A DNA stretch of 45,552 bases from a virus, in the IMG/VR virus record IMGVR_UViG_3300036792_000543, positions 1 to 45,552 of that record. One strand, 5' to 3'. The notes under the pieces were generated by a model. The model saw nothing but the letters and a program-made list of their open reading frames with translations, had not been told where the DNA came from and ran no database searches. Below, piece after piece: positions 1 through 45,552 of the stretch. A program made the translations under genes and the position numbers. The first letter of the stretch is position 1. Each line of letters opens with the position of its first letter.

Positions 1-204
1 TTAAATGATCTGATCGAAAAGGCTTTCGGCCTGCTCGCGTGACATGTCGGGGTGCTCAAGCATCATTTCGCCAATAACCCATGACCGGCGCTGCGCATCG
101 TGAAGTGTGCGACGATCTTCTAGGCTCATAGCGTCATACATCGCTCTGGCTCGCTCAAGTAGCGCCAGCAATTCCGGGTCTGTTGTGATGGGCTTGGATA
201 ACAT
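1..204 (-). CDS. small hypothetical protein, last gene of leftward operon in window
   Basis: A 67-residue acidic, helical protein (MLSKPITTDPELL...). The start is set by a GAGGAG Shine-Dalgarno about 9 bases upstream, and the TAA stop is at bases 1-3, so the gene is complete. The motif ALLERARAMYDAMSLED followed by EHPDMSREQAESLF looks like a short helical bundle. I recognise no family. It follows the HTH gene by 14 bases and is probably co-transcribed with it. Confidence 0.7.
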   Translation of the reverse strand: MLSKPITTDPELLALLERARAMYDAMSLEDRRTLHDAQRRSWVIGEMMLEHPDMSREQAESLFDQII

Positions 205-218
205 CGTCAACGGCTCCT

Positions 219-467
219 CTAGCTTGCTTTCTGCATGGGAAGGACAACCTCCATGCCATCGAGATAGGCCTGAAGGTCTGCGCGCGTAATGAGGGTTACG
301 CCCCATTCCCTGCGCGCGCGGATCTGACCGCGCTTGATGCGGCGCCAGATGGTTGGCTCGCTGAGACCGGTGGCAGCAGCAGCTTCCGGGATGCGGTAAG
401 CCAGCTTCCAATCGGGGAGGCTGCCACTTTCCATCGTTTTCGCGGCGGCGTGCGTTTTCGTGCTCAT
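219..467 (-). CDS. helix-turn-helix DNA-binding protein (excisionase/AlpA-like)
   Basis: An 82-residue protein with a single winged-HTH of the MerR/excisionase type at about residues 25-70: YRIPEAAAATGLSEPTIWRR, then KRGQIRARREWGVTLITRADLQAYL. This is the usual layout of Xis/AlpA-type HTH proteins, with recognition helix TIWRRI and a basic wing. The start ATG overlaps the stop of the upstream recombinase by four bases (ATGA), so the two are translationally coupled. A recombination directionality factor or a small transcription factor are both possible; the neighbouring recombinase favours the first. An alternative far-upstream start would only read through the recombinase gene in another frame. 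Confidence 0.78.
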   Translation of the reverse strand: MSTKTHAAAKTMESGSLPDWKLAYRIPEAAAATGLSEPTIWRRIKRGQIRARREWGVTLITRADLQAYLDGMEVVLPMQKAS

Positions 468-1135
468 GACTTCGCCTTCCGCTTCAATTTGTTGGTGCGT
501 GCGTAGACCGTGCCGGTCTTGCAGCCGAACTTCTTTGCGATCACGGCCGCGCCGATGCCCTTCTTGCGCATGGCAAGCATCTTCCTGGCGTCGGCTTTTG
601 AGATGAGTTCTGGGCGACCGAGATACATGCCCTTGCGCCGGCATTCGGCCATGCCGCGTGTGGTGCGTTCTACAATCTGGTCTCGCTCATGCTGCGCCAT
701 CGCACCCGTGATGTTGATCATCAGCCGGCCGGCAGCGGTCGTGTTGTCGAGATGCGGTTCGGTCAGGCTGCGCCATGTAACGCCCTCTGTGTTCAGCTCG
801 CGAAGGATGCCGAGGATCTGGGAGACGTCACGGCCCATGCGGGACAGAGAGTGGAATAGAATGGTGTCGCCGCGTTCGGCGAACTTCATCATCAGCTTGA
901 ACTGAGGGCGCTTAGCATTCAGTGCGGAAATCTTCTCGACATATATCTTCTGGCAACCCGCTGCCTTCAAAGCCGTGATCTGAACATCCAAGTTCTGGTC
1001 TTCTGTCGAAACACGCGCATAGCCGATGACAATGGCCGTGGACGGCACCAAGGATAAAAACGGGCCTTTCTTTGGCAGAGAATTTGCGCGCTGTTCGCGC
1101 GTGGCAGTAATCTGCTTTTTGCGAAGAGCGCTCAT
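464..1135 (-). CDS. serine recombinase (resolvase/invertase family)
   Basis: A 223-residue small serine recombinase. After a basic N-terminal extension of about 35 residues comes the catalytic block GYARVSTEDQNLDVQ with the nucleophile at Ser43, then SLSRMGRD, LTEPHLDNTTAAGRL, MAQHERDQIVERTTRG and KGMYLGRP, all standard landmarks of the resolvase domain. The C-terminus (KKGIGAAVIAKKFGCKTGTVY) is the HTH_7 DNA-binding domain. Length fits Tn3 resolvase/Hin-like enzymes and not large serine integrases. It is coupled on both sides by ATGA overlaps. It may resolve dimers, invert a segment or act in integration; no target site was identified. Confidence 0.92.
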   Translation of the reverse strand: MSALRKKQITATREQRANSLPKKGPFLSLVPSTAIVIGYARVSTEDQNLDVQITALKAAGCQKIYVEKISALNAKRPQFKLMMKFAERGDTILFHSLSRMGRDVSQILGILRELNTEGVTWRSLTEPHLDNTTAAGRLMINITGAMAQHERDQIVERTTRGMAECRRKGMYLGRPELISKADARKMLAMRKKGIGAAVIAKKFGCKTGTVYARTNKLKRKAKS

Positions 1136-1665
1136 GCCGTCACCAGATAGTGACGACGCAGGGTGCTTTCGCTGATCTTGCCGTCCAGAATGCGGACGGC
1201 GGTCGGCCAGGTCACGTCGGGATCATTGACGATTTGGCGGATCAGCCAGGTGGCGTCGATGCCGGCTCGGTTCATCGCCGCGAGCTGGGCTTTGGCCAAG
1301 GCACCCAGGCGCCCGCGGCGCTGCGCCTTGCGCCGGTCAGGGAAGCGTTTCCCGTCAATGCGCCTGTGCGCCCGCGCGAGCATTTCTGCCAGGGTTTCGT
1401 CCTGGGGGTTGATGACGTCCACCACCCCGATTTTCGCCCGTTCCAGCCGGGCCATTGTTTCGGTGATGGCCTTCTTGGAATCGCCAAAGACGGTCAGGTC
1501 TGGAGCGACAAGCAGCTTGCCCTGGCGACCACGAAAGCTGTCTAGGCAGCGTTCCAAATCCTCGGCCCCGCGGCCGTCCACATAGATCAGTTTGTCAGGG
1601 AGACCATAGGCCCGGAAGGCGGCGATATGTTCCTTGTCCTGGCAGTATGCCCGCTCGATCGTCAT
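1132..1665 (-). CDS. degenerate serine-recombinase-like protein lacking catalytic serine
   Basis: 177 residues; ATG at 1665 overlaps the upstream stop (ATGA). The first 100 residues follow the resolvase fold outline (AFRAYGLPDKLIYVDGRGAED..., then LLVAPDLTVFGDSKKAI, then RLERAKIGVVDVINP), which lines up with the usual ALKAAG-..., LVVWKLDRLGRS and GI..RSL blocks. The N-terminal YARVS block is replaced by IERAYCQDKEHI, so the nucleophile is absent. The C-terminal part is basic (KRFPDRRKAQRRGRLGALAKAQ) and ends in a probable HTH (WPTAVRILDGKISESTLRRH). Inferred to be a non-catalytic DNA-binding paralogue or partner of the recombinase next to it. The fold assignment is mine by eye. Confidence 0.72.
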   Translation of the reverse strand: MTIERAYCQDKEHIAAFRAYGLPDKLIYVDGRGAEDLERCLDSFRGRQGKLLVAPDLTVFGDSKKAITETMARLERAKIGVVDVINPQDETLAEMLARAHRRIDGKRFPDRRKAQRRGRLGALAKAQLAAMNRAGIDATWLIRQIVNDPDVTWPTAVRILDGKISESTLRRHYLVTA

Positions 1666-2663
1666 GTCGCACCCTGGAAGCCATTGTGCTCTGCGCCGTC
1701 GAGTAAGCGACCGGTCCGGCCTTTGCCGTAGCGCCATAGATTGACGGCGCCTTCTCCGAAGTTCGAAGCCGACTTATCGCGGGAAAAATCCTTTCCCCCG
1801 ATCAGAACCCGGCTGTTCGGAGTCGCTACAGCGTGGCCTTTGTGATCAAACCCTGTGAATGGCACTTGATCTGCTGGCGCCCATTCACCCCACTGCTTGA
1901 AATGGAATGGGATTTCTGCCGCCGCACACTGGTCGCGGAGGGCGCGCGCCCAATTCGGGTGCATCGGGCGGGCACCTGGGCCGCTTTCGCCACCGCATAT
2001 CACCCAGTCAAGCTTCGGCAACCGCTCGACCATGCCGCCGTTATCGTAGCGCGCGCCGATCAGCGCATTGTAGCCGTCGCGTCGCCGTGACGGGCTGGCC
2101 GGCCATCCCAGATAGCCCAGGTGCATGTGGCCTAGCATCGGCTCTACCGAAAGCCCGCGGCTTAGCGCGGGCGTCAGGAGCAGCTTGATCACATCGCGGT
2201 CAGCCTCGGGCTGGTTGGCGACCGTGATGATCAGCGTCACGTTCGGATAGCCATTGCCCCAATCGGCAGGCAGCATCTTCGCGGCGTTGCCGATGCGCTT
2301 GGTGACGATAAGCCATTGCAGGTTCGGTGTTTCGCGGACGAGCGCCCAGAAATCGTCGCGCCAGGCTGGATCGATCTCATTGTCGAAGATATCGGCCAGC
2401 GATGCCGCGAAGACCCGCGGCTTGCGGCCGGGCCATTGCGAACCGATCAGCTGGGCCGGCGTCTTGTTCCACTGGCGGGCCTTCTTCCAGTTCGACACGC
2501 TGGTGCGGTGGCGCGGTTTGCCGGCGCCCCACAGGTCTTTGCCCATGCGGCCCGTGACAAGCTTTTCGGCATAGCAGTTGTCGCAAGCCGGGCTGACCTT
2601 CGTGCAGCCCATCCAGGGATTGAAGGTGGCGTCGCACCAGGATATGCCGGTCTTCTCGGCCAT
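1662..2663 (-). CDS. phage Gp37/Gp68 family protein (DUF5131)
   Basis: 333 residues opening with KTGISWCDATFNPWMGCTKV, the signature start of DUF5131. It carries a C-x6-C-x2-C cluster (Cys20, Cys27, Cys30) reminiscent of iron-sulfur or radical-SAM-like proteins. Later blocks LQWLIVTKRI, GLSVEPMLG, LDWVICGGESGPGARPMHP and IPFHFKQWGEW are also typical. The molecular function of the family is not established. TGATG overlap with the upstream gene and ATGA overlap with the downstream gene place it firmly in the leftward operon. Members are often found beside a three-Cys-motif partner protein; none is visible here. Confidence 0.9.
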   Translation of the reverse strand: MAEKTGISWCDATFNPWMGCTKVSPACDNCYAEKLVTGRMGKDLWGAGKPRHRTSVSNWKKARQWNKTPAQLIGSQWPGRKPRVFAASLADIFDNEIDPAWRDDFWALVRETPNLQWLIVTKRIGNAAKMLPADWGNGYPNVTLIITVANQPEADRDVIKLLLTPALSRGLSVEPMLGHMHLGYLGWPASPSRRRDGYNALIGARYDNGGMVERLPKLDWVICGGESGPGARPMHPNWARALRDQCAAAEIPFHFKQWGEWAPADQVPFTGFDHKGHAVATPNSRVLIGGKDFSRDKSASNFGEGAVNLWRYGKGRTGRLLDGAEHNGFQGAT

Positions 2664-2920
2664 CAGGCCTGCTCCGTCGCCATGGCGGTCTTGACAGCGG
2701 CGAGGGCGTGCTGAAATAGCGGCATCACCCGTTCCGTCGGCAAGTTGGCCTGCTGGAAATGCTCCAGCGCGATGTGCTCGCCCTTCTCGATGCGATCACG
2801 GATGACGCGCATCATGTTGGCCATCAGTGCTTCGCTGGTCATGGTTTCGCGCTCGCGGGCGCGCTTTTGGGCGCGGTGAGCGCTGCGGACGGCGTCCATG
2901 GGATCTCGGCGATAGGCCAT
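2663..2920 (-). CDS. hypothetical protein, basic and helical
   Basis: 85 residues starting MAYRRDPMDAVR. The basic first third (RSAHRAQKRARERE) is followed by a helical segment (MANMMRVIRDRIEKGEHIALEHFQQANLP). No recognised domain. The stop overlaps the start of the DUF5131 gene by one base (TGATG), so translation of the two is probably coupled. A longer start at 2974 is possible but would run into the preceding membrane-protein gene. Confidence 0.65.
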   Translation of the reverse strand: MAYRRDPMDAVRSAHRAQKRARERETMTSEALMANMMRVIRDRIEKGEHIALEHFQQANLPTERVMPLFQHALAAVKTAMATEQA

Positions 2921-2939
2921 TGTTCCTGATACTCCAGCG

Positions 2940-3260
2940 TTACAGACCGAGTTTTGAAAAGCACGCTTGGACATCGGGGCCGAGATCCGGACCGGTATAG
3001 TCCTGCTTCCGGCGCAAAATGGTGTCTCGGATTATTGCCTTGGCGCCGCCGTCAGTCGCCTGGACGTATTGCAGGCACAGGTTTTCAAAGTCCCGCTGCG
3101 ATCCTTGCTGATAGGCAAGCGACTGCCCGTATGTCAGCCGCCGCGTTTCCTCTGCATATGGCGCGGCGTGGCGGTTGAAGAAGAGGCCCCAGATTGCCAG
3201 CCCGGTTCCGAGAACGAAAAATAAGATCAGGGCCAGAAAGCCCGCGCCAATGTCGCGCAT
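2940..3260 (-). CDS. small single-pass inner-membrane protein
   Basis: 106 residues. Residues 5-24 (GAGFLALILFFVLGTGLAIW) form one clear transmembrane helix. A hydrophilic domain follows with two cysteines (NLCLQYVQAT and DVQACFSKLGL), which would be periplasmic if the N-terminus is cytoplasmic. The ATG overlaps the TAA of the upstream lipoprotein gene by one base (TAATG), so the pair is coupled. No family recognised. Its position beside a lipoprotein in an early operon suggests an envelope role, for instance superinfection exclusion; that is inference. Confidence 0.72.
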   Translation of the reverse strand: MRDIGAGFLALILFFVLGTGLAIWGLFFNRHAAPYAEETRRLTYGQSLAYQQGSQRDFENLCLQYVQATDGGAKAIIRDTILRRKQDYTGPDLGPDVQACFSKLGL

Positions 3261-3802
3261 TATTTTGTCTCCTTGTCGGTGTCGCAGTCCTGCGCGACCA
3301 CATGACCATGAAGGCGAAACGGGGAAATGGTGACTCGCGGCTCGATATAGACCGGCTCCACTTGGTTGGTATCCGGGTCCAACATTTGGACCCATGTCCC
3401 TTCGGCCCCAGATGGCATGTACAACCCGTTCGGCTCGGCCTGGGTCATCAGCATGTCGCCGTTGTATTGGCCAAGGTCCGCGCGCACCTTCTGCTGCGGG
3501 TTTGAAAATTGGACCGCGTAGGGAATGCCATACCCGACCGCACGTCCGATGCAGATTAGGCGCCCGTCGATCCCCTGCATATAGGCCCAGGTCGGCACCA
3601 TCTTGTCGCGCAGCTCATAAAGATCTTTGACTTGACGCTTCTCTGCCCAGTTGGTGATGGCCGGGAATCCGACCTCACGATCAGCTTGCGCAGTTGTTTG
3701 CGTCTGCACCTGCTGCATATGCTGATCGGCGGTGGGCGTGGATGGACCAGGATCGCAGCCGGCAAGTAGAGCGGCGATGCTGAGTGTTATAATCTTTCTC
3801 AC
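3260..3802 (-). CDS. predicted lipoprotein (lipobox LAGC)
   Basis: 180 residues with a GTG start. The signal peptide RKIITLSIAALLAGCD ends in the lipobox LLAGC, so Cys15 should be lipidated after signal peptidase II cleavage. The mature part has a Gln/Thr-rich linker (residues 25-40) and then a compact domain with VPTWAYMQGIDGRLICIGRA and WVQMLDPDTNQVEPV. No family recognised. It is translationally coupled to the following single-pass membrane protein. Exported lipoproteins in prophage early regions are often exclusion factors, but no specific evidence for that is visible. Confidence 0.78.
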   Translation of the reverse strand: MRKIITLSIAALLAGCDPGPSTPTADQHMQQVQTQTTAQADREVGFPAITNWAEKRQVKDLYELRDKMVPTWAYMQGIDGRLICIGRAVGYGIPYAVQFSNPQQKVRADLGQYNGDMLMTQAEPNGLYMPSGAEGTWVQMLDPDTNQVEPVYIEPRVTISPFRLHGHVVAQDCDTDKETK

Positions 3803-3833
3803 GTTGTTCTCCTTGTTATAATTTCGGTCACGC

Positions 3834-4340
3834 TCAGGCGCGCCTCTTCTTGTTCATCGGCCGCGACCCGCGCCGCGCAAACCCGCGCTGCAGCGTTGGA
3901 AACTTCCGGGACGGAATCGATCTGGTAGGGAAGCCGGTGCCGGCCTTGGAGGGGGATAGGCCGGCACCGTGCTTCATTTGCCGTTCTTCAGCCGAACGCA
4001 ACACTGGCTTCTCGACGACAAATTTCTGTGTTCTTTTCGGCCGTATCTTGGCCGCTTTATGCTTTGAGCTTCCAGCGCTCGTGGCGCCGTTGCCGTTTGT
4101 CACGGTGTGATGGCAGGGCGCGGCAGCGTGGCTGAACCGGCAGTTGTCCGGCACGTCTGGGCCGCCCAGGATCACTTCGTGAATATGCTCTTTCTGGATG
4201 TTCTTCGATTTGACGTCATCGAGCGTGAACGGAATTTTGCAGCGATAGCAGGGAATGACGACATCCTGTCGGATCAGGGTCTCGATAACCTGGATCTCGC
4301 GGAATGGGCGCGTGAGGCGTTTGCGTGGCTTGTCGCTCAT
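3834..4340 (-). CDS. HNH-type endonuclease-like protein
   Basis: 168 residues. The core at about residues 31-82 has a CYRC zinc pair (Cys31, Cys34), then KEHIHEVILGG, DNCRFSHAAAPCHH and TVTNG. This matches the phage HNH layout in which H..H, N and a terminal CH..K/T-type motif form the beta-beta-alpha metal site. The C-terminal half is basic (KHKAAKIRPKRTQKF and the terminal KKRR). The start is followed by a coupled downstream gene (ATGA at 4337-4340). It could be a small DNA nuclease or nickase; which metal ligands are used is uncertain. Confidence 0.75.
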   Translation of the reverse strand: MSDKPRKRLTRPFREIQVIETLIRQDVVIPCYRCKIPFTLDDVKSKNIQKEHIHEVILGGPDVPDNCRFSHAAAPCHHTVTNGNGATSAGSSKHKAAKIRPKRTQKFVVEKPVLRSAEERQMKHGAGLSPSKAGTGFPTRSIPSRKFPTLQRGFARRGSRPMNKKRRA

Positions 4341-4654
4341 GCAGCGGCCCTCACTCGGGAGCTCAGTGCTTCAACCAAGGCAGCGGTAATAGGCTCCGGC
4401 TGCGCTTCTTCCGCTGTCCACCAGATAGATTTCGGATCGTCCGGCTTCATGAGCAAATAGCTCATGTCGGAATTGATGATCAGGGTGACGCCGCAGTGAG
4501 AGCCGGCGATGAAGTAGTCTATTTTCCCGCTGACATAGCCGTCGCCTTCGCATGTCTCGACTTTTGACCTGATGTGCGAAAGCCCCGGCTTGTTCAGCGC
4601 GGCCAAGATTTCCGCGTCAATAATTTCCGGGATGGGAATGTTGCGCAGGTCCAT
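4337..4654 (-). CDS. hypothetical protein
   Basis: 105 residues starting MDLRNIPIPEIIDAEIL. The sequence mixes helix and strand (GYVSGKIDYFIAGSHCGVTLIINSD; SYLLMKPDDPKSIWW). No family recognised. ATG overlaps the preceding stop by one base (TGATG) and the stop overlaps the HNH gene start by four bases, so it sits in an unbroken translational chain. A longer start upstream would overlap the membrane-protein gene in a different frame and is unlikely. Confidence 0.68.
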   Translation of the reverse strand: MDLRNIPIPEIIDAEILAALNKPGLSHIRSKVETCEGDGYVSGKIDYFIAGSHCGVTLIINSDMSYLLMKPDDPKSIWWTAEEAQPEPITAALVEALSSRVRAAA

Positions 4655-4869
4655 CAACGCACCATCACAATATGGCTTCCGGCGACCAGGCCCACATGGA
4701 TACTGCGTAGCCACGCCGCGGCGTCGGCCGCGTGCTGGGCCAGGACGAAGGCGCCGATCATAAAAATGACCAAGCCGACGGCATCGGCAGATTGCTTGAT
4801 CCAAGCCCAGCCATCTTCGCCGATCAGGCGGCGACGGGGCATGGAGCGGTGCTGGCCGAGGCGGATCAT
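4654..4869 (-). CDS. small membrane protein (71 aa)
   Basis: Starts MIRLGQHRSMPRRRL. A basic N-terminus is followed by one strong transmembrane segment, AVGLVIFMIGAFVLAQHAA (about residues 30-49), and perhaps a weaker second one near WLRSIHVGLVAGSHIVMV. Its start overlaps the preceding stop by four bases (ATGA). No family recognised. It is one of several very small membrane proteins in this operon. Confidence 0.65.
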   Translation of the reverse strand: MIRLGQHRSMPRRRLIGEDGWAWIKQSADAVGLVIFMIGAFVLAQHAADAAAWLRSIHVGLVAGSHIVMVR

Positions 4870-5189
4870 ATGCGCCCCCGCAAATATGCAACCGTCACCA
4901 GAACCATCAATTCCGGCGTCGGGCCTGCGATGTAGACGAGCATCCGGCCACCAATCAGATTTCCATTATCCAGCGTTTCTTCGCAAAGAACGGCGCCGTC
5001 GCGATTGACTTGGACGCTCAACGCGGTGCGGGCACCGGCCAGCACCAACTCAAGAACGTCAAACTCGTTTTCGTTTGTCGCGCGAGATGCCAGCCTTGCG
5101 CGATAGGCTAAACCGCCTTTGGCTAAACCATCGTTCAGGTGGGGAAGAAGCTCGCGGGCTTGCATCGGCTGGCTAGACAAAAGATTCAT
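4866..5189 (-). CDS. hypothetical protein
   Basis: 107 residues from ATG at 5189 (MNLLSSQPMQARELLPHL). Alternating strand/helix pattern (EFDVLELVLAGARTALSVQV; GAVLCEETLDNGNLIGGRM; LMVLVTVAYLRGRI). No recognised domain. The chosen start overlaps the stop of a 35-codon gene by four bases (ATGA), while upstream in-frame starts would overrun that gene. Confidence 0.66.
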   Translation of the reverse strand: MNLLSSQPMQARELLPHLNDGLAKGGLAYRARLASRATNENEFDVLELVLAGARTALSVQVNRDGAVLCEETLDNGNLIGGRMLVYIAGPTPELMVLVTVAYLRGRI

Positions 5190-5293
5190 AGCAACACCTG
5201 CACCAGGCAGCCGATAAACGCCCATGGCGCCAAAATTCCGATCAGGAGCTGGAGCGCCCATGTATCGCTCTGGTGCAGCTGGATCGCACTCAT
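5186..5293 (-). CDS. very small membrane protein (35 aa)
   Basis: Reads MSAIQLHQSDTWALQLLIGI and then LAPWAFIGCLVQVLL before TGA. The last 22 residues form one hydrophobic helix long enough to cross the membrane. It is too short for most automatic callers, but both ends fit the operon exactly: its ATG overlaps the upstream stop (ATGA at 5290-5293) and its stop overlaps the next start (ATGA at 5186-5189). That double coupling is the main reason to believe it. No family known to me. Confidence 0.6.
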   Translation of the reverse strand: MSAIQLHQSDTWALQLLIGILAPWAFIGCLVQVLL

Positions 5294-5499
5294 AGCCGCA
5301 CCGCTGCGTCGCTGGCGGCGGCGATGCAGATAAGAGCGACAAGGTCGGCGACAGAGATAGTAGTGGTTTTCTGCCCCAGCGCCTTCATGGCCTCGGCCCG
5401 GTTCAACAGGCGCGCATACCGAGCTTCCTGCTCAGTTCGGGTATCCTGTGCGGCAAGGTTGAGGCAGGGAGTTCCGGCAGTAGCGGGTCGGGCCGGCAT
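5290..5499 (-). CDS. hypothetical protein
   Basis: 69 residues from ATG at 5499 (MPARPATAGTPCLNLAAQDT); a GTG one codon earlier is possible. A helical middle (RTEQEARYARLLNRAEAMKAL) is followed by a hydrophobic tail (SVADLVALICIAAASDAAVRL) that could insert in the membrane. Start overlaps the preceding stop by one base (TGATG), stop overlaps the next start by four. No family recognised. Confidence 0.6.
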   Translation of the reverse strand: MPARPATAGTPCLNLAAQDTRTEQEARYARLLNRAEAMKALGQKTTTISVADLVALICIAAASDAAVRL

Positions 5500-5801
5500 C
5501 ACGCTGCCCTCTTTTCAGGAGCGTGCTTGGACTTCTGGCGCGCGCGCCGTGCCTGAACCTTCGCAAGCGATCTCTCCCGCTTCGCCTCCGCGCGCGCTTG
5601 GGCGCGGATCACCTGGCGGCTGGGTGAGGCATCGGGCGTGTTGGTATAGAGCGCGGCACGCGCCTTTGATTCTGCAGCTCCTCGCGCCAGCCGGCGCTTT
5701 GTTCCAGCCTGGGGCGCCCGTGACGAGCGATAACCCCAATCCAAAAACGAAAGGATGAGGTGCCCAGCACCTGTTCCTGAAATAAAATCTCCCATGTCCA
5801 T
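5499..5801 (-). CDS. first gene of pL operon, basic protein
   Basis: 100 residues. The hydrophobic N-terminal stretch ISGTGAGHLILSFLDWGY is followed by a very Arg/Lys/Ala-rich tail (QARAEAKRERSLAKVQARRA) likely to be an extended charged helix. SD GGAGGG sits 3 bases before the ATG at 5801 and 9 bases before a second ATG at 5795, so the shorter 98-residue form may be the real product. It is the promoter-proximal gene of the leftward operon, and its SD lies inside a strong hairpin (5805-5830). Function unknown. Confidence 0.65.
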   Translation of the reverse strand: MDMGDFISGTGAGHLILSFLDWGYRSSRAPQAGTKRRLARGAAESKARAALYTNTPDASPSRQVIRAQARAEAKRERSLAKVQARRARQKSKHAPEKRAA

Positions 5802-5804
5802 TTT

Positions 5805-5830
5805 CCCTCCAGCTGCGAAGCAGTGGAGGG
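5805..5830 (-). promoter_or_regulatory. 5'UTR hairpin covering the Shine-Dalgarno of the pL operon
   Basis: On the leftward transcript CCCTCCACTGC (5830-5820) can pair with GCAGCTGGAGGG (5816-5805), leaving a TTC triloop and one bulged C. The right arm contains the GGAGGG Shine-Dalgarno of the first gene. The predicted transcription start (7-8 bases after the -10 at 5837-5832) puts this helix at the extreme 5' end of the mRNA. Seen directly as an inverted repeat; the regulatory role is inferred. Confidence 0.6.
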
Positions 5831-5831
5831 A

Positions 5832-5871
5832 TAGTTAGCGCGATACGCGATATTGTCAAGCGTGATACGCG
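5832..5871 (-). promoter_or_regulatory. pL-like promoter with two repressor operators
   Basis: On the minus strand -35 TTGACA (5859-5854) and TAACTA (5837-5832) are separated by 16 bases. Two 11-bp quasi-palindromes lie here: CGCGATACGCG at 5839-5849, between -35 and -10, and CGTGATACGCG at 5861-5871, just upstream of -35. They are exactly 22 bp apart, two helical turns, as expected for cooperative repressor dimers. The same arrangement recurs at 7056-7088 in front of the cro-like gene. Confidence 0.72.
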
Positions 5872-5880
5872 CTTAATCGT

Positions 5881-6363
5881 TCAGGGCTGTCCAGGGCCCG
5901 GAAACAGTTGGTTTTGCCGGATCATAAAAGCGGGGTTCGGAGCATCCGCATTGGCCGGGTTGATGATCTGCGCCTGGGCCAAGCCAAAGGTCCCGGCAGG
6001 CACTGTCAATTGGGAAAGTGCAAGGATGCGCACGCTCACGCTCGCGTCGATCGGCGAACAGTTACCTTCGCGAGCGATCTGCGAAACGGAATCATCAGAT
6101 AGCGTTCCAGGATGATCAGTCGCATCCTGCAGCTCCGCAGTAATTTTCGGGTCATCGCACGTCCAGGCGCCTTGGCGAGCGTGGAATACTTTGCCGACAT
6201 CAGCATCGGAAAACTTATAGTTTGAATTGGGTGCAGAATTCTGGGGCTGCCGCGCGCCCGGCATATTTTCGTCAGCGGGTTTTGCCGACCATTCATAGGC
6301 CGAATAGACCGCTAGCGCCCCGGTCGCGAAGGCAATGACGGCTATCCCGCTCAGCCAGCGCAT
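5881..6363 (-). CDS. membrane-anchored protein co-transcribed with the repressor
   Basis: 160 residues from ATG at 6363. Residues 4-24 (LSGIAVIAFATGALAVYSAYE) are an N-terminal anchor or signal. The rest is hydrophilic, with two cysteines (GAWTCDDPKIT and AREGNCSPIDAS) that could form a periplasmic disulfide. It starts two bases after the repressor stop, so it should be made in the lysogen from the same mRNA. That is the place where exclusion or lysogenic-conversion genes (such as lambda rex) sit. No family recognised. Confidence 0.75.
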   Translation of the reverse strand: MRWLSGIAVIAFATGALAVYSAYEWSAKPADENMPGARQPQNSAPNSNYKFSDADVGKVFHARQGAWTCDDPKITAELQDATDHPGTLSDDSVSQIAREGNCSPIDASVSVRILALSQLTVPAGTFGLAQAQIINPANADAPNPAFMIRQNQLFPGPGQP

Positions 6364-6365
6364 TG

Positions 6366-7016
6366 CTACCGCCTCTGCCACGATCCTATCACACGCCCTT
6401 GAATATAGGCTTCATCGATCGTGCGTTCGTAAGGATTGTATCTCGGGTTGTCCGATGAAATGCGCACCCGCGGCGGGTCAGATTGAGCAATAAACTCGAC
6501 CCGTTTCAGCACAAGGCCCATGCCGTCCCACACCACAAAAATTCCTGGCGGCGACGCGACGGTGTCTCTGTAATCGACTAGCACCTTCTCGCCCGGTGCG
6601 AGCGTGCCGAGCATCGAGTCACCGATTACCTCAAGCACTCGCACGCGATCGGCGTCGACGCCGAAGGCAGAGCGAAATTCCGCGCTGGGAAAATAATAGC
6701 GGGCCCGAACAGAGTCGTCGTCGCCTTCAAGCGCGTCTTCAAGGCCACCTGGCCCCGCAACGGCGCGGACGTTCAATTCCAAAAGCTCTTTATGGTGGCT
6801 GTAGTCGTTGCCCTTGATGGCGAAGGCCAGCCATTCCGGTGACACGTCCAAGACCTTCGCCAGCCTGCGAATCGCCAGAAGATCTGGCTCATTCTTATCT
6901 ATTTCCCAGCTTGCAACTGTTGTTTGCCCTGCATTTATCGCCTTACCCAGTGTGGTTTGGGAAAGGTGCTTGCCCTCTCTAGCCTCTTTCAGGCGCTTAC
7001 CGAGCGAACTTTTCAT
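6366..7016 (-). CDS. CI/C2-type phage repressor (XRE HTH + S24 peptidase domain)
   Basis: 216 residues. The HTH at about residues 4-60 (GKRLKEAREGKHLSQTTLGK, NAGQTTVASWEIDKNEPD) is XRE-type. The C-terminal S24 domain has catalytic Ser134 in VIGDSML and Lys171 in GLVLKRVEF. A possible self-cleavage region is VRAVAGPGG at residues 83-91, so RecA-stimulated autocleavage and SOS induction are plausible. It should bind the two operator pairs that flank it (5839-5871 and 7056-7088). ATG at 7016 begins the HTH properly; in-frame ATGs 7 and 14 codons upstream are alternatives, and no clear SD is seen. Its own promoter is not obvious. Confidence 0.93.
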   Translation of the reverse strand: MKSSLGKRLKEAREGKHLSQTTLGKAINAGQTTVASWEIDKNEPDLLAIRRLAKVLDVSPEWLAFAIKGNDYSHHKELLELNVRAVAGPGGLEDALEGDDDSVRARYYFPSAEFRSAFGVDADRVRVLEVIGDSMLGTLAPGEKVLVDYRDTVASPPGIFVVWDGMGLVLKRVEFIAQSDPPRVRISSDNPRYNPYERTIDEAYIQGRVIGSWQRR

Positions 7017-7055
7017 GAGAATAACGCATAACGGCATATTGCCGGACGCGCTAAC

Positions 7056-7095
7056 CACGAAACGCGCTTGACAATATCGCGATACGCGCTAACCC
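7056..7095 (+). promoter_or_regulatory. pR-like promoter with two repressor operators
   Basis: TTGACA at 7068-7073 and TAACCC at 7090-7095, with a 16-base spacer. Operators CACGAAACGCG (7056-7066) and CGCGATACGCG (7078-7088) are 22 bp apart, matching the spacing at pL. From TTGACA to the -10, pR and pL differ only in three bases at the operator centre (ATA against TAT). An extra repeat of ACGCGCTAACC at 7046-7056 and 7084-7094 may mark a third weak site. Confidence 0.72.
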
Positions 7096-7103
7096 TGTTC
7101 AAT

Positions 7104-7337
7104 ATGAACCAGGCCGAGCGCATCATTTCCAAATTTCGGACCCAAGAGGCGTTGGCCAATGCCATCGGCTGCCGCCAAAGCGTGATCGCTGGTTGGAAGC
7201 GCAGGGGATTTGTGCCGGCACCCCAGCAGGGTCGCGTTCTTGCGGCGGCGGCCGCGCTGGGCCTCGATCTATCGCCGGCCGACTTCTTTGATGAGCAGCC
7301 GCCTTCTGCAGCTGCACAGACCGGAGTTGCCGCATGA
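7104..7337 (+). CDS. Cro-like HTH protein
   Basis: 77 residues. An HTH fills the first half: FRTQEALANAIGCRQSVIAG then WKRRGFVPAPQQGRVLAAAA, resembling Cro/YdaS-type or carph-isopro HTH proteins. It is the first gene rightward of pR, the classic cro position. The ATG lies only 8 bases after the -10 and has no Shine-Dalgarno, so the mRNA is probably leaderless. An in-frame TTG at 7068 falls inside the -35 box and cannot be the start. Expected to repress pR/pL or the repressor promoter. Confidence 0.85.
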   Translation: MNQAERIISKFRTQEALANAIGCRQSVIAGWKRRGFVPAPQQGRVLAAAAALGLDLSPADFFDEQPPSAAAQTGVAA

Positions 7338-7759
7338 CGGCGCGCACTCAAGTATTTGAGCGAGACAGTTCGCAACGTCCGCACCGCCCGCAAAAATCCT
7401 TGAGAGCGATAGCGGCTGCGCATCGATGCACCACTATCGATGCAAGTGGTGAAGGCAATTTGGGGAACTCCTCGAAAATCTCCTGCGGAGAAAACTTCTC
7501 CAAATATTCCCTCATTGGGCCGACTAGCACACGCCGACACTTCTCTGCATCGCGATACTCGCTCCGCGTGCAAATGAACGCAAAGAACAACTCTTGCATG
7601 ACTTCCCCAGACCTTATTGTTGAGGGCCGACACGCTAAGAGAAATTATCTCACTGCTGTGAATGTTACTGCTGAGTGCGTTAATTCGCACTTGCTTCTCG
7701 TCACCAGACGGATTGCGGCGGCAACATCTTTTTGCGCTGATGCGGGAGATGCCGCATGA
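7334..7759 (+). CDS. doubtful coding region between cro and the next early gene
   Basis: An open frame of 141 codons whose ATG overlaps the cro stop (ATGA) and whose stop overlaps the next ATG (ATGA), exactly as expected in this operon. The translation (rich in Ser, Thr, Asn and Arg) looks like no family and its third-position GC is low for this phage. It contains a 7-bp inverted repeat CACCACT/AGTGGTG at 7429-7451. A minus-strand gene at 7348-7599 is an equally plausible reading, so both are listed and at most one is likely real. Confidence 0.35.
   Translation: MTARTQVFERDSSQRPHRPQKSLRAIAAAHRCTTIDASGEGNLGNSSKISCGENFSKYSLIGPTSTRRHFSASRYSLRVQMNAKNNSCMTSPDLIVEGRHAKRNYLTAVNVTAECVNSHLLLVTRRIAAATSFCADAGDAA
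7348..7599 (-). CDS. alternative opposite-strand small protein
   Basis: 83 residues (MQELFFAFICTRSEYRDAEK, then GPMREYLEKFSPQEIFEEF). The ATG at 7599 has a good Shine-Dalgarno (GGGGA, 5 bases away) and third-position GC is higher than for the plus-strand frame over the same DNA. It would be antisense to the early right operon. No family recognised. It excludes the plus-strand reading 7334-7759. Confidence 0.35.
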   Translation of the reverse strand: MQELFFAFICTRSEYRDAEKCRRVLVGPMREYLEKFSPQEIFEEFPKLPSPLASIVVHRCAAAIALKDFCGRCGRCELSRSNT

Positions 7760-8415
7760 CCAATTCCACATTTCAAAATCGCTTCTCTGAAAAAGGACGC
7801 CGGACCGATGAGCCCGGCGCCAAGGTAATGGGCACTTGCAATGGTGCAGCGGGAAATCCGCCGCGCGCCAAACATGGGGTATCCGCCATGGGAGCGTCAT
7901 TGGGAAAAAACAACGGAACTTTTTCCGGGCTAAACCGCGGAACTTTTCCCGCTCAGAATTCCGGAAATCTTCCCGTAGGAAATGCAAAGAATTCTTCAGT
8001 CCTAGCGCCACTCGATCGCAACGAGCTAATCGATGAGTGGAAGGCGATCATTCTTCCGTTACCGATTAAACGCGCCGCGGAAGAGCAGGTTGCCACGACG
8101 CGCGCAGTGGAAAGCCAACGCAATGGTGATAGTGCCGCGAGTCTTTTGGCTGCCATTAATCAGGCGCGCGCGAATCCGCGTGTTCGCGCCCAACTTGGGC
8201 GCCTGATGGGCTTCACAGGTTGCTATACCGATCCCGACTTCATGGAAGGCATGGAATTGATCGGGCAGAGCTATATGCGCGAACAGTTTATGCGCGTAGC
8301 TGTTGCGCAAGAAGTCTACTCCACGCCCGACGAACCTGCAGCCGACGACGACTCCACTGACGCCAATGATGATCGCGATGATCTCACCGGCGACCTTTTC
8401 GGGAGCCTCAACTGA
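7756..8415 (+). CDS. hypothetical early protein with internal 8-residue repeats
   Basis: 219 residues. The first third is low-complexity, with 8-residue repeats (NGTFSGLN, RGTFPAQN, SGNLPVGN) at residues 53-76, preceded by a weaker unit at 45-52. The middle is helical (DRNELIDEWKAIILPLPIKR; ASLLAAINQARANPRVRAQL). The C-terminus is strongly acidic (ADDDSTDANDDRDD). Start is coupled to the preceding frame by ATGA. No family recognised; a DNA-replication or DNA-binding accessory role is a guess from position. Confidence 0.72.
   Translation: MTNSTFQNRFSEKGRRTDEPGAKVMGTCNGAAGNPPRAKHGVSAMGASLGKNNGTFSGLNRGTFPAQNSGNLPVGNAKNSSVLAPLDRNELIDEWKAIILPLPIKRAAEEQVATTRAVESQRNGDSAASLLAAINQARANPRVRAQLGRLMGFTGCYTDPDFMEGMELIGQSYMREQFMRVAVAQEVYSTPDEPAADDDSTDANDDRDDLTGDLFGSLN
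7888..7983 (+). repeat. 24-bp tandem repeats, iteron-like
   Basis: Four in-frame 24-bp units start at 7888, 7912, 7936 and 7960. The last three share the core CGGAACTTTTTCCG / CGGAACTTTTCCCG / CGGAAATCTTCCCG, each an imperfect palindrome (CGGAA...TTCCG), with exactly 24 bp between cores (7914, 7938, 7962). A perfect palindrome AAGAATTCTT follows just downstream, at about 7987-7996. Spacing slightly over two helical turns suits a row of protein-binding sites. Confidence 0.65.
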
Positions 8416-8726
8416 TGTGTTCGATCGGTCATCACGATGGTCCCGAGGCCGTCACCAGGTCGCCCCGCCGCCACACTGACGGCAGCGTGACGCGCCAGAT
8501 CGAGAAGACGCCGCGCGCGGAACTTCTTGAGAGGCGAGCGCTGAAGACCGCGCAGCTCCGCGCAGAAATTGAAGCTGCAGAAGCCGACGCCTTGGCAGAC
8601 GCCTATGGCGCAAATGAACAACTTGAATTGATCCCGGTCGGCGCTGATGAGGTGCCACACGCTGTTGCGTTCCGTGGTCTGCCTGATCCGAACACCCTCT
8701 GGTATTCCGCAGCGAGGGAACCATGA
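8415..8726 (+). CDS. hypothetical protein
   Basis: 103 residues (MCSIGHHDGPEAVTRSPRRH). The middle is a long charged helix (TPRAELLERRALKTAQLRAE, IEAAEADALADAYGANEQLE), probably a coiled coil. Start overlaps the previous stop by one base (TGATG), stop overlaps the next start by four. No family recognised. Confidence 0.68.
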   Translation: MCSIGHHDGPEAVTRSPRRHTDGSVTRQIEKTPRAELLERRALKTAQLRAEIEAAEADALADAYGANEQLELIPVGADEVPHAVAFRGLPDPNTLWYSAAREP

Positions 8727-8983
8727 ACGCGCTCGTTGGTAGCCGCACAATCACTTTCATTAGGGTTACCCACAGTGAAGCCGACGCCCAGTTGCCGCGT
8801 ATGCACATCCGCATCGATTGGATCGGCGCAGATGGCGCGGAAGAATACATCGAGCGGCATGGCCCCGCCGCCGCGCTGATCATTGACGATCTGCGTGATG
8901 TGACGCGGCGTGGCGAGATTGCCCGGCACGGCTATCTATTCGGCTTTATCAGGTCCCACACGCTGCGACGGCAGGGGGGCTGA
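8723..8983 (+). CDS. hypothetical protein
   Basis: 86 residues from ATG at 8723, overlapping the previous stop (ATGA). A strand-rich N-terminal half ([30 protein letters not shown]) is followed by [20 protein letters not shown]. No domain recognised; the early operon position suggests a small regulatory or accessory protein. Confidence 0.68.
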
Positions 8984-9276
8984 TGCTGGCGGGGGCTGGG
9001 CAAGTTCAACCTGAGAATCAAGAGGTTCCGAAAATGGCGAACTCCGGTTTTGCCAAAGACGTGCTGCGCTCATTCATCAATCGCATCGAGCGGCTTGAAG
9101 AAGAGAAGGCCGCGCTCGCCGCTGATATCAAGGAAGTCTATAGCGAGGCCAAGGGGACGGGCTTCGATACCAAGATCATGCGCCAGGTGATCCGCATGCG
9201 TAAGCTCGACAAGGCGGAATTCCAGGAACAGGAGGCGATCCTTGATCTCTACCTCGGCGCCATGGATATGCGCTGA
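8983..9276 (+). CDS. GapR-like nucleoid-associated protein (DUF2312)
   Basis: 97 residues. [20 protein letters not shown] followed by [29 protein letters not shown] and [12 protein letters not shown] is the full DUF2312/GapR signature. GapR is an essential alphaproteobacterial chromosome protein that clamps overtwisted DNA ahead of replication forks. A phage copy next to replication genes could help phage DNA synthesis or alter host chromosome structure. The ATG at 8983 is coupled to the previous stop (TGATG), but ATG at 9034, with an AGAGG Shine-Dalgarno, gives the core domain and may be the true start. Confidence 0.9.
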
Positions 9277-9554
9277 TGAATCGTGCCGCGCACATCACAC
9301 CTCGGGACATTGCTGAAAGCGCGCTGCTATTCGCGGTGTTGCACGGAAAGCCTACATTCTCTGCGCAGGATTTCGCCGCATTCTCGGATGTGGCGGCGCT
9401 TCACCTGGACGAGGAAATCGCAAACGATATCTTGCTGCAGGTGGTGGCTGATGGCCATCTGCGCGAGGTGGGGCCCGGCGTCTACGCGCTGATCGAGAAA
9501 ACCGAGCAGGAAGCCCTCGAACAGCCATTGTGGCCGGAGGAAGCCCGGCCATGA
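9276..9554 (+). CDS. hypothetical protein, possible winged helix
   Basis: 92 residues. RDIAESALLFAVLHGKPTFS followed by a second helix and DGHLREVGPGVYALIEK resembles a small winged-helix fold with a basic wing, though the match is weak. It is linked to its neighbours by one-base (TGATG) and four-base (ATGA) overlaps. Function unknown. Confidence 0.65.
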   Translation: MNRAAHITPRDIAESALLFAVLHGKPTFSAQDFAAFSDVAALHLDEEIANDILLQVVADGHLREVGPGVYALIEKTEQEALEQPLWPEEARP

Positions 9555-9754
9555 GCATGCCTCCGGTTGTTGAAGCATTTGTCGAACTGGCGCGCCGCTA
9601 TGTGCGCGCCGAGCGCCATTACGACAACATGGCGGCGACCGGAAACCGGGATCGGGTGGATGACGCTTTATCTTCCAAGCAGGAGTTGGAAGAAAAGGTC
9701 TGCCAGCATTTCATGCTTGTGCGGCCGCTTGATGGCGCGGGGTCGCGCCGATGA
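9551..9754 (+). CDS. small helical hypothetical protein
   Basis: 67 residues from ATG at 9551 (MSMPPVVEAFVELARRYVRA), chosen because it overlaps the previous stop (ATGA). Two amphipathic helices (EAFVELARRYVRAERHYDNM; DDALSSKQELEEKVCQHFML). No family recognised. Confidence 0.65.
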   Translation: MSMPPVVEAFVELARRYVRAERHYDNMAATGNRDRVDDALSSKQELEEKVCQHFMLVRPLDGAGSRR

Positions 9755-10176
9755 GCCGGCTACCGCAGATCCTCGGCCGCGTGACCCTTGACGAGGCGCA
9801 GGGACGATTGCTCGCGGAAAGCGTCGTGATCACAATTTCCGCCGGCCAGTTCCGCCAGCACATCACTAAGCGAGCGCGCTTGGGCGACGTCATATGGGTG
9901 CAGGAACCGTTCTATGCCTATGCGCTGACCGGCATGTTTCGTGTCCCGCCGGTTATGCCTGGCGTTGTTGCCGGCCCGCGCTTTGAAGCGAAGACCCCGG
10001 ACAAATTCAAGATGTACCGGCACAACCGCCGCTATCACACAGATGCGTCACGTCTGCCGCGCGAGCGCAGCCGTTGCACGCTGGAGATCGCCAGCTTCGA
10101 CGCCGCAAGCCTCAACTGCATCTGCCACATGCAGAACATAGATGACTTCATGGCAGCTCGGAGGGCAGCGGCATGA
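9751..10176 (+). CDS. ASCH/PUA-like domain protein
   Basis: 141 residues. GDVIWVQEPFYAY in the middle, followed by RHNRRYHTDASRLPRERSRC and TLEIASFDAASLNCI, follows the phage ASCH-like pattern (GD.LWVRE.., then a conserved R..LP RW.SRITLEV block). ASCH domains have a PUA-like fold and often bind RNA or modified nucleotides. The exact role in phage early operons is unknown. Coupled on both sides by ATGA. Confidence 0.6.
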   Translation: MSRLPQILGRVTLDEAQGRLLAESVVITISAGQFRQHITKRARLGDVIWVQEPFYAYALTGMFRVPPVMPGVVAGPRFEAKTPDKFKMYRHNRRYHTDASRLPRERSRCTLEIASFDAASLNCICHMQNIDDFMAARRAAA

Positions 10177-10664
10177 TCCGCCGGATTCGCACATGGCTGC
10201 CGAAATGTCTTTGGAGCGTCGGTTGGCTTCAGGAACCAATCAAGGCTGACCCTAAAGCATTGGCGAAGCTTCTGATGATCTTCCCGGGGGGAGATATAAG
10301 CGGATATAGGAAACGACTACCGAACCGCCGTCCCGCCGTGCGCCAGCAAATGAAATGGCAGGACAGCCAGGGCAACGACAAGGTAGCCGATGTTTCCTTC
10401 GGGTTCGGGCCTGACGGCAAGATCCGCGAGGTATTCTGCATCGCCGCCAAAGACGGGAGCGACATGCAATCACTTGTCCACGACGCTTGTATTGCCACCA
10501 GCATTGTTTTGCAGCGCGGCCACAGCATTGCCGACTTGGCCAAGTCCTTCGGGGAATTGCGCGAGGAAGGTCAACCCGTGGGCAAGCCGGCTTCCATCAT
10601 GGGCGCGCTGGCGCGGCTTGGCGCTGCGGTAGAGCGCCAAGTGGGTGGGGAGGGCGGCGGTTGA
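10173..10664 (+). CDS. TSCPD-domain-like protein
   Basis: 163 residues. GKIREVFCIAAKDGSDMQSL, DACIATSIVLQRGHSIADLA and then KSFGE look like the TSCPD domain, otherwise found at the C-terminus of coenzyme-B12-dependent ribonucleotide reductases and as stand-alone phage proteins. The N-terminal third is basic (RIRTWLPKCLW; GYRKRLPNRRPAVRQQ). Inferred link to nucleotide metabolism or its regulation is tentative. ATGA-coupled to the gene before; its TGA overlaps a TTG start of the methylase gene. Confidence 0.6.
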   Translation: MIRRIRTWLPKCLWSVGWLQEPIKADPKALAKLLMIFPGGDISGYRKRLPNRRPAVRQQMKWQDSQGNDKVADVSFGFGPDGKIREVFCIAAKDGSDMQSLVHDACIATSIVLQRGHSIADLAKSFGELREEGQPVGKPASIMGALARLGAAVERQVGGEGGG

Positions 10665-11236
10665 GCGATTGGCAATTCGGCCACCTGCGCACATTTGGCT
10701 ACGATCTGATCGTGGCTGATCCGCCATGGCGCTTCGAGCTATATGAGGAAGAGACCGGGAGCCAAAAGGGTCCGGCGTCTCAATACCCGACAATGAGCCT
10801 GGACGAGATAAAGGCTCTTCGCATCGGCGAGCTTGCCCGCGGCGACTGTCTACTGCTGCTTTGGACATGCGGATGGGCCATTGCCACCGGACAGGCACAG
10901 GAAGTCGCGCGAGCATGGGGATTCCAGCCCAAATCTGAGATCATCTGGAACAAGCGCACGCGCTCAGGGAAATGGCGTGTAGGGCCTGGTTACCGAGTGC
11001 GCACTATGCATGAGCCGATTTTGCTTTGCACCATCGGCAACCCATTCCATGCAGCATTTCCATCCGCATTTGACGGGCTGGCCCGCGAACATTCGCGCAA
11101 GCCGGAGGAATTCTACCAGCTCATTGACAGAATGGCCGGCAGCCTCAGTTTCCGCGCCGATCTTTTTACCAGGACTGAGCGCGCTGGCTGGGATGGCTGG
11201 GGCGACGAAGCCGGAAAGTTTCCGGTGGCCGCGTGA
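10661..11236 (+). CDS. MT-A70 family adenine N6-methyltransferase
   Basis: 191 residues if translation begins at TTG 10661, which overlaps the previous TGA (TTGA) and gives MSDWQFGHLRTFGYDLIVAD. The catalytic motif DPPW is at residues 20-23. Further landmarks are LLLLWTCGWA, SEIIWNKRTR and a late REHSRKPEEFY block with DLFTR, all typical of MT-A70 enzymes that methylate adenine in DNA or RNA. In a phage this probably modifies phage DNA against host restriction. No ATG exists near the domain start, so the TTG is the best choice. Confidence 0.88.
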   Translation: MSDWQFGHLRTFGYDLIVADPPWRFELYEEETGSQKGPASQYPTMSLDEIKALRIGELARGDCLLLLWTCGWAIATGQAQEVARAWGFQPKSEIIWNKRTRSGKWRVGPGYRVRTMHEPILLCTIGNPFHAAFPSAFDGLAREHSRKPEEFYQLIDRMAGSLSFRADLFTRTERAGWDGWGDEAGKFPVAA

Positions 11237-11568
11237 GTGAGTTCTTCATCGTGCTTTCGCATCCCGCCACCGAACATGAAACGCTGCCCGAGGCCATGGC
11301 ATCGCAGCGCGCGCTCCAGGCCCATGTCCCCGAGAGAACGCACACCATCTACCGCTGCAAGCGCTGGCTGACGGGCGCAAAGCATTTCACCAAGATGGTG
11401 GATCTCCTGAATGATATCGTGCGCGATGGGCTGACGCCGGCCAATCTTGACCGTGCGCGCGTCCTCCAAGTCACGATCGGCAACCGCACGCCGCGGCTGA
11501 AAGCTCTGCATCGTGTGCCGGGCCCGCCTGAATATCAGCCGCCTGCCGCCGCCAGGACGGGCGCATGA
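11233..11568 (+). CDS. hypothetical early protein
   Basis: 111 residues with a GTG start overlapping the methylase stop (GTGA). SEFFIVLSHPATEHETLPEA, HTIYRCKRWLTGAKHFTKMV and DLLNDIVRDGLTPANLDRAR suggest a compact mixed fold. No family recognised. The C-terminus is proline-rich. Position between the methylase and the replication protein. Confidence 0.65.
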   Translation: MSEFFIVLSHPATEHETLPEAMASQRALQAHVPERTHTIYRCKRWLTGAKHFTKMVDLLNDIVRDGLTPANLDRARVLQVTIGNRTPRLKALHRVPGPPEYQPPAAARTGA

Positions 11569-12635
11569 GCCGACCAGCGTTTGACTATCGCTATTCGATC
11601 ATACCGGGCGGGGCGGTGACCGACCCGAATGTCTCAATGCGCGATCTCCAAGTTTTGGCCCTACTGGGGCGGCATACCGACAAAAAGGGATGGTGCTGGC
11701 GTAGCCAAGTCGAGATGGCAGCTGAGCTGCGCTGTGGGCGCGCCACCATCAGCCGTTCGATCAAGCGGCTGGTGGATGCCGGCTGGTTGGAACAGGAAGC
11801 GTTGCCGCGCGGGCGCACCGTTCATGTGAAGGGTCAGCAGCCGTTTAGCGCCTTCAAGTACCGGGTCAAGATTGACCGTGAAGACGAGTGCGATGCACCG
11901 TCCGCTGGAGACGTGCCCAATAATGGGCACCCTCGTGACGTGCCCGAAAATGGGCAGGAGGTGCCCATAGCTGATGGGCACGGGGTGCCCATCCAGACGG
12001 GCACCCATAGAAGGACTCCTTTCAAGGACCCACTAAACTCTCTCGCGCCCGCTGACGCGGTCGAGAATGCGATGGTCGCTTCGCTTCGGGAAGGCGAGGT
12101 TGCCCGCTGGCCAGAATTCCGCTCAGTGGTCGACAAATCTTGGCCTGGCGGATTTCCGCCCAAGGACGAGGTTGCCTGCCGCAAGCAATTCGATCCGCTC
12201 GCCCGTGAACGCGGCGCAGATCTATTGATGGCCTGCGCCCAATTGCATGGCGACGAGGAGCGTAGAATCGCCGAAGCGCGCACCCGCGGCGCCGGGAAAG
12301 CGATGCTCAAACGGCCCAGCAACTGGCTGCGTGAGGGCGAATGGCAGGGCTACATCCCGCAGGCGGAGGCGCTGGCGGCACAACTCGCCGAGATGGCAAC
12401 GGCGCTGGGGCGAGTGCGCCGCTCGTTGGGCGACGGAATTTTTCGACTATTCCGGGAGCGGATGGGTGATGCGGGATTGGCCGCGCTGGCTGGCGTCACG
12501 ATCGAACCAAAAGCCCATTTCCTCTACACCCGACCGGTACAGCGCACGCTGATGGAAAGGCACAGCGGCGCAATTGAGCGCCACCTGGGCGAGCCACCAA
12601 CATTCACGCTGGTTGCCGAAAGGAAGGCGTCATGA
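11565..12635 (+). CDS. phage replication protein with HTH domain (lambda O-position)
   Basis: 356 residues. The N-terminal winged HTH (residues about 20-85: MRDLQVLALLGRHTDKKGWC, QVEMAAELRCGRATISRSIK, RLVDAGWLEQE) is the replication-initiator-type domain. A variable linker at residues 112-150 (DVPNNGHPRDVPENGQEVPI) is encoded by inverted repeats (11913-12004). The C-terminal half is helical (FPPKDEVACRKQFDPLARER; KAMLKRPSNWLREGEWQGYI). Gene position, HTH and internal repeats together resemble lambda O, which carries its own origin. ATGA-coupled at both ends. Confidence 0.78.
   Translation: MSRPAFDYRYSIIPGGAVTDPNVSMRDLQVLALLGRHTDKKGWCWRSQVEMAAELRCGRATISRSIKRLVDAGWLEQEALPRGRTVHVKGQQPFSAFKYRVKIDREDECDAPSAGDVPNNGHPRDVPENGQEVPIADGHGVPIQTGTHRRTPFKDPLNSLAPADAVENAMVASLREGEVARWPEFRSVVDKSWPGGFPPKDEVACRKQFDPLARERGADLLMACAQLHGDEERRIAEARTRGAGKAMLKRPSNWLREGEWQGYIPQAEALAAQLAEMATALGRVRRSLGDGIFRLFRERMGDAGLAALAGVTIEPKAHFLYTRPVQRTLMERHSGAIERHLGEPPTFTLVAERKAS
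11913..12004 (+). repeat. origin-like inverted repeats inside the replication gene
   Basis: Four hairpin-like units: 11913-11930, 11940-11957, 11961-11981 and 11985-12004, each of the form GTGCCC-N6-9-GGGCA(C/G). The first is GTGCCCAATAATGGGCAC. Units are 4-9 bp apart. Lambda O carries its origin iterons inside its own coding sequence, so this is the best candidate for the phage replication origin. The repeats encode the degenerate VP..NGH linker. Confidence 0.7.
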
Positions 12636-12952
12636 GCGAGCATGTTTCACATGAGACGCCATGTTTGACGTCAAACTTAGCAATGCAGATACAACAGCGC
12701 CGCGCCGGGCGCCGCCAAAAGGTGCATCATCACGGCACGCTGTGCAGCCGCTGTCTCGCCAATCCGCCGGCCAGTGAACGGGACCGATATTGCAAGCTGT
12801 GTCGCGCGGCCGATAGGCGTGAACGCAGGCGTATCGCTTCCGAGGAATTGAAGCGCCTTAGAGCGCTGGACGAACAACAAAAACTGTCAAAGGGCACTGA
12901 CAATGAATGCGAACGCAGTAAGGACGGGTCGATGCCCGCCGCTCCCGGTTGA
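12632..12952 (+). CDS. small zinc-ribbon-like protein
   Basis: 106 residues. CSRCLANPPASERDRYCKLC (CxxC...CxxC) is a four-cysteine zinc ribbon at about residues 38-57, followed by a long basic helix (RAADRRERRRIASEELKRLR). Probably binds nucleic acid. ATGA overlap with the replication gene; its 3' end overlaps the next gene by 50 bases. No specific family recognised. Confidence 0.65.
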   Translation: MSEHVSHETPCLTSNLAMQIQQRRAGRRQKVHHHGTLCSRCLANPPASERDRYCKLCRAADRRERRRIASEELKRLRALDEQQKLSKGTDNECERSKDGSMPAAPG

Positions 12953-13460
12953 AAAGCGGAGCAAGCCTTATGAGCCACTGAATGGTCAGGCGGGCCACGA
13001 TGGCGAGCCGCCCGTCCATGGTGAGCGCAAAACACTGACGTGGGAGGAAGGTAAGCGGGTTGCGGGCGTTAGCCCGTTCAACCTCAATCATTCCCGCGCC
13101 TGCTATCTACACAGCCGTGGCCGCATTGACGCCCGCCAGTTCGCGGCGGCTGAGCGGCTATACAAGGATTGGCAACTATCGCAGATCCAGCCCAGGGCAT
13201 CATCGGTGATGGTGGGCGGCGGTAGCAGCGGCGGCGACAACCACCCGAATGACACCAAGGTAGACGCAATGCGCCGGCACGGGGCCGCAATTGCTGCATT
13301 GGGCGCAGCTGCGCCGCTGATGGAGTTGGTGATCTTGCGCGACATGTCTGTGGAGAAATCTGCGGCACAGCTTCAGATGCATGCGAAGTATGCGCACGGC
13401 GCACTATGGGTCGCACTGCACTTCCTCGCCGACCACTATGGATTGCCGAAAGGCGCTTGA
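12903..13460 (+). CDS. Q-position regulator (DUF6456-like)
   Basis: 185 residues. Conserved-looking blocks FNLNHSRACYLHSRGRIDAR, QFAAAERLYKDWQLSQ, KVDAMRRHGAAIAALGAAAP and LMELVILRDMSVEKSAAQLQ resemble the alphaproteobacterial phage DUF6456 family: a long helical domain with an HTH-like end (VEKSAAQLQMHAKYAHGALW). It is the last early gene, immediately before a strong hairpin and the terminase operon, the place of antiterminator Q in lambdoid phages. A role in late-gene activation is inferred. A glycine-rich stretch (VGGGSSGGDN) separates two halves. Confidence 0.7.
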   Translation: MNANAVRTGRCPPLPVEKRSKPYEPLNGQAGHDGEPPVHGERKTLTWEEGKRVAGVSPFNLNHSRACYLHSRGRIDARQFAAAERLYKDWQLSQIQPRASSVMVGGGSSGGDNHPNDTKVDAMRRHGAAIAALGAAAPLMELVILRDMSVEKSAAQLQMHAKYAHGALWVALHFLADHYGLPKGA

Positions 13461-13503
13461 CAGCCGACCGGCTGGAGAGCATCACTTAGGCATGATGTTG
13501 ATT

Positions 13504-13544
13504 TGCGCCCGGAGCCGAAATGGCGATCCGGGCGCAGTCATTTT
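13504..13544 (+). terminator. hairpin terminator between early and late genes
   Basis: A perfect 10-bp stem TGCGCCCGGA (13504-13513) / TCCGGGCGCA (13527-13536), extended inside by GCC/GGC, is followed by GTCATTTTA. It lies in the 95-base gap after the Q-position gene. The T-tract is short, so termination could be partial and subject to antitermination. Confidence 0.6.
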
Positions 13545-13555
13545 AGGGTCTGCCA

Positions 13556-14230
13556 TTGCCCCCGCTGTTCCACATTGATGTTCGTTCGAACCTCAAGGAG
13601 ATCACCCAAGGCCTGGACGACTTCACGAAGAAACAGATTCCGTTTGCGACTGCCACCGCGCTGACTACTCTCGCGCGCATGGCGCAGCAGGAAGAAAAGC
13701 GCGTTATCGAGACGCTGTTCCCGACGGCGACGCCTTTCACCATCGGCTCTGTGGCCGTCATTCCTGCCCGCAAGAATGTGCCGATCGCCACGCTGTTCAT
13801 GCGGGATATCGCTGCTGCCTATCTTGAGCCTTATGTCGATGGTGGCCCGCACCACCTGAATTCGCGCGCACTGCTCAATCCCAAGAACGTGGCATTGAAC
13901 CAGTACGGCAATATCCCCAAAGGCAAGCTGGCGTCGCTCAAAGGCATGCCCGACGTGTTCGTCGGCACGATCAAGACCAAGAGCGGTCAATCAATCAGCG
14001 GTGTGTGGCAGCGCCCATATCTCAGACCCGCTGGTGCAAAGCGCGGCAAAGGTCGCGTACCGAAGCGCGCCAACACGACGGGCAAGCTCAATCTGCTCAT
14101 TCGTTTTGGTGATGCGCTGCCGGTCACGCAGCATCTGCCCTGGCGCGAGACGGCGCAGAAGGTGATCGACGCGAACTTCCAGCCCGTGTTCCGCGCGGCT
14201 CTCGCGCGCGCCATGGCAACGGCGCGGTGA
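13556..14230 (+). CDS. phage minor tail/tail-completion protein (gpZ-like)
   Basis: 224 residues from TTG at 13556; no ATG is available near the start, and an AGGG lies about 10 bases upstream. NLKEITQGLDDFTKKQIPFA and TATALTTLARMAQQ open like lambda gpZ (minor tail protein Z), and the basic middle (RPAGAKRGKGRVPKRANTTG) plus the C-terminal HLPWRETAQKVIDANFQPVF support a tail-completion protein. It lies upstream of the terminase genes, an unusual place for this family, so the assignment is moderate. Confidence 0.6.
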   Translation: MPPLFHIDVRSNLKEITQGLDDFTKKQIPFATATALTTLARMAQQEEKRVIETLFPTATPFTIGSVAVIPARKNVPIATLFMRDIAAAYLEPYVDGGPHHLNSRALLNPKNVALNQYGNIPKGKLASLKGMPDVFVGTIKTKSGQSISGVWQRPYLRPAGAKRGKGRVPKRANTTGKLNLLIRFGDALPVTQHLPWRETAQKVIDANFQPVFRAALARAMATAR

Positions 14231-14237
14231 CCGTGGT

Positions 14238-14486
14238 ATGGAGTCTTCGATGTTTGATCGCTCGCAACCATGGCTGCCTTTCATCGGCACACAGATCGAC
14301 GCAGATGGCCTTTTGCTCTCTGTGACGGGCGGCTATGTGGATGCATGTGGCGTACTGTTGCTGGAGGGAGAGACCGCAGACGGCTGCGAAGTCAGTAACT
14401 TGGCGCTGTCCACCGTTACGGTCGTAGGATGTCCCACCGAAGCACAGCGCGCAGTCATCGCCAGCGCAGCGACCGGGTTTGATTGA
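14238..14486 (+). CDS. small hypothetical protein
   Basis: 82 residues (or 78 from ATG at 14250). PWLPFIGTQIDADGLLLSVT and GGYVDACGVLLLEGETADGC suggest a small beta-rich protein. No clear Shine-Dalgarno; codon use is like its neighbours. No family recognised, and it may be non-coding. Confidence 0.45.
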   Translation: MESSMFDRSQPWLPFIGTQIDADGLLLSVTGGYVDACGVLLLEGETADGCEVSNLALSTVTVVGCPTEAQRAVIASAATGFD

Positions 14487-14609
14487 AGGTCGCCATGGCG
14501 ACAGTGCGGCCCTGTGCCCCCCCCACCCCTTTCTTGGGTCCTTCCTGACCCTCCGAAGCCCACGGGCATTGCGCGCGCCCGATAGTCCACTAGCTCTGCG
14601 TGCGAAAAG
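14487..14609. other. non-coding gap before the small terminase gene, candidate cos region
   Basis: No convincing gene. It contains a run of eight C residues near 14517-14525 and leads into the first copy of the AAAAGGTGTCCGCA repeat. In lambda-type phages cos lies just upstream of the small terminase gene, so this is where the ends would be expected. No cleavage site can be read directly. Confidence 0.35.
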
Positions 14610-14828
14610 GTGTCCGCAGTGGCTTGGCTTTCGATCAGGGAATTCGCGCGCCGCGATGGCTGCGATGACAAGCTGGTCCGGCGCGCCATCGAGCAGAAGA
14701 AACTAATTCCCAATGAAGACGGTAGGTTAGACGAAGCGCTAGTCGGAACCGGTTGGCGAAAGACGAACCGTCACGGCGGTGCGGACAGTGCGGACAAAAC
14801 TGCGGACACTTCGCAAAAGGTGTCCGCA
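14601..14828. repeat. TGCGGACA octamer cluster at the small terminase gene
   Basis: TGCGGACA occurs directly at 14780, 14789 and 14801, and inverted (TGTCCGCA) at 14611-14618 and 14821-14828. A 14-base core AAAAGGTGTCCGCA is identical at 14605-14618 and 14815-14828, and TGCGGACAC (14801) / GTGTCCGCA (14820) form a 9-bp hairpin. The internal copies encode the low-complexity linker ADSADKTADTSQK of the small terminase. Candidate terminase-binding (cosB-like) sites. Confidence 0.55.
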
Positions 14829-15263
14829 CCCGCCGCCAAGCTGGTTGGCACCGGCGAACGGCAGTCCGCCGTCAAGCCGCTGCCGGAAGTGCCGCCGAGC
14901 GGCATCGACTTCAAGTCTGCGCAGGAGTTCGTGGAGAAGATCCTGTCGGGTCAGTTCCTCGATCACGGCGACGCCGAGGCCATCAAGGAAAATGGTCTCG
15001 CCCTGAAACACATTCTGGCCGGCATGCAGGCGTCCGGCGAATTGGTCTCTTTCGAAACTGCCCAGGCCGTCTTCTTCGAAACCTTCCGATCGCACCGGGA
15101 CGTCTGGCTCAACTTCCCCACCAAGGTGGGGCCACTTATCGCGGCGGAACTTGGCATCGAGCCGGACCGGCTGATCGAGGCCTTGACCAAGCATGTCCAC
15201 CAGCAGTGCGCAGACCTCGGCGAACCTGACGCCGATTTCAGCGGACCAGGCGGAACGGCTTAA
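14610..15263 (+). CDS. terminase small subunit
   Basis: 217 residues from GTG at 14610 (alternative GTG at 14619). The N-terminus (VAWLSIREFARRDGCDDKLV, RRAIEQKKLI) is an HTH for binding the packaging site, like Nu1. A low-complexity linker (residues 58-75) follows. The C-terminal domain (EFVEKILSGQFLDHGDAEAI, ALKHILAGMQASGELVSFET) is helical, for oligomerisation and contact with the large subunit. It sits directly before the large terminase, whose start lies 71 bases inside it. Role: recognition of phage DNA ends. Confidence 0.8.
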   Translation: MSAVAWLSIREFARRDGCDDKLVRRAIEQKKLIPNEDGRLDEALVGTGWRKTNRHGGADSADKTADTSQKVSAPAAKLVGTGERQSAVKPLPEVPPSGIDFKSAQEFVEKILSGQFLDHGDAEAIKENGLALKHILAGMQASGELVSFETAQAVFFETFRSHRDVWLNFPTKVGPLIAAELGIEPDRLIEALTKHVHQQCADLGEPDADFSGPGGTA

Positions 15264-17343
15264 GCGCGCCGGCCGTCAGGGCTGGACGCCGCCGCCTCGC
15301 ATCAGCGTCCCGGATTGGGCGGACCGCTATCGGAAGAAGCCGCGGGAATCCGGTTCCACCGCCGGCAACTGGCGCACTTCGGACGTTGAGGCGGGCCGCG
15401 GGCCGATGCTGGCCGCCACCGAGCCCGGCGTCCACGTCATCACGGTGATGGTCTGCACCCAGCTGCTGAAGACCTCGTTGCTGGAGAATATCTGGGGTCG
15501 CTCGGCCCACCTTGACCCTTGCCCCTTCCTGCTGGTGCAGCCGAAAGAAGAGGCAGCGGAAGCCTTCTCGAAAGAGCGCATCACGCCGCTGATCCGCGCC
15601 ACGCCCGCCCTGCGAAAGCTGGTGGGCACCGCGAAGATGCGAAGCGCCGACGAGACACAGACTTACAAGCCCTATCCAGGCGGATTCCTCGCCCTGGTCG
15701 GCGCTGGTAGTCCTGACAACCTTGCGCGCCGGCCGGTGCGCATCGTCGCTTATGACGAGGTCGACAAGTATCCGGTCACCCGCGAGGGTGATCCAATTAC
15801 GCTCGGCGACGAGCGCATGGCCACCTTCGACAATGGCCTGAGCATTCGGGCCTGCTCGCCGACGGTCGATGACGAAAGCCGGATCGCCGCATCCTTCGCG
15901 GATTCCGATCAGCGCGTGGCCAGCATGGCGTGCCCGCATTGTGATCATCGCCAGTTCTGCGATTTCTTCCGCCATGTCCAATGGGACAAGGACGGCGCGC
16001 AGCACAAGACCAAGACGGCGCGCATCTATTGCGAGGCCTGCGGCGCGGGGTGGAATGAGGGCGACCGACACAAGGCCCTGCAGACAATCCGCTGGCATCA
16101 GACCCGCGCCTTTCAATGCTGCGGCGAACGCCATGTGCCGCTGGAGATCTATGATCGCGCCTGGCGTAATGACGCAGAAGATGCCGTCAGCCAAGTGTGG
16201 GACTGGTGGGCGTCCGATAGATACGCGGTCTATCGCGCCAAATGTCCGACATGCGGAAAGTGGCTCGACAACGAGCATGCGGGCTTTCAAGGCTCGAAAC
16301 TTCTCAGTCCATGGCGCCGCGATGCGCCCGCGGCGATCGCCGCGAAGTGGATCGCGGGCAAAGACGACGAAGACAAAAAGCAGGCCTTCTTCAATACCCA
16401 GCTTGGCCTGACCTATCGCCCGCACGCGGGCAAGGAATTGAAGCTGGAATCACTGGCCGCGCGCGGCGAGGTGTGGGACGCGGAAGTCCCCGATGGCGTG
16501 GCCATGACCACGGTCGGCATCGATATCCAGGATTATCGCGTTGAGGTTGAACGCGTCGGTTGGGGCAAGAACGAAGAGAGCTGGTCGCTCGACTATCAGG
16601 TGTTCGACGGCGAGTTCGATGATCCGAAGGTGCAGGAAGCCCTGGACCTTTATCTCAAGCGAAAATTTCGGCGCGCCGACGGGCGTGAGTTCGCGGTTGA
16701 GGCGGCCTGCATCGATTCCGGCGGTCACCATACCCAAGCGGTGTATGACTTTGCCAAAGCGCGGCTCGGCCGGCGCATCTGGGCGATCAAGGGCGAAAGC
16801 GCACGGACCGGACAGCGGAATCCGGTGTGGCCGACAAAGCGGCCGACGTCGCGCACCAAGAAATCGTTCCGGCCGGTCATCATCGGCGTGAACGCCGCCA
16901 AGGACTCAGTCCGGCAGCGGCTGCATACCGAGTATCCCGGGCCCGGCGTCGCCGCGGCGGGGTATATGCATTTCCCCGCGGATCGGGATCTGAACTATTA
17001 CGCGCAGCTGCTTTCAGAGCGCAGCGAACTCAAGACCGTCTCTGGCCAGAAATTTCGGGTGTGGACGCTCGCGGCGGGCAAGGCGAACGAAGCCCTGGAC
17101 TGCCGCGTCTATGCCTATGCCGCGCTGTGCGGCCTGATGCATCTGGGCCTGAAACTGAACAAGCGCGTCGACGAGGTCAGCGCCACCATCATTCCGGTGG
17201 AAGACAGGCCCACGCCACGAGACGTGGAGTTGGACCCGGTCATTGCGGCCAGGACGGAAGCAGAGGCACCGGCCCCCGCAAGAGGGCCGACTGTCAAGTC
17301 CGAAGCACCGACAAAGAAATCGGCGGCAAGCCGCCTGGCATAA
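15193..17343 (+). CDS. terminase large subunit (GpA family)
   Basis: 716 residues. The opening WADRYRKKPRESGSTAGNWR and VEAGRGPMLAATEP is typical of the lambda gpA family. A degenerate Walker A-like TQLLKTS has Lys93, and the Walker B-like block VRIVAYDEVDKY has Asp188/Glu189. Zinc-ribbon-like pairs (CPHC at 247-250, CEACG, CPTCG) follow, then the nuclease half (TVGIDIQDYRVEVERVGWGK; ACIDSGGHHTQAVYDFA). It packages DNA into the prohead by ATP hydrolysis and cuts concatemers. The Pro/Ala/Lys tail is unstructured. The 71-base overlap with the small subunit is long but no better start is seen. Confidence 0.95.
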   Translation: MSTSSAQTSANLTPISADQAERLKRAGRQGWTPPPRISVPDWADRYRKKPRESGSTAGNWRTSDVEAGRGPMLAATEPGVHVITVMVCTQLLKTSLLENIWGRSAHLDPCPFLLVQPKEEAAEAFSKERITPLIRATPALRKLVGTAKMRSADETQTYKPYPGGFLALVGAGSPDNLARRPVRIVAYDEVDKYPVTREGDPITLGDERMATFDNGLSIRACSPTVDDESRIAASFADSDQRVASMACPHCDHRQFCDFFRHVQWDKDGAQHKTKTARIYCEACGAGWNEGDRHKALQTIRWHQTRAFQCCGERHVPLEIYDRAWRNDAEDAVSQVWDWWASDRYAVYRAKCPTCGKWLDNEHAGFQGSKLLSPWRRDAPAAIAAKWIAGKDDEDKKQAFFNTQLGLTYRPHAGKELKLESLAARGEVWDAEVPDGVAMTTVGIDIQDYRVEVERVGWGKNEESWSLDYQVFDGEFDDPKVQEALDLYLKRKFRRADGREFAVEAACIDSGGHHTQAVYDFAKARLGRRIWAIKGESARTGQRNPVWPTKRPTSRTKKSFRPVIIGVNAAKDSVRQRLHTEYPGPGVAAAGYMHFPADRDLNYYAQLLSERSELKTVSGQKFRVWTLAAGKANEALDCRVYAYAALCGLMHLGLKLNKRVDEVSATIIPVEDRPTPRDVELDPVIAARTEAEAPAPARGPTVKSEAPTKKSAASRLA

Positions 17344-17352
17344 GGACCGCCC

Positions 17353-17613
17353 ATGACCTGCATCAATCCCATTTTCGCGGGGATGAGCACCGGCCAGCTG
17401 CAGGCGGCGCTGACGGCCGCGCAAACTGCATACATCGCGCTTTCGATTGGATCGAAAGCAGAAACCGTATCGTACACCCAGGGCGACGGTAGCAAGAGCG
17501 TCACCTACACGCGCGCCAACATCGCCAATCTGACCGCGCTTATCCTTCAACTCCAACAGGCTTTGGGCATCATCAAACGCGCCCGGCGACCCGTAAGGTT
17601 CCAGTTCTCGTGA
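17353..17613 (+). CDS. head-tail joining protein gpW-like
   Basis: 86 residues: STGQLQAALTAAQTAYIALS, then TVSYTQGDGSKSVTYTRANI and ALILQLQQALG, then a basic end. The helix-hairpin-helix outline and the position between large terminase and portal are those of lambda gpW, which closes the filled head. Its TGA overlaps the portal start. AGGA lies about 9 bases before the ATG. Confidence 0.85.
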   Translation: MTCINPIFAGMSTGQLQAALTAAQTAYIALSIGSKAETVSYTQGDGSKSVTYTRANIANLTALILQLQQALGIIKRARRPVRFQFS

Positions 17614-19280
17614 CTGACAAACCGCGTGCCCCACAGATCCTCGACCAGCACGGCAATGTGATGGAGCGCAGGCGTCCGGTCTCGCACGCGCTCGCCGGTG
17701 GCCCCTTCGGCGGTCAGAACTTGCCCTATGACGCGGCCGATATGTATGGCGAGCATCTGGGCGCGTGGCAGCCTTATTTGTGGTCGCCGGATGCCGAGCG
17801 GAATATCTACCGCGACCGCATCGTCAGCCGTGTGCGCGACGTTGCCCGCAATGATGGCTGGGCCTCCGGCGGTCTTACCCGGATTCTTGACAGCGCCATC
17901 GGTGCGAATTTCCGCCCGCTGGCGAAGCCGGACTATCGCGCCCTGGCCAATGCGACGGGCATCAAGGCATTCGATGCCAAATGGGCCAAAGAGTTCGGTT
18001 CGGTAGCGGAAAGCAATTATCGCACTTGGGCGCTCGATCCCGGGCGCTGGTGCGATGCGCAGCGCGCGATGACGCTGCCGCAAATCTATTATGTCGGCTT
18101 CCGGCACAAGCTGCTTGACGGCGACGCCGTTGCGCATCTGCCATATCTGCTGAACCGTATCGGTTCGGGGCGCGCGCGCTATGCAACCTGCGTCCAACTG
18201 ATTGACCCTGATCGGCTGTCCAATCCCCAGATGCAGTTCGACCAACAGGCCATGCGAGGTGGCGTCAAAGTGGACGATTGGGGCGTCGCCACCGGTTATT
18301 ACATTCGATGCGCCCACCAGGGCGACTGGTTCAGCGCACAGAAGAGCGTGACCTGGGATCTGATCGAGCGCGAAACCGAATGGGGGCGCCCGGTCATCAT
18401 TCATGACTTTGATCATGAGCGGGCTGGGCAGCATCGCGGTGGTACTGGCATCCTGGCGCCTGTGCTGCAACGCCTCAAGATGCTGGTCAAGTATGATGGG
18501 ACCGAGCTGGATTCCGCGGTCGTAAATGCGATGTTTGCGGCATTCATAGAAGCGCCCTTCGACCATCAGTTTGTCGAGCAGGCGCTCGGTGACGATGTGA
18601 GCGAACTGAGGGGCTATCAGGACCTTCGCAAAGACTTCCACGACGAGCGCCGCATCATGCTGGGCGGCGTGCGCATGCCCACGCTCTTCCCGGGCGAGAA
18701 GATCGGCACTGTCGCCGCGACGCGACCCGCGACAAACTTCCGCGACTTCGAGGCTGCGGTTCTGCGCAACATTGCCAGCGGAATGGGCTTGTCTGCTCAG
18801 CAGCTATCGCAGGATTGGTCCGATGTGAACTATTCCAGCGCACGCGCGGCGCTGCTGGAGGCTTGGAAGACCTTGAGCCGCCGCCGCGCGGACTTCGCCG
18901 TTGGCTTCTCCGGTCCGATTTATGGCGCCTTCCTGGAGGAATCCATGGAGGTGGACGAGTACCCGCTACCTGCCGGAGCGCCAGATTTCATGGAATTTCG
19001 CGGTGCATATGGCAACGCCAACTGGATCGGTCCCGCCCGCGGCTGGGTAGACCCAGTGGCCGAAAAGCAGGGCGCGGTGCTTGGCCTCGATGCCGGCTTC
19101 GACACGCTGGAGGCCCAATGCGCAGAGCAAGGCCAAGATTACATCGAGGTCCTGGATCAGCGCCAGGAAGAGCGCCAAGCCTTTATCGAGCGCAATTTGC
19201 CTTTCCCAGTGTGGCAGGGCGACAAGAACCAGGCATCGGTTGACGCCATGCAAGCCAGCAAGAAACCGCAGGCCGCCTGA
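17610..19280 (+). CDS. phage portal protein (lambda gpB family)
   Basis: 556 residues. NIYRDRIVSRVRDVARNDGW, DSAIGANFRPLAKPD, FRHKLLDGDAVAHLPYL and CVQLIDPDRLSNPQM are hallmark gpB-type portal segments, as are the late block FEAAVLRNIASGMGLSAQQL and NYSSARAALLEAWK. Portals form the dodecameric DNA gate at one capsid vertex. GTG start overlapping the gpW stop. Length fits the family. Confidence 0.95.
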   Translation: MTDKPRAPQILDQHGNVMERRRPVSHALAGGPFGGQNLPYDAADMYGEHLGAWQPYLWSPDAERNIYRDRIVSRVRDVARNDGWASGGLTRILDSAIGANFRPLAKPDYRALANATGIKAFDAKWAKEFGSVAESNYRTWALDPGRWCDAQRAMTLPQIYYVGFRHKLLDGDAVAHLPYLLNRIGSGRARYATCVQLIDPDRLSNPQMQFDQQAMRGGVKVDDWGVATGYYIRCAHQGDWFSAQKSVTWDLIERETEWGRPVIIHDFDHERAGQHRGGTGILAPVLQRLKMLVKYDGTELDSAVVNAMFAAFIEAPFDHQFVEQALGDDVSELRGYQDLRKDFHDERRIMLGGVRMPTLFPGEKIGTVAATRPATNFRDFEAAVLRNIASGMGLSAQQLSQDWSDVNYSSARAALLEAWKTLSRRRADFAVGFSGPIYGAFLEESMEVDEYPLPAGAPDFMEFRGAYGNANWIGPARGWVDPVAEKQGAVLGLDAGFDTLEAQCAEQGQDYIEVLDQRQEERQAFIERNLPFPVWQGDKNQASVDAMQASKKPQAA

Positions 19281-20125
19281 TGGAAAATTGCATTCTCCAG
19301 CCGCAGCGGCTGTTCAATCAGTCGCTGGTGCTTCTGCGCGACGAAGCAGAATTGATCGCACAAGACGTGCGCATGCACGGGCTTGGCAAGGTCACGCTCG
19401 AATCTGCATTGGCAAGCCTGGGTGATGATGTCGAAGCCAAGCCATCGGTGGGCTACACCATCGTTGAAGGTGTGGCGATCATCCAAATCGAAGGCGTTTT
19501 GGTTCAAAAGCTCGGTCTGCTCCGACCGTTCTGGGGTCTGACCGGCTATGACGGCATCCGCCAGAATATTCTGATGGCAGTTGCGGACCCCGACGTGCGT
19601 GCGATCGTGTTGCTCATCAACAGCCCCGGTGGAGTGGTCCACGGCTGCTTCGACCTGGTGGACACAATATATGAATGTCGGGGCGACAAGCCGATCTGGG
19701 CAATACTGAACGAGAACGCCTATTCGGGCGGTTATGCGCTGGCTTGTGCCTGCGACAAGATCATCGTCCCACGCACTGGTGGCACCGGCTCAATCGGTGT
19801 CATCGCAATGCATGTAGATTGGTCGAAGGCCCTGGATCAGTTCGGGCTGAAAGTCACCTTCATTCAGCGTGGCGCGCGCAAGGCTGATGGAGCGCCCGAA
19901 TTGCCGCTCTCGGAAGAAGCACTGGAGCGGTTCCAGAAAGACATCGACGCGACGGGCGTCCTTTTCGAGGAAACCGTAGCGCGCAACCGAAAGATGGCGG
20001 CCGGCAAGGTCCGCGATCTCGAAGCCGCAACATTCCAGGGTGCCGAGGGCGTCAAGCTCGGACTCGCTGACGCGGTCATGGCGCCTGACGCCGCATTCCG
20101 GTCTCTCCTGGAAGAGATCGCCTAA
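19280..20125 (+). CDS. S49-family head maturation protease (gpC-like)
   Basis: 281 residues. The ClpP/SppA fold is shown by VLLINSPGGVVHGCFDLVDT, ENAYSGGYALACACDKI with nucleophile Ser149, TGGTGSIGVIAMHVD and QRGARKADG with the probable base Lys201. It corresponds to lambda gpC, which processes the scaffold and portal during prohead maturation. One-base overlap with the portal stop (TGATG). The downstream K/E-rich protein is its probable scaffold partner. Confidence 0.93.
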   Translation: MENCILQPQRLFNQSLVLLRDEAELIAQDVRMHGLGKVTLESALASLGDDVEAKPSVGYTIVEGVAIIQIEGVLVQKLGLLRPFWGLTGYDGIRQNILMAVADPDVRAIVLLINSPGGVVHGCFDLVDTIYECRGDKPIWAILNENAYSGGYALACACDKIIVPRTGGTGSIGVIAMHVDWSKALDQFGLKVTFIQRGARKADGAPELPLSEEALERFQKDIDATGVLFEETVARNRKMAAGKVRDLEAATFQGAEGVKLGLADAVMAPDAAFRSLLEEIA

Positions 20126-20149
20126 CCACCATCTTTGAAGGAGATCACG

Positions 20150-20731
20150 ATGAAAGTTTCTCTCAAGGGGAGCGCTTCCCCGTTTGCCCATCTGTTTGGC
20201 CGTTCCGCTTCGGCTTCCAAGTCGAAGGCCGAAGACAAGAAGGAAAAGGACAAGGACGAAGAGCGCGCCGCGGCCGAAGGCGAAGACGACAAGGAGAAAG
20301 ACGACAAGAAGGCGAAGAAGGCCAAGGCAAAAAAGGCTGAAGGAGAAGATGACGACGAGTCCGTCGAAGCCGAGGGCGACGACGAGGAAGAAGACGAAGA
20401 GCGTGAGCAGGCTGCATATGCGCGCGGCGAGGCCGCCGAATGCAGCCGATGGGTTGTGACTTTGTCGAATCTCGCAGCTACCAACAAAGGCGAGTCGGCA
20501 ATTCACATGCTTGCTACCACTCGGCTGACCTCCGAACAGATCGCTGGTGTCTTGGGCGGGCTACCGGCCGGTGATGCCAAGGCCAATCGCCGTTCGCTCG
20601 ATAGCCGCATGCAGGATCTTCAACAGCACAATCCCGGCGCCGGCGATGGTCAGCAGCAGGACAGTCCCGATGCGACCGCCAAGACCATGATGGCCGTCTA
20701 TGACCGCGTCAGCGGCAAGAGCGCCAAGTAA
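20150..20731 (+). CDS. Lys/Glu-rich head protein, probable scaffold
   Basis: 193 residues from ATG at 20150, set by GAAGGAGAT. Residues 18-90 are almost entirely Lys, Asp, Glu and Ala (EDKKEKDKDEERAAAEGEDD), a charged disordered or helical region. The C-terminal part (ECSRWVVTLSNLAATNKGES, LTSEQIAGVLGGLPAGDAKA) is folded. Position between the protease and head decoration protein matches the lambda scaffold Nu3, but here it is a separate gene with its own start rather than an in-frame product of the protease gene. Scaffold role is inferred. Confidence 0.65.
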   Translation: MKVSLKGSASPFAHLFGRSASASKSKAEDKKEKDKDEERAAAEGEDDKEKDDKKAKKAKAKKAEGEDDDESVEAEGDDEEEDEEREQAAYARGEAAECSRWVVTLSNLAATNKGESAIHMLATTRLTSEQIAGVLGGLPAGDAKANRRSLDSRMQDLQQHNPGAGDGQQQDSPDATAKTMMAVYDRVSGKSAK

Positions 20732-20760
20732 CAACCCCGAACATCAGAAGGATCTGAACC

Positions 20761-21483
20761 ATGACGCTCACCAACACCAATTATGGCGACAACGCCTTCC
20801 AGCCGACTGCCTTTGCGGAAACCTACGTGCCGGATCGCCTGATCGCCGGCAATCTCAAGCTGGTGACCGAGGGGCAGGCCGTCATCACAGGTGCAGCGGC
20901 TTATGTCCGTGGCACTGTGATGGGCAAGGTCCTGGGCGCCTCGGCGACCTCTGCGGCCAAGTCTGGTGGCAACACCGGCAACGGCACCTCTGTGCCCGAC
21001 GCCACCGATCCAGCTTTGGCCGGTGCGCAGGAAGGTATCTACAAGCTTGTCTGCACCGTGGCCAGCACCAATGCCGCAACCTTCCGGCTCTATGATCCGA
21101 AGGGCGAAGACATCAAGGATTATTTGTTCAGCGGCTCCGGTGCGAGCTTCACCACCGATGCCCAGATCAAGGTTGTGGTGACCGATGGCGCCACAGACTT
21201 CGTGGTGGGCGACGAATTCGACATCAACCTCACACTGGCTTCGTCCAAGTACAAGCTGGCCGTCAAGACCGCGACCGACGGTAGCCAGTTCCCCGAAGCT
21301 ATCCTGATCGACGCAGTCGACGCGACTGCGGGCGACGTGAATGGCGGCGTCTATCTGACCGGCGAGTTCAACGCCAACTACATCACCTATGACGCCAGCT
21401 TCTCGCTGGAAGATCTGCGCCAGGCATTCCGCGGCAAGGGCATCTTCATCAAGTCCGCGGTCTCCGCGGCCGACCCGTCCTAA
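20761..21483 (+). CDS. head decoration protein D-like, with insertion
   Basis: 240 residues. TLTNTNYGDNAFQPTAFAET, YVPDRLIAGNLKLVTEGQAV and the end (YDASFSLEDLRQAFRGKGIF) match the lambda gpD-type decoration family. It is about twice the length of lambda gpD because of an inserted domain at roughly residues 75-155 (TSVPDATDPALAGAQEGIYK, FRLYDPKGEDIKDYLFSGSG) that resembles a surface domain found in phage head fusions. It stabilises the expanded capsid. Confidence 0.85.
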   Translation: MTLTNTNYGDNAFQPTAFAETYVPDRLIAGNLKLVTEGQAVITGAAAYVRGTVMGKVLGASATSAAKSGGNTGNGTSVPDATDPALAGAQEGIYKLVCTVASTNAATFRLYDPKGEDIKDYLFSGSGASFTTDAQIKVVVTDGATDFVVGDEFDINLTLASSKYKLAVKTATDGSQFPEAILIDAVDATAGDVNGGVYLTGEFNANYITYDASFSLEDLRQAFRGKGIFIKSAVSAADPS

Positions 21484-21523
21484 CGGTTCTTAGGGCACAC
21501 ACCAAAACTCGGAGACTGCATCA

Positions 21524-22561
21524 ATGAATATTTTCGATACCAATGTGCTGATCCAGGTTGTTCCCAACCTGAAGACTTCGCAGAACTGGCTGCTCGATCG
21601 GTTCTTTCCGAACGTCGTGGAATCCAACACCGAAGAAGTGAGCATCGATGTCGATGTTGGCAAGCGCCGCATGTCGCCGTTCGTCTCGCCGCTGCTCGAA
21701 GGCAAGCTGGTGGAACAACGCCGCTACCAGACCAACACCTTCAAGCCCGCCTACATCAAGGACAAGCGCGCGCCCGATCTGCGCAAACCTGTCCGCCGCA
21801 TGATCGGCGAGCGCATTGGTGGCGACCTGACCGGTGCCGAACGCGAGATGGCCAACATCCAGTTTGAGATGGCGGATCAGATCGACATGCTGAACCGACG
21901 TCTGGAATGGATGGCCTCTTCGGCCCTCCAGACGGGCACCGTCACCATTTCCGGGGACGGCTTCCCCACGTCTATCGTGGACTTTGGTCGCGATTCCAGC
22001 CTGACTATCGCGCTGTCGGGCGGCACCACATGGTCGAAATCCAACATCACCGCTGGCACGGCGAGCCCGACCACCAACCTCACGACCTGGGCGCAACAGG
22101 TCTTGAAGGAGTCCGGCGCGGTGGTGACCGATGCGGTGTTCGACACCAATGCCTGGAACCTGTTCAAGGCCGATCCGGCGCTTGATGGCGCGATCCGCTT
22201 CCCACTGCTCAACAACATGGGCAACGCCATCCAGCCTGGCACCGAGATCAAGAAGGGCGCCATGTATATGGGCCGCTGGGGTCAGTTCGACCTCTGGGTC
22301 TACAACGACTGGTATGTAGACGATAACAACGTCGAGCAGCCGATGCTGCCGTCGAACACTGTTATCCTGACAGGACCAGAGCTGATGGGCACCCGCGCAT
22401 TCGGCATGATCTATGACCCGGCCTTCAACTACGGCCCGATGGCCTATGCGCCGAAGACCTGGCTCGAGCAGGACCCGGCCCAGCGCTTCATCATGATGCA
22501 GTCGGCGCCGATCGTGATCCCCAGCCGGGTTAATGCATCGCTCTGCGCCACGGTGGACTAA
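21524..22561 (+). CDS. major capsid protein E
   Basis: 345 residues. VVPNLKTSQNWLLDRFFPNV, EEVSIDVDVGKRRMSPFVSP, ADQIDMLNRRLEWMASSALQ and the late FGMIYDPAFNYGPMAYAPKT and WLEQDPAQRFIMMQSAPIVI are characteristic of the lambda gpE-type HK97-fold capsid family, and the length matches. It forms the icosahedral shell. Its TAA overlaps the next start (TAATG). Confidence 0.95.
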   Translation: MNIFDTNVLIQVVPNLKTSQNWLLDRFFPNVVESNTEEVSIDVDVGKRRMSPFVSPLLEGKLVEQRRYQTNTFKPAYIKDKRAPDLRKPVRRMIGERIGGDLTGAEREMANIQFEMADQIDMLNRRLEWMASSALQTGTVTISGDGFPTSIVDFGRDSSLTIALSGGTTWSKSNITAGTASPTTNLTTWAQQVLKESGAVVTDAVFDTNAWNLFKADPALDGAIRFPLLNNMGNAIQPGTEIKKGAMYMGRWGQFDLWVYNDWYVDDNNVEQPMLPSNTVILTGPELMGTRAFGMIYDPAFNYGPMAYAPKTWLEQDPAQRFIMMQSAPIVIPSRVNASLCATVD

Positions 22562-22794
22562 TGGCTGAGGAGAAACCGCAAATAGTGGAGGCGACCGTCG
22601 CGCGCGGCCGCACCGTCCAGATCGGCGAAGAAGCCAAGGGCCAGGGTGAGGTCATCCAGATGGAAAAGCGCGAGGTCAAGCGCCTCCGTAAGCTCGGGTT
22701 TCTGGTGGACCCGGATGCGAAGAACGAGCCGGTGCGCGGCACCGGTCCAAACTTCGGCACTGTCGGTGGTGTGAACGTCCACAAGGTTGCCTGA
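22561..22794 (+). CDS. small head protein
   Basis: 77 residues, charged (AEEKPQIVEATVARGRTVQI; VIQMEKREVKRLRKLGFLVD). Located between capsid E and the head-tail connector, the position of lambda FI, which helps DNA packaging, although no sequence similarity is obvious. One-base overlaps at both ends indicate strict co-translation. Confidence 0.7.
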   Translation: MAEEKPQIVEATVARGRTVQIGEEAKGQGEVIQMEKREVKRLRKLGFLVDPDAKNEPVRGTGPNFGTVGGVNVHKVA

Positions 22795-23123
22795 TGCCTT
22801 TCGATTGGGAAGGGCTTGCCGCCGCGCCCTGTATGGATGCGTTCGGCGAACCGGTGACCTATCTGCCATCCGGCGGCGGGTCACTTCCAATCGAGGGCAT
22901 TTTCGACAAGGCCTATTCCGAACTCGTCATTGATGAGGCCGGTTCCGGAATCACGACCGTGATCCCGGTTCTCGGTATCCTGCTCTCAGCGCTGCCTTCG
23001 TCGCCCCGCCAGGGCGACAAGCTGCAGGTGGCGAGCGTCAACACTACCTACATCGTCAAGGAAGTCCGCCCCGACGGACATGCCATGTACAAGCTGATGC
23101 TCAACAAGGTCAGTTCGCCGTGA
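22794..23123 (+). CDS. head-tail attachment protein (gpFII-like)
   Basis: 109 residues: FDWEGLAAAPCMDAFGEPVT, YLPSGGGSLPIEGIFDKAYS and SSPRQGDKLQVASVNTTYIV, KEVRPDGHAMYKLMLNKV. This beta-rich outline is that of the gpFII-type head-tail attachment proteins. It would sit at the junction where the lambda-type head meets the Mu-type tail. Start coupled by TGATG, stop by ATGA/GTGA-type overlap. Confidence 0.78.
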   Translation: MPFDWEGLAAAPCMDAFGEPVTYLPSGGGSLPIEGIFDKAYSELVIDEAGSGITTVIPVLGILLSALPSSPRQGDKLQVASVNTTYIVKEVRPDGHAMYKLMLNKVSSP

Positions 23124-23848
23124 CCGACGAGACCATCACGACATCTGACACTTTGATGTGCAAAGTGATGGATGCGCTGAAAGGCCCGACCGGGGGGCCG
23201 GCGCCTACGATTGCAGGCGCCAACGTCTTTGAACCGCGGGATTGGCCGACCGAATTGGGCATAATGCCCATTCTGCTCGTGCAGTCGCCACGCGAGGTCA
23301 AGGAAAGCTTGGGGCGCAATGGTGCGCCGCAATTCACTGTGACCACCTGCGTGCACCTCGTTGGCCGCGTGACGGCTCCCGCCACCAGCGGTGATGCCGG
23401 CGCAGCTGCGGTGCTTGGGGTGTTGGGAGTCTTTCAGCGTCAAATCGAAGTAGCGGTGGTGAATTACACACCTCTCATGGTGCTGCTTCAGCAAGTCGCG
23501 CGCGTCGAGGTCAACAAAAAGGTCACTTCAGACGCCGAGCAGCATGTCGGCGAAGTGACTGTGGACCTCTATCTGGAATTCTATCAGGGTCCCGAAGCGT
23601 TCTGCCCCACCACCACCAATCCATTGACCGAGATCGCCATATATTCCGACCTAGTGAACGTCTTCGATCCTTCCGGTACATACGCCAACCCGCCATTCCC
23701 GTCTTCCGTTGAGAGTGCGCCGCGCACATCCGGACCAGACGGCAGAACGGAAGGCGGGTTGTTGATCGAACTGGGACAACTCTTGGCCACAGAAAGTGGC
23801 GCAATTTTCGAGACCGAAACCGGCGAAGCCATCGAAACCGGGAACTGA
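23120..23848 (+). CDS. tail completion/terminator protein (Mu gp37-like position)
   Basis: 242 residues from GTG at 23120. The first 180 residues (IAGANVFEPRDWPTELGIMP, ILLVQSPREVKESLGRNGAP, VTTCVHLVGRVTAP) look like a tail terminator that links tube and neck. The C-terminal 60 residues (SVESAPRTSGPDGRTEGGLL, ESGAIFETETGEAIETGN) look flexible and acidic. It lies immediately before DUF2635 and sheath, as gp37 does in Mu. No close family match can be claimed by eye. Confidence 0.68.
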   Translation: MTDETITTSDTLMCKVMDALKGPTGGPAPTIAGANVFEPRDWPTELGIMPILLVQSPREVKESLGRNGAPQFTVTTCVHLVGRVTAPATSGDAGAAAVLGVLGVFQRQIEVAVVNYTPLMVLLQQVARVEVNKKVTSDAEQHVGEVTVDLYLEFYQGPEAFCPTTTNPLTEIAIYSDLVNVFDPSGTYANPPFPSSVESAPRTSGPDGRTEGGLLIELGQLLATESGAIFETETGEAIETGN

Positions 23849-23863
23849 AAAAGGAAATCGCGA

Positions 23864-24061
23864 ATGTTCGTGAAGCCAAACGCCGGTCTCAAGGTACGAG
23901 ACCCGGTGATGAGAGATTTTTTGCCGGCTGAAGGCCGCGAGGTAGATGACCATGATCTCTATTGGCACCGCCGGCTGCGCGACAAGGACGTGCTTCTCGC
24001 CGCGCCGGCCCAACCCTCGCCGGTCAAAACCGACGCAGCCGAAACCAACGAACCGGAATAG
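23864..24061 (+). CDS. DUF2635 tail protein (Mu gp38-like)
   Basis: 65 residues opening MFVKPNAGLKVRDPVMRDFL and PAEGREVDDHDLYWHRRLRD, the recognisable DUF2635 pattern. In Mu-like phages this small protein is always just upstream of the sheath gene. Role unknown. The Thr/Glu-rich tail (KTDAAETNEPE) is probably disordered. Confidence 0.88.
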   Translation: MFVKPNAGLKVRDPVMRDFLPAEGREVDDHDLYWHRRLRDKDVLLAAPAQPSPVKTDAAETNEPE

Positions 24062-24073
24062 CAGGAGACCGCA

Positions 24074-25555
24074 ATGACGATTCCCTTCAAGAACATTCCG
24101 CAGAACCTGCGTGTCCCGCTGTTCTATGCGGAGGTCGACAATTCCCAGGCGAACACCTCCCAGCAGAACCAGCGCACCTTGATCATCGGCCAGATGCTGA
24201 CAGCAGGCTCTGGCACACCCAACGTGCCGGCTCTTTCGCAGGGCGTTGCAGACGCAAAGACCAAATATGGCCAGGGATCGATGCTGGCGGAAATGGTCTA
24301 CACCTACCGCCAAAACGACAATTTCGGCGAGGTGTGGTGCCTGCCGCTGTCTGATGACGGTTCTGCCGTGAAGGCTGCTGGCTCTTTTGCCTTCACTGCG
24401 GCGCCGACGGCCGCGGGCGTGTTGAGCGTATATATCGGGGGGTACCTGATTAGCCTCCCCGTTACGACCTCTCAGACCACCACCCAGCTCGCCACTGCCC
24501 TCGCGGCAGCCATCAACGCCCTTGCGGACGGTCCTGTGACCGCGACCTCCTCAACCGGCACCGTTACAATCACCGCCAAGAACGGCGGACTGGCGGGCAA
24601 CGACATCGATATCCGCCTGAACTATCGCGGCCAGGCCAATGGCGAGCAGACCCCTGCCGGCTTGACCTACACCATTACCGCGATGACCGGTGGCGCGACC
24701 AACCCCAGCCTGACCACGGCGCTGGCGAACCTGGCCGACATGCCCTTCGACTTCATTGTGCTGCCCTATACCGACAGCGCCTCGTTGGCAGCGATCAGGG
24801 CCTTCCTGAGCGACACCACGGGCCGGTGGAGCTGGGACCGCCAGGTCTATGGCCACGCCTTCTCTGCATACCGCGGCACGGTCTCGGCGCGCGCCACGTT
24901 CGGCGTCACCAATAATGACCAGCACACCTCGATCATGGGCTTCTATGATAGCCCGTCGCTGGTGTGGAAGTGGGCCGCCGCTGTGGCCGGCGCCGCCGCC
25001 GCCAGCCTGCGCGCCGATCCTGGCACGCCGCTCCAGACCCTGGCCCTGGCTGATGTACTGGCGCCCCCGCTGCAGAGCCGCGATCAGCTCACCGACCGCA
25101 ACACCCTTCTGTGGGATGGTATCGCAACCTACACGGTCGCGCAGGACGGCACCTGCGCAATCGAAAACCTGATCACCACCTATCAGCAGAACAGCTTCGG
25201 CCAGCCGGATAACTCCTATCTGGAAGTCGAGACCATGTTCCTGCTGATGTATGTGCTGCGCGACATGGCTGGCGTGGTCACTTCGCGCTTCGCCCGGGTG
25301 AAGTTGGCCGCAGATGGGACCCGCTTTGCGCCTGGCTCCAACATCGTCACGCCCAGCACCATCAAGTCAGCACTGATCGCTGAATTCCAGGCATTGGAAT
25401 TCAATGGGTATACGCAAAATTCCCAGGCCTTCGCGGCGGGACTGATCGTGGAGATCAATGCCACCAATCCCAATCGCGTGGACGTTTTGTGGCCGGGCAC
25501 ATTGATTGAACAGCTTCGCATCTTCGCAGTGCTAGCTCAGTTTCGCATTTCGTGA
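24074..25555 (+). CDS. contractile tail sheath protein (Mu gpL family)
   Basis: 493 residues. The start TIPFKNIPQNLRVPLFYAEV, DNSQANTSQQNQRTLIIGQM is the Mu gpL signature. Middle blocks YGHAFSAYRGTVSARATFGV and NNDQHTSIMGFYDSPSLVWK and the C-terminal LMYVLRDMAGVVTSRFARVK follow the family. Sheath subunits contract to drive the tube through the envelope, so the phage is a myovirus. Length fits. A GTGA overlap joins it to an HNH gene. Confidence 0.95.
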   Translation: MTIPFKNIPQNLRVPLFYAEVDNSQANTSQQNQRTLIIGQMLTAGSGTPNVPALSQGVADAKTKYGQGSMLAEMVYTYRQNDNFGEVWCLPLSDDGSAVKAAGSFAFTAAPTAAGVLSVYIGGYLISLPVTTSQTTTQLATALAAAINALADGPVTATSSTGTVTITAKNGGLAGNDIDIRLNYRGQANGEQTPAGLTYTITAMTGGATNPSLTTALANLADMPFDFIVLPYTDSASLAAIRAFLSDTTGRWSWDRQVYGHAFSAYRGTVSARATFGVTNNDQHTSIMGFYDSPSLVWKWAAAVAGAAAASLRADPGTPLQTLALADVLAPPLQSRDQLTDRNTLLWDGIATYTVAQDGTCAIENLITTYQQNSFGQPDNSYLEVETMFLLMYVLRDMAGVVTSRFARVKLAADGTRFAPGSNIVTPSTIKSALIAEFQALEFNGYTQNSQAFAAGLIVEINATNPNRVDVLWPGTLIEQLRIFAVLAQFRIS

Positions 25556-26106
25556 AGCAATGTTCAAAGTGTCGGGCTGAGAAGCCCGGCACTTCGTTCC
25601 CGCCGAATAAGCGGATGAGGGATAAGCTCGATAGTTGGTGCAAGGCATGCCGCGCATTGGCGCGGATGGCACGATATGAAAAGAATCGTGCTGCTGAAAA
25701 CGCGCGCGCCTGGGTTCTTCGGAAGGCGCGTATGCATGAAGATGCAGACGTGCGCGCTGCAATTGCCGAAAGTAAGGCGAGGACTGCGTGCCGCCCGGAG
25801 GCGCGTCGAAGTGCAAGATTGGCTGGCTCGCGCTATGCCAAAGCAAATCGTTCAAAGGTCACCGCTCACACTGCGCGTTATCGCGCACGAAAATTCAATG
25901 CGACTCCTGCATGGGTGGACCTGCAGGAGATTGGCAGTGTCTATGCCGAGGCATCTCGATTAACGCGCGAGACCGGTACGGCCCACCATGTCGACCACAT
26001 CGTCCCGCTTCGCGGGCGCAATGTCTGTGGACTTCATGTGCCATGGAACCTGCAAGTCATTCCTGCGGTCGAAAACCGCCGCAAGGGCAATAGGCATAAC
26101 TCTTAG
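25552..26106 (+). CDS. HNH endonuclease inserted in the tail operon
   Basis: 184 residues with GTG start overlapping the sheath stop (GTGA). Two CxxC pairs near the N-terminus (CSKC 4-7, CKAC 30-33) form a zinc ribbon. A very basic middle follows, and then the HNH core HHVDHIVPLRG (residues 145-155) with LHVPWNLQVIPAVENRRKGN. This is the architecture of free-standing phage HNH enzymes. It separates sheath and tube genes, which are normally adjacent, and its codon use is less GC-rich than its neighbours, so it looks like a mobile endonuclease insertion. Confidence 0.9.
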   Translation: MKQCSKCRAEKPGTSFPPNKRMRDKLDSWCKACRALARMARYEKNRAAENARAWVLRKARMHEDADVRAAIAESKARTACRPEARRSARLAGSRYAKANRSKVTAHTARYRARKFNATPAWVDLQEIGSVYAEASRLTRETGTAHHVDHIVPLRGRNVCGLHVPWNLQVIPAVENRRKGNRHNS

Positions 26107-26115
26107 GAGAACTAC

Positions 26116-26481
26116 ATGACTAATCGGTTGGCCGGTACGGCCTATGTCACCCGCAACGGCCAAACGCTGATGCTGGTTGGCAGTTGCACCTGGAGTCCCT
26201 CGCTGGTGAAGCGCGAGACAGTGGCCGGCATGGACGGCGTCCATGGCTACAAGGAAGAGCCCATTAGCGGCTTCATTGAAATGGACGTGCGCGACAGCGG
26301 CGACCTTTCGGTGACCGACATCAACGGTGGTACCGACGACACCATCGAGCTGCGCCTGGCCAACGGCAAGACGGTCATCGGCCGCGATATGTGGACCACT
26401 GAGCCGCAGGAGGTCGATGCCACAGAGGGCAAGTTCAAGGTCCGTTGGGAGGGCATGCAGGGCTGCGTGACGGAGAACTGA
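26116..26481 (+). CDS. tail tube protein (Mu gpM family)
   Basis: 121 residues: NRLAGTAYVTRNGQTLMLVG, SCTWSPSLVKRETVAGMDGV, HGYKEEPISGFIEMDVRDSG and KFKVRWEGMQGCVTEN are typical of gpM-type tube proteins. It polymerises into the inner tube. AGGAG 8 bases before ATG; the first base of the next gene is one base after its stop. Confidence 0.93.
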   Translation: MTNRLAGTAYVTRNGQTLMLVGSCTWSPSLVKRETVAGMDGVHGYKEEPISGFIEMDVRDSGDLSVTDINGGTDDTIELRLANGKTVIGRDMWTTEPQEVDATEGKFKVRWEGMQGCVTEN

Positions 26482-26482
26482 T

Positions 26483-26770
26483 ATGTCAGACACAGAGCAA
26501 AAGCCTCGTAGCAAGGTCATCCAACTGACCCGTTCCGTGAAGTTCGCGGATAAGACTTATGACCATCTGGAATTGACGGCCCCGACCGTCTCACAGATGG
26601 AAGCTGCCAACCGGGAGGCGAACCCCGTTTCCTCCAATGTCATCCTGGTGGCCAACAATGCCAAAATTCCGCCCGGCGCCGTGCGCGAGCTGGATTGGGA
26701 CGACATGGAGGCGGCGGTCGAATTCCTCCAGGGTTTTACCAAGAGCGGCCATCAAACTGGCGCGAGCTGA
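26483..26770 (+). CDS. tail assembly protein, zero-frame product (Mu gp41/lambda G-like)
   Basis: 95 residues: KVIQLTRSVKFADKTYDHLE, LTAPTVSQMEAANREANPVS and LDWDDMEAAVEFLQGF. It belongs to the phage tail assembly (gpE/gp41-type) family that chaperones the tape measure. Its 3' end contains the slippery heptamer GGGTTTT at 26731-26737, so it should also be made as a -1 fusion ending at 26892. Position directly after the tube and before the tape measure is the conserved place for such pairs. Confidence 0.88.
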   Translation: MSDTEQKPRSKVIQLTRSVKFADKTYDHLELTAPTVSQMEAANREANPVSSNVILVANNAKIPPGAVRELDWDDMEAAVEFLQGFTKSGHQTGAS

Positions 26771-26892
26771 TCGCTGACCTGACTTTCTTCTTCCACTGGG
26801 GTCCGCAGGCCTGTGCCGATCTGACCATGGAAGAGATTCTATGGTGGACCGAGCAGAACAACCGCATCGCCAAGCAGCTGCGCAGGAAATAG
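26483..26892 (+). CDS. tail assembly -1 frameshift fusion (GT/gp41-gp42 type)
   Basis: Ribosomes shifting -1 on GGGTTTT would leave the first frame after Phe85 and continue in the -1 frame from 26737 (YQERPSNWRELIADLTFFFH, then WGPQACADLTMEEILWWTEQ, NNRIAKQLRRK), giving about 136 residues. The downstream frame has no good start of its own (only a TTG at 26695) and encodes the Trp-rich GpE-like tail end seen in Mu-like phages. Such G/GT pairs are widespread in tailed phages. The tape measure gene starts at the next base. Confidence 0.82.
26731..26737 (+). promoter_or_regulatory. programmed -1 frameshift slippery site GGGTTTT
   Basis: Zero-frame codons are CAG GGT TTT ACC; the heptamer G-GGT-TTT fits X-XXY-YYZ with perfect re-pairing after a one-base backward slip (GGG TTT). 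It lies 33 bases before the zero-frame stop, in the overlap with the -1 frame. Confidence 0.85.
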
Positions 26893-28839
26893 ATGCCGGC
26901 CAATAAGTTCAACATCACCATCGCGGCCACCGACAAGGCCACGGTTGTTGCCAACAAGGTCGCATCGTCGCTCAAGCGCATGATCTTCCCCGCCCAAGTG
27001 GCGGGTAAGACCGTCGGCATGATCGGCAAGGATGCCGATTTTCGCCGCGTCTCGACGGGCATGCGCAACATCGCCCGCGAAGCTGTTGGTGTGGTGGATA
27101 ATGTCTCTCTGGCCAACACAGCGCTCAAGGGCGCGGTAGGTCTGGCCGGCGCTGGGGCTTTCATCACATCGGCCAAGGATTGGGCTGCCGGCACGGCAGG
27201 CGCCGCGCGCTTTGCACAGACCATCGGCATGAGCAGCCAGAAACTTCAGACCTTGGTTGGTGTCGGTCAGGGCTTTGGCATTGAAGCCCAGGCCATGACT
27301 GGCGCCGTCAAGACCTTGGGCAATACCTTTGAAGATGCGCTTTATGGGCGCAATCAAGACGCCATGGTGATGATGAACCGGCTGGGTATCAGTCTGCATC
27401 GCACCAAGGAAGGTGCAGTCGATGCCAACCGGGCTCTTGACGATGTTTCTGATGCGATCGCGCGAAACAAGGGTAATCCCCAGGTTCAACAGCGTATCGC
27501 CAGCCTCTTTGGCGTCAGTGAATTGCTGCCAATGCTGCGCAATGGCCATACAGCGTTTCGTCAGTATGAGGCGGCGGTCGCCAGGACTGGTGCGGTCCGC
27601 TCGCCCGCGATGGAAGAAAATGCGGCGAAGCTGCAGCTGGCATTTGTCATGGCGGGCAAAACGCTGGACGGCATTGGCAACCGGATTGAAAACTGGATCG
27701 CGCCAAGCCTGACCAAGGTGCTAGACGGCTTCACCAGCCTGGCCGAGAAGCATCCCGCCGCTGCTACCGAGACAGTCGGCGCCGGCAGTGTGGTGGGAAC
27801 CGCATTGGGCGGCTTCTTCGGCTACAAAATGGTGAGCAGCGTCGCGCGCGGTGTGAAATCCCTGCTGGGGATGAACACGGCGACCAAGGCGACGGAAGTT
27901 GCCATGGAGCGCGTTGCCAATCGCGCCGGGCCCATGCTGTTGACGCGAATTGCAACTCTAGCCGAAGCGGTCGGTCTGGATGGCCTAGCCGGCGCCGTCA
28001 TGTCGCTCGGCATCGCGCTGGAAGGCTTGCCATTGCTGGCGATCGGGGGCGCTGCGGCGGCGGCCGGTGGTTTCGCCTATATGACCTATCGGGATTGGAA
28101 CAAGCTCCCGAAATCGTCAGAAGGCGCCGGTAGCCCAACCAAGGCGACAGGCTCGCAGAAAGGCGCAATTCAGCGGGACGTGTCCTATTTCACCAAGCAG
28201 GGCTGGTCGCCTGCGCAGGCAGCCGGCATCGTCGCCAATCTTTTTCGCGAAAGCGGATTGAACAGCAAAGCATCCGGCGATCATGGGCTGGCCTATGGAC
28301 TGGCGCAGTGGCATCCCGAGCGCGCCGCAAATTTCGCGGCTTGGGCCGGGCACGGCCTCAAGGATTCGACGGAACAGGAACAGCTTGCCTTCGTCCAGTA
28401 TGAGCTGACACAGGGCACGGAACGCTCTGCGGGCGCGGCGCTGCGGCGTGCCAAGACTCCCGAAGAGGCTGGGGCAACCATTTCCCATCGCTATGAGCGT
28501 CCACTTGACGATGGCGGGAGCGCCGCTTCCCGTGCTGCAGATGCCAGGGCCATCTTTGACAGGCTTCCCTCAATCGCTTCCCAGCCCGTCCATCTTGAAC
28601 AGTTGGCGCCGCCTGCACCGACATCGCCTGCACAGATCGAACAGTTGGGGGCGCCCACCGCGCCGACATCCGCTGTACAGATTGAGCAACTTGCTGCACC
28701 GCCCGCGCCTGCATCCACCAGCAAGATCGAAGTCGAATTCAAGAATGCGCCGCCGGGTATCCGTGTCACCACCGTAAAGCCCGGCACGAATCCGCCCGCT
28801 GTCAAGGTGGCGCACGCCATGCCGGGGACACAGCAGTGA
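26893..28839 (+). CDS. tape measure protein with tail lysozyme domain
   Basis: 648 residues. N-terminal Mu-like tape measure part (NKFNITIAATDKATVVANKV; FAQTIGMSSQKLQTLVGVGQ; RIASLFGVSELLPML), then hydrophobic segments at about 300-325 and 365-400. A phage tail lysozyme-type domain lies at about 420-560 (RDVSYFTKQGWSPAQAAGIV, ANLFRESGLNSKASGDHGLA) with probable catalytic Glu453. Residues 566-613 carry three repeats of the type (V/A)QIEQL.AP.AP.S. It sets tail length and likely opens peptidoglycan during DNA entry. It begins right after the frameshift gene. Confidence 0.92.
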   Translation: MPANKFNITIAATDKATVVANKVASSLKRMIFPAQVAGKTVGMIGKDADFRRVSTGMRNIAREAVGVVDNVSLANTALKGAVGLAGAGAFITSAKDWAAGTAGAARFAQTIGMSSQKLQTLVGVGQGFGIEAQAMTGAVKTLGNTFEDALYGRNQDAMVMMNRLGISLHRTKEGAVDANRALDDVSDAIARNKGNPQVQQRIASLFGVSELLPMLRNGHTAFRQYEAAVARTGAVRSPAMEENAAKLQLAFVMAGKTLDGIGNRIENWIAPSLTKVLDGFTSLAEKHPAAATETVGAGSVVGTALGGFFGYKMVSSVARGVKSLLGMNTATKATEVAMERVANRAGPMLLTRIATLAEAVGLDGLAGAVMSLGIALEGLPLLAIGGAAAAAGGFAYMTYRDWNKLPKSSEGAGSPTKATGSQKGAIQRDVSYFTKQGWSPAQAAGIVANLFRESGLNSKASGDHGLAYGLAQWHPERAANFAAWAGHGLKDSTEQEQLAFVQYELTQGTERSAGAALRRAKTPEEAGATISHRYERPLDDGGSAASRAADARAIFDRLPSIASQPVHLEQLAPPAPTSPAQIEQLGAPTAPTSAVQIEQLAAPPAPASTSKIEVEFKNAPPGIRVTTVKPGTNPPAVKVAHAMPGTQQ

Positions 28840-30170
28840 GCTTTACCGACGAGTTGCAGCAGGCGTCGTTCCGCGGCGTCCCGTTCGGCGTTCGGTCGGC
28901 CAATGGCAGGTTTGGGCGCCGCATCGCGCTGCATGAATATCCCATGCGCGACAAGCCCTGGGCCGAAGACCTGGGTCGCGCCGCCCGCCAGATCAGCCTT
29001 GAAGGTTTCCTGATCTCGGACAGCGGCATATATGGCGGCGGCGACGTCCTGGATCAGCGCGAGCAGATGATCGCGGCCTGCGAGCAGGAGGGCTCTGGCA
29101 CGCTGGTACATCCCACGCTCGGGGAGCTGACCGTCTCCCTGCGTGGCGGCCTGGTGGTGACCGAACGCTGGGACAATGGCCGGTACTTCGAGATCCAGTT
29201 CGAATTTGTCGAGAGCGGCGATAGGGTATTTCCCAGCGACAGCACCGACAATTCCGACGCGACAGACAGTGCAGCGGATGACTTGGATGCAGCTGCCGGT
29301 GATGATTTTACCGGGGATGTGTCGGACGTGATCGGGGATGGCCCCGCCATCACCGACATGCTCACCTCGACCGTCAATGGCTGGCTCGATGTGGCCGGGC
29401 CGCTGGCGGCCGACGCCACAAGCCTGCTTTCGATGGTGGGTACGCTGTCGGGCGAATATGGCCGGTATTTCGGTGGCCGCACGCGCGGTTTCGGATCGGC
29501 GGCCCAGCCCGTCAACGACGAGACTGTCGCCTCGCTTATCGTCCAGGGTGCGTCTTCCCGCGCCGCAATTGCCCAGGCTTCTGCCAGCCTACAAACCGCC
29601 GCTGCCGGCGGCCAGCCAGCGGCGATTGCCACCGCCGGCCAGGCCTTCGCCGCCGCAATGCTGGCCGCGATGGTGGACCCGGCCGATGGCGTGCGCCTCT
29701 TGGGTCAGCTGGGCAACTTTTACCCCGCCCAATACACATCCAGCGCGCCCATGGGGCAGGCGCTGGCGCAGGTTCAGACCGCGACGGGTGCTTTGCTGCG
29801 GCGGGCCGCCATAGGCGCCCTGGCGCGCGCTGTGGCGCAGTACCAGCCTGCATCCCAGGACGATGCCAGTGCCGTCATGACAAGCGTCAGCGGCCAGATC
29901 GCTGACGAGATCACCGCGGCGGGCGATTCCGGCGATGATGCCAGCTTTGTGGCGTTGCGCAGCCTGCGTGCCGCGGTGGTCACTGAGCTGTCCGCCAAAG
30001 GTGCGCTTCTGCCCGCCATGCGCCAGTTTAGCTTCGGGGCGGCGCTCCCGTCCCTGGTCTTGGCCAACCGCCTCTATCGCGATCCGATGCGGGCCGACGA
30101 ATTGACCACTGAGGCCAATCCTATCCACCCAGCTTTCTTCCCGAATTCGTTTCGCGCACTGGCAAGCTGA
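28836..30170 (+). CDS. Mu gpN/gp43-like tail protein ('DNA circularization' family)
   Basis: 444 residues. The start FTDELQQASFRGVPFGVRSA, GRFGRRIALHEYPMRDKPWA and EDLGRAARQISLEGFLI is diagnostic of the Mu gpN family, whose N-terminal domain is named DNA circularisation although it is a tail/baseplate protein. The rest is Ala-rich and helical. GTG start with GTGA overlap with the tape measure; one-base overlap with the next gene. Confidence 0.92.
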   Translation: MSFTDELQQASFRGVPFGVRSANGRFGRRIALHEYPMRDKPWAEDLGRAARQISLEGFLISDSGIYGGGDVLDQREQMIAACEQEGSGTLVHPTLGELTVSLRGGLVVTERWDNGRYFEIQFEFVESGDRVFPSDSTDNSDATDSAADDLDAAAGDDFTGDVSDVIGDGPAITDMLTSTVNGWLDVAGPLAADATSLLSMVGTLSGEYGRYFGGRTRGFGSAAQPVNDETVASLIVQGASSRAAIAQASASLQTAAAGGQPAAIATAGQAFAAAMLAAMVDPADGVRLLGQLGNFYPAQYTSSAPMGQALAQVQTATGALLRRAAIGALARAVAQYQPASQDDASAVMTSVSGQIADEITAAGDSGDDASFVALRSLRAAVVTELSAKGALLPAMRQFSFGAALPSLVLANRLYRDPMRADELTTEANPIHPAFFPNSFRALAS

Positions 30171-31225
30171 TGGATGACGGCGATTTAGTCCTGACCGTCG
30201 GCGGCCAGGACATTTCCGGCTGGACCAGCATCCGCGTGACGCGCGGAATCGAGCGTTGCCCATCCGACTTCGATATTTCCATGACCGAGAAGTATCCCGG
30301 TCAGGATAACGAGGTGGTGGTTCAGCCCGGCGACGCATGCACTGTCACCATCGGCGGCGACACTGTGGTGACCGGCTATGTCGATCGCTACGTGCCGTCT
30401 ATTCAGCCGAACGGTCATGCCATTCGCGTCATCGGCCGGGGAAAGTGCCAGGATCTGGTCGATTGCTCTGCGGAATGGCCGAACGGGCAGATCAGCGGTT
30501 CGACAGTGCTGGGCATCGCCCAGAAATTGGCCAAGCCCTATGGCATCACCGTTGCCACCGACGTGGACACTGGCGCTGTCATTCCGCAATTCCAGCTTCT
30601 TCGCGGCGAGACACCGTTCGAGATTATCGAGCGCATCTGCCGCTATCGCGGGCTGCTTGCCTTTGAAAAGCCAGATGGCTCGCTGTTTTTGACAACGGCT
30701 GGCAGTCAAAAAGCCGCCAGCGGAGTAACGCAGGGTCAGAATGTCCAGATTGCCGAAGCGTCCTATTCGATTGATGGGCGCTACAGCGCCATAGTCGCAT
30801 TCTTGCAGAGCATGGATACGCTGGCGGATACCAGCGACAACGGAAAGACCGAATTTTCCGCCGCAGATCCTGCGATCAAGCGCCATCGCCAACTTGACAT
30901 CATTGCCGACGCGGCCACTGGCGGCTGGGCGGTTTGCCAGAAGCGTGCGATCTGGGAGGTTGCGCGCCGGCAGGGCAGGGGCAACGTACTCTCTGTGACT
31001 GTCGATAGCTGGCGGGATGGTGACGGCGACCTGTGGGAGCCAAACACCATCATCCCGGTATCCTTGCCGGTGCTGAAGGTTCCGCAGATGGATTGGACCG
31101 TCGGAGCCGTCACTTATGTCCTCGACGAGCGGGGCACCGTTGCAGAACTTACGATCATGCCCAAGAGCGCCTTCGTGCCTGAACCATTGGGACCGCCGCA
31201 GGGTTTGCTAGAGCCGCGTTCATGA
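30170..31225 (+). CDS. baseplate hub protein (Mu gpP/gp44 family)
   Basis: 351 residues. DLVLTVGGQDISGWTSIRVT, RGIERCPSDFDISMTEKYPG and QDNEVVVQPGDACTVTIGGD, then TPFEIIERICRYRGLLAFEK, correspond to the gpP/gp44 hub family (T4 gp27/gpD-like fold) that carries the spike. Length fits. Coupled to its neighbours by one- and four-base overlaps. Confidence 0.92.
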   Translation: MDDGDLVLTVGGQDISGWTSIRVTRGIERCPSDFDISMTEKYPGQDNEVVVQPGDACTVTIGGDTVVTGYVDRYVPSIQPNGHAIRVIGRGKCQDLVDCSAEWPNGQISGSTVLGIAQKLAKPYGITVATDVDTGAVIPQFQLLRGETPFEIIERICRYRGLLAFEKPDGSLFLTTAGSQKAASGVTQGQNVQIAEASYSIDGRYSAIVAFLQSMDTLADTSDNGKTEFSAADPAIKRHRQLDIIADAATGGWAVCQKRAIWEVARRQGRGNVLSVTVDSWRDGDGDLWEPNTIIPVSLPVLKVPQMDWTVGAVTYVLDERGTVAELTIMPKSAFVPEPLGPPQGLLEPRS

Positions 31226-31776
31226 CCTGGAATGATCGCTTTAAGCGCGGACTCGACTATATGGTTGGCCGGGCCCGCTCGGCTGTGCCAGACGATACCG
31301 GCCCGGTACAGACCCTTCAGGGCGACTTTGGTTCGGTGGGCGTTATCGATAAACTTAAGCGCCTGGCAGAATTCGGGTTCACTTCGGTCCCGCCGGACAA
31401 TTCGGATATCATCGCCATCTTCCTGGCCGGTGATCGGTCCAATGGTGTGGTGATCGCCACCGGCAATCAGAATAGCCGGTTCAAGAACCTGCAGTCAGGC
31501 GAAAGCGCGCTCTATAACGCCTTCGGTATGTCGGTCCATCTCACCGAGAACGGCATTGTGGTGAATGGTGGCAACGAGCCGGTCACTGTCAACAATGCCA
31601 AAGGCGTCACGGTCAACACCACCGACAATGTGGTGCTGAACATGAACGGCAATAACGTCACCATCAATAATCCCGGCGCTGTCGTGTTGGGCCCGGCTGG
31701 CAAGGCTGTGGTGATGGATGGTGATCCGGTTTCCGGCGGCGTGGTTCACGCGTCGCAAACGGTCGTCAAGGTATGA
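31222..31776 (+). CDS. baseplate assembly/spike protein (Mu gp45, gpV family)
   Basis: 184 residues. RARSAVPDDTGPVQTLQGDF and DIIAIFLAGDRSNGVVIATG form the OB-fold of gp45. The C-terminal half repeats short strands (GIVVNGGNEPVTVNNAKGVT, VNTTDNVVLNMNGNNVTINN), the beta-helix of the membrane-piercing spike. It caps the tail tube. Confidence 0.92.
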   Translation: MTWNDRFKRGLDYMVGRARSAVPDDTGPVQTLQGDFGSVGVIDKLKRLAEFGFTSVPPDNSDIIAIFLAGDRSNGVVIATGNQNSRFKNLQSGESALYNAFGMSVHLTENGIVVNGGNEPVTVNNAKGVTVNTTDNVVLNMNGNNVTINNPGAVVLGPAGKAVVMDGDPVSGGVVHASQTVVKV

Positions 31777-32312
31777 GCGATATTTCGACGATCTGGGAGG
31801 TCAGCAACTGTGTCGCTGGCTGGCAGATCAATGGTGCTCAACTCCAGACCGGAAACGATCTTGAGACCGCGGTTCTTATAAGCCTTTTCACTGATCGCCA
31901 GGCGCAGCCCGATGACGTCATTCCCGACGGCACCGGCGACCCGCGCGGCTGGTGGGGCGATGTCCCTGGTGAGCCACAGATCGGCTCGCGCCTTTGGCTT
32001 CTGTCTCGCTCCAAGCTGACCACGCAGGTGGCGCTGAAGGCCAAGGACTTCTGCACCGAAGCCCTGCAATGGCTGATTGACGATGGCGTGGCCTCCGCGA
32101 TCGCCGTCGTGACTGAGATTGTCCATCCCAGCCGTCTTTATGTGCAGGTGACCATCACCAAGAATAACGTGTCCCAAACTCTTCGCTTCGGATGGGCTTG
32201 GGATCAGATTTCGAACCCGCAGACCCAGGCCATTCGCGCTGGTGTCAATGCGCTCGCTACAGAAACTGGCGCGCTGCTGACAACCGAAAACGGCACCCTC
32301 ATCACCATTTAG
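31773..32312 (+). CDS. baseplate protein (Mu gp46 family)
   Basis: 179 residues. AVLISLFTDRQAQPDDVIPD, GTGDPRGWWGDVPGEPQIGS and RLWLLSRSKLTTQVALKAKD, then QWLIDDGVASAIAVV, match the GP46 family: a gp25/lysozyme-like baseplate wedge protein. The C-terminal 20 residues (ALLTTENGTLITI) look like an appended tag also seen in other virion proteins of this phage. Confidence 0.92.
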   Translation: MSDISTIWEVSNCVAGWQINGAQLQTGNDLETAVLISLFTDRQAQPDDVIPDGTGDPRGWWGDVPGEPQIGSRLWLLSRSKLTTQVALKAKDFCTEALQWLIDDGVASAIAVVTEIVHPSRLYVQVTITKNNVSQTLRFGWAWDQISNPQTQAIRAGVNALATETGALLTTENGTLITI

Positions 32313-32319
32313 GACGCCA

Positions 32320-33420
32320 ATGCCTTTTGCGCGCCAGACTCTCTCCGAACTGCGGTCCGGAGCGGCCCAGGATATTGCCGCAGCGATGCCGGGCGTGGAC
32401 CCGCTGCTGCGGTTCTCGAACATGCGCATCTTGGGCGACATCATCGCCGCGATGGCCAACCTGCACTACGGCTATCTCGACTGGATTTCGCTTCAGTCTG
32501 TGCCTTTCACGGCCACCGGCGAATTTCTGGAAGCCTGGGCAGGCCTCAAGAATGTGACCCGCAAGGCGGCGCAGCCTTGGATTGGCACCGCGACCTTCAC
32601 GTCGTCGGCAACGATACCAGGCGGCACGCCGCTGAACCGCGGCGACGGCGCGACCTTCACCACGGCCGCCGATGCCTCTCCGGTTTCCGGCACCGTGACT
32701 GTCACGGCCCAAGCGGACCTAGCGGGCAGCGCCGGCAACAATGACAATGGTGGGGCGTTGACCTTGGGCACCTCTATTGTCGGTGCGCAGGTGGGCGGCA
32801 CGGTGGCCAGCACCACCCAAACTGGCACGGATACCGAAACCGACGACGAACTCCGCAGCCGCATGCTGGAGGTCTATGCCAACCCGCCACAGGGCGGGGC
32901 GCAATCTGACTATGTGGAGTGGGCATCCGAAGTGGCGGGCGTGACACGCGCCTGGGTGACACCCAATGGCATGGGCGCCGGCACCGTCTCAGTGTTCGTC
33001 ATGCTCGATGACGTGCGTTCGGCTGAAAACGGCTTCCCGCAGGGTTCCAATGGCGTGGCCGCTGCGGAAACTCGCGCTTCGGCCGCAACCGGCGATCAAC
33101 TGCAGGTGGCGAATGCGATCTTTCCGCTCCAGCCGGTCACGGCGCTCGTCTATGTCGTCGCGCCGACGCCGAACTCGATCAATTTCACCATCTCAGGCCT
33201 TTCCGGCGCGAGCGCCACCCTCAAATCGCAAATTGCCGCGGCGATCTCCGATGTGTTCCTGCGCAAGGGTTCTCCTGGTGGCACGGTCGATTTGTCCGAC
33301 ATCGAAGCGGCAATTGCTGCAATTGCCGGCACTGAGGGCTTCGTGATTACGATTCCTACTGGCAATATCACCAACAGTTCCGGTGAGTTGCCGGTTCTCG
33401 GCACGGTCACATACATCTGA
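32320..33420 (+). CDS. baseplate J/gp47 family protein
   Basis: 366 residues. FARQTLSELRSGAAQDIAAA, LHYGYLDWISLQSVPFTATG and EFLEAWAGLKNVTRKAAQPW open the gp47/gpJ family, and TETDDELRSRMLEVYANPPQ, GGAQSDYVEWASEVAGVTRA with WVTPNGMGAGTVSVFV is its most conserved core. It forms the wedge of the baseplate. One-base overlap with the next gene. Confidence 0.94.
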   Translation: MPFARQTLSELRSGAAQDIAAAMPGVDPLLRFSNMRILGDIIAAMANLHYGYLDWISLQSVPFTATGEFLEAWAGLKNVTRKAAQPWIGTATFTSSATIPGGTPLNRGDGATFTTAADASPVSGTVTVTAQADLAGSAGNNDNGGALTLGTSIVGAQVGGTVASTTQTGTDTETDDELRSRMLEVYANPPQGGAQSDYVEWASEVAGVTRAWVTPNGMGAGTVSVFVMLDDVRSAENGFPQGSNGVAAAETRASAATGDQLQVANAIFPLQPVTALVYVVAPTPNSINFTISGLSGASATLKSQIAAAISDVFLRKGSPGGTVDLSDIEAAIAAIAGTEGFVITIPTGNITNSSGELPVLGTVTYI

Positions 33421-34010
33421 TGACTGCGCCCGTCTTTTCCGCTGCTGACTTCGTGTCGGCCATGCAGGCATTGTTGCCGCGCGGCCGCGCGTGGCCCCGC
33501 GATGCTGGCGAAGTTTTGACCCAAACCCTGAATGGGTTTGCTCCGACCTTCGCGCGCAGCGCGGCGCGCGCCAATGCACTTCTCTCTGATGCCTTCCCAG
33601 CCGGCACGTTCGAACTGTTGCCGCAATGGGAAGAATCTCTCGGCCTGCCAGATCCTTGTGCTGGCCAGGCACCCACAACGGATACACGGCGCGCCCAGGT
33701 GGTCGCGCGCTTTACGCACGACGGTGGTCAATCGGTAGCATATTTCATCGATCTGGCTGCCGCGCTTGGCTACACGATTACTATCACCCAGTTTGCACCA
33801 TCGCAGTTTGGTCGCGTCTTCGGTTCGCCTTTTGGTGGAACACCGTGGGCACATGCCTGGCAGGTGAATGCCGCTGAATTTGAGCCAAGCCAGATGACAT
33901 TCGGACAAGCCTTCGGCGGTCCATTCGCCTTCTGGAGCAATGCCGTTCTGGAGTGCGAGCTGCGCGCTGCCGCGCCCGCCCACACCACGCTTCTTTTCTC
34001 CTATTCGTGA
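33420..34010 (+). CDS. tail protein gp48 (DUF2313, YmfQ-like)
   Basis: 196 residues. FVSAMQALLPRGRAWPRDAG and EVLTQTLNGFAPTFARSAAR match DUF2313. It continues with ELLPQWEESLGLPDPC and QVVARFTHDGGQSVAYFIDL, and ends AAAPAHTTLLFSYS. In Mu this is gp48, linking baseplate to fibres. Length and order agree. Confidence 0.92.
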   Translation: MTAPVFSAADFVSAMQALLPRGRAWPRDAGEVLTQTLNGFAPTFARSAARANALLSDAFPAGTFELLPQWEESLGLPDPCAGQAPTTDTRRAQVVARFTHDGGQSVAYFIDLAAALGYTITITQFAPSQFGRVFGSPFGGTPWAHAWQVNAAEFEPSQMTFGQAFGGPFAFWSNAVLECELRAAAPAHTTLLFSYS

Positions 34011-34017
34011 GGAATAA

Positions 34018-34869
34018 ATGGACTATCTGATTGCACCATACACGGTGGCTATTGGCAGCGGAGATACGGCGCCGGTTTCTGGCACGCCTGGTGAGGCTAC
34101 CGATGGCAATCCAGCGACCAATACTCCGGCAACAGAATGGCCGGCTTATGCCTTCAACGCGATCCAGAAGGAACTGATCAATCTCTTGGCTGCGGGCGGT
34201 GTGACCCCGAACCGCAGTGTACTGACGCAGGTTGCGACGGCTGTTCAGGCATTGGCCGCCGCCGGCGCTGGTTCGTATGCCGCGGACACCGGTGCAGCGA
34301 ATGCCTATGTCATTGCACCCGCGCCGGCAATTGCCGCTTATGCGGGCGGACAAACCTTCAATTTCATCCCTGCAAACGCCAACACGGGCGCCGGCACCAT
34401 CAATGTGAATGGGTTGGGCGCAAAATCCATCGTTCATCCTGATGGGTCGGTTCTGCAGTCAGGTGACATCCCAGCTGGCGGCCTTGTTGAGGTTATATAT
34501 CAAGCCACGCTGGGCAAGTTCATTCTGATGACTAATGCGTCGAGCTATTACAGCTTCGGCGGCAGCGGAAATTTTCGCATTCCTGGCACTAAGGCATTTA
34601 TGCAATGGGCCACATTCTCCATCAATGCCACCGGGACCACTATCGTTCCAGCCGGTTGCGTGTGGGGAAGCCAGTCCATCACCTTTCCGATCTCTGCGCC
34701 GCCGAACAACCAACTGTACATGTATGGCTTCGGCATCAATGAGGCCGTCAATGGGCCATTTGCCACCGCTACGGCAACCATGGGTTCCGGTTCGGGAACC
34801 ATCTATGTGACGACCGACAGCAGCTATACCCAGCCCGTTACGGGCATCGTCTGGCAGATCGTTTCCTAA
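34018..34869 (+). CDS. tail fibre protein with gp53-like C-terminal domain
   Basis: 283 residues. The N-terminal third (ATNTPATEWPAYAFNAIQKE, LINLLAAGGVTPNRSVLTQV) is the common fibre attachment segment. A beta-rich middle follows (GQTFNFIPANANTGAGTINV; SVLQSGDIPAGGLVEVIYQA). The C-terminus (WGSQSITFPISAPPNNQLYM) resembles the putative tail fibre gp53-like domain. GAGGA Shine-Dalgarno. This is probably the primary virion fibre following gp48. Confidence 0.85.
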   Translation: MDYLIAPYTVAIGSGDTAPVSGTPGEATDGNPATNTPATEWPAYAFNAIQKELINLLAAGGVTPNRSVLTQVATAVQALAAAGAGSYAADTGAANAYVIAPAPAIAAYAGGQTFNFIPANANTGAGTINVNGLGAKSIVHPDGSVLQSGDIPAGGLVEVIYQATLGKFILMTNASSYYSFGGSGNFRIPGTKAFMQWATFSINATGTTIVPAGCVWGSQSITFPISAPPNNQLYMYGFGINEAVNGPFATATATMGSGSGTIYVTTDSSYTQPVTGIVWQIVS

Positions 34870-34874
34870 GGAAA

Positions 34875-35312
34875 ATGAGCATGGGCAAAGTATTTTTCGA
34901 TCCGACTGTCGGCGAGCGCGGCGGTTTTCTGCACGAAGGGTTGCACCCCGCAATTCCCGACACGGCCAAGGAAATTCCGCACGAAGCGTTCGATGCGCTT
35001 CTCGCGGCGCAGGGAGCGGGCAAGGAAATTTGGCCTGGCAAAGATGGATTTCCGGAGCTTCGCGATCCCGCCCTACCCACGGGCGAAAAGGCGCTAGCCA
35101 ATTTGCGCGAGACGAGGAATCGGCTGCTGTCAAAAACGGACACCTTGGTCAATCGCCATCGCGATGAGCGTGATCTGGGCGAGAAGACAACGCTATCTGA
35201 TGCGGACTTCAGTGCGTTGCTCGCGCGCAGGCAGGAACTGCGGGATCTGCCCTCCAAGTCCCAGGACCCTTGGTCGGACCATATGGCCCTGTTGGGCCAG
35301 CTCCGGGCGTAA
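34875..35312 (+). CDS. tail fibre assembly/chaperone-like protein
   Basis: 145 residues (ATG 34875, with an alternative at 34881). KVFFDPTVGERGGFLHEGLH and AIPDTAKEIPHEAFDALLAA recall the N-terminal domain of tail fibre assembly chaperones (Y.d....GF......IP..A..I). The C-terminal half is a long charged helix (ALANLRETRNRLLSKTDTLV). It follows the fibre gene by five bases, as fibre chaperones usually do. Confidence 0.75.
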   Translation: MSMGKVFFDPTVGERGGFLHEGLHPAIPDTAKEIPHEAFDALLAAQGAGKEIWPGKDGFPELRDPALPTGEKALANLRETRNRLLSKTDTLVNRHRDERDLGEKTTLSDADFSALLARRQELRDLPSKSQDPWSDHMALLGQLRA

Positions 35313-35349
35313 GGCCGCTCGCTTCCAATTTCCATAATCTGAGGTCTCC

Positions 35350-37578
35350 ATGAAACGCTCTCTGTTGAGCGCGCTTTGCGCGTTGCTGGTGCTTGTCTTT
35401 GAGCAAGCCGCCTATGCCCAAGGCACCACCACCATCAATAGCCTGCCGGCCGCATCTACGCCGCTGGCGTGCAACGAAGTGGTCGCGTCCTGGCAAGCGA
35501 GCCATACGGTCAAGATCCCGGTTAATGCCCTTGGCTGCATCTATCAGGGCTCAAGCGCGCCAAGCGTTCCCCTGGCGGGCCAGTATTGGTTCAACACCAC
35601 CACAACGGCTTGGGTTCTCACCCAGTATGATGGAGCCCAGTGGGTTCAGATCGGCACTCTCGACACAGCGGCTCATACCTGGACGCCGGTGGGAGGAGGC
35701 GGCGGCGGCACGCCTGGGAATCCCACGGCTACCATCGGTGCCACGGCCGTCAATGGCAGTGCCACGACCTATATGCGCAGCGACGCCGCCCCCGCGCTTC
35801 CTGCGACGCTCCCCGCCCTCAATGGGTCGGCGCTGACCAATCTGAACGCTTCCGCGATCAGCTCCGGTACTGTCCCGGCTGGGAATCTGCCGGCGGCGAC
35901 CACGAGTGCCCAAGGTGCGGTAAAACCAGATGGCACGACTATCACAATTGTCGGTGGCGTGATTTCGTCCACCACCGGCGGCAGTGGCAACGTCACTGGT
36001 TCCGGATCTTCAACATCGGGCAACCTGGCAGCATTCAACAACACGAGCGCTACGGGCATTCAAGATAGCGGTGTCGTCCCAAGCACCCTGGCGACCCTGA
36101 CGGGGACGCAGACCCTCACCAACAAAACCCTTACGTCTCCGACACTCACAGCGCCCGCCCTTGGCACCCCAACAAGCGGCACCCTGACAAACGCAACGGG
36201 CCTGCCGATCTCGACCGGAGTTTCAGGCCTCGGCGCAGGTGTGGCGACAGCGTTGGCAGCCGCGCACGACACCACCGGAGGTGTCTGCACGGTCGGTGGC
36301 AGCGGGTGTCCGACGGGTGGTGGTTCGCTCGCCCTGACAGATGGGACGCATACAGTCACCGGTGCCACCCAAATTACAGCTTCCCCCGGCCTTGTGGTTG
36401 GTGGAACAACTCCGAACGCGACCCTTGGTGTCGCTAGTCCTGACAACGCCTACAGCGCCAACCACACTGTGGCCGCGTCCGATATGGCAGCGCAGATGTC
36501 GCTCACTGGCACCGCTACCCTGACCATTCCGGCGATCAGCTCGACGGTTTTTGCCAGCGGCATGACCAGCTGCTATGCGAACAATGGAACCGGCACCTGG
36601 ACGATTTCCAGCACGCCGACGATCAATGGTTTGCCAAGCACCAGCTTGGTTCCGGGATCGGGCGCTTGCCTTGTCAGCAACGGCACATCGATCGATTACG
36701 TTCCTGGCATGTCGCTGCCTTCCAGCACGCGCTTGGGTGGTGTTCTGACGACTTCCCTTGCTTCGCATAACTTCGCCACAGGGATCAGCAGCACGACAGG
36801 AGCGCTCACAGGCGCACAGCCGGGCGTCAGCGATCTCTCGGGTTTGGGAACGGGTAACGCGGCGGCGCTCGCTATCCCTCACGACACGACGGGCGGACCT
36901 TGCACGGTTGGCGGCGGCGGTTGCCCTGGCGGTTCGGGTGGTTCGCTGACACTTACCGACGGCACCAACACCGTTACCGGGACAACGCAGATCACCGTCA
37001 CTGGCGGAACAGTGGGCGGCACAACACCCAATGCAACGCTTTCGATTAGCGGCAGCGGTGGAAACGGCACCGTGCTCGTCAACACCACAGATATCTCTTC
37101 CTCCGTCGCAAGCGTCAGCATTCCGCTCTCGACCAGCTACAAGAAATTCCGGGTTGAAATCTGGGGAATGAAAAGCAGCGCGACGAGCGGCCTGATAACA
37201 GAGCAGATAACTACCTCGTCCAACGGCGGTACTTCCTATTATACCGGTTCGACTGACTATGAAGCGGCGCAGGTATATGGCGGCTCGACCGCCGCGGTTG
37301 GAATTGCAGGGACGCAGGCATACTGGAGCGCAGGAAATTTCGATGCAGCGATTTCGACAACCTACCGAGGTCTAAGCATCGTAGATATCGACACGAGCGA
37401 TGGTACGTATTACCCGTCCGCATTGGCTCGCTTTGGTGACCCGCGTAGCTCGCCCGCTTACTTCATAGTGGACTACTCGCAATGGCTTCAGCACGCGGTG
37501 CAGGTCAATGAGATCCAAATCACGCTTAGCAGCGGCAATATGACGGGCGGCCATATCAGAGTTTGGGGCATTCAGTGA
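35350..37578 (+). CDS. large repeat-rich fibre-like protein with Sec signal peptide
   Basis: 742 residues. Residues 1-24 ([20 protein letters not shown] then YAQ) form a classic Sec signal with an A-X-A cleavage site, odd for a virion protein. Gly/Ser/Thr-rich beta repeats follow, including the phage-fibre motif [20 protein letters not shown] and [12 protein letters not shown]. Two homologous modules begin HDTTGG at residues 306 and 511 and run through [19 protein letters not shown] / [19 protein letters not shown] to TTPNATL, each with a paired-cysteine loop. The C-terminal domain ([20 protein letters not shown]) is beta-sandwich-like. Either a secreted adhesin-like product or a fibre with a vestigial signal. 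Confidence 0.82.
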
Positions 37579-39179
37579 TCTTTCGGTTGATTTGCATAGC
37601 CTTGGTTCTCGCATCATTTTGCAGCTGGTCGGAGGCACGGCCGCACGGCGGCACGGCGTTGCCAGTGACGGGCGTGTCAGTCGTCATTAATAACTTCAAC
37701 GGTGCGGGAACATCTGAGACAGACGAGATTTCGCATCTCGATGTGGCCAATAATCAGATCAACGCGGTTGATGGGCAGCTTCTACAAGTTGGAAATGTCG
37801 TCTATCAGTTCGGGACTTCCTACGGCTGCGGAAGAAAACTAAATACGCCCTCGACACCGTTTTGCGGATTTCCGGTCTATACGTCGACCGATCTTCTGCA
37901 TTGGACAAAGTTAGGGTTTCTTTTCGACGCCACCACGCCGACATGGCAGACCAATTGCGCCACCGATAATGGCTGCTGGGGTCCGCACATGATCTACAAC
38001 GCGGCGAATAATAACTATGTGCTTTGGTTCGTCGGAACCGGCGCGCCAGGCGCGACGGACAATTACTATATGTTCACATGCACGCTGGCATCGGCGGGCG
38101 CGAACTTCGCCTGTACGCAAGGCACGGCACCGAGCCACCTAGCGCACCTTGGCGATGACTATCACCTGTTCGTCGATCCCAATACCCAGATCGGCTACAT
38201 CGTTTATAGCGCTCAAGGCAGCTTTTACGTTTACATAGACCAACTCAATTCCAGCTATACAGACAGCACTGGAACCTCAATTCTTGTTCAGAACGACGGC
38301 CCGCACGAAGGCGAGGGGATGATCTATAACGCCGGGTCTTCGCGGCCTTATGTCGTCATGTATTCCGGCCAATGTCCCAATTATTGCCAAAGCGGTCTTC
38401 CCAGCTGGTCGATGACGGCTACAAGCCCGATGGGAACTTATGCAAATGCAACAGAGGTAAACGCCACAAGCTGTGGCGGACAGATGCGGTCTGCGGACAC
38501 ACTCACCGCCGCAGGAAATACAATCCAGATGTACCAGTCAGAGCAATGGTACAACCAAGACAATCCCGGCATGGCGAATATCTATTATCAGCCTCTATCC
38601 TTCGATGGCGGCGGGAATGTCGTGCCATTTTCATGCAACACGACGGTATCGGTGGCAGGGTTTCTGACAAATCCGCCGACGCCCCCGGCCGCACCGTCTG
38701 GCGCCGATCAGCAGAACTTCGGAGACCAGTATCTTGGGTTTGCGGATTTCTTCACGCCCTCAATATGGCGCATGCAGACCTTCGTTCCGACATCCACGAC
38801 CCTCTCAAAAATTCTCATGCCTCTTGGGCAGGCTTATACGTCGGGAGGAGCGCTCAACGCTGACCCTGTGGTTGAGCTTGTCTCACTCGATGGCAGCAAT
38901 AACCCGGTTTCGGTTCTCGCCAGCGTGACCGTACCTCGCGCGAGCCTGCAATGGTCGCTGCAAATGACCGAGATGGATTTCAACTATAGCGGCCTCACAC
39001 CGGGCGCTCCCTATGGAATCATCCTTAAAAACGCCGCATCTCAGGGATTGGTAGCGGAAGCCCTCTACACCGGGAGCACCAATCCATATTCGGCCGGGGT
39101 CATGCGCTATACTACCAACAGCGGAAGCACATGGACGACGGTCGCAAACCAATCTTTAGAGTTTGCTACATTCCCCTGA
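37575..39179 (+). CDS. secreted GH43-like beta-propeller protein
   Basis: 534 residues from GTG at 37575, overlapping the previous stop (GTGA). The signal peptide [20 protein letters not shown] is followed by repeated blades: [58 protein letters not shown] and [20 protein letters not shown]. This pattern (acidic residue, then a 'tstDL.hWt..G' strand, then 'GP.m.yn...n.YvlwfV') is that of five-bladed glycoside hydrolase family 43/62-type propellers. The C-terminal 150 residues ([20 protein letters not shown]...) look like a carbohydrate-binding jelly-roll. Inferred to bind or cut surface polysaccharide; catalytic residues not proven. Confidence 0.75.
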
Positions 39180-39180
39180 G

Positions 39181-39939
39181 CTAAGGCTTGATGTATAGCC
39201 GACCCGTATAATCAATGCGGTGCAGGAAAGGCTTGATCCCCCTGGCGGCGAAATACTCGTCCACCGCTTTGCGCGCGCCGGCCCAATGCCCGTAATCATC
39301 AATGATGAGAATGCCATTAGGCGATAGTAGCGGGAAAAAGTGTTCAAGCTCGTGCTTGGTGGATTCGTACCAATCCGTATCCAGGCGCAGGATCGATATC
39401 TGTTGGGGCGACGTTGCCGGTATCGTGTCCTCGACCTTGCCTTTGACATAGCGGATGCGGCTAGGCGGATATCCCGTGCTAGACATGTTCTTGCGGACTA
39501 CTTCCAGAGGCGCGACGCACCAAACCTGCGCGTCTTTGCCGTTCTGAGTCAGAAGATCCTTTGCCGTTTTCCCTCCTTGCTCAACATCTTCTTCTGTCGG
39601 CTCGGACATGCCTTCGAACGTGTCGTAGAGAAACATATCGACGTCGTTGCGACCTTCGCTGAGGAACATCGAAGCCGCGGCCATGCTGCTGCCGCCCTGC
39701 CAAACGCCACATTCCACGAAATCACCCGGCACATTGTTCGCAGTGACATATTCCACTGCGGAACAGACAGCCGCCAAGCGTTCAATGCTCGTCATGGTGT
39801 GTGGCTTTGCCCGATTTATAATCGCGCGCGTAGCCGGCGAAAGGTCGGGGAAACTATCTTCCCAATTTCGTTTCGGGGAATAGTGCGAAACTTCGATACC
39901 TGCGAGCCGCAGACCTTTTTTGGCAATCGATTTCAGCAT
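39181..39939 (-). CDS. TylF/MycF-type O-methyltransferase
   Basis: 252 residues on the strand opposite to the late operon. VPGDFVECGVWQGGSSMAAA is the SAM-binding loop. FLYDTFEGMSEPTEEDVE and LRLDTDWYESTKHELEHFFP, then LLSPNGILIIDDYGHWAGAR, with Asp pairs for metal binding, are the hallmarks of the TylF/macrocin O-methyltransferase family, which methylates sugar hydroxyls. It meets the propeller gene tail-to-tail with one base between. Likely cargo that modifies host surface glycans. Start at 39939 gives MLKSIAKKGLRLAGIEVSHY, a usual start for the family. Confidence 0.9.
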   Translation of the reverse strand: MLKSIAKKGLRLAGIEVSHYSPKRNWEDSFPDLSPATRAIINRAKPHTMTSIERLAAVCSAVEYVTANNVPGDFVECGVWQGGSSMAAASMFLSEGRNDVDMFLYDTFEGMSEPTEEDVEQGGKTAKDLLTQNGKDAQVWCVAPLEVVRKNMSSTGYPPSRIRYVKGKVEDTIPATSPQQISILRLDTDWYESTKHELEHFFPLLSPNGILIIDDYGHWAGARKAVDEYFAARGIKPFLHRIDYTGRLYIKP

Positions 39940-40060
39940 TTCAGATCATTCCCGTGTTGGGTCTGGTTAGGCCAAACCTACCAGCCACGGCCCAATCCCG
40001 TCCATTCCCGCTAAAGCCATCTCAAGGCTTGGTTAATACAACATCTGGAGTTGTAACAGC
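39940..40060. other. divergent intergenic region between methyltransferase and endolysin
   Basis: 121 bases with no gene. It must hold promoters or leaders for the leftward methyltransferase and, perhaps, the lysis genes, though no convincing -35/-10 pair is visible. TACAAC (40037-40042) and GTTGTA (40050-40055) form a 6-bp hairpin with loop ATCTGGA that partly hides the GGAG Shine-Dalgarno (40047-40050) of the endolysin gene. Confidence 0.5.
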
Positions 40061-40612
40061 ATGGCTGAGTCCGCTGGTGCGCAGTGGTGCGCTCGCTTTC
40101 CCACCAGCGCGAGCCTGGGCGACCTCGCGGAGCCATTCCAGGGGAATGCCAAGGCCTTCATTGACGCTTTGCGGGATGCAGGCGCGTCGGTTTCGATCAA
40201 CGCGACATATCGGCCGCCGGAACGGGCTTATCTGATGCACTTTTGCTGCCTCGTGGCGGGATATCGCGACGAGGGCAAGGTGTTCCACCAGATCGCTCCT
40301 GGCGACGTTCCGGCCATGCAGGGCGTCGATATCGACTGGACTTGCGGCGGCGACCCGGGCGGGGCGCGCGCGGCCGCGGTGGCAATGCGCCAAGGATACG
40401 AAATCGCCTATCCCGCTGCCCTAGTCAGCAACCACACCCGCCGGCTAGCCATTGATATGACGATCCAGTTCACGGGCGCCATCAGCGTCAAGACGGGCCA
40501 CGGCTCGCTCGCGGCCGCAGCCTGCCAGTCCGATCTCTGGCCGGTTGGCAAGAGCTATGGCGTGATCAAATTGCCCAGCGATGCGCCACATTGGTCTGTC
40601 GACGGTCATTGA
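40061..40612 (+). CDS. endolysin, M15-type peptidase
   Basis: 183 residues. KAFIDALRDAGASVSINATY and RPPERAYLMH followed by MQGVDIDWTCGGDPGGARAA and LVSNHTRRLAIDMTI match phage M15-like peptidoglycan peptidases. SNHTRRLAID (residues 123-132) fits the SxHxxGxAxD zinc motif apart from Arg in place of Gly, and His177 in APHWSVDGH would be the third ligand. It cleaves the peptide cross-links of the host wall at the end of infection. No signal peptide, so release would depend on the holin. Confidence 0.88.
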   Translation: MAESAGAQWCARFPTSASLGDLAEPFQGNAKAFIDALRDAGASVSINATYRPPERAYLMHFCCLVAGYRDEGKVFHQIAPGDVPAMQGVDIDWTCGGDPGGARAAAVAMRQGYEIAYPAALVSNHTRRLAIDMTIQFTGAISVKTGHGSLAAAACQSDLWPVGKSYGVIKLPSDAPHWSVDGH

Positions 40613-40860
40613 TGATCAAATCGCGTGGCCCGACGCCGATCTGCCCCAGCTGCGGATCGGTGGGATCGCATGTCCGTCCTGAGGGTCGGTCCTGCGATCA
40701 TTGCGGCTTTGTTGGCCGGGAAGGACATTTCTTTGCGCACATCCCTGGCCGGGATGCACCAGCGCGCCCGCGCCTAACGGCAGCCGATGAAGAGGGTCAC
40801 CACAGATCCTTGCCATCCGACGTTCTGCCGGTGGACGAGTTCATGAACCGGTTTTTCTGA
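40612..40860 (+). CDS. small zinc-ribbon protein
   Basis: 82 residues from ATG at 40612, overlapping the endolysin stop (TGATG). Two CxxC knuckles (CPSC and CDHC, with GSVGSHVRPEGRS between) form a zinc ribbon at residues 12-32. The remainder is His/Asp-rich (DEEGHHRSLPSDVLPVDEF). No family recognised; coupled to the next tiny membrane gene. Confidence 0.65.
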   Translation: MIKSRGPTPICPSCGSVGSHVRPEGRSCDHCGFVGREGHFFAHIPGRDAPARPRLTAADEEGHHRSLPSDVLPVDEFMNRFF

Positions 40861-41012
40861 TGCCCATGGGCATTGTCTACGCATCGGCGCTCGGCGCGGT
40901 CCTGGCCACGCCTCTTCTGCGTTCGCTGGGCGTGCCCTGGCGCGCCGCTTTACTCATCGCAGCCATCTTGGCCGCCATCGTCGGCCATTCCGCGGCTGAC
41001 GCTTATTCCTGA
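40860..41012 (+). CDS. very small membrane protein (50 aa), holin-like candidate
   Basis: Reads MPMGIVYASALGAVLATPLL, RSLGVPWRAALLIAAILAAI and VGHSAADAYS. Two hydrophobic helices (residues 4-20 and 28-43) are separated by a short basic turn. ATG overlaps the previous stop by one base (TGATG). Too short for standard callers. Its place just after the endolysin suggests a holin, pinholin or antiholin, which is inference. Confidence 0.6.
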   Translation: MPMGIVYASALGAVLATPLLRSLGVPWRAALLIAAILAAIVGHSAADAYS

Positions 41013-41020
41013 CGCCTTAT

Positions 41021-41103
41021 CAGTCTGTCGTCTCGCTGGGTGTTCTTCCGGGGGCACTTAAAGCGCCGTGCTTGGGGGCTCGGCGTGGCGGGACGACAGA
41101 CAG
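41021..41103 (+). other. long-range inverted repeat, possible structured RNA
   Basis: CAGTCTGTCGTCTCGC (41021-41036) and GCGGGACGACAGACAG (41088-41103) can pair over 16 positions with two non-Watson-Crick pairs (one a G-U). The 51-base interior holds smaller pairings such as GGCAC/GTGC near 41053-41072. It fills the 136-base gap between a tiny membrane gene and the next gene. No T-tract follows, so it is not an ordinary terminator. Role unknown. Confidence 0.45.
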
Positions 41104-41148
41104 ATGCGGCGGCAATTCTGCCTCCCATCACATCCCGGAGACTTCATC

Positions 41149-41592
41149 ATGAACATCTTGGCTTTCTTTCAGTCGCTGGCGGCTTCCGTCTTGGCCAGCC
41201 TTTCGTCCGTTGGTGCAGCCCTGGCGCAGGGCTTCGCGACCGTCGTCATGTCATTCACCGTGGACCAGCAGGGCATCCTGGTGAAGGTCAAGGCGAAGTT
41301 CGTCTCGTCCTATCAGGCCCGTCTGGCCGTCGCTGGCACCTCGCAGGTTGACGCGATCGAGGGCGCTGCCACCGATGCCTATAATGAATTCTGCAGCGAC
41401 GAGAGCGCAGAATTCTCCCAGGAATGCGGCGCGCTGATCACGCTTCTGGAAAGTGCTGCGAAGTCGGCCGCCGGCATTCTGGGCACCGACCTTCAGACGC
41501 AGGTGCTTCCGGCCGTGACCCAGGCCGCGCAAGCCGCTGTCACTGAGGCCGTTAACACCGCCGAAACGGCCGTCAACAAGGCCGGATCGTAA
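41149..41592 (+). CDS. Ala-rich hypothetical protein with amphipathic/hydrophobic N-terminus
   Basis: 147 residues from ATG at 41149, chosen for the CGGAG about 8 bases upstream. Residues 1-35 (NILAFFQSLAASVLASLSSV, GAALAQGFATVVMSF) may be a signal or membrane-associated helix. The rest is helical and Ala/Thr/Val-rich, ending TQAAQAAVTEAVNTAETAVN, with two cysteines (EFCSDESAEFSQECG). No family recognised. Located in the lysis region, so an envelope role is possible. Confidence 0.68.
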   Translation: MNILAFFQSLAASVLASLSSVGAALAQGFATVVMSFTVDQQGILVKVKAKFVSSYQARLAVAGTSQVDAIEGAATDAYNEFCSDESAEFSQECGALITLLESAAKSAAGILGTDLQTQVLPAVTQAAQAAVTEAVNTAETAVNKAGS

Positions 41593-41615
41593 CCAACGGA
41601 TTGGGAGGGCCAGCC

Positions 41616-42017
41616 ATGATGCTCAAGCGCCTTATACTGACCCTCCCGCTTCTGCTGGCGGGATGCGCAACACCCTATGACCCGTCGCCGAATGTTTACG
41701 ACGTGACCAATGCTGATCAGGTGAAGAAGGACAAGGAAGATTGTGCCACGTTCGCTGCCAATTATAGGCGACCCTTCAACACCCAAGGCGTTGTCGTTGC
41801 CGGTGCCCAGGGCACGTCCAGCAACCTGGGCTTAGGCGCGAGCGGCAATACCTTCACGCTGCTGGGACCGCTTCTGGGCGGCGTCGGTGGCGTCCTGAAC
41901 GCAGTTTTCCAGTATGTCGGGCTGATCGACGTGGACACGCCGCGAGCCTACCAGGCCTGCCTGAACCACCGGTTCAACATCGACCATTCCGGCAACCTTG
42001 TGGAGCCTCCCCTATGA
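41616..42017 (+). CDS. predicted lipoprotein
   Basis: 133 residues from ATG at 41616 with GGGAGGG upstream. The signal MLKRLILTLPLLLAGC ends in lipobox LLAGC (Cys17). The mature part has NVYDVTNADQVKKDKEDCAT and a Gly-rich hydrophobic segment (TLLGPLLGGVGGVLNAVFQY) like the glycine-zipper domains of small outer-membrane lipoproteins. Two further cysteines. Possibly an outer-membrane component of the lysis system or a conversion factor. Confidence 0.75.
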   Translation: MMLKRLILTLPLLLAGCATPYDPSPNVYDVTNADQVKKDKEDCATFAANYRRPFNTQGVVVAGAQGTSSNLGLGASGNTFTLLGPLLGGVGGVLNAVFQYVGLIDVDTPRAYQACLNHRFNIDHSGNLVEPPL

Positions 42018-42100
42018 GCAAAACCGCCAAAGCCATCCTCTGGGTGGTGTGTCTTCCGTTCCTCGCTATCGCGAAGCTTCGCGGTAAGAAAATCCAATAG
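42014..42100 (+). CDS. very small membrane protein (28 aa)
   Basis: MSKTAKAILWVVCLPFLAIA followed by KLRGKKIQ: one hydrophobic helix flanked by lysines. ATG overlaps the lipoprotein stop (ATGA) and TAG ends 10 bases before the next ATG. Translational coupling and the charge-flanked helix support a real gene. No family is known to me. Confidence 0.5.
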   Translation: MSKTAKAILWVVCLPFLAIAKLRGKKIQ

Positions 42101-42110
42101 GAGAATTCCC

Positions 42111-42380
42111 ATGGACCTTTCAAATCCGAAAACCCAGGCGCTGATTGGCGCTGTGATCCGCGCCATACTGGTTGCTGCTGGCGGTGGCGGTCTCATGTCC
42201 GGCGATCAAATCAGTTCGCTTGCGGGCGCACTGGCTGTTGTTGCCGGCCTCGGATGGTCGCTATGGCAGAAGCGCAATTCCGTTTCACATGCCACGCTGA
42301 CCACTGCGGTGCAGCAGACCGCTTCTAACCCGCAGAACGCCAGCGCGATCATCGCAGCCGCCAAGCAGGGGCATTTCTGA
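42111..42380 (+). CDS. holin-like protein
   Basis: 89 residues with AGGAG 8 bases upstream. Two hydrophobic helices, ALIGAVIRAILVAAGGGGLM (about 10-29) and SLAGALAVVAGLGWSLWQKR (about 36-55), are followed by a hydrophilic tail with TLTTAVQQTASNPQNASAII. The topology matches small class II-type phage holins. Located between lipoprotein genes in the lysis region. Function assigned from topology and place. Confidence 0.75.
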   Translation: MDLSNPKTQALIGAVIRAILVAAGGGGLMSGDQISSLAGALAVVAGLGWSLWQKRNSVSHATLTTAVQQTASNPQNASAIIAAAKQGHF

Positions 42381-42673
42381 TGCGCGTTGTCTTCATTGCA
42401 TCTGCGCTTCTGCTGACTGGATGCATTTCACTGCCAGCGGCAACGCCACCGCCGATAATCCCTGCGCCGACACCAGCACAAAAGTCCGTACCGTGCGTAG
42501 ACTATGAAAAGATCGACCCCAGGTCATTCCCTCCTGCCACCTATGACGCCGAATTCGCAAAAGCGTCGGCGGCGCTGGATGCAGCAAAGCCTCCCGGCTA
42601 TCAGGTGATCGACGGCTTTCTGACAGACTATCACAACATGCGTATCGCGGCCGGCTGCCCAAGCTCGCGTTGA
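42380..42673 (+). CDS. small lipoprotein, outer spanin candidate
   Basis: 97 residues. The signal MRVVFIASALLLTGC carries lipobox LLTGC (Cys15) and is followed by a proline-rich stretch (LPAATPPPIIPAPTPAQKSV), the two features of Rz1-type outer spanins. The C-terminal half (FPPATYDAEFAKASAALDAA) is helical. One-base overlap with the holin-like gene (TGATG). Spanin function is inferred. Confidence 0.65.
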   Translation: MRVVFIASALLLTGCISLPAATPPPIIPAPTPAQKSVPCVDYEKIDPRSFPPATYDAEFAKASAALDAAKPPGYQVIDGFLTDYHNMRIAAGCPSSR

Positions 42674-42702
42674 CATCATCACCCGACCATAAGGGAAAAC
42701 CC

Positions 42703-43050
42703 ATGGCCGAATCCGGCGAAATTATGATGGCAATGACAAAACCAGATGCCCTCCAGCATATCGAAATCACCGTGCTGCGTCAGATGGGCGAGAACATCGC
42801 GGCCCAAACTCGGCATCTCGAAACCCTCAGCGGAAAGGTTGATGATGTGCGAGAACGTGTTATTCGCATTGAGGCAAAGGAAACCGAGAAGGCCGTTGAA
42901 GCCTTAAGCGCCCGCGTCGCAACACTAGAAGCCCGGGGGAACCAAGCCCGCGGTGTGGCCGCTTTTGGTTCATGGTTGGTCCAAGCGGCGCCATGGCTGA
43001 TGACGGCCATCGTAGTTATTGCGGCGCTGTTGGGCATCGGCAAGAAATAG
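42703..43050 (+). CDS. coiled-coil membrane protein (XhlA-like/inner spanin candidate)
   Basis: 115 residues from ATG at 42703, favoured by AGGGAAAA upstream over a TTG at 42670 that overlaps the previous stop. A heptad-rich coiled coil (MGENIAAQTRHLETLSGKVD, DVRERVIRIEAKETEKAVEA) is followed by a C-terminal transmembrane helix WLMTAIVVIAALLGIGKK. This resembles XhlA-type proteins, or a reversed inner spanin. It works at the membrane, probably with the holin and the lipoprotein. Confidence 0.68.
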   Translation: MAESGEIMMAMTKPDALQHIEITVLRQMGENIAAQTRHLETLSGKVDDVRERVIRIEAKETEKAVEALSARVATLEARGNQARGVAAFGSWLVQAAPWLMTAIVVIAALLGIGKK

Positions 43051-43071
43051 CATTGAGAGGATTGTTTCCCC

Positions 43072-43554
43072 GTGAGAAATTGCCGATTCATGCTTTCTTT
43101 GATCATTGGCGCAGTCGTCATCTTTGGTGTCGCTGCCGCCTCGGCCGGCCCGCTGCCCAATCTGAATCTGACGCCCGGTGTCGCCAGGACAGAGCTGACG
43201 GTGCATCAAATCTGCACCACGAAGTGGGGCAAGGACGCTCGGGCCGTGACGGCGGCGATGAAGCGCCAAGTGTTCCAGGAATATGGCCTCACGGGTAACA
43301 GCGATCCGTTCTGCAGGCCCAAGGGTTGCGAGATCGATCACGCGATCAGCCGCGAGCTGGGCGGCGCCGATGACGTCAAGAACCTTTGGCCGCAGAGCTA
43401 TTCCGGCCCCTGGAACGCCCACATGAAGGACCGCGTGGAGAATCGTCTGCACAAGGAAGTCTGCGCAGGCACTATCTCCCTCGATGCCGCGCGTGCCGGC
43501 ATCGTCCACGACTGGACCGCTATCTATCGCCAATATTTCGGCGCCGCGAACTGA
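43072..43554 (+). CDS. secreted HNH nuclease-like protein
   Basis: 160 residues from GTG at 43072. The signal peptide (FMLSLIIGAVVIFGVAAASA) is followed by an HNH core: CRPKGCEIDHAISRELGGAD (DH at residues 89-90), VKNLWPQSYSGPWNAHMKDR with Asn104, and a C-terminal LHKEVCAG. Cysteine pairs suit an oxidising compartment. A periplasmic nuclease in the lysis region could degrade incoming or released DNA. Catalysis is not proven, but the DH...N...H order is complete. Confidence 0.82.
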   Translation: MRNCRFMLSLIIGAVVIFGVAAASAGPLPNLNLTPGVARTELTVHQICTTKWGKDARAVTAAMKRQVFQEYGLTGNSDPFCRPKGCEIDHAISRELGGADDVKNLWPQSYSGPWNAHMKDRVENRLHKEVCAGTISLDAARAGIVHDWTAIYRQYFGAAN

Positions 43555-43581
43555 ACCTCTCCATTACCAAGGACTTGCACC

Positions 43582-43905
43582 GTGCAGGCATTCGTCGAGC
43601 ACTTGTGCCCGCATTGCGGCCTCGTTCGGGTAGGGCCGGATGCTGCGGTCCTAGGCGATGACTATCTCTATTCGGTGGCCTATGTCATCGAATGGGTTGG
43701 CGAACTTGGCCTTTTTGCTGTTCCAAAGGGCTTTGACCATAAGAACCTGGAGCAGAGTGAAGCCGAGCTGATCGTCAGAAAGATCAACGAGGCTTCGGGA
43801 AAGCTGGTTGCCTATTGGCGGAAGCGGCCGCGCCCACACTGGCTGGCGCAGATCCCACCCGATGAGACAGGTGGCAGGATCGCAATGAAGCGAATCAAGA
43901 TATAG
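43582..43905 (+). CDS. hypothetical protein, last late gene
   Basis: 107 residues from GTG at 43582. An N-terminal CPHC knuckle (single pair) is followed by VIEWVGELGLFAVPKGFDHK and SEAELIVRKINEASGKLVAY. No family recognised. It precedes the strong terminator at 43926 and closes the rightward transcription unit. Confidence 0.6.
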   Translation: MQAFVEHLCPHCGLVRVGPDAAVLGDDYLYSVAYVIEWVGELGLFAVPKGFDHKNLEQSEAELIVRKINEASGKLVAYWRKRPRPHWLAQIPPDETGGRIAMKRIKI

Positions 43906-43925
43906 CTAAGGCGGGTACGCTGAGA

Positions 43926-43960
43926 GCCCCACTGGGAGAAATCCCGGTGGGGCTTTTTTT
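43926..43960 (+). terminator. rho-independent terminator of the late operon
   Basis: GCCCCACTGGGA (43926-43937), loop GAAA, TCCCGGTGGGGC (43942-43953), then seven T residues. A 12-bp stem with a single G-U pair: a textbook intrinsic terminator 20 bases after the last late gene. Confidence 0.95.
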
Positions 43961-43969
43961 GTTTATGGC

Positions 43970-44197
43970 CTATTGGGAATCTTCCGGCTCAAGCCCGTCA
44001 TGTTCGCCCTCACTCTCGACGAGGGGGCAGCGGTTGCAAAAATGACCGTGGCCAATGGACGGTTCCAGATCGGCATCACCGTCTTCCCGGTCCATTATCC
44101 GCAAGAGTTTGTCGGCTGTATCAATCAACACTTGGGTCAAGCGCTCAATGCAATCTCTGTTGCGTCGAGCCGGTGTCGGACCTGTTCTTGTCGTCAT
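43970..44197 (-). CDS. small phage-associated protein with DGD.DLEP motif
   Basis: 75 residues: RNRDCIERLTQVLIDTADKL, LRIMDREDGDADLEPSIGHG and HFCNRCPLVESEGEHDG. The segment LLRIMDREDGDADLEPSIG resembles a motif recurring in short alphaproteobacterial (pro)phage proteins of unknown function. A plus-strand frame over the same DNA (43973-44284) is less protein-like. It is expressed toward the terminator, convergent with the late operon. Confidence 0.6.
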   Translation of the reverse strand: MTTRTGPTPARRNRDCIERLTQVLIDTADKLLRIMDREDGDADLEPSIGHGHFCNRCPLVESEGEHDGLEPEDSQ

Positions 44198-44354
44198 TTA
44201 TTCACAACACCTGCTGATTCGATTGCGGCCCCTTATAGGAAAGCGTTGTCCAGTAGTAATGCTCATTCTGCACAGTCGGTATAGGAAGTATTACTTGTAC
44301 CATCGGTGGGTTCGGTGGCTTGGCACGGCCGGTGCCTGTGCTACCGGGAACTCT

Positions 44355-44540
44355 ATGAGTGAGAAACAGAGTTCCACGCCACGCCCCTATCACTTTGCGG
44401 CTTCGGACGAGTTCTGGAGGGAGATCGACGATTGGCGCAGGGTCCAGCCGGATTTGCCCTCTCGGGCCGAATCTATTCGGCGCCTTGTCAAAAAGGGACT
44501 GGAGGCTGACCGAAAGGTGACTGCCCACAAAAGGCGTTAG
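44355..44540 (+). CDS. small ribbon-helix-helix-like protein
   Basis: 61 residues. A short strand (RPYHFAASDEFWREIDDWRR) followed by two helices (RAESIRRLVKKGLEADRKVT) fits a CopG/Arc-type ribbon-helix-helix DNA-binding domain. The ATG at 44355 begins the domain. It stands alone on the plus strand after the terminator, and its stop region overlaps a convergent gene by four bases. Confidence 0.6.
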   Translation: MSEKQSSTPRPYHFAASDEFWREIDDWRRVQPDLPSRAESIRRLVKKGLEADRKVTAHKRR

Positions 44541-44677
44541 GGGGAAGTGTTCCTCGCCCGCCAGCGGTAACGCTGGGCCTGCCGACGGTTGGCGATGATC
44601 AACCGACGGTTGATGGCGCGGCTGCCGCGATAGTACGCGCGATCACTGCTATATTTTCCCCGCACAAACATCATCAT
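44537..44677 (-). CDS. very small basic protein (46 aa)
   Basis: MMMFVRGKYSSDRAYYRGSR then AINRRLIIANRRQAQRYRWR. Highly basic (Arg-rich), probably nucleic-acid binding. Its ATG overlaps the stop of the upstream gene (ATGA at 44674-44677), which supports it. Below the size limit of many callers. No family recognised. Confidence 0.55.
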   Translation of the reverse strand: MMMFVRGKYSSDRAYYRGSRAINRRLIIANRRQAQRYRWRARNTSP

Positions 44678-45003
44678 TCTTTCCCCGCCGCAACGGCGCA
44701 TTGATACAGATCCTGACCGGCGCGCGCGGCCGGTGATGCGCCTAGCATCCACGCGACCTCCACCGATGTGCCGCCACACCGCGGGCATTTCAGAAACCGC
44801 GGCAGGCGCCAGGCCGGATACTTTGCGCCGCATTTCCAGATCAGGCTTTCGAGGTCCAACATCGCCTTATAGCCACAGGGCTCGACCTTGACTGGCCCGA
44901 TGCGCTTGCCGCGCTGGCAGATGGCCTGCGGACGCAGTCCGGCCAGATAGATGGCGCCCAGCGTCTGGCTAGCTTCGACAAGGCGGCGGCTTTCGGCGGA
45001 CAT
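44674..45003 (-). CDS. hypothetical protein with zinc-knuckle-like cysteines
   Basis: 109 residues from ATG at 45003. RRLVEASQTLGAIYLAGLRP at the N-terminus; a CPRC pair (FLKCPRCGGTSVEVAWML) and other cysteines (CGYKAM, WKCGAKYP, YQCAV) may bind zinc. No family recognised. First gene of a two-gene leftward unit just inside the right prophage boundary. Confidence 0.65.
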   Translation of the reverse strand: MSAESRRLVEASQTLGAIYLAGLRPQAICQRGKRIGPVKVEPCGYKAMLDLESLIWKCGAKYPAWRLPRFLKCPRCGGTSVEVAWMLGASPAARAGQDLYQCAVAAGKE

Positions 45004-45095
45004 GACGGACTCCTGGCTTCGATATGGACCAGGGTTCGCAGCCGGACTCCTCGGCGCGAAGATCGCCTCAGCGTGCGAACGGCGCAATATAAAAG

Positions 45096-45176
45096 TGGTT
45101 AGGGTGATGGTTAGGGTGTTCTCTCGGTAAGAACGAAAATATCTTTTATTTTCCGCTGCTTACCGCCAGAAAATGG
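45096..45176. other. candidate attR: arm-like repeats plus tRNA 3' end
   Basis: TGGTTAGGGTG occurs twice (45096-45106 and 45108-45118) with a 12-bp period. It is followed by an AT-rich stretch with the inverted repeat AAAATA/TATTTT (45136-45152) and by CCGCCA/TGGCGG (45163-45168/45174-45179), whose right arm is the tRNA-Ser 3' end. Direct repeats, an AT-rich segment and a tRNA 3' end together resemble an integrase attachment site. The matching attL would lie left of base 1. Confidence 0.45.
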
Positions 45177-45263
45177 CGGACAGGGAGGGATTCGAACCCT
45201 CGAACGGCTTTCACCGTTACACACTTTCCAGGCGTGCGCCTTCAACCACTCGGCCACCTGTCC
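45174..45263 (-). tRNA. tRNA-Ser (anticodon GGA)
   Basis: 90 nucleotides read leftward. Acceptor arms GGACAGG/CCTGTCC, D-arm TGGCCGAGTGGTTGAAGG, anticodon loop CTGGAAA with GGA (genome 45227-45229), a long variable arm (ACGGTGAAAGCCGT), T-arm GAGGGTTCGAATCCCTC, discriminator G and encoded CCA. All features are those of bacterial tRNA-Ser reading UCC/UCU. Its 3' end points to the prophage. Confidence 0.97.
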
Positions 45264-45339
45264 ACGCTCGGGAAGGGGGGAATACACGCCCAAGGGCCTT
45301 CCGGCAAGGGCCGGGTTTCCCGCAAAAAAGCCTGCCGTT

Positions 45340-45552
45340 TCAGGCGGTTTGCGCGCCCCGCCGGCGTTCGCGACGGACCAGCCAGAGATTGCGGCCATAG
45401 ACGATGAGGCCGCCAACCTGCGCCACCAGGAAGGGCAGGCCCACTTTCCCAAGATGGAAGGCATGGACCAGGGTGATCAATCCCCCGCCGATGCTGAAAT
45501 ACCAGAAGGCGACGGGAATGACGCTTTTACCTTCGCTTTTCACCAGCTGCAC
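45340..45552 (-). CDS. lipid-A-disaccharide synthase N-terminal domain protein (partial)
   Basis: The C-terminal 70 residues are in the window; the 5' end is cut by the edge. VIPVAFWYFSIGGGLITLVH and QVGGLIVYGRNLWLV match the small integral-membrane LAB_N domain, which also occurs as a stand-alone host protein. Two hydrophobic helices. It is chromosomal rather than phage-like and marks host DNA beyond the tRNA. The first visible codon is GTG but may not be the start. Confidence 0.85.
   Translation of the reverse strand: MQLVKSEGKSVIPVAFWYFSIGGGLITLVHAFHLGKVGLPFLVAQVGGLIVYGRNLWLVRRERRRGAQTA

Follow-up and report, generated by a model that had tools for sequence, protein, structure and literature searches.

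A candidate modular surface-glycan slot, with predicted exported fibre-like proteins, at the end of a phage late tail operon

Genes between the fibre chaperone and the lysis genes

The window, i.e., the whole 45,552-nucleotide stretch analysed here (IMG/VR record IMGVR_UViG_3300036792_000543), comes from a phage that looks temperate, because it carries both a CI-type repressor (6366-7058) and a serine recombinase (464-1135). A search for an att site near the tRNA-Ser gene at 45174 recovered no repeat pair across the two ends of the window. The region of interest comprises the following genes:

34018..34869, + strand: ordinary tail-fibre gene, no signal peptide, used as the reference fibre (phrog_1858, tail fiber, E 1.7e-10)
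34875..35312, + strand: tail-fibre assembly chaperone (phrog_188, E 1.3e-24; PF16778, E 1.1e-4, below the cut-off)
35350..37578, + strand: fibre-like protein of 742 aa with a predicted Sec-type signal peptide (custom score 6.93)
37575..39179, + strand: GH43-like protein (the 'propeller') of 534 aa, read from a GTG start, with a predicted signal peptide (PF04616, below the cut-off)
39181..39939, - strand: TylF-family sugar O-methyltransferase of 252 aa (PF05711, E 6.6e-45)
40061..40612, + strand: probable endolysin, M15-peptidase-like by eye
42111..42380, + strand: holin (PF23987, 27.0 bits, exactly at the cut-off of 27)
42380..42673, + strand: Rz1-like lysis gene (PF23793, E 0.016, weak)

An earlier note had described the fibre-like, propeller and opposite-strand TylF genes as adjoining one another between the chaperone and the lysis genes, and the open reading frames bear this out. 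The propeller and TylF genes lie in the lowest-GC stretch of the window (about 54-55% vs about 60%). The probable endolysin assignment follows a motif that we take to be M15-peptidase-like; searches of this frame against Pfam and PHROG returned no family match.

Predicted exported proteins and the methyltransferase

The fibre-like and propeller proteins both begin with an n/h/c-type signal peptide and an AxA-type site, as called by a home-made scorer rather than SignalP, and the other tail genes of the window score negative; the earlier claim of two secreted proteins is thus upheld as a prediction. Applied to controls, the scorer reported signal peptides in none of 87 ordinary-fibre relatives (of at least 150 aa) and none of 107 baseplate proteins, and in 12 of 594 in the upstream tail region. 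Cleavage of the fibre-like protein is predicted after residue 23, and in 45 of 47 relatives the AxA site stands immediately before a mature start that is conserved, a fraction that is biased, as the query itself included the signal. The same N-terminus has no Cys at the predicted cleavage site when examined for a lipobox. An exported protein that stays periplasmic would still need to cross the outer membrane or await lysis.

Beyond its signal peptide, the fibre-like protein belongs to no family in a Pfam search, matches only phrog_8309 (unknown function, E 0.0039) in PHROG and yields no useful match in the PDB. Its N-terminal part resembles the fibre-like frames of six related loci (L092, L084, L083, L093, L088 and L094), and its C-terminal 178 aa have no match among the phages searched. 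The propeller gene follows immediately: its GTG at 37575 overlaps the fibre-like stop codon (GTGA), and this is probably the start, in preference to the TTG at 37563, which would give a 538-aa product (37563-39179). The pair accordingly looks translationally coupled.

The label 'glycosidase', which the earlier note had attached to the propeller, reflects a weak GH43-like similarity and fails at the Pfam threshold. Its match to PF04616 (E 1.6e-5 to 1.7e-5) scores 24.9 bits, where the cut-off lies at 32.2, and the GH43_12 structure 7jvh is matched at E 1.4e-5. From the catalytic Asp/Asp/Glu of GH43, only Asp66 (GTG numbering) could be aligned, with the first Asp of the family's DP motif; the C-terminal ~150 aa carry no assignment, and for the putative five-bladed propeller fold a single-sequence AlphaFold model computed without an alignment was unusable (pLDDT 38.7). 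As judged from these matches, the glycosidase call is the weaker of the two enzymatic assignments at this locus.

The stronger is that of the opposite-strand gene, which is convergent with the propeller gene at a distance of 1 base. Its product matches the Pfam TylF family at 153.8 bits (cut-off 23), in agreement with the earlier note's TylF-type call, and retrieves NovP (2wk1, E 2.8e-27) and MycF (4x7v, E 7.1e-26) from the PDB. It retains an LD.D.YEST...DDY motif, aligned with 4cdz and NovP, which we take to be the metal/active site. Orientation and family together indicate that this is probably a lysogenic-conversion gene. The substrates of NovP and MycF are antibiotic sugars, which lends some support to the view that the enzyme modifies some part of the phage, or a small molecule, rather than the cell surface. 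Against that view, two chromosomal TylF relatives from Acetobacteraceae (L253 and L254) adjoin glycosyltransferase-type genes, and the same slot in other phages holds many acyltransferases of the surface-sugar type; we consider a target away from the surface very improbable.

Recurrence of the layout with different parts

Among 202 loci, the propeller has no relative other than the window itself, and searches at family level (0/249) and phylum level (0/398), neither of which included a positive control, likewise returned nothing. As the propeller lacks relatives, no second copy of this exact triplet, which the earlier note had suggested surveying in other prophages, turned up in any of the material searched, and we rejected it as a conserved system.

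The layout itself is found again in unrelated phages. Signal-peptide fibres stand tail-to-tail with an opposite-strand acyltransferase in three loci (L202, L244 and L246) and in ppBdUSDA122-1, a phage of Bradyrhizobium; in Paraburkholderia xenovorans LB400 and two further loci (L002 and L027), they lie close to TylF-type genes. A hand count found fibre-like genes with a signal peptide in 20 of 108 baseplate-anchored related loci, as against 0 of 87 ordinary fibres. These 20 were hand-picked: 15, together with L152, L170, L198 and L199, came from the scorer's output and L188 by homology, leaving out lysis-type lipoproteins, membrane enzymes, short frames and L113/L114; the least secure of the set are L195 (142 aa), L198 and L199.

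The contents of the slot are diverse. Acyl_transf_3 was detected in 19 of the 81 slot frames scanned, and three loci (L181, L167 and L198) encode exported beta-helix proteins of the tailspike/pectate-lyase type. In five cases (L111, L152, L178, orf035 of Xanthomonas phage PBR31 and gp19 of BcepC6B), the C-terminal domain of the tail fibre of Klebsiella phage Kp2 lies behind a signal peptide; the Kp2 fibre, which has none, matches the whole of phrog_11393, whereas these five match only its C-terminal part.

Do these parts nevertheless belong together? Signal-peptide fibres showed no association with modifier genes (glycosyltransferases excluded) in the 108 related loci (4/20 vs 15/88, p = 0.75) or in the 86 of them with at least 4 kb downstream (p = 1.0), and a statistical linkage was rejected. 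This result and the absent propeller leave a fixed three-gene cassette unsupported; what survives is a layout in which an exported fibre and a sugar modifier on the opposite strand stand tail-to-tail. The lack of co-occurrence also favours an account in which the parts are unlinked, the fibre-like and propeller proteins being virion or host-range components that use their hydrophobic N-terminus for assembly or attachment, and the TylF gene being an unrelated conversion gene in a permissive slot. Such an account further draws on the many different genes that the slot accepts and on the LTAAxLN N-terminal module, which occurs without a signal peptide in L199 and L226 and may therefore be a virion-attachment module. 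It sits poorly with the full n/h/c pattern, with the AxA site before the conserved mature start, a count subject to the bias noted above, and with the scorer's zero counts in ordinary fibres and baseplate proteins. On balance, we regard it as fairly unlikely.

A putative role at lysis and in the lysogen, and known systems

Our preferred reading, at slightly short of an even chance, is that the late tail operon of this temperate tailed phage ends in a slot for surface-glycan functions, modular rather than a fixed cassette, which combines a pair exported at lysis with a TylF enzyme active in the lysogen. The fibre-like and propeller genes overlap, lie on the tail-operon strand and directly follow the chaperone; such a place among the late tail genes makes lysis the probable time of their action. 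In this, expression departs from the earlier proposal, as a placement typical of lysogenic-conversion genes is seen for the opposite-strand gene alone. Late in lytic growth, the two proteins would be produced side by side and exported by Sec, as predicted; on the dying cell and the debris from it, they may then cover or cut back the glycan that serves this phage as receptor, such that progeny would not be trapped. The TylF-family enzyme, in turn, would O-methylate a sugar on the lysogen's surface and thereby block re-adsorption. In other phages, the slot would take interchangeable parts: different exported fibres or proteins of the beta-helix type, and acyltransferases instead of the methyltransferase.

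Plant-type glycans are the usual substrates of GH43 enzymes, and fibre proteins of prophages can function as adhesins, both of which would accord with exported proteins that serve the lysogen, for example as an adhesin and a glycan-scavenging enzyme, with no tie to phage receptors. The placement of both genes on the tail-operon strand right after the chaperone speaks against this, as does a promoter scan of the region, in which sites did not exceed chance (2 promoter-like sites vs 2.4 expected from shuffles); we consider a service to the lysogen quite improbable. A terminator scan likewise showed no excess over chance.

The recurrence of the layout with different parts suggests that tailed phages may export duplicates of the proteins they use to handle their receptors. 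To our knowledge, only a few examples have been described of how phages escape receptors freed at lysis, and within the terms searched we found no description of signal-peptide tail fibres as a class in the open-licence literature. A more sweeping and speculative proposal, less likely than not, is that a large number of tailed phages infecting Gram-negative hosts carry genes for 'decoy fibres' and 'receptor-destroying enzymes'. These would be tips of fibres, or domains that cleave glycans, in which a Sec signal peptide has taken the place of the virion anchor; exported shortly ahead of lysis, they would mask the receptor on the producing cell and debris or strip it away. In lysogens, an acyl- or methyltransferase on the opposite strand would complement them by altering the same glycan. 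If widespread, this class of fibre-like proteins with export signals would offer a general and easily tested answer to trapping on freed receptors; if the proposal is true, such genes now pass under the annotation 'tail fiber protein', and many proteins annotated as 'tail fibres' may be no part of the virion.

Several known systems offer parallels. Prophage serotype conversion of the SfV/Sf6/P22 type proceeds by O-antigen modification (oac, gtr), and there too a sugar-modifying enzyme of a temperate phage alters the lysogen's receptor; the window differs in having a TylF-type O-methyltransferase tail-to-tail with candidate exported glycan-binding or -cleaving proteins. Llp, the lytic conversion lipoprotein of T5, acts by blocking the protein receptor FhuA and is a precedent for receptor blocking at lysis, being an exported phage protein that would stop progeny from re-adsorbing to debris (PMC4342426). 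The window's protein is instead fibre-like, with a signal-peptidase-I-type site and no lipobox, and the comparison is one of working only. Closer in layout is ppBdUSDA122-1 (OP596612), where a signal-peptide tail fibre with a Collar domain is followed by a convergent opposite-strand acyltransferase, in place of TylF, and then by an amidase as the lysis gene, with no propeller. The P. xenovorans LB400 prophage (L178/L207) pairs a signal-peptide fibre with an opposite-strand TylF-family gene, but with an ordinary fibre between the two, a weaker TylF match (E 3.2e-13) and no propeller. Finally, Xanthomonas phage PBR31, which differs in its podovirus-type gene order with a tailspike and in lacking a methyltransferase, has the signal-peptide-like fibre orf035 before its lysis genes and an opposite-strand orf040, annotated as possible O-antigen modification, whose product gp40 is described as an esterase of the SGNH-hydrolase family that carries a signal peptide (PMC10975493).

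Borders and families of the three adjoining genes

The window stems from a virus record in IMG/VR. The earlier note's observation that a fibre-like gene (35350-37578, +), a GH43-like propeller gene (37575-39179, +) and a TylF-family methyltransferase gene (39181-39939, -) adjoin one another was borne out by ORF and sequence reading. The fibre-like gene ends in ...CAG TGA at 37578, and a GTG at 37575 in the propeller frame overlaps this stop as GTGA, which makes translational coupling of the pair probable and a TTG start at 37563 less likely. A single base separates the propeller stop (39179) from the opposite-strand TylF stop (39181).

By sequence comparison, the TylF family assignment is secure (PF05711, E 6.6e-45 in Pfam; PDB 4cdz, E 3.9e-32, with NovP and MycF also recovered). 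The propeller is only GH43-like: it scores below the Pfam GH43 cut-off, matches the GH43_12 structure 7jvh in PDB across 62 residues (E 1.4e-5), and, against a profile of GH43 proteins taken from other Pseudomonadota, aligns Asp66 with the first catalytic-type Asp while the other catalytic residues are unaligned. For the fibre-like protein, Pfam gave no family and PHROG a single weak match, to a function-unknown family; no match was found for its C-terminus, and its membership in the signal-peptide fibre class hence rests on architecture and partial N-terminal similarity.

Sec-type export is predicted for the fibre-like protein and the propeller. Signal peptides were called with a simple self-written n/h/c scorer, which among 27 window genes was positive for these two and two short lysis-type lipoproteins. 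As controls, it flagged 0/87 relatives of the ordinary tail fibre at 34018, 0/107 relatives of the baseplate protein and 12/594 ORFs upstream of the baseplate gene; the last are mostly tape-measure-like in appearance, with one (L147) looking like a true signal-peptide fibre.

Fibres bearing a predicted export signal

The main interest of the locus lies in the fibre with an export signal as a recurring class, of which we found no earlier description in the open-licence papers searched. A search with an alignment of ten signal-peptide fibre N-termini (query A3) recovered 46 viral loci, some repeating earlier ones (L207 = L178, L218 = L111, L225 = L202). In 45 of the 47 matching ORFs, a signal peptide directly precedes a mature start that follows the pattern QFxxGQxLTAAxLN, though the query itself held the signal. 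A pattern search made without use of the signal gave 42 distinct matches with a signal peptide and nine without; inspected by eye, the latter comprise two modules lacking a signal (L199, L226), one signal-like case whose start was not found (L232) and six chance matches. In L226, the module (PGQVLT..LN) forms the signal-less N-terminus of a tailspike-like ORF (10003-12012), and a copy with a signal peptide lies a few genes before it, suggesting that the module may be a virion-attachment part. Two of the contigs carry a second signal-peptide fibre-like ORF about 4-5 kb past the first (L217, 12626-14653; L219, 12699-14774), and an ORF of L211 (12809-14590) appears similar to these.

Tail fibres of Klebsiella and Pectobacterium phages, as well as BcepC6B gp19 and PBR31 orf035, share similarity with the C-terminal domain of the Paraburkholderia xenovorans LB400 protein (L178). 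The Kp2 fibre, which lacks a signal peptide, matches phrog_11393 over its full length, whereas PBR31 orf035, BcepC6B gp19, L111, L152 and L178 match only the C-terminal part of that family; the N-termini of the last four are signal peptides, and that of PBR31 orf035 is signal-like and the weakest (scorer 4.31). One type of fibre tip is thus found on a virion-type fibre as well as after an export signal. Beta-helix domains are found in other exported proteins (L181, L167, L198) of the slot, a presumed surface-glycan region at the end of the late tail operon.

A modular slot rather than a triplet

Comparable layouts recur in other phages. In LB400, a signal-peptide fibre is followed by an ordinary fibre and an opposite-strand TylF-family gene (PF05711, E 3.2e-13). 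In Bradyrhizobium phage ppBdUSDA122-1, a signal-peptide 'tail fiber protein' with a Collar domain meets a convergent acyltransferase, overlapping by a few bases, and then an amidase; fibre and acyltransferase also stand tail-to-tail in L202, L244 and L246. In L002, the last tail gene is a signal-peptide fibre, and it faces a cluster of FkbM- plus TylF-type methyltransferases; in a structural-looking region of an 84.8-kb viral contig (L027, 5723-15059), TylF is succeeded by several ORFs in a row whose starts look, by eye, like signal peptides. As these cases came either from queries with fibres or TylF or from selection among the 108 loci surveyed, they establish recurrence, not enrichment. Gene order, overlap, families and recurrence are shown. 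The Bradyrhizobium phage (L203, 4370-5818) has two signal-peptide fibre-like genes in succession, the first annotated as hypothetical, and in L003 (6360-7920; duplicate L005) a TylF gene that runs opposite to the structural genes converges with a glycine-rich fibre-like ORF.

TylF relatives occupy 93 stretches in viral contigs (80 retained, 46 distinct groups), and most do not adjoin signal-peptide fibres: ORFs were flagged near 6/80, of which only that of L002 resembles such a fibre, L027 being missed by the threshold. Near the A3 fibres, acyltransferases occur in 6/46 loci, always on the opposite strand (L208 and L209 are near-duplicates). Baseplate-anchored searches yielded 108 loci (28 viral, 80 named genomic), with signal-peptide fibre-like genes in 20 by hand count, mainly in Burkholderiaceae and Acetobacteraceae, and acyltransferases in 17 by profile search. 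Among 81 hand-chosen slot ORFs, Acyl_transf_3 was found in 19 and TylF in one; another of those scanned (baseplate loci L095-L202) encodes a phytanoyl-CoA-dioxygenase-type protein. Across the 108 loci, signal-peptide fibres showed no association with sugar-modifying enzymes (4/20 vs 15/88, p = 0.75; counted as modifiers were the 17 loci with acyltransferases and, in addition, L111 and L178), and the propeller was absent from all. The proposal that fibre, glycosidase and methyltransferase constitute one surface-remodelling cassette survives in part: the locus is a slot of modular make-up, with parts that turn up elsewhere singly or two at a time, and the three genes are not inherited together as a triplet.

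Lifestyle, gene origins and a possible role at lysis

The phage is probably temperate, as the window encodes a repressor of the CI type as well as a serine recombinase. Two side observations are:

464-1135, - strand: serine recombinase of the DNA-invertase type (phrog_125, E 7.7e-58)
45174-45263, - strand: tRNA-Ser close to the right end, which might serve as an attachment site

A search for a direct repeat linking both window ends found none. In the phage collection, Komagataeibacter phage phiKM1 carries the closest relatives of the DNA-circularisation protein and Acetobacter phage phiAP1 likewise ranks high, making an Acetobacteraceae host likely. Only 6/200 Acetobacteraceae genomes contain a TylF relative at E 1e-30 or better, and 0/60 of those genomes contain GH43 at E 1e-20 (controls worked); given this scarcity, both the TylF and propeller genes appear to be imports, provided that the host belongs to the Acetobacteraceae.

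Two Acetobacteraceae chromosomal TylF relatives (55-56% identity) adjoin glycosyltransferase-type genes, viz., a group 1 glycosyltransferase in L253, and GT61 (above cut-off) and PMT_2 (slightly below) in L254. These neighbours support the idea that TylF may methylate a surface sugar in the lysogen. The fibre-like and propeller pair would be expressed late and, once exported, might mask or trim the receptor at lysis, for which T5 Llp (PMC4342426) offers a comparison.
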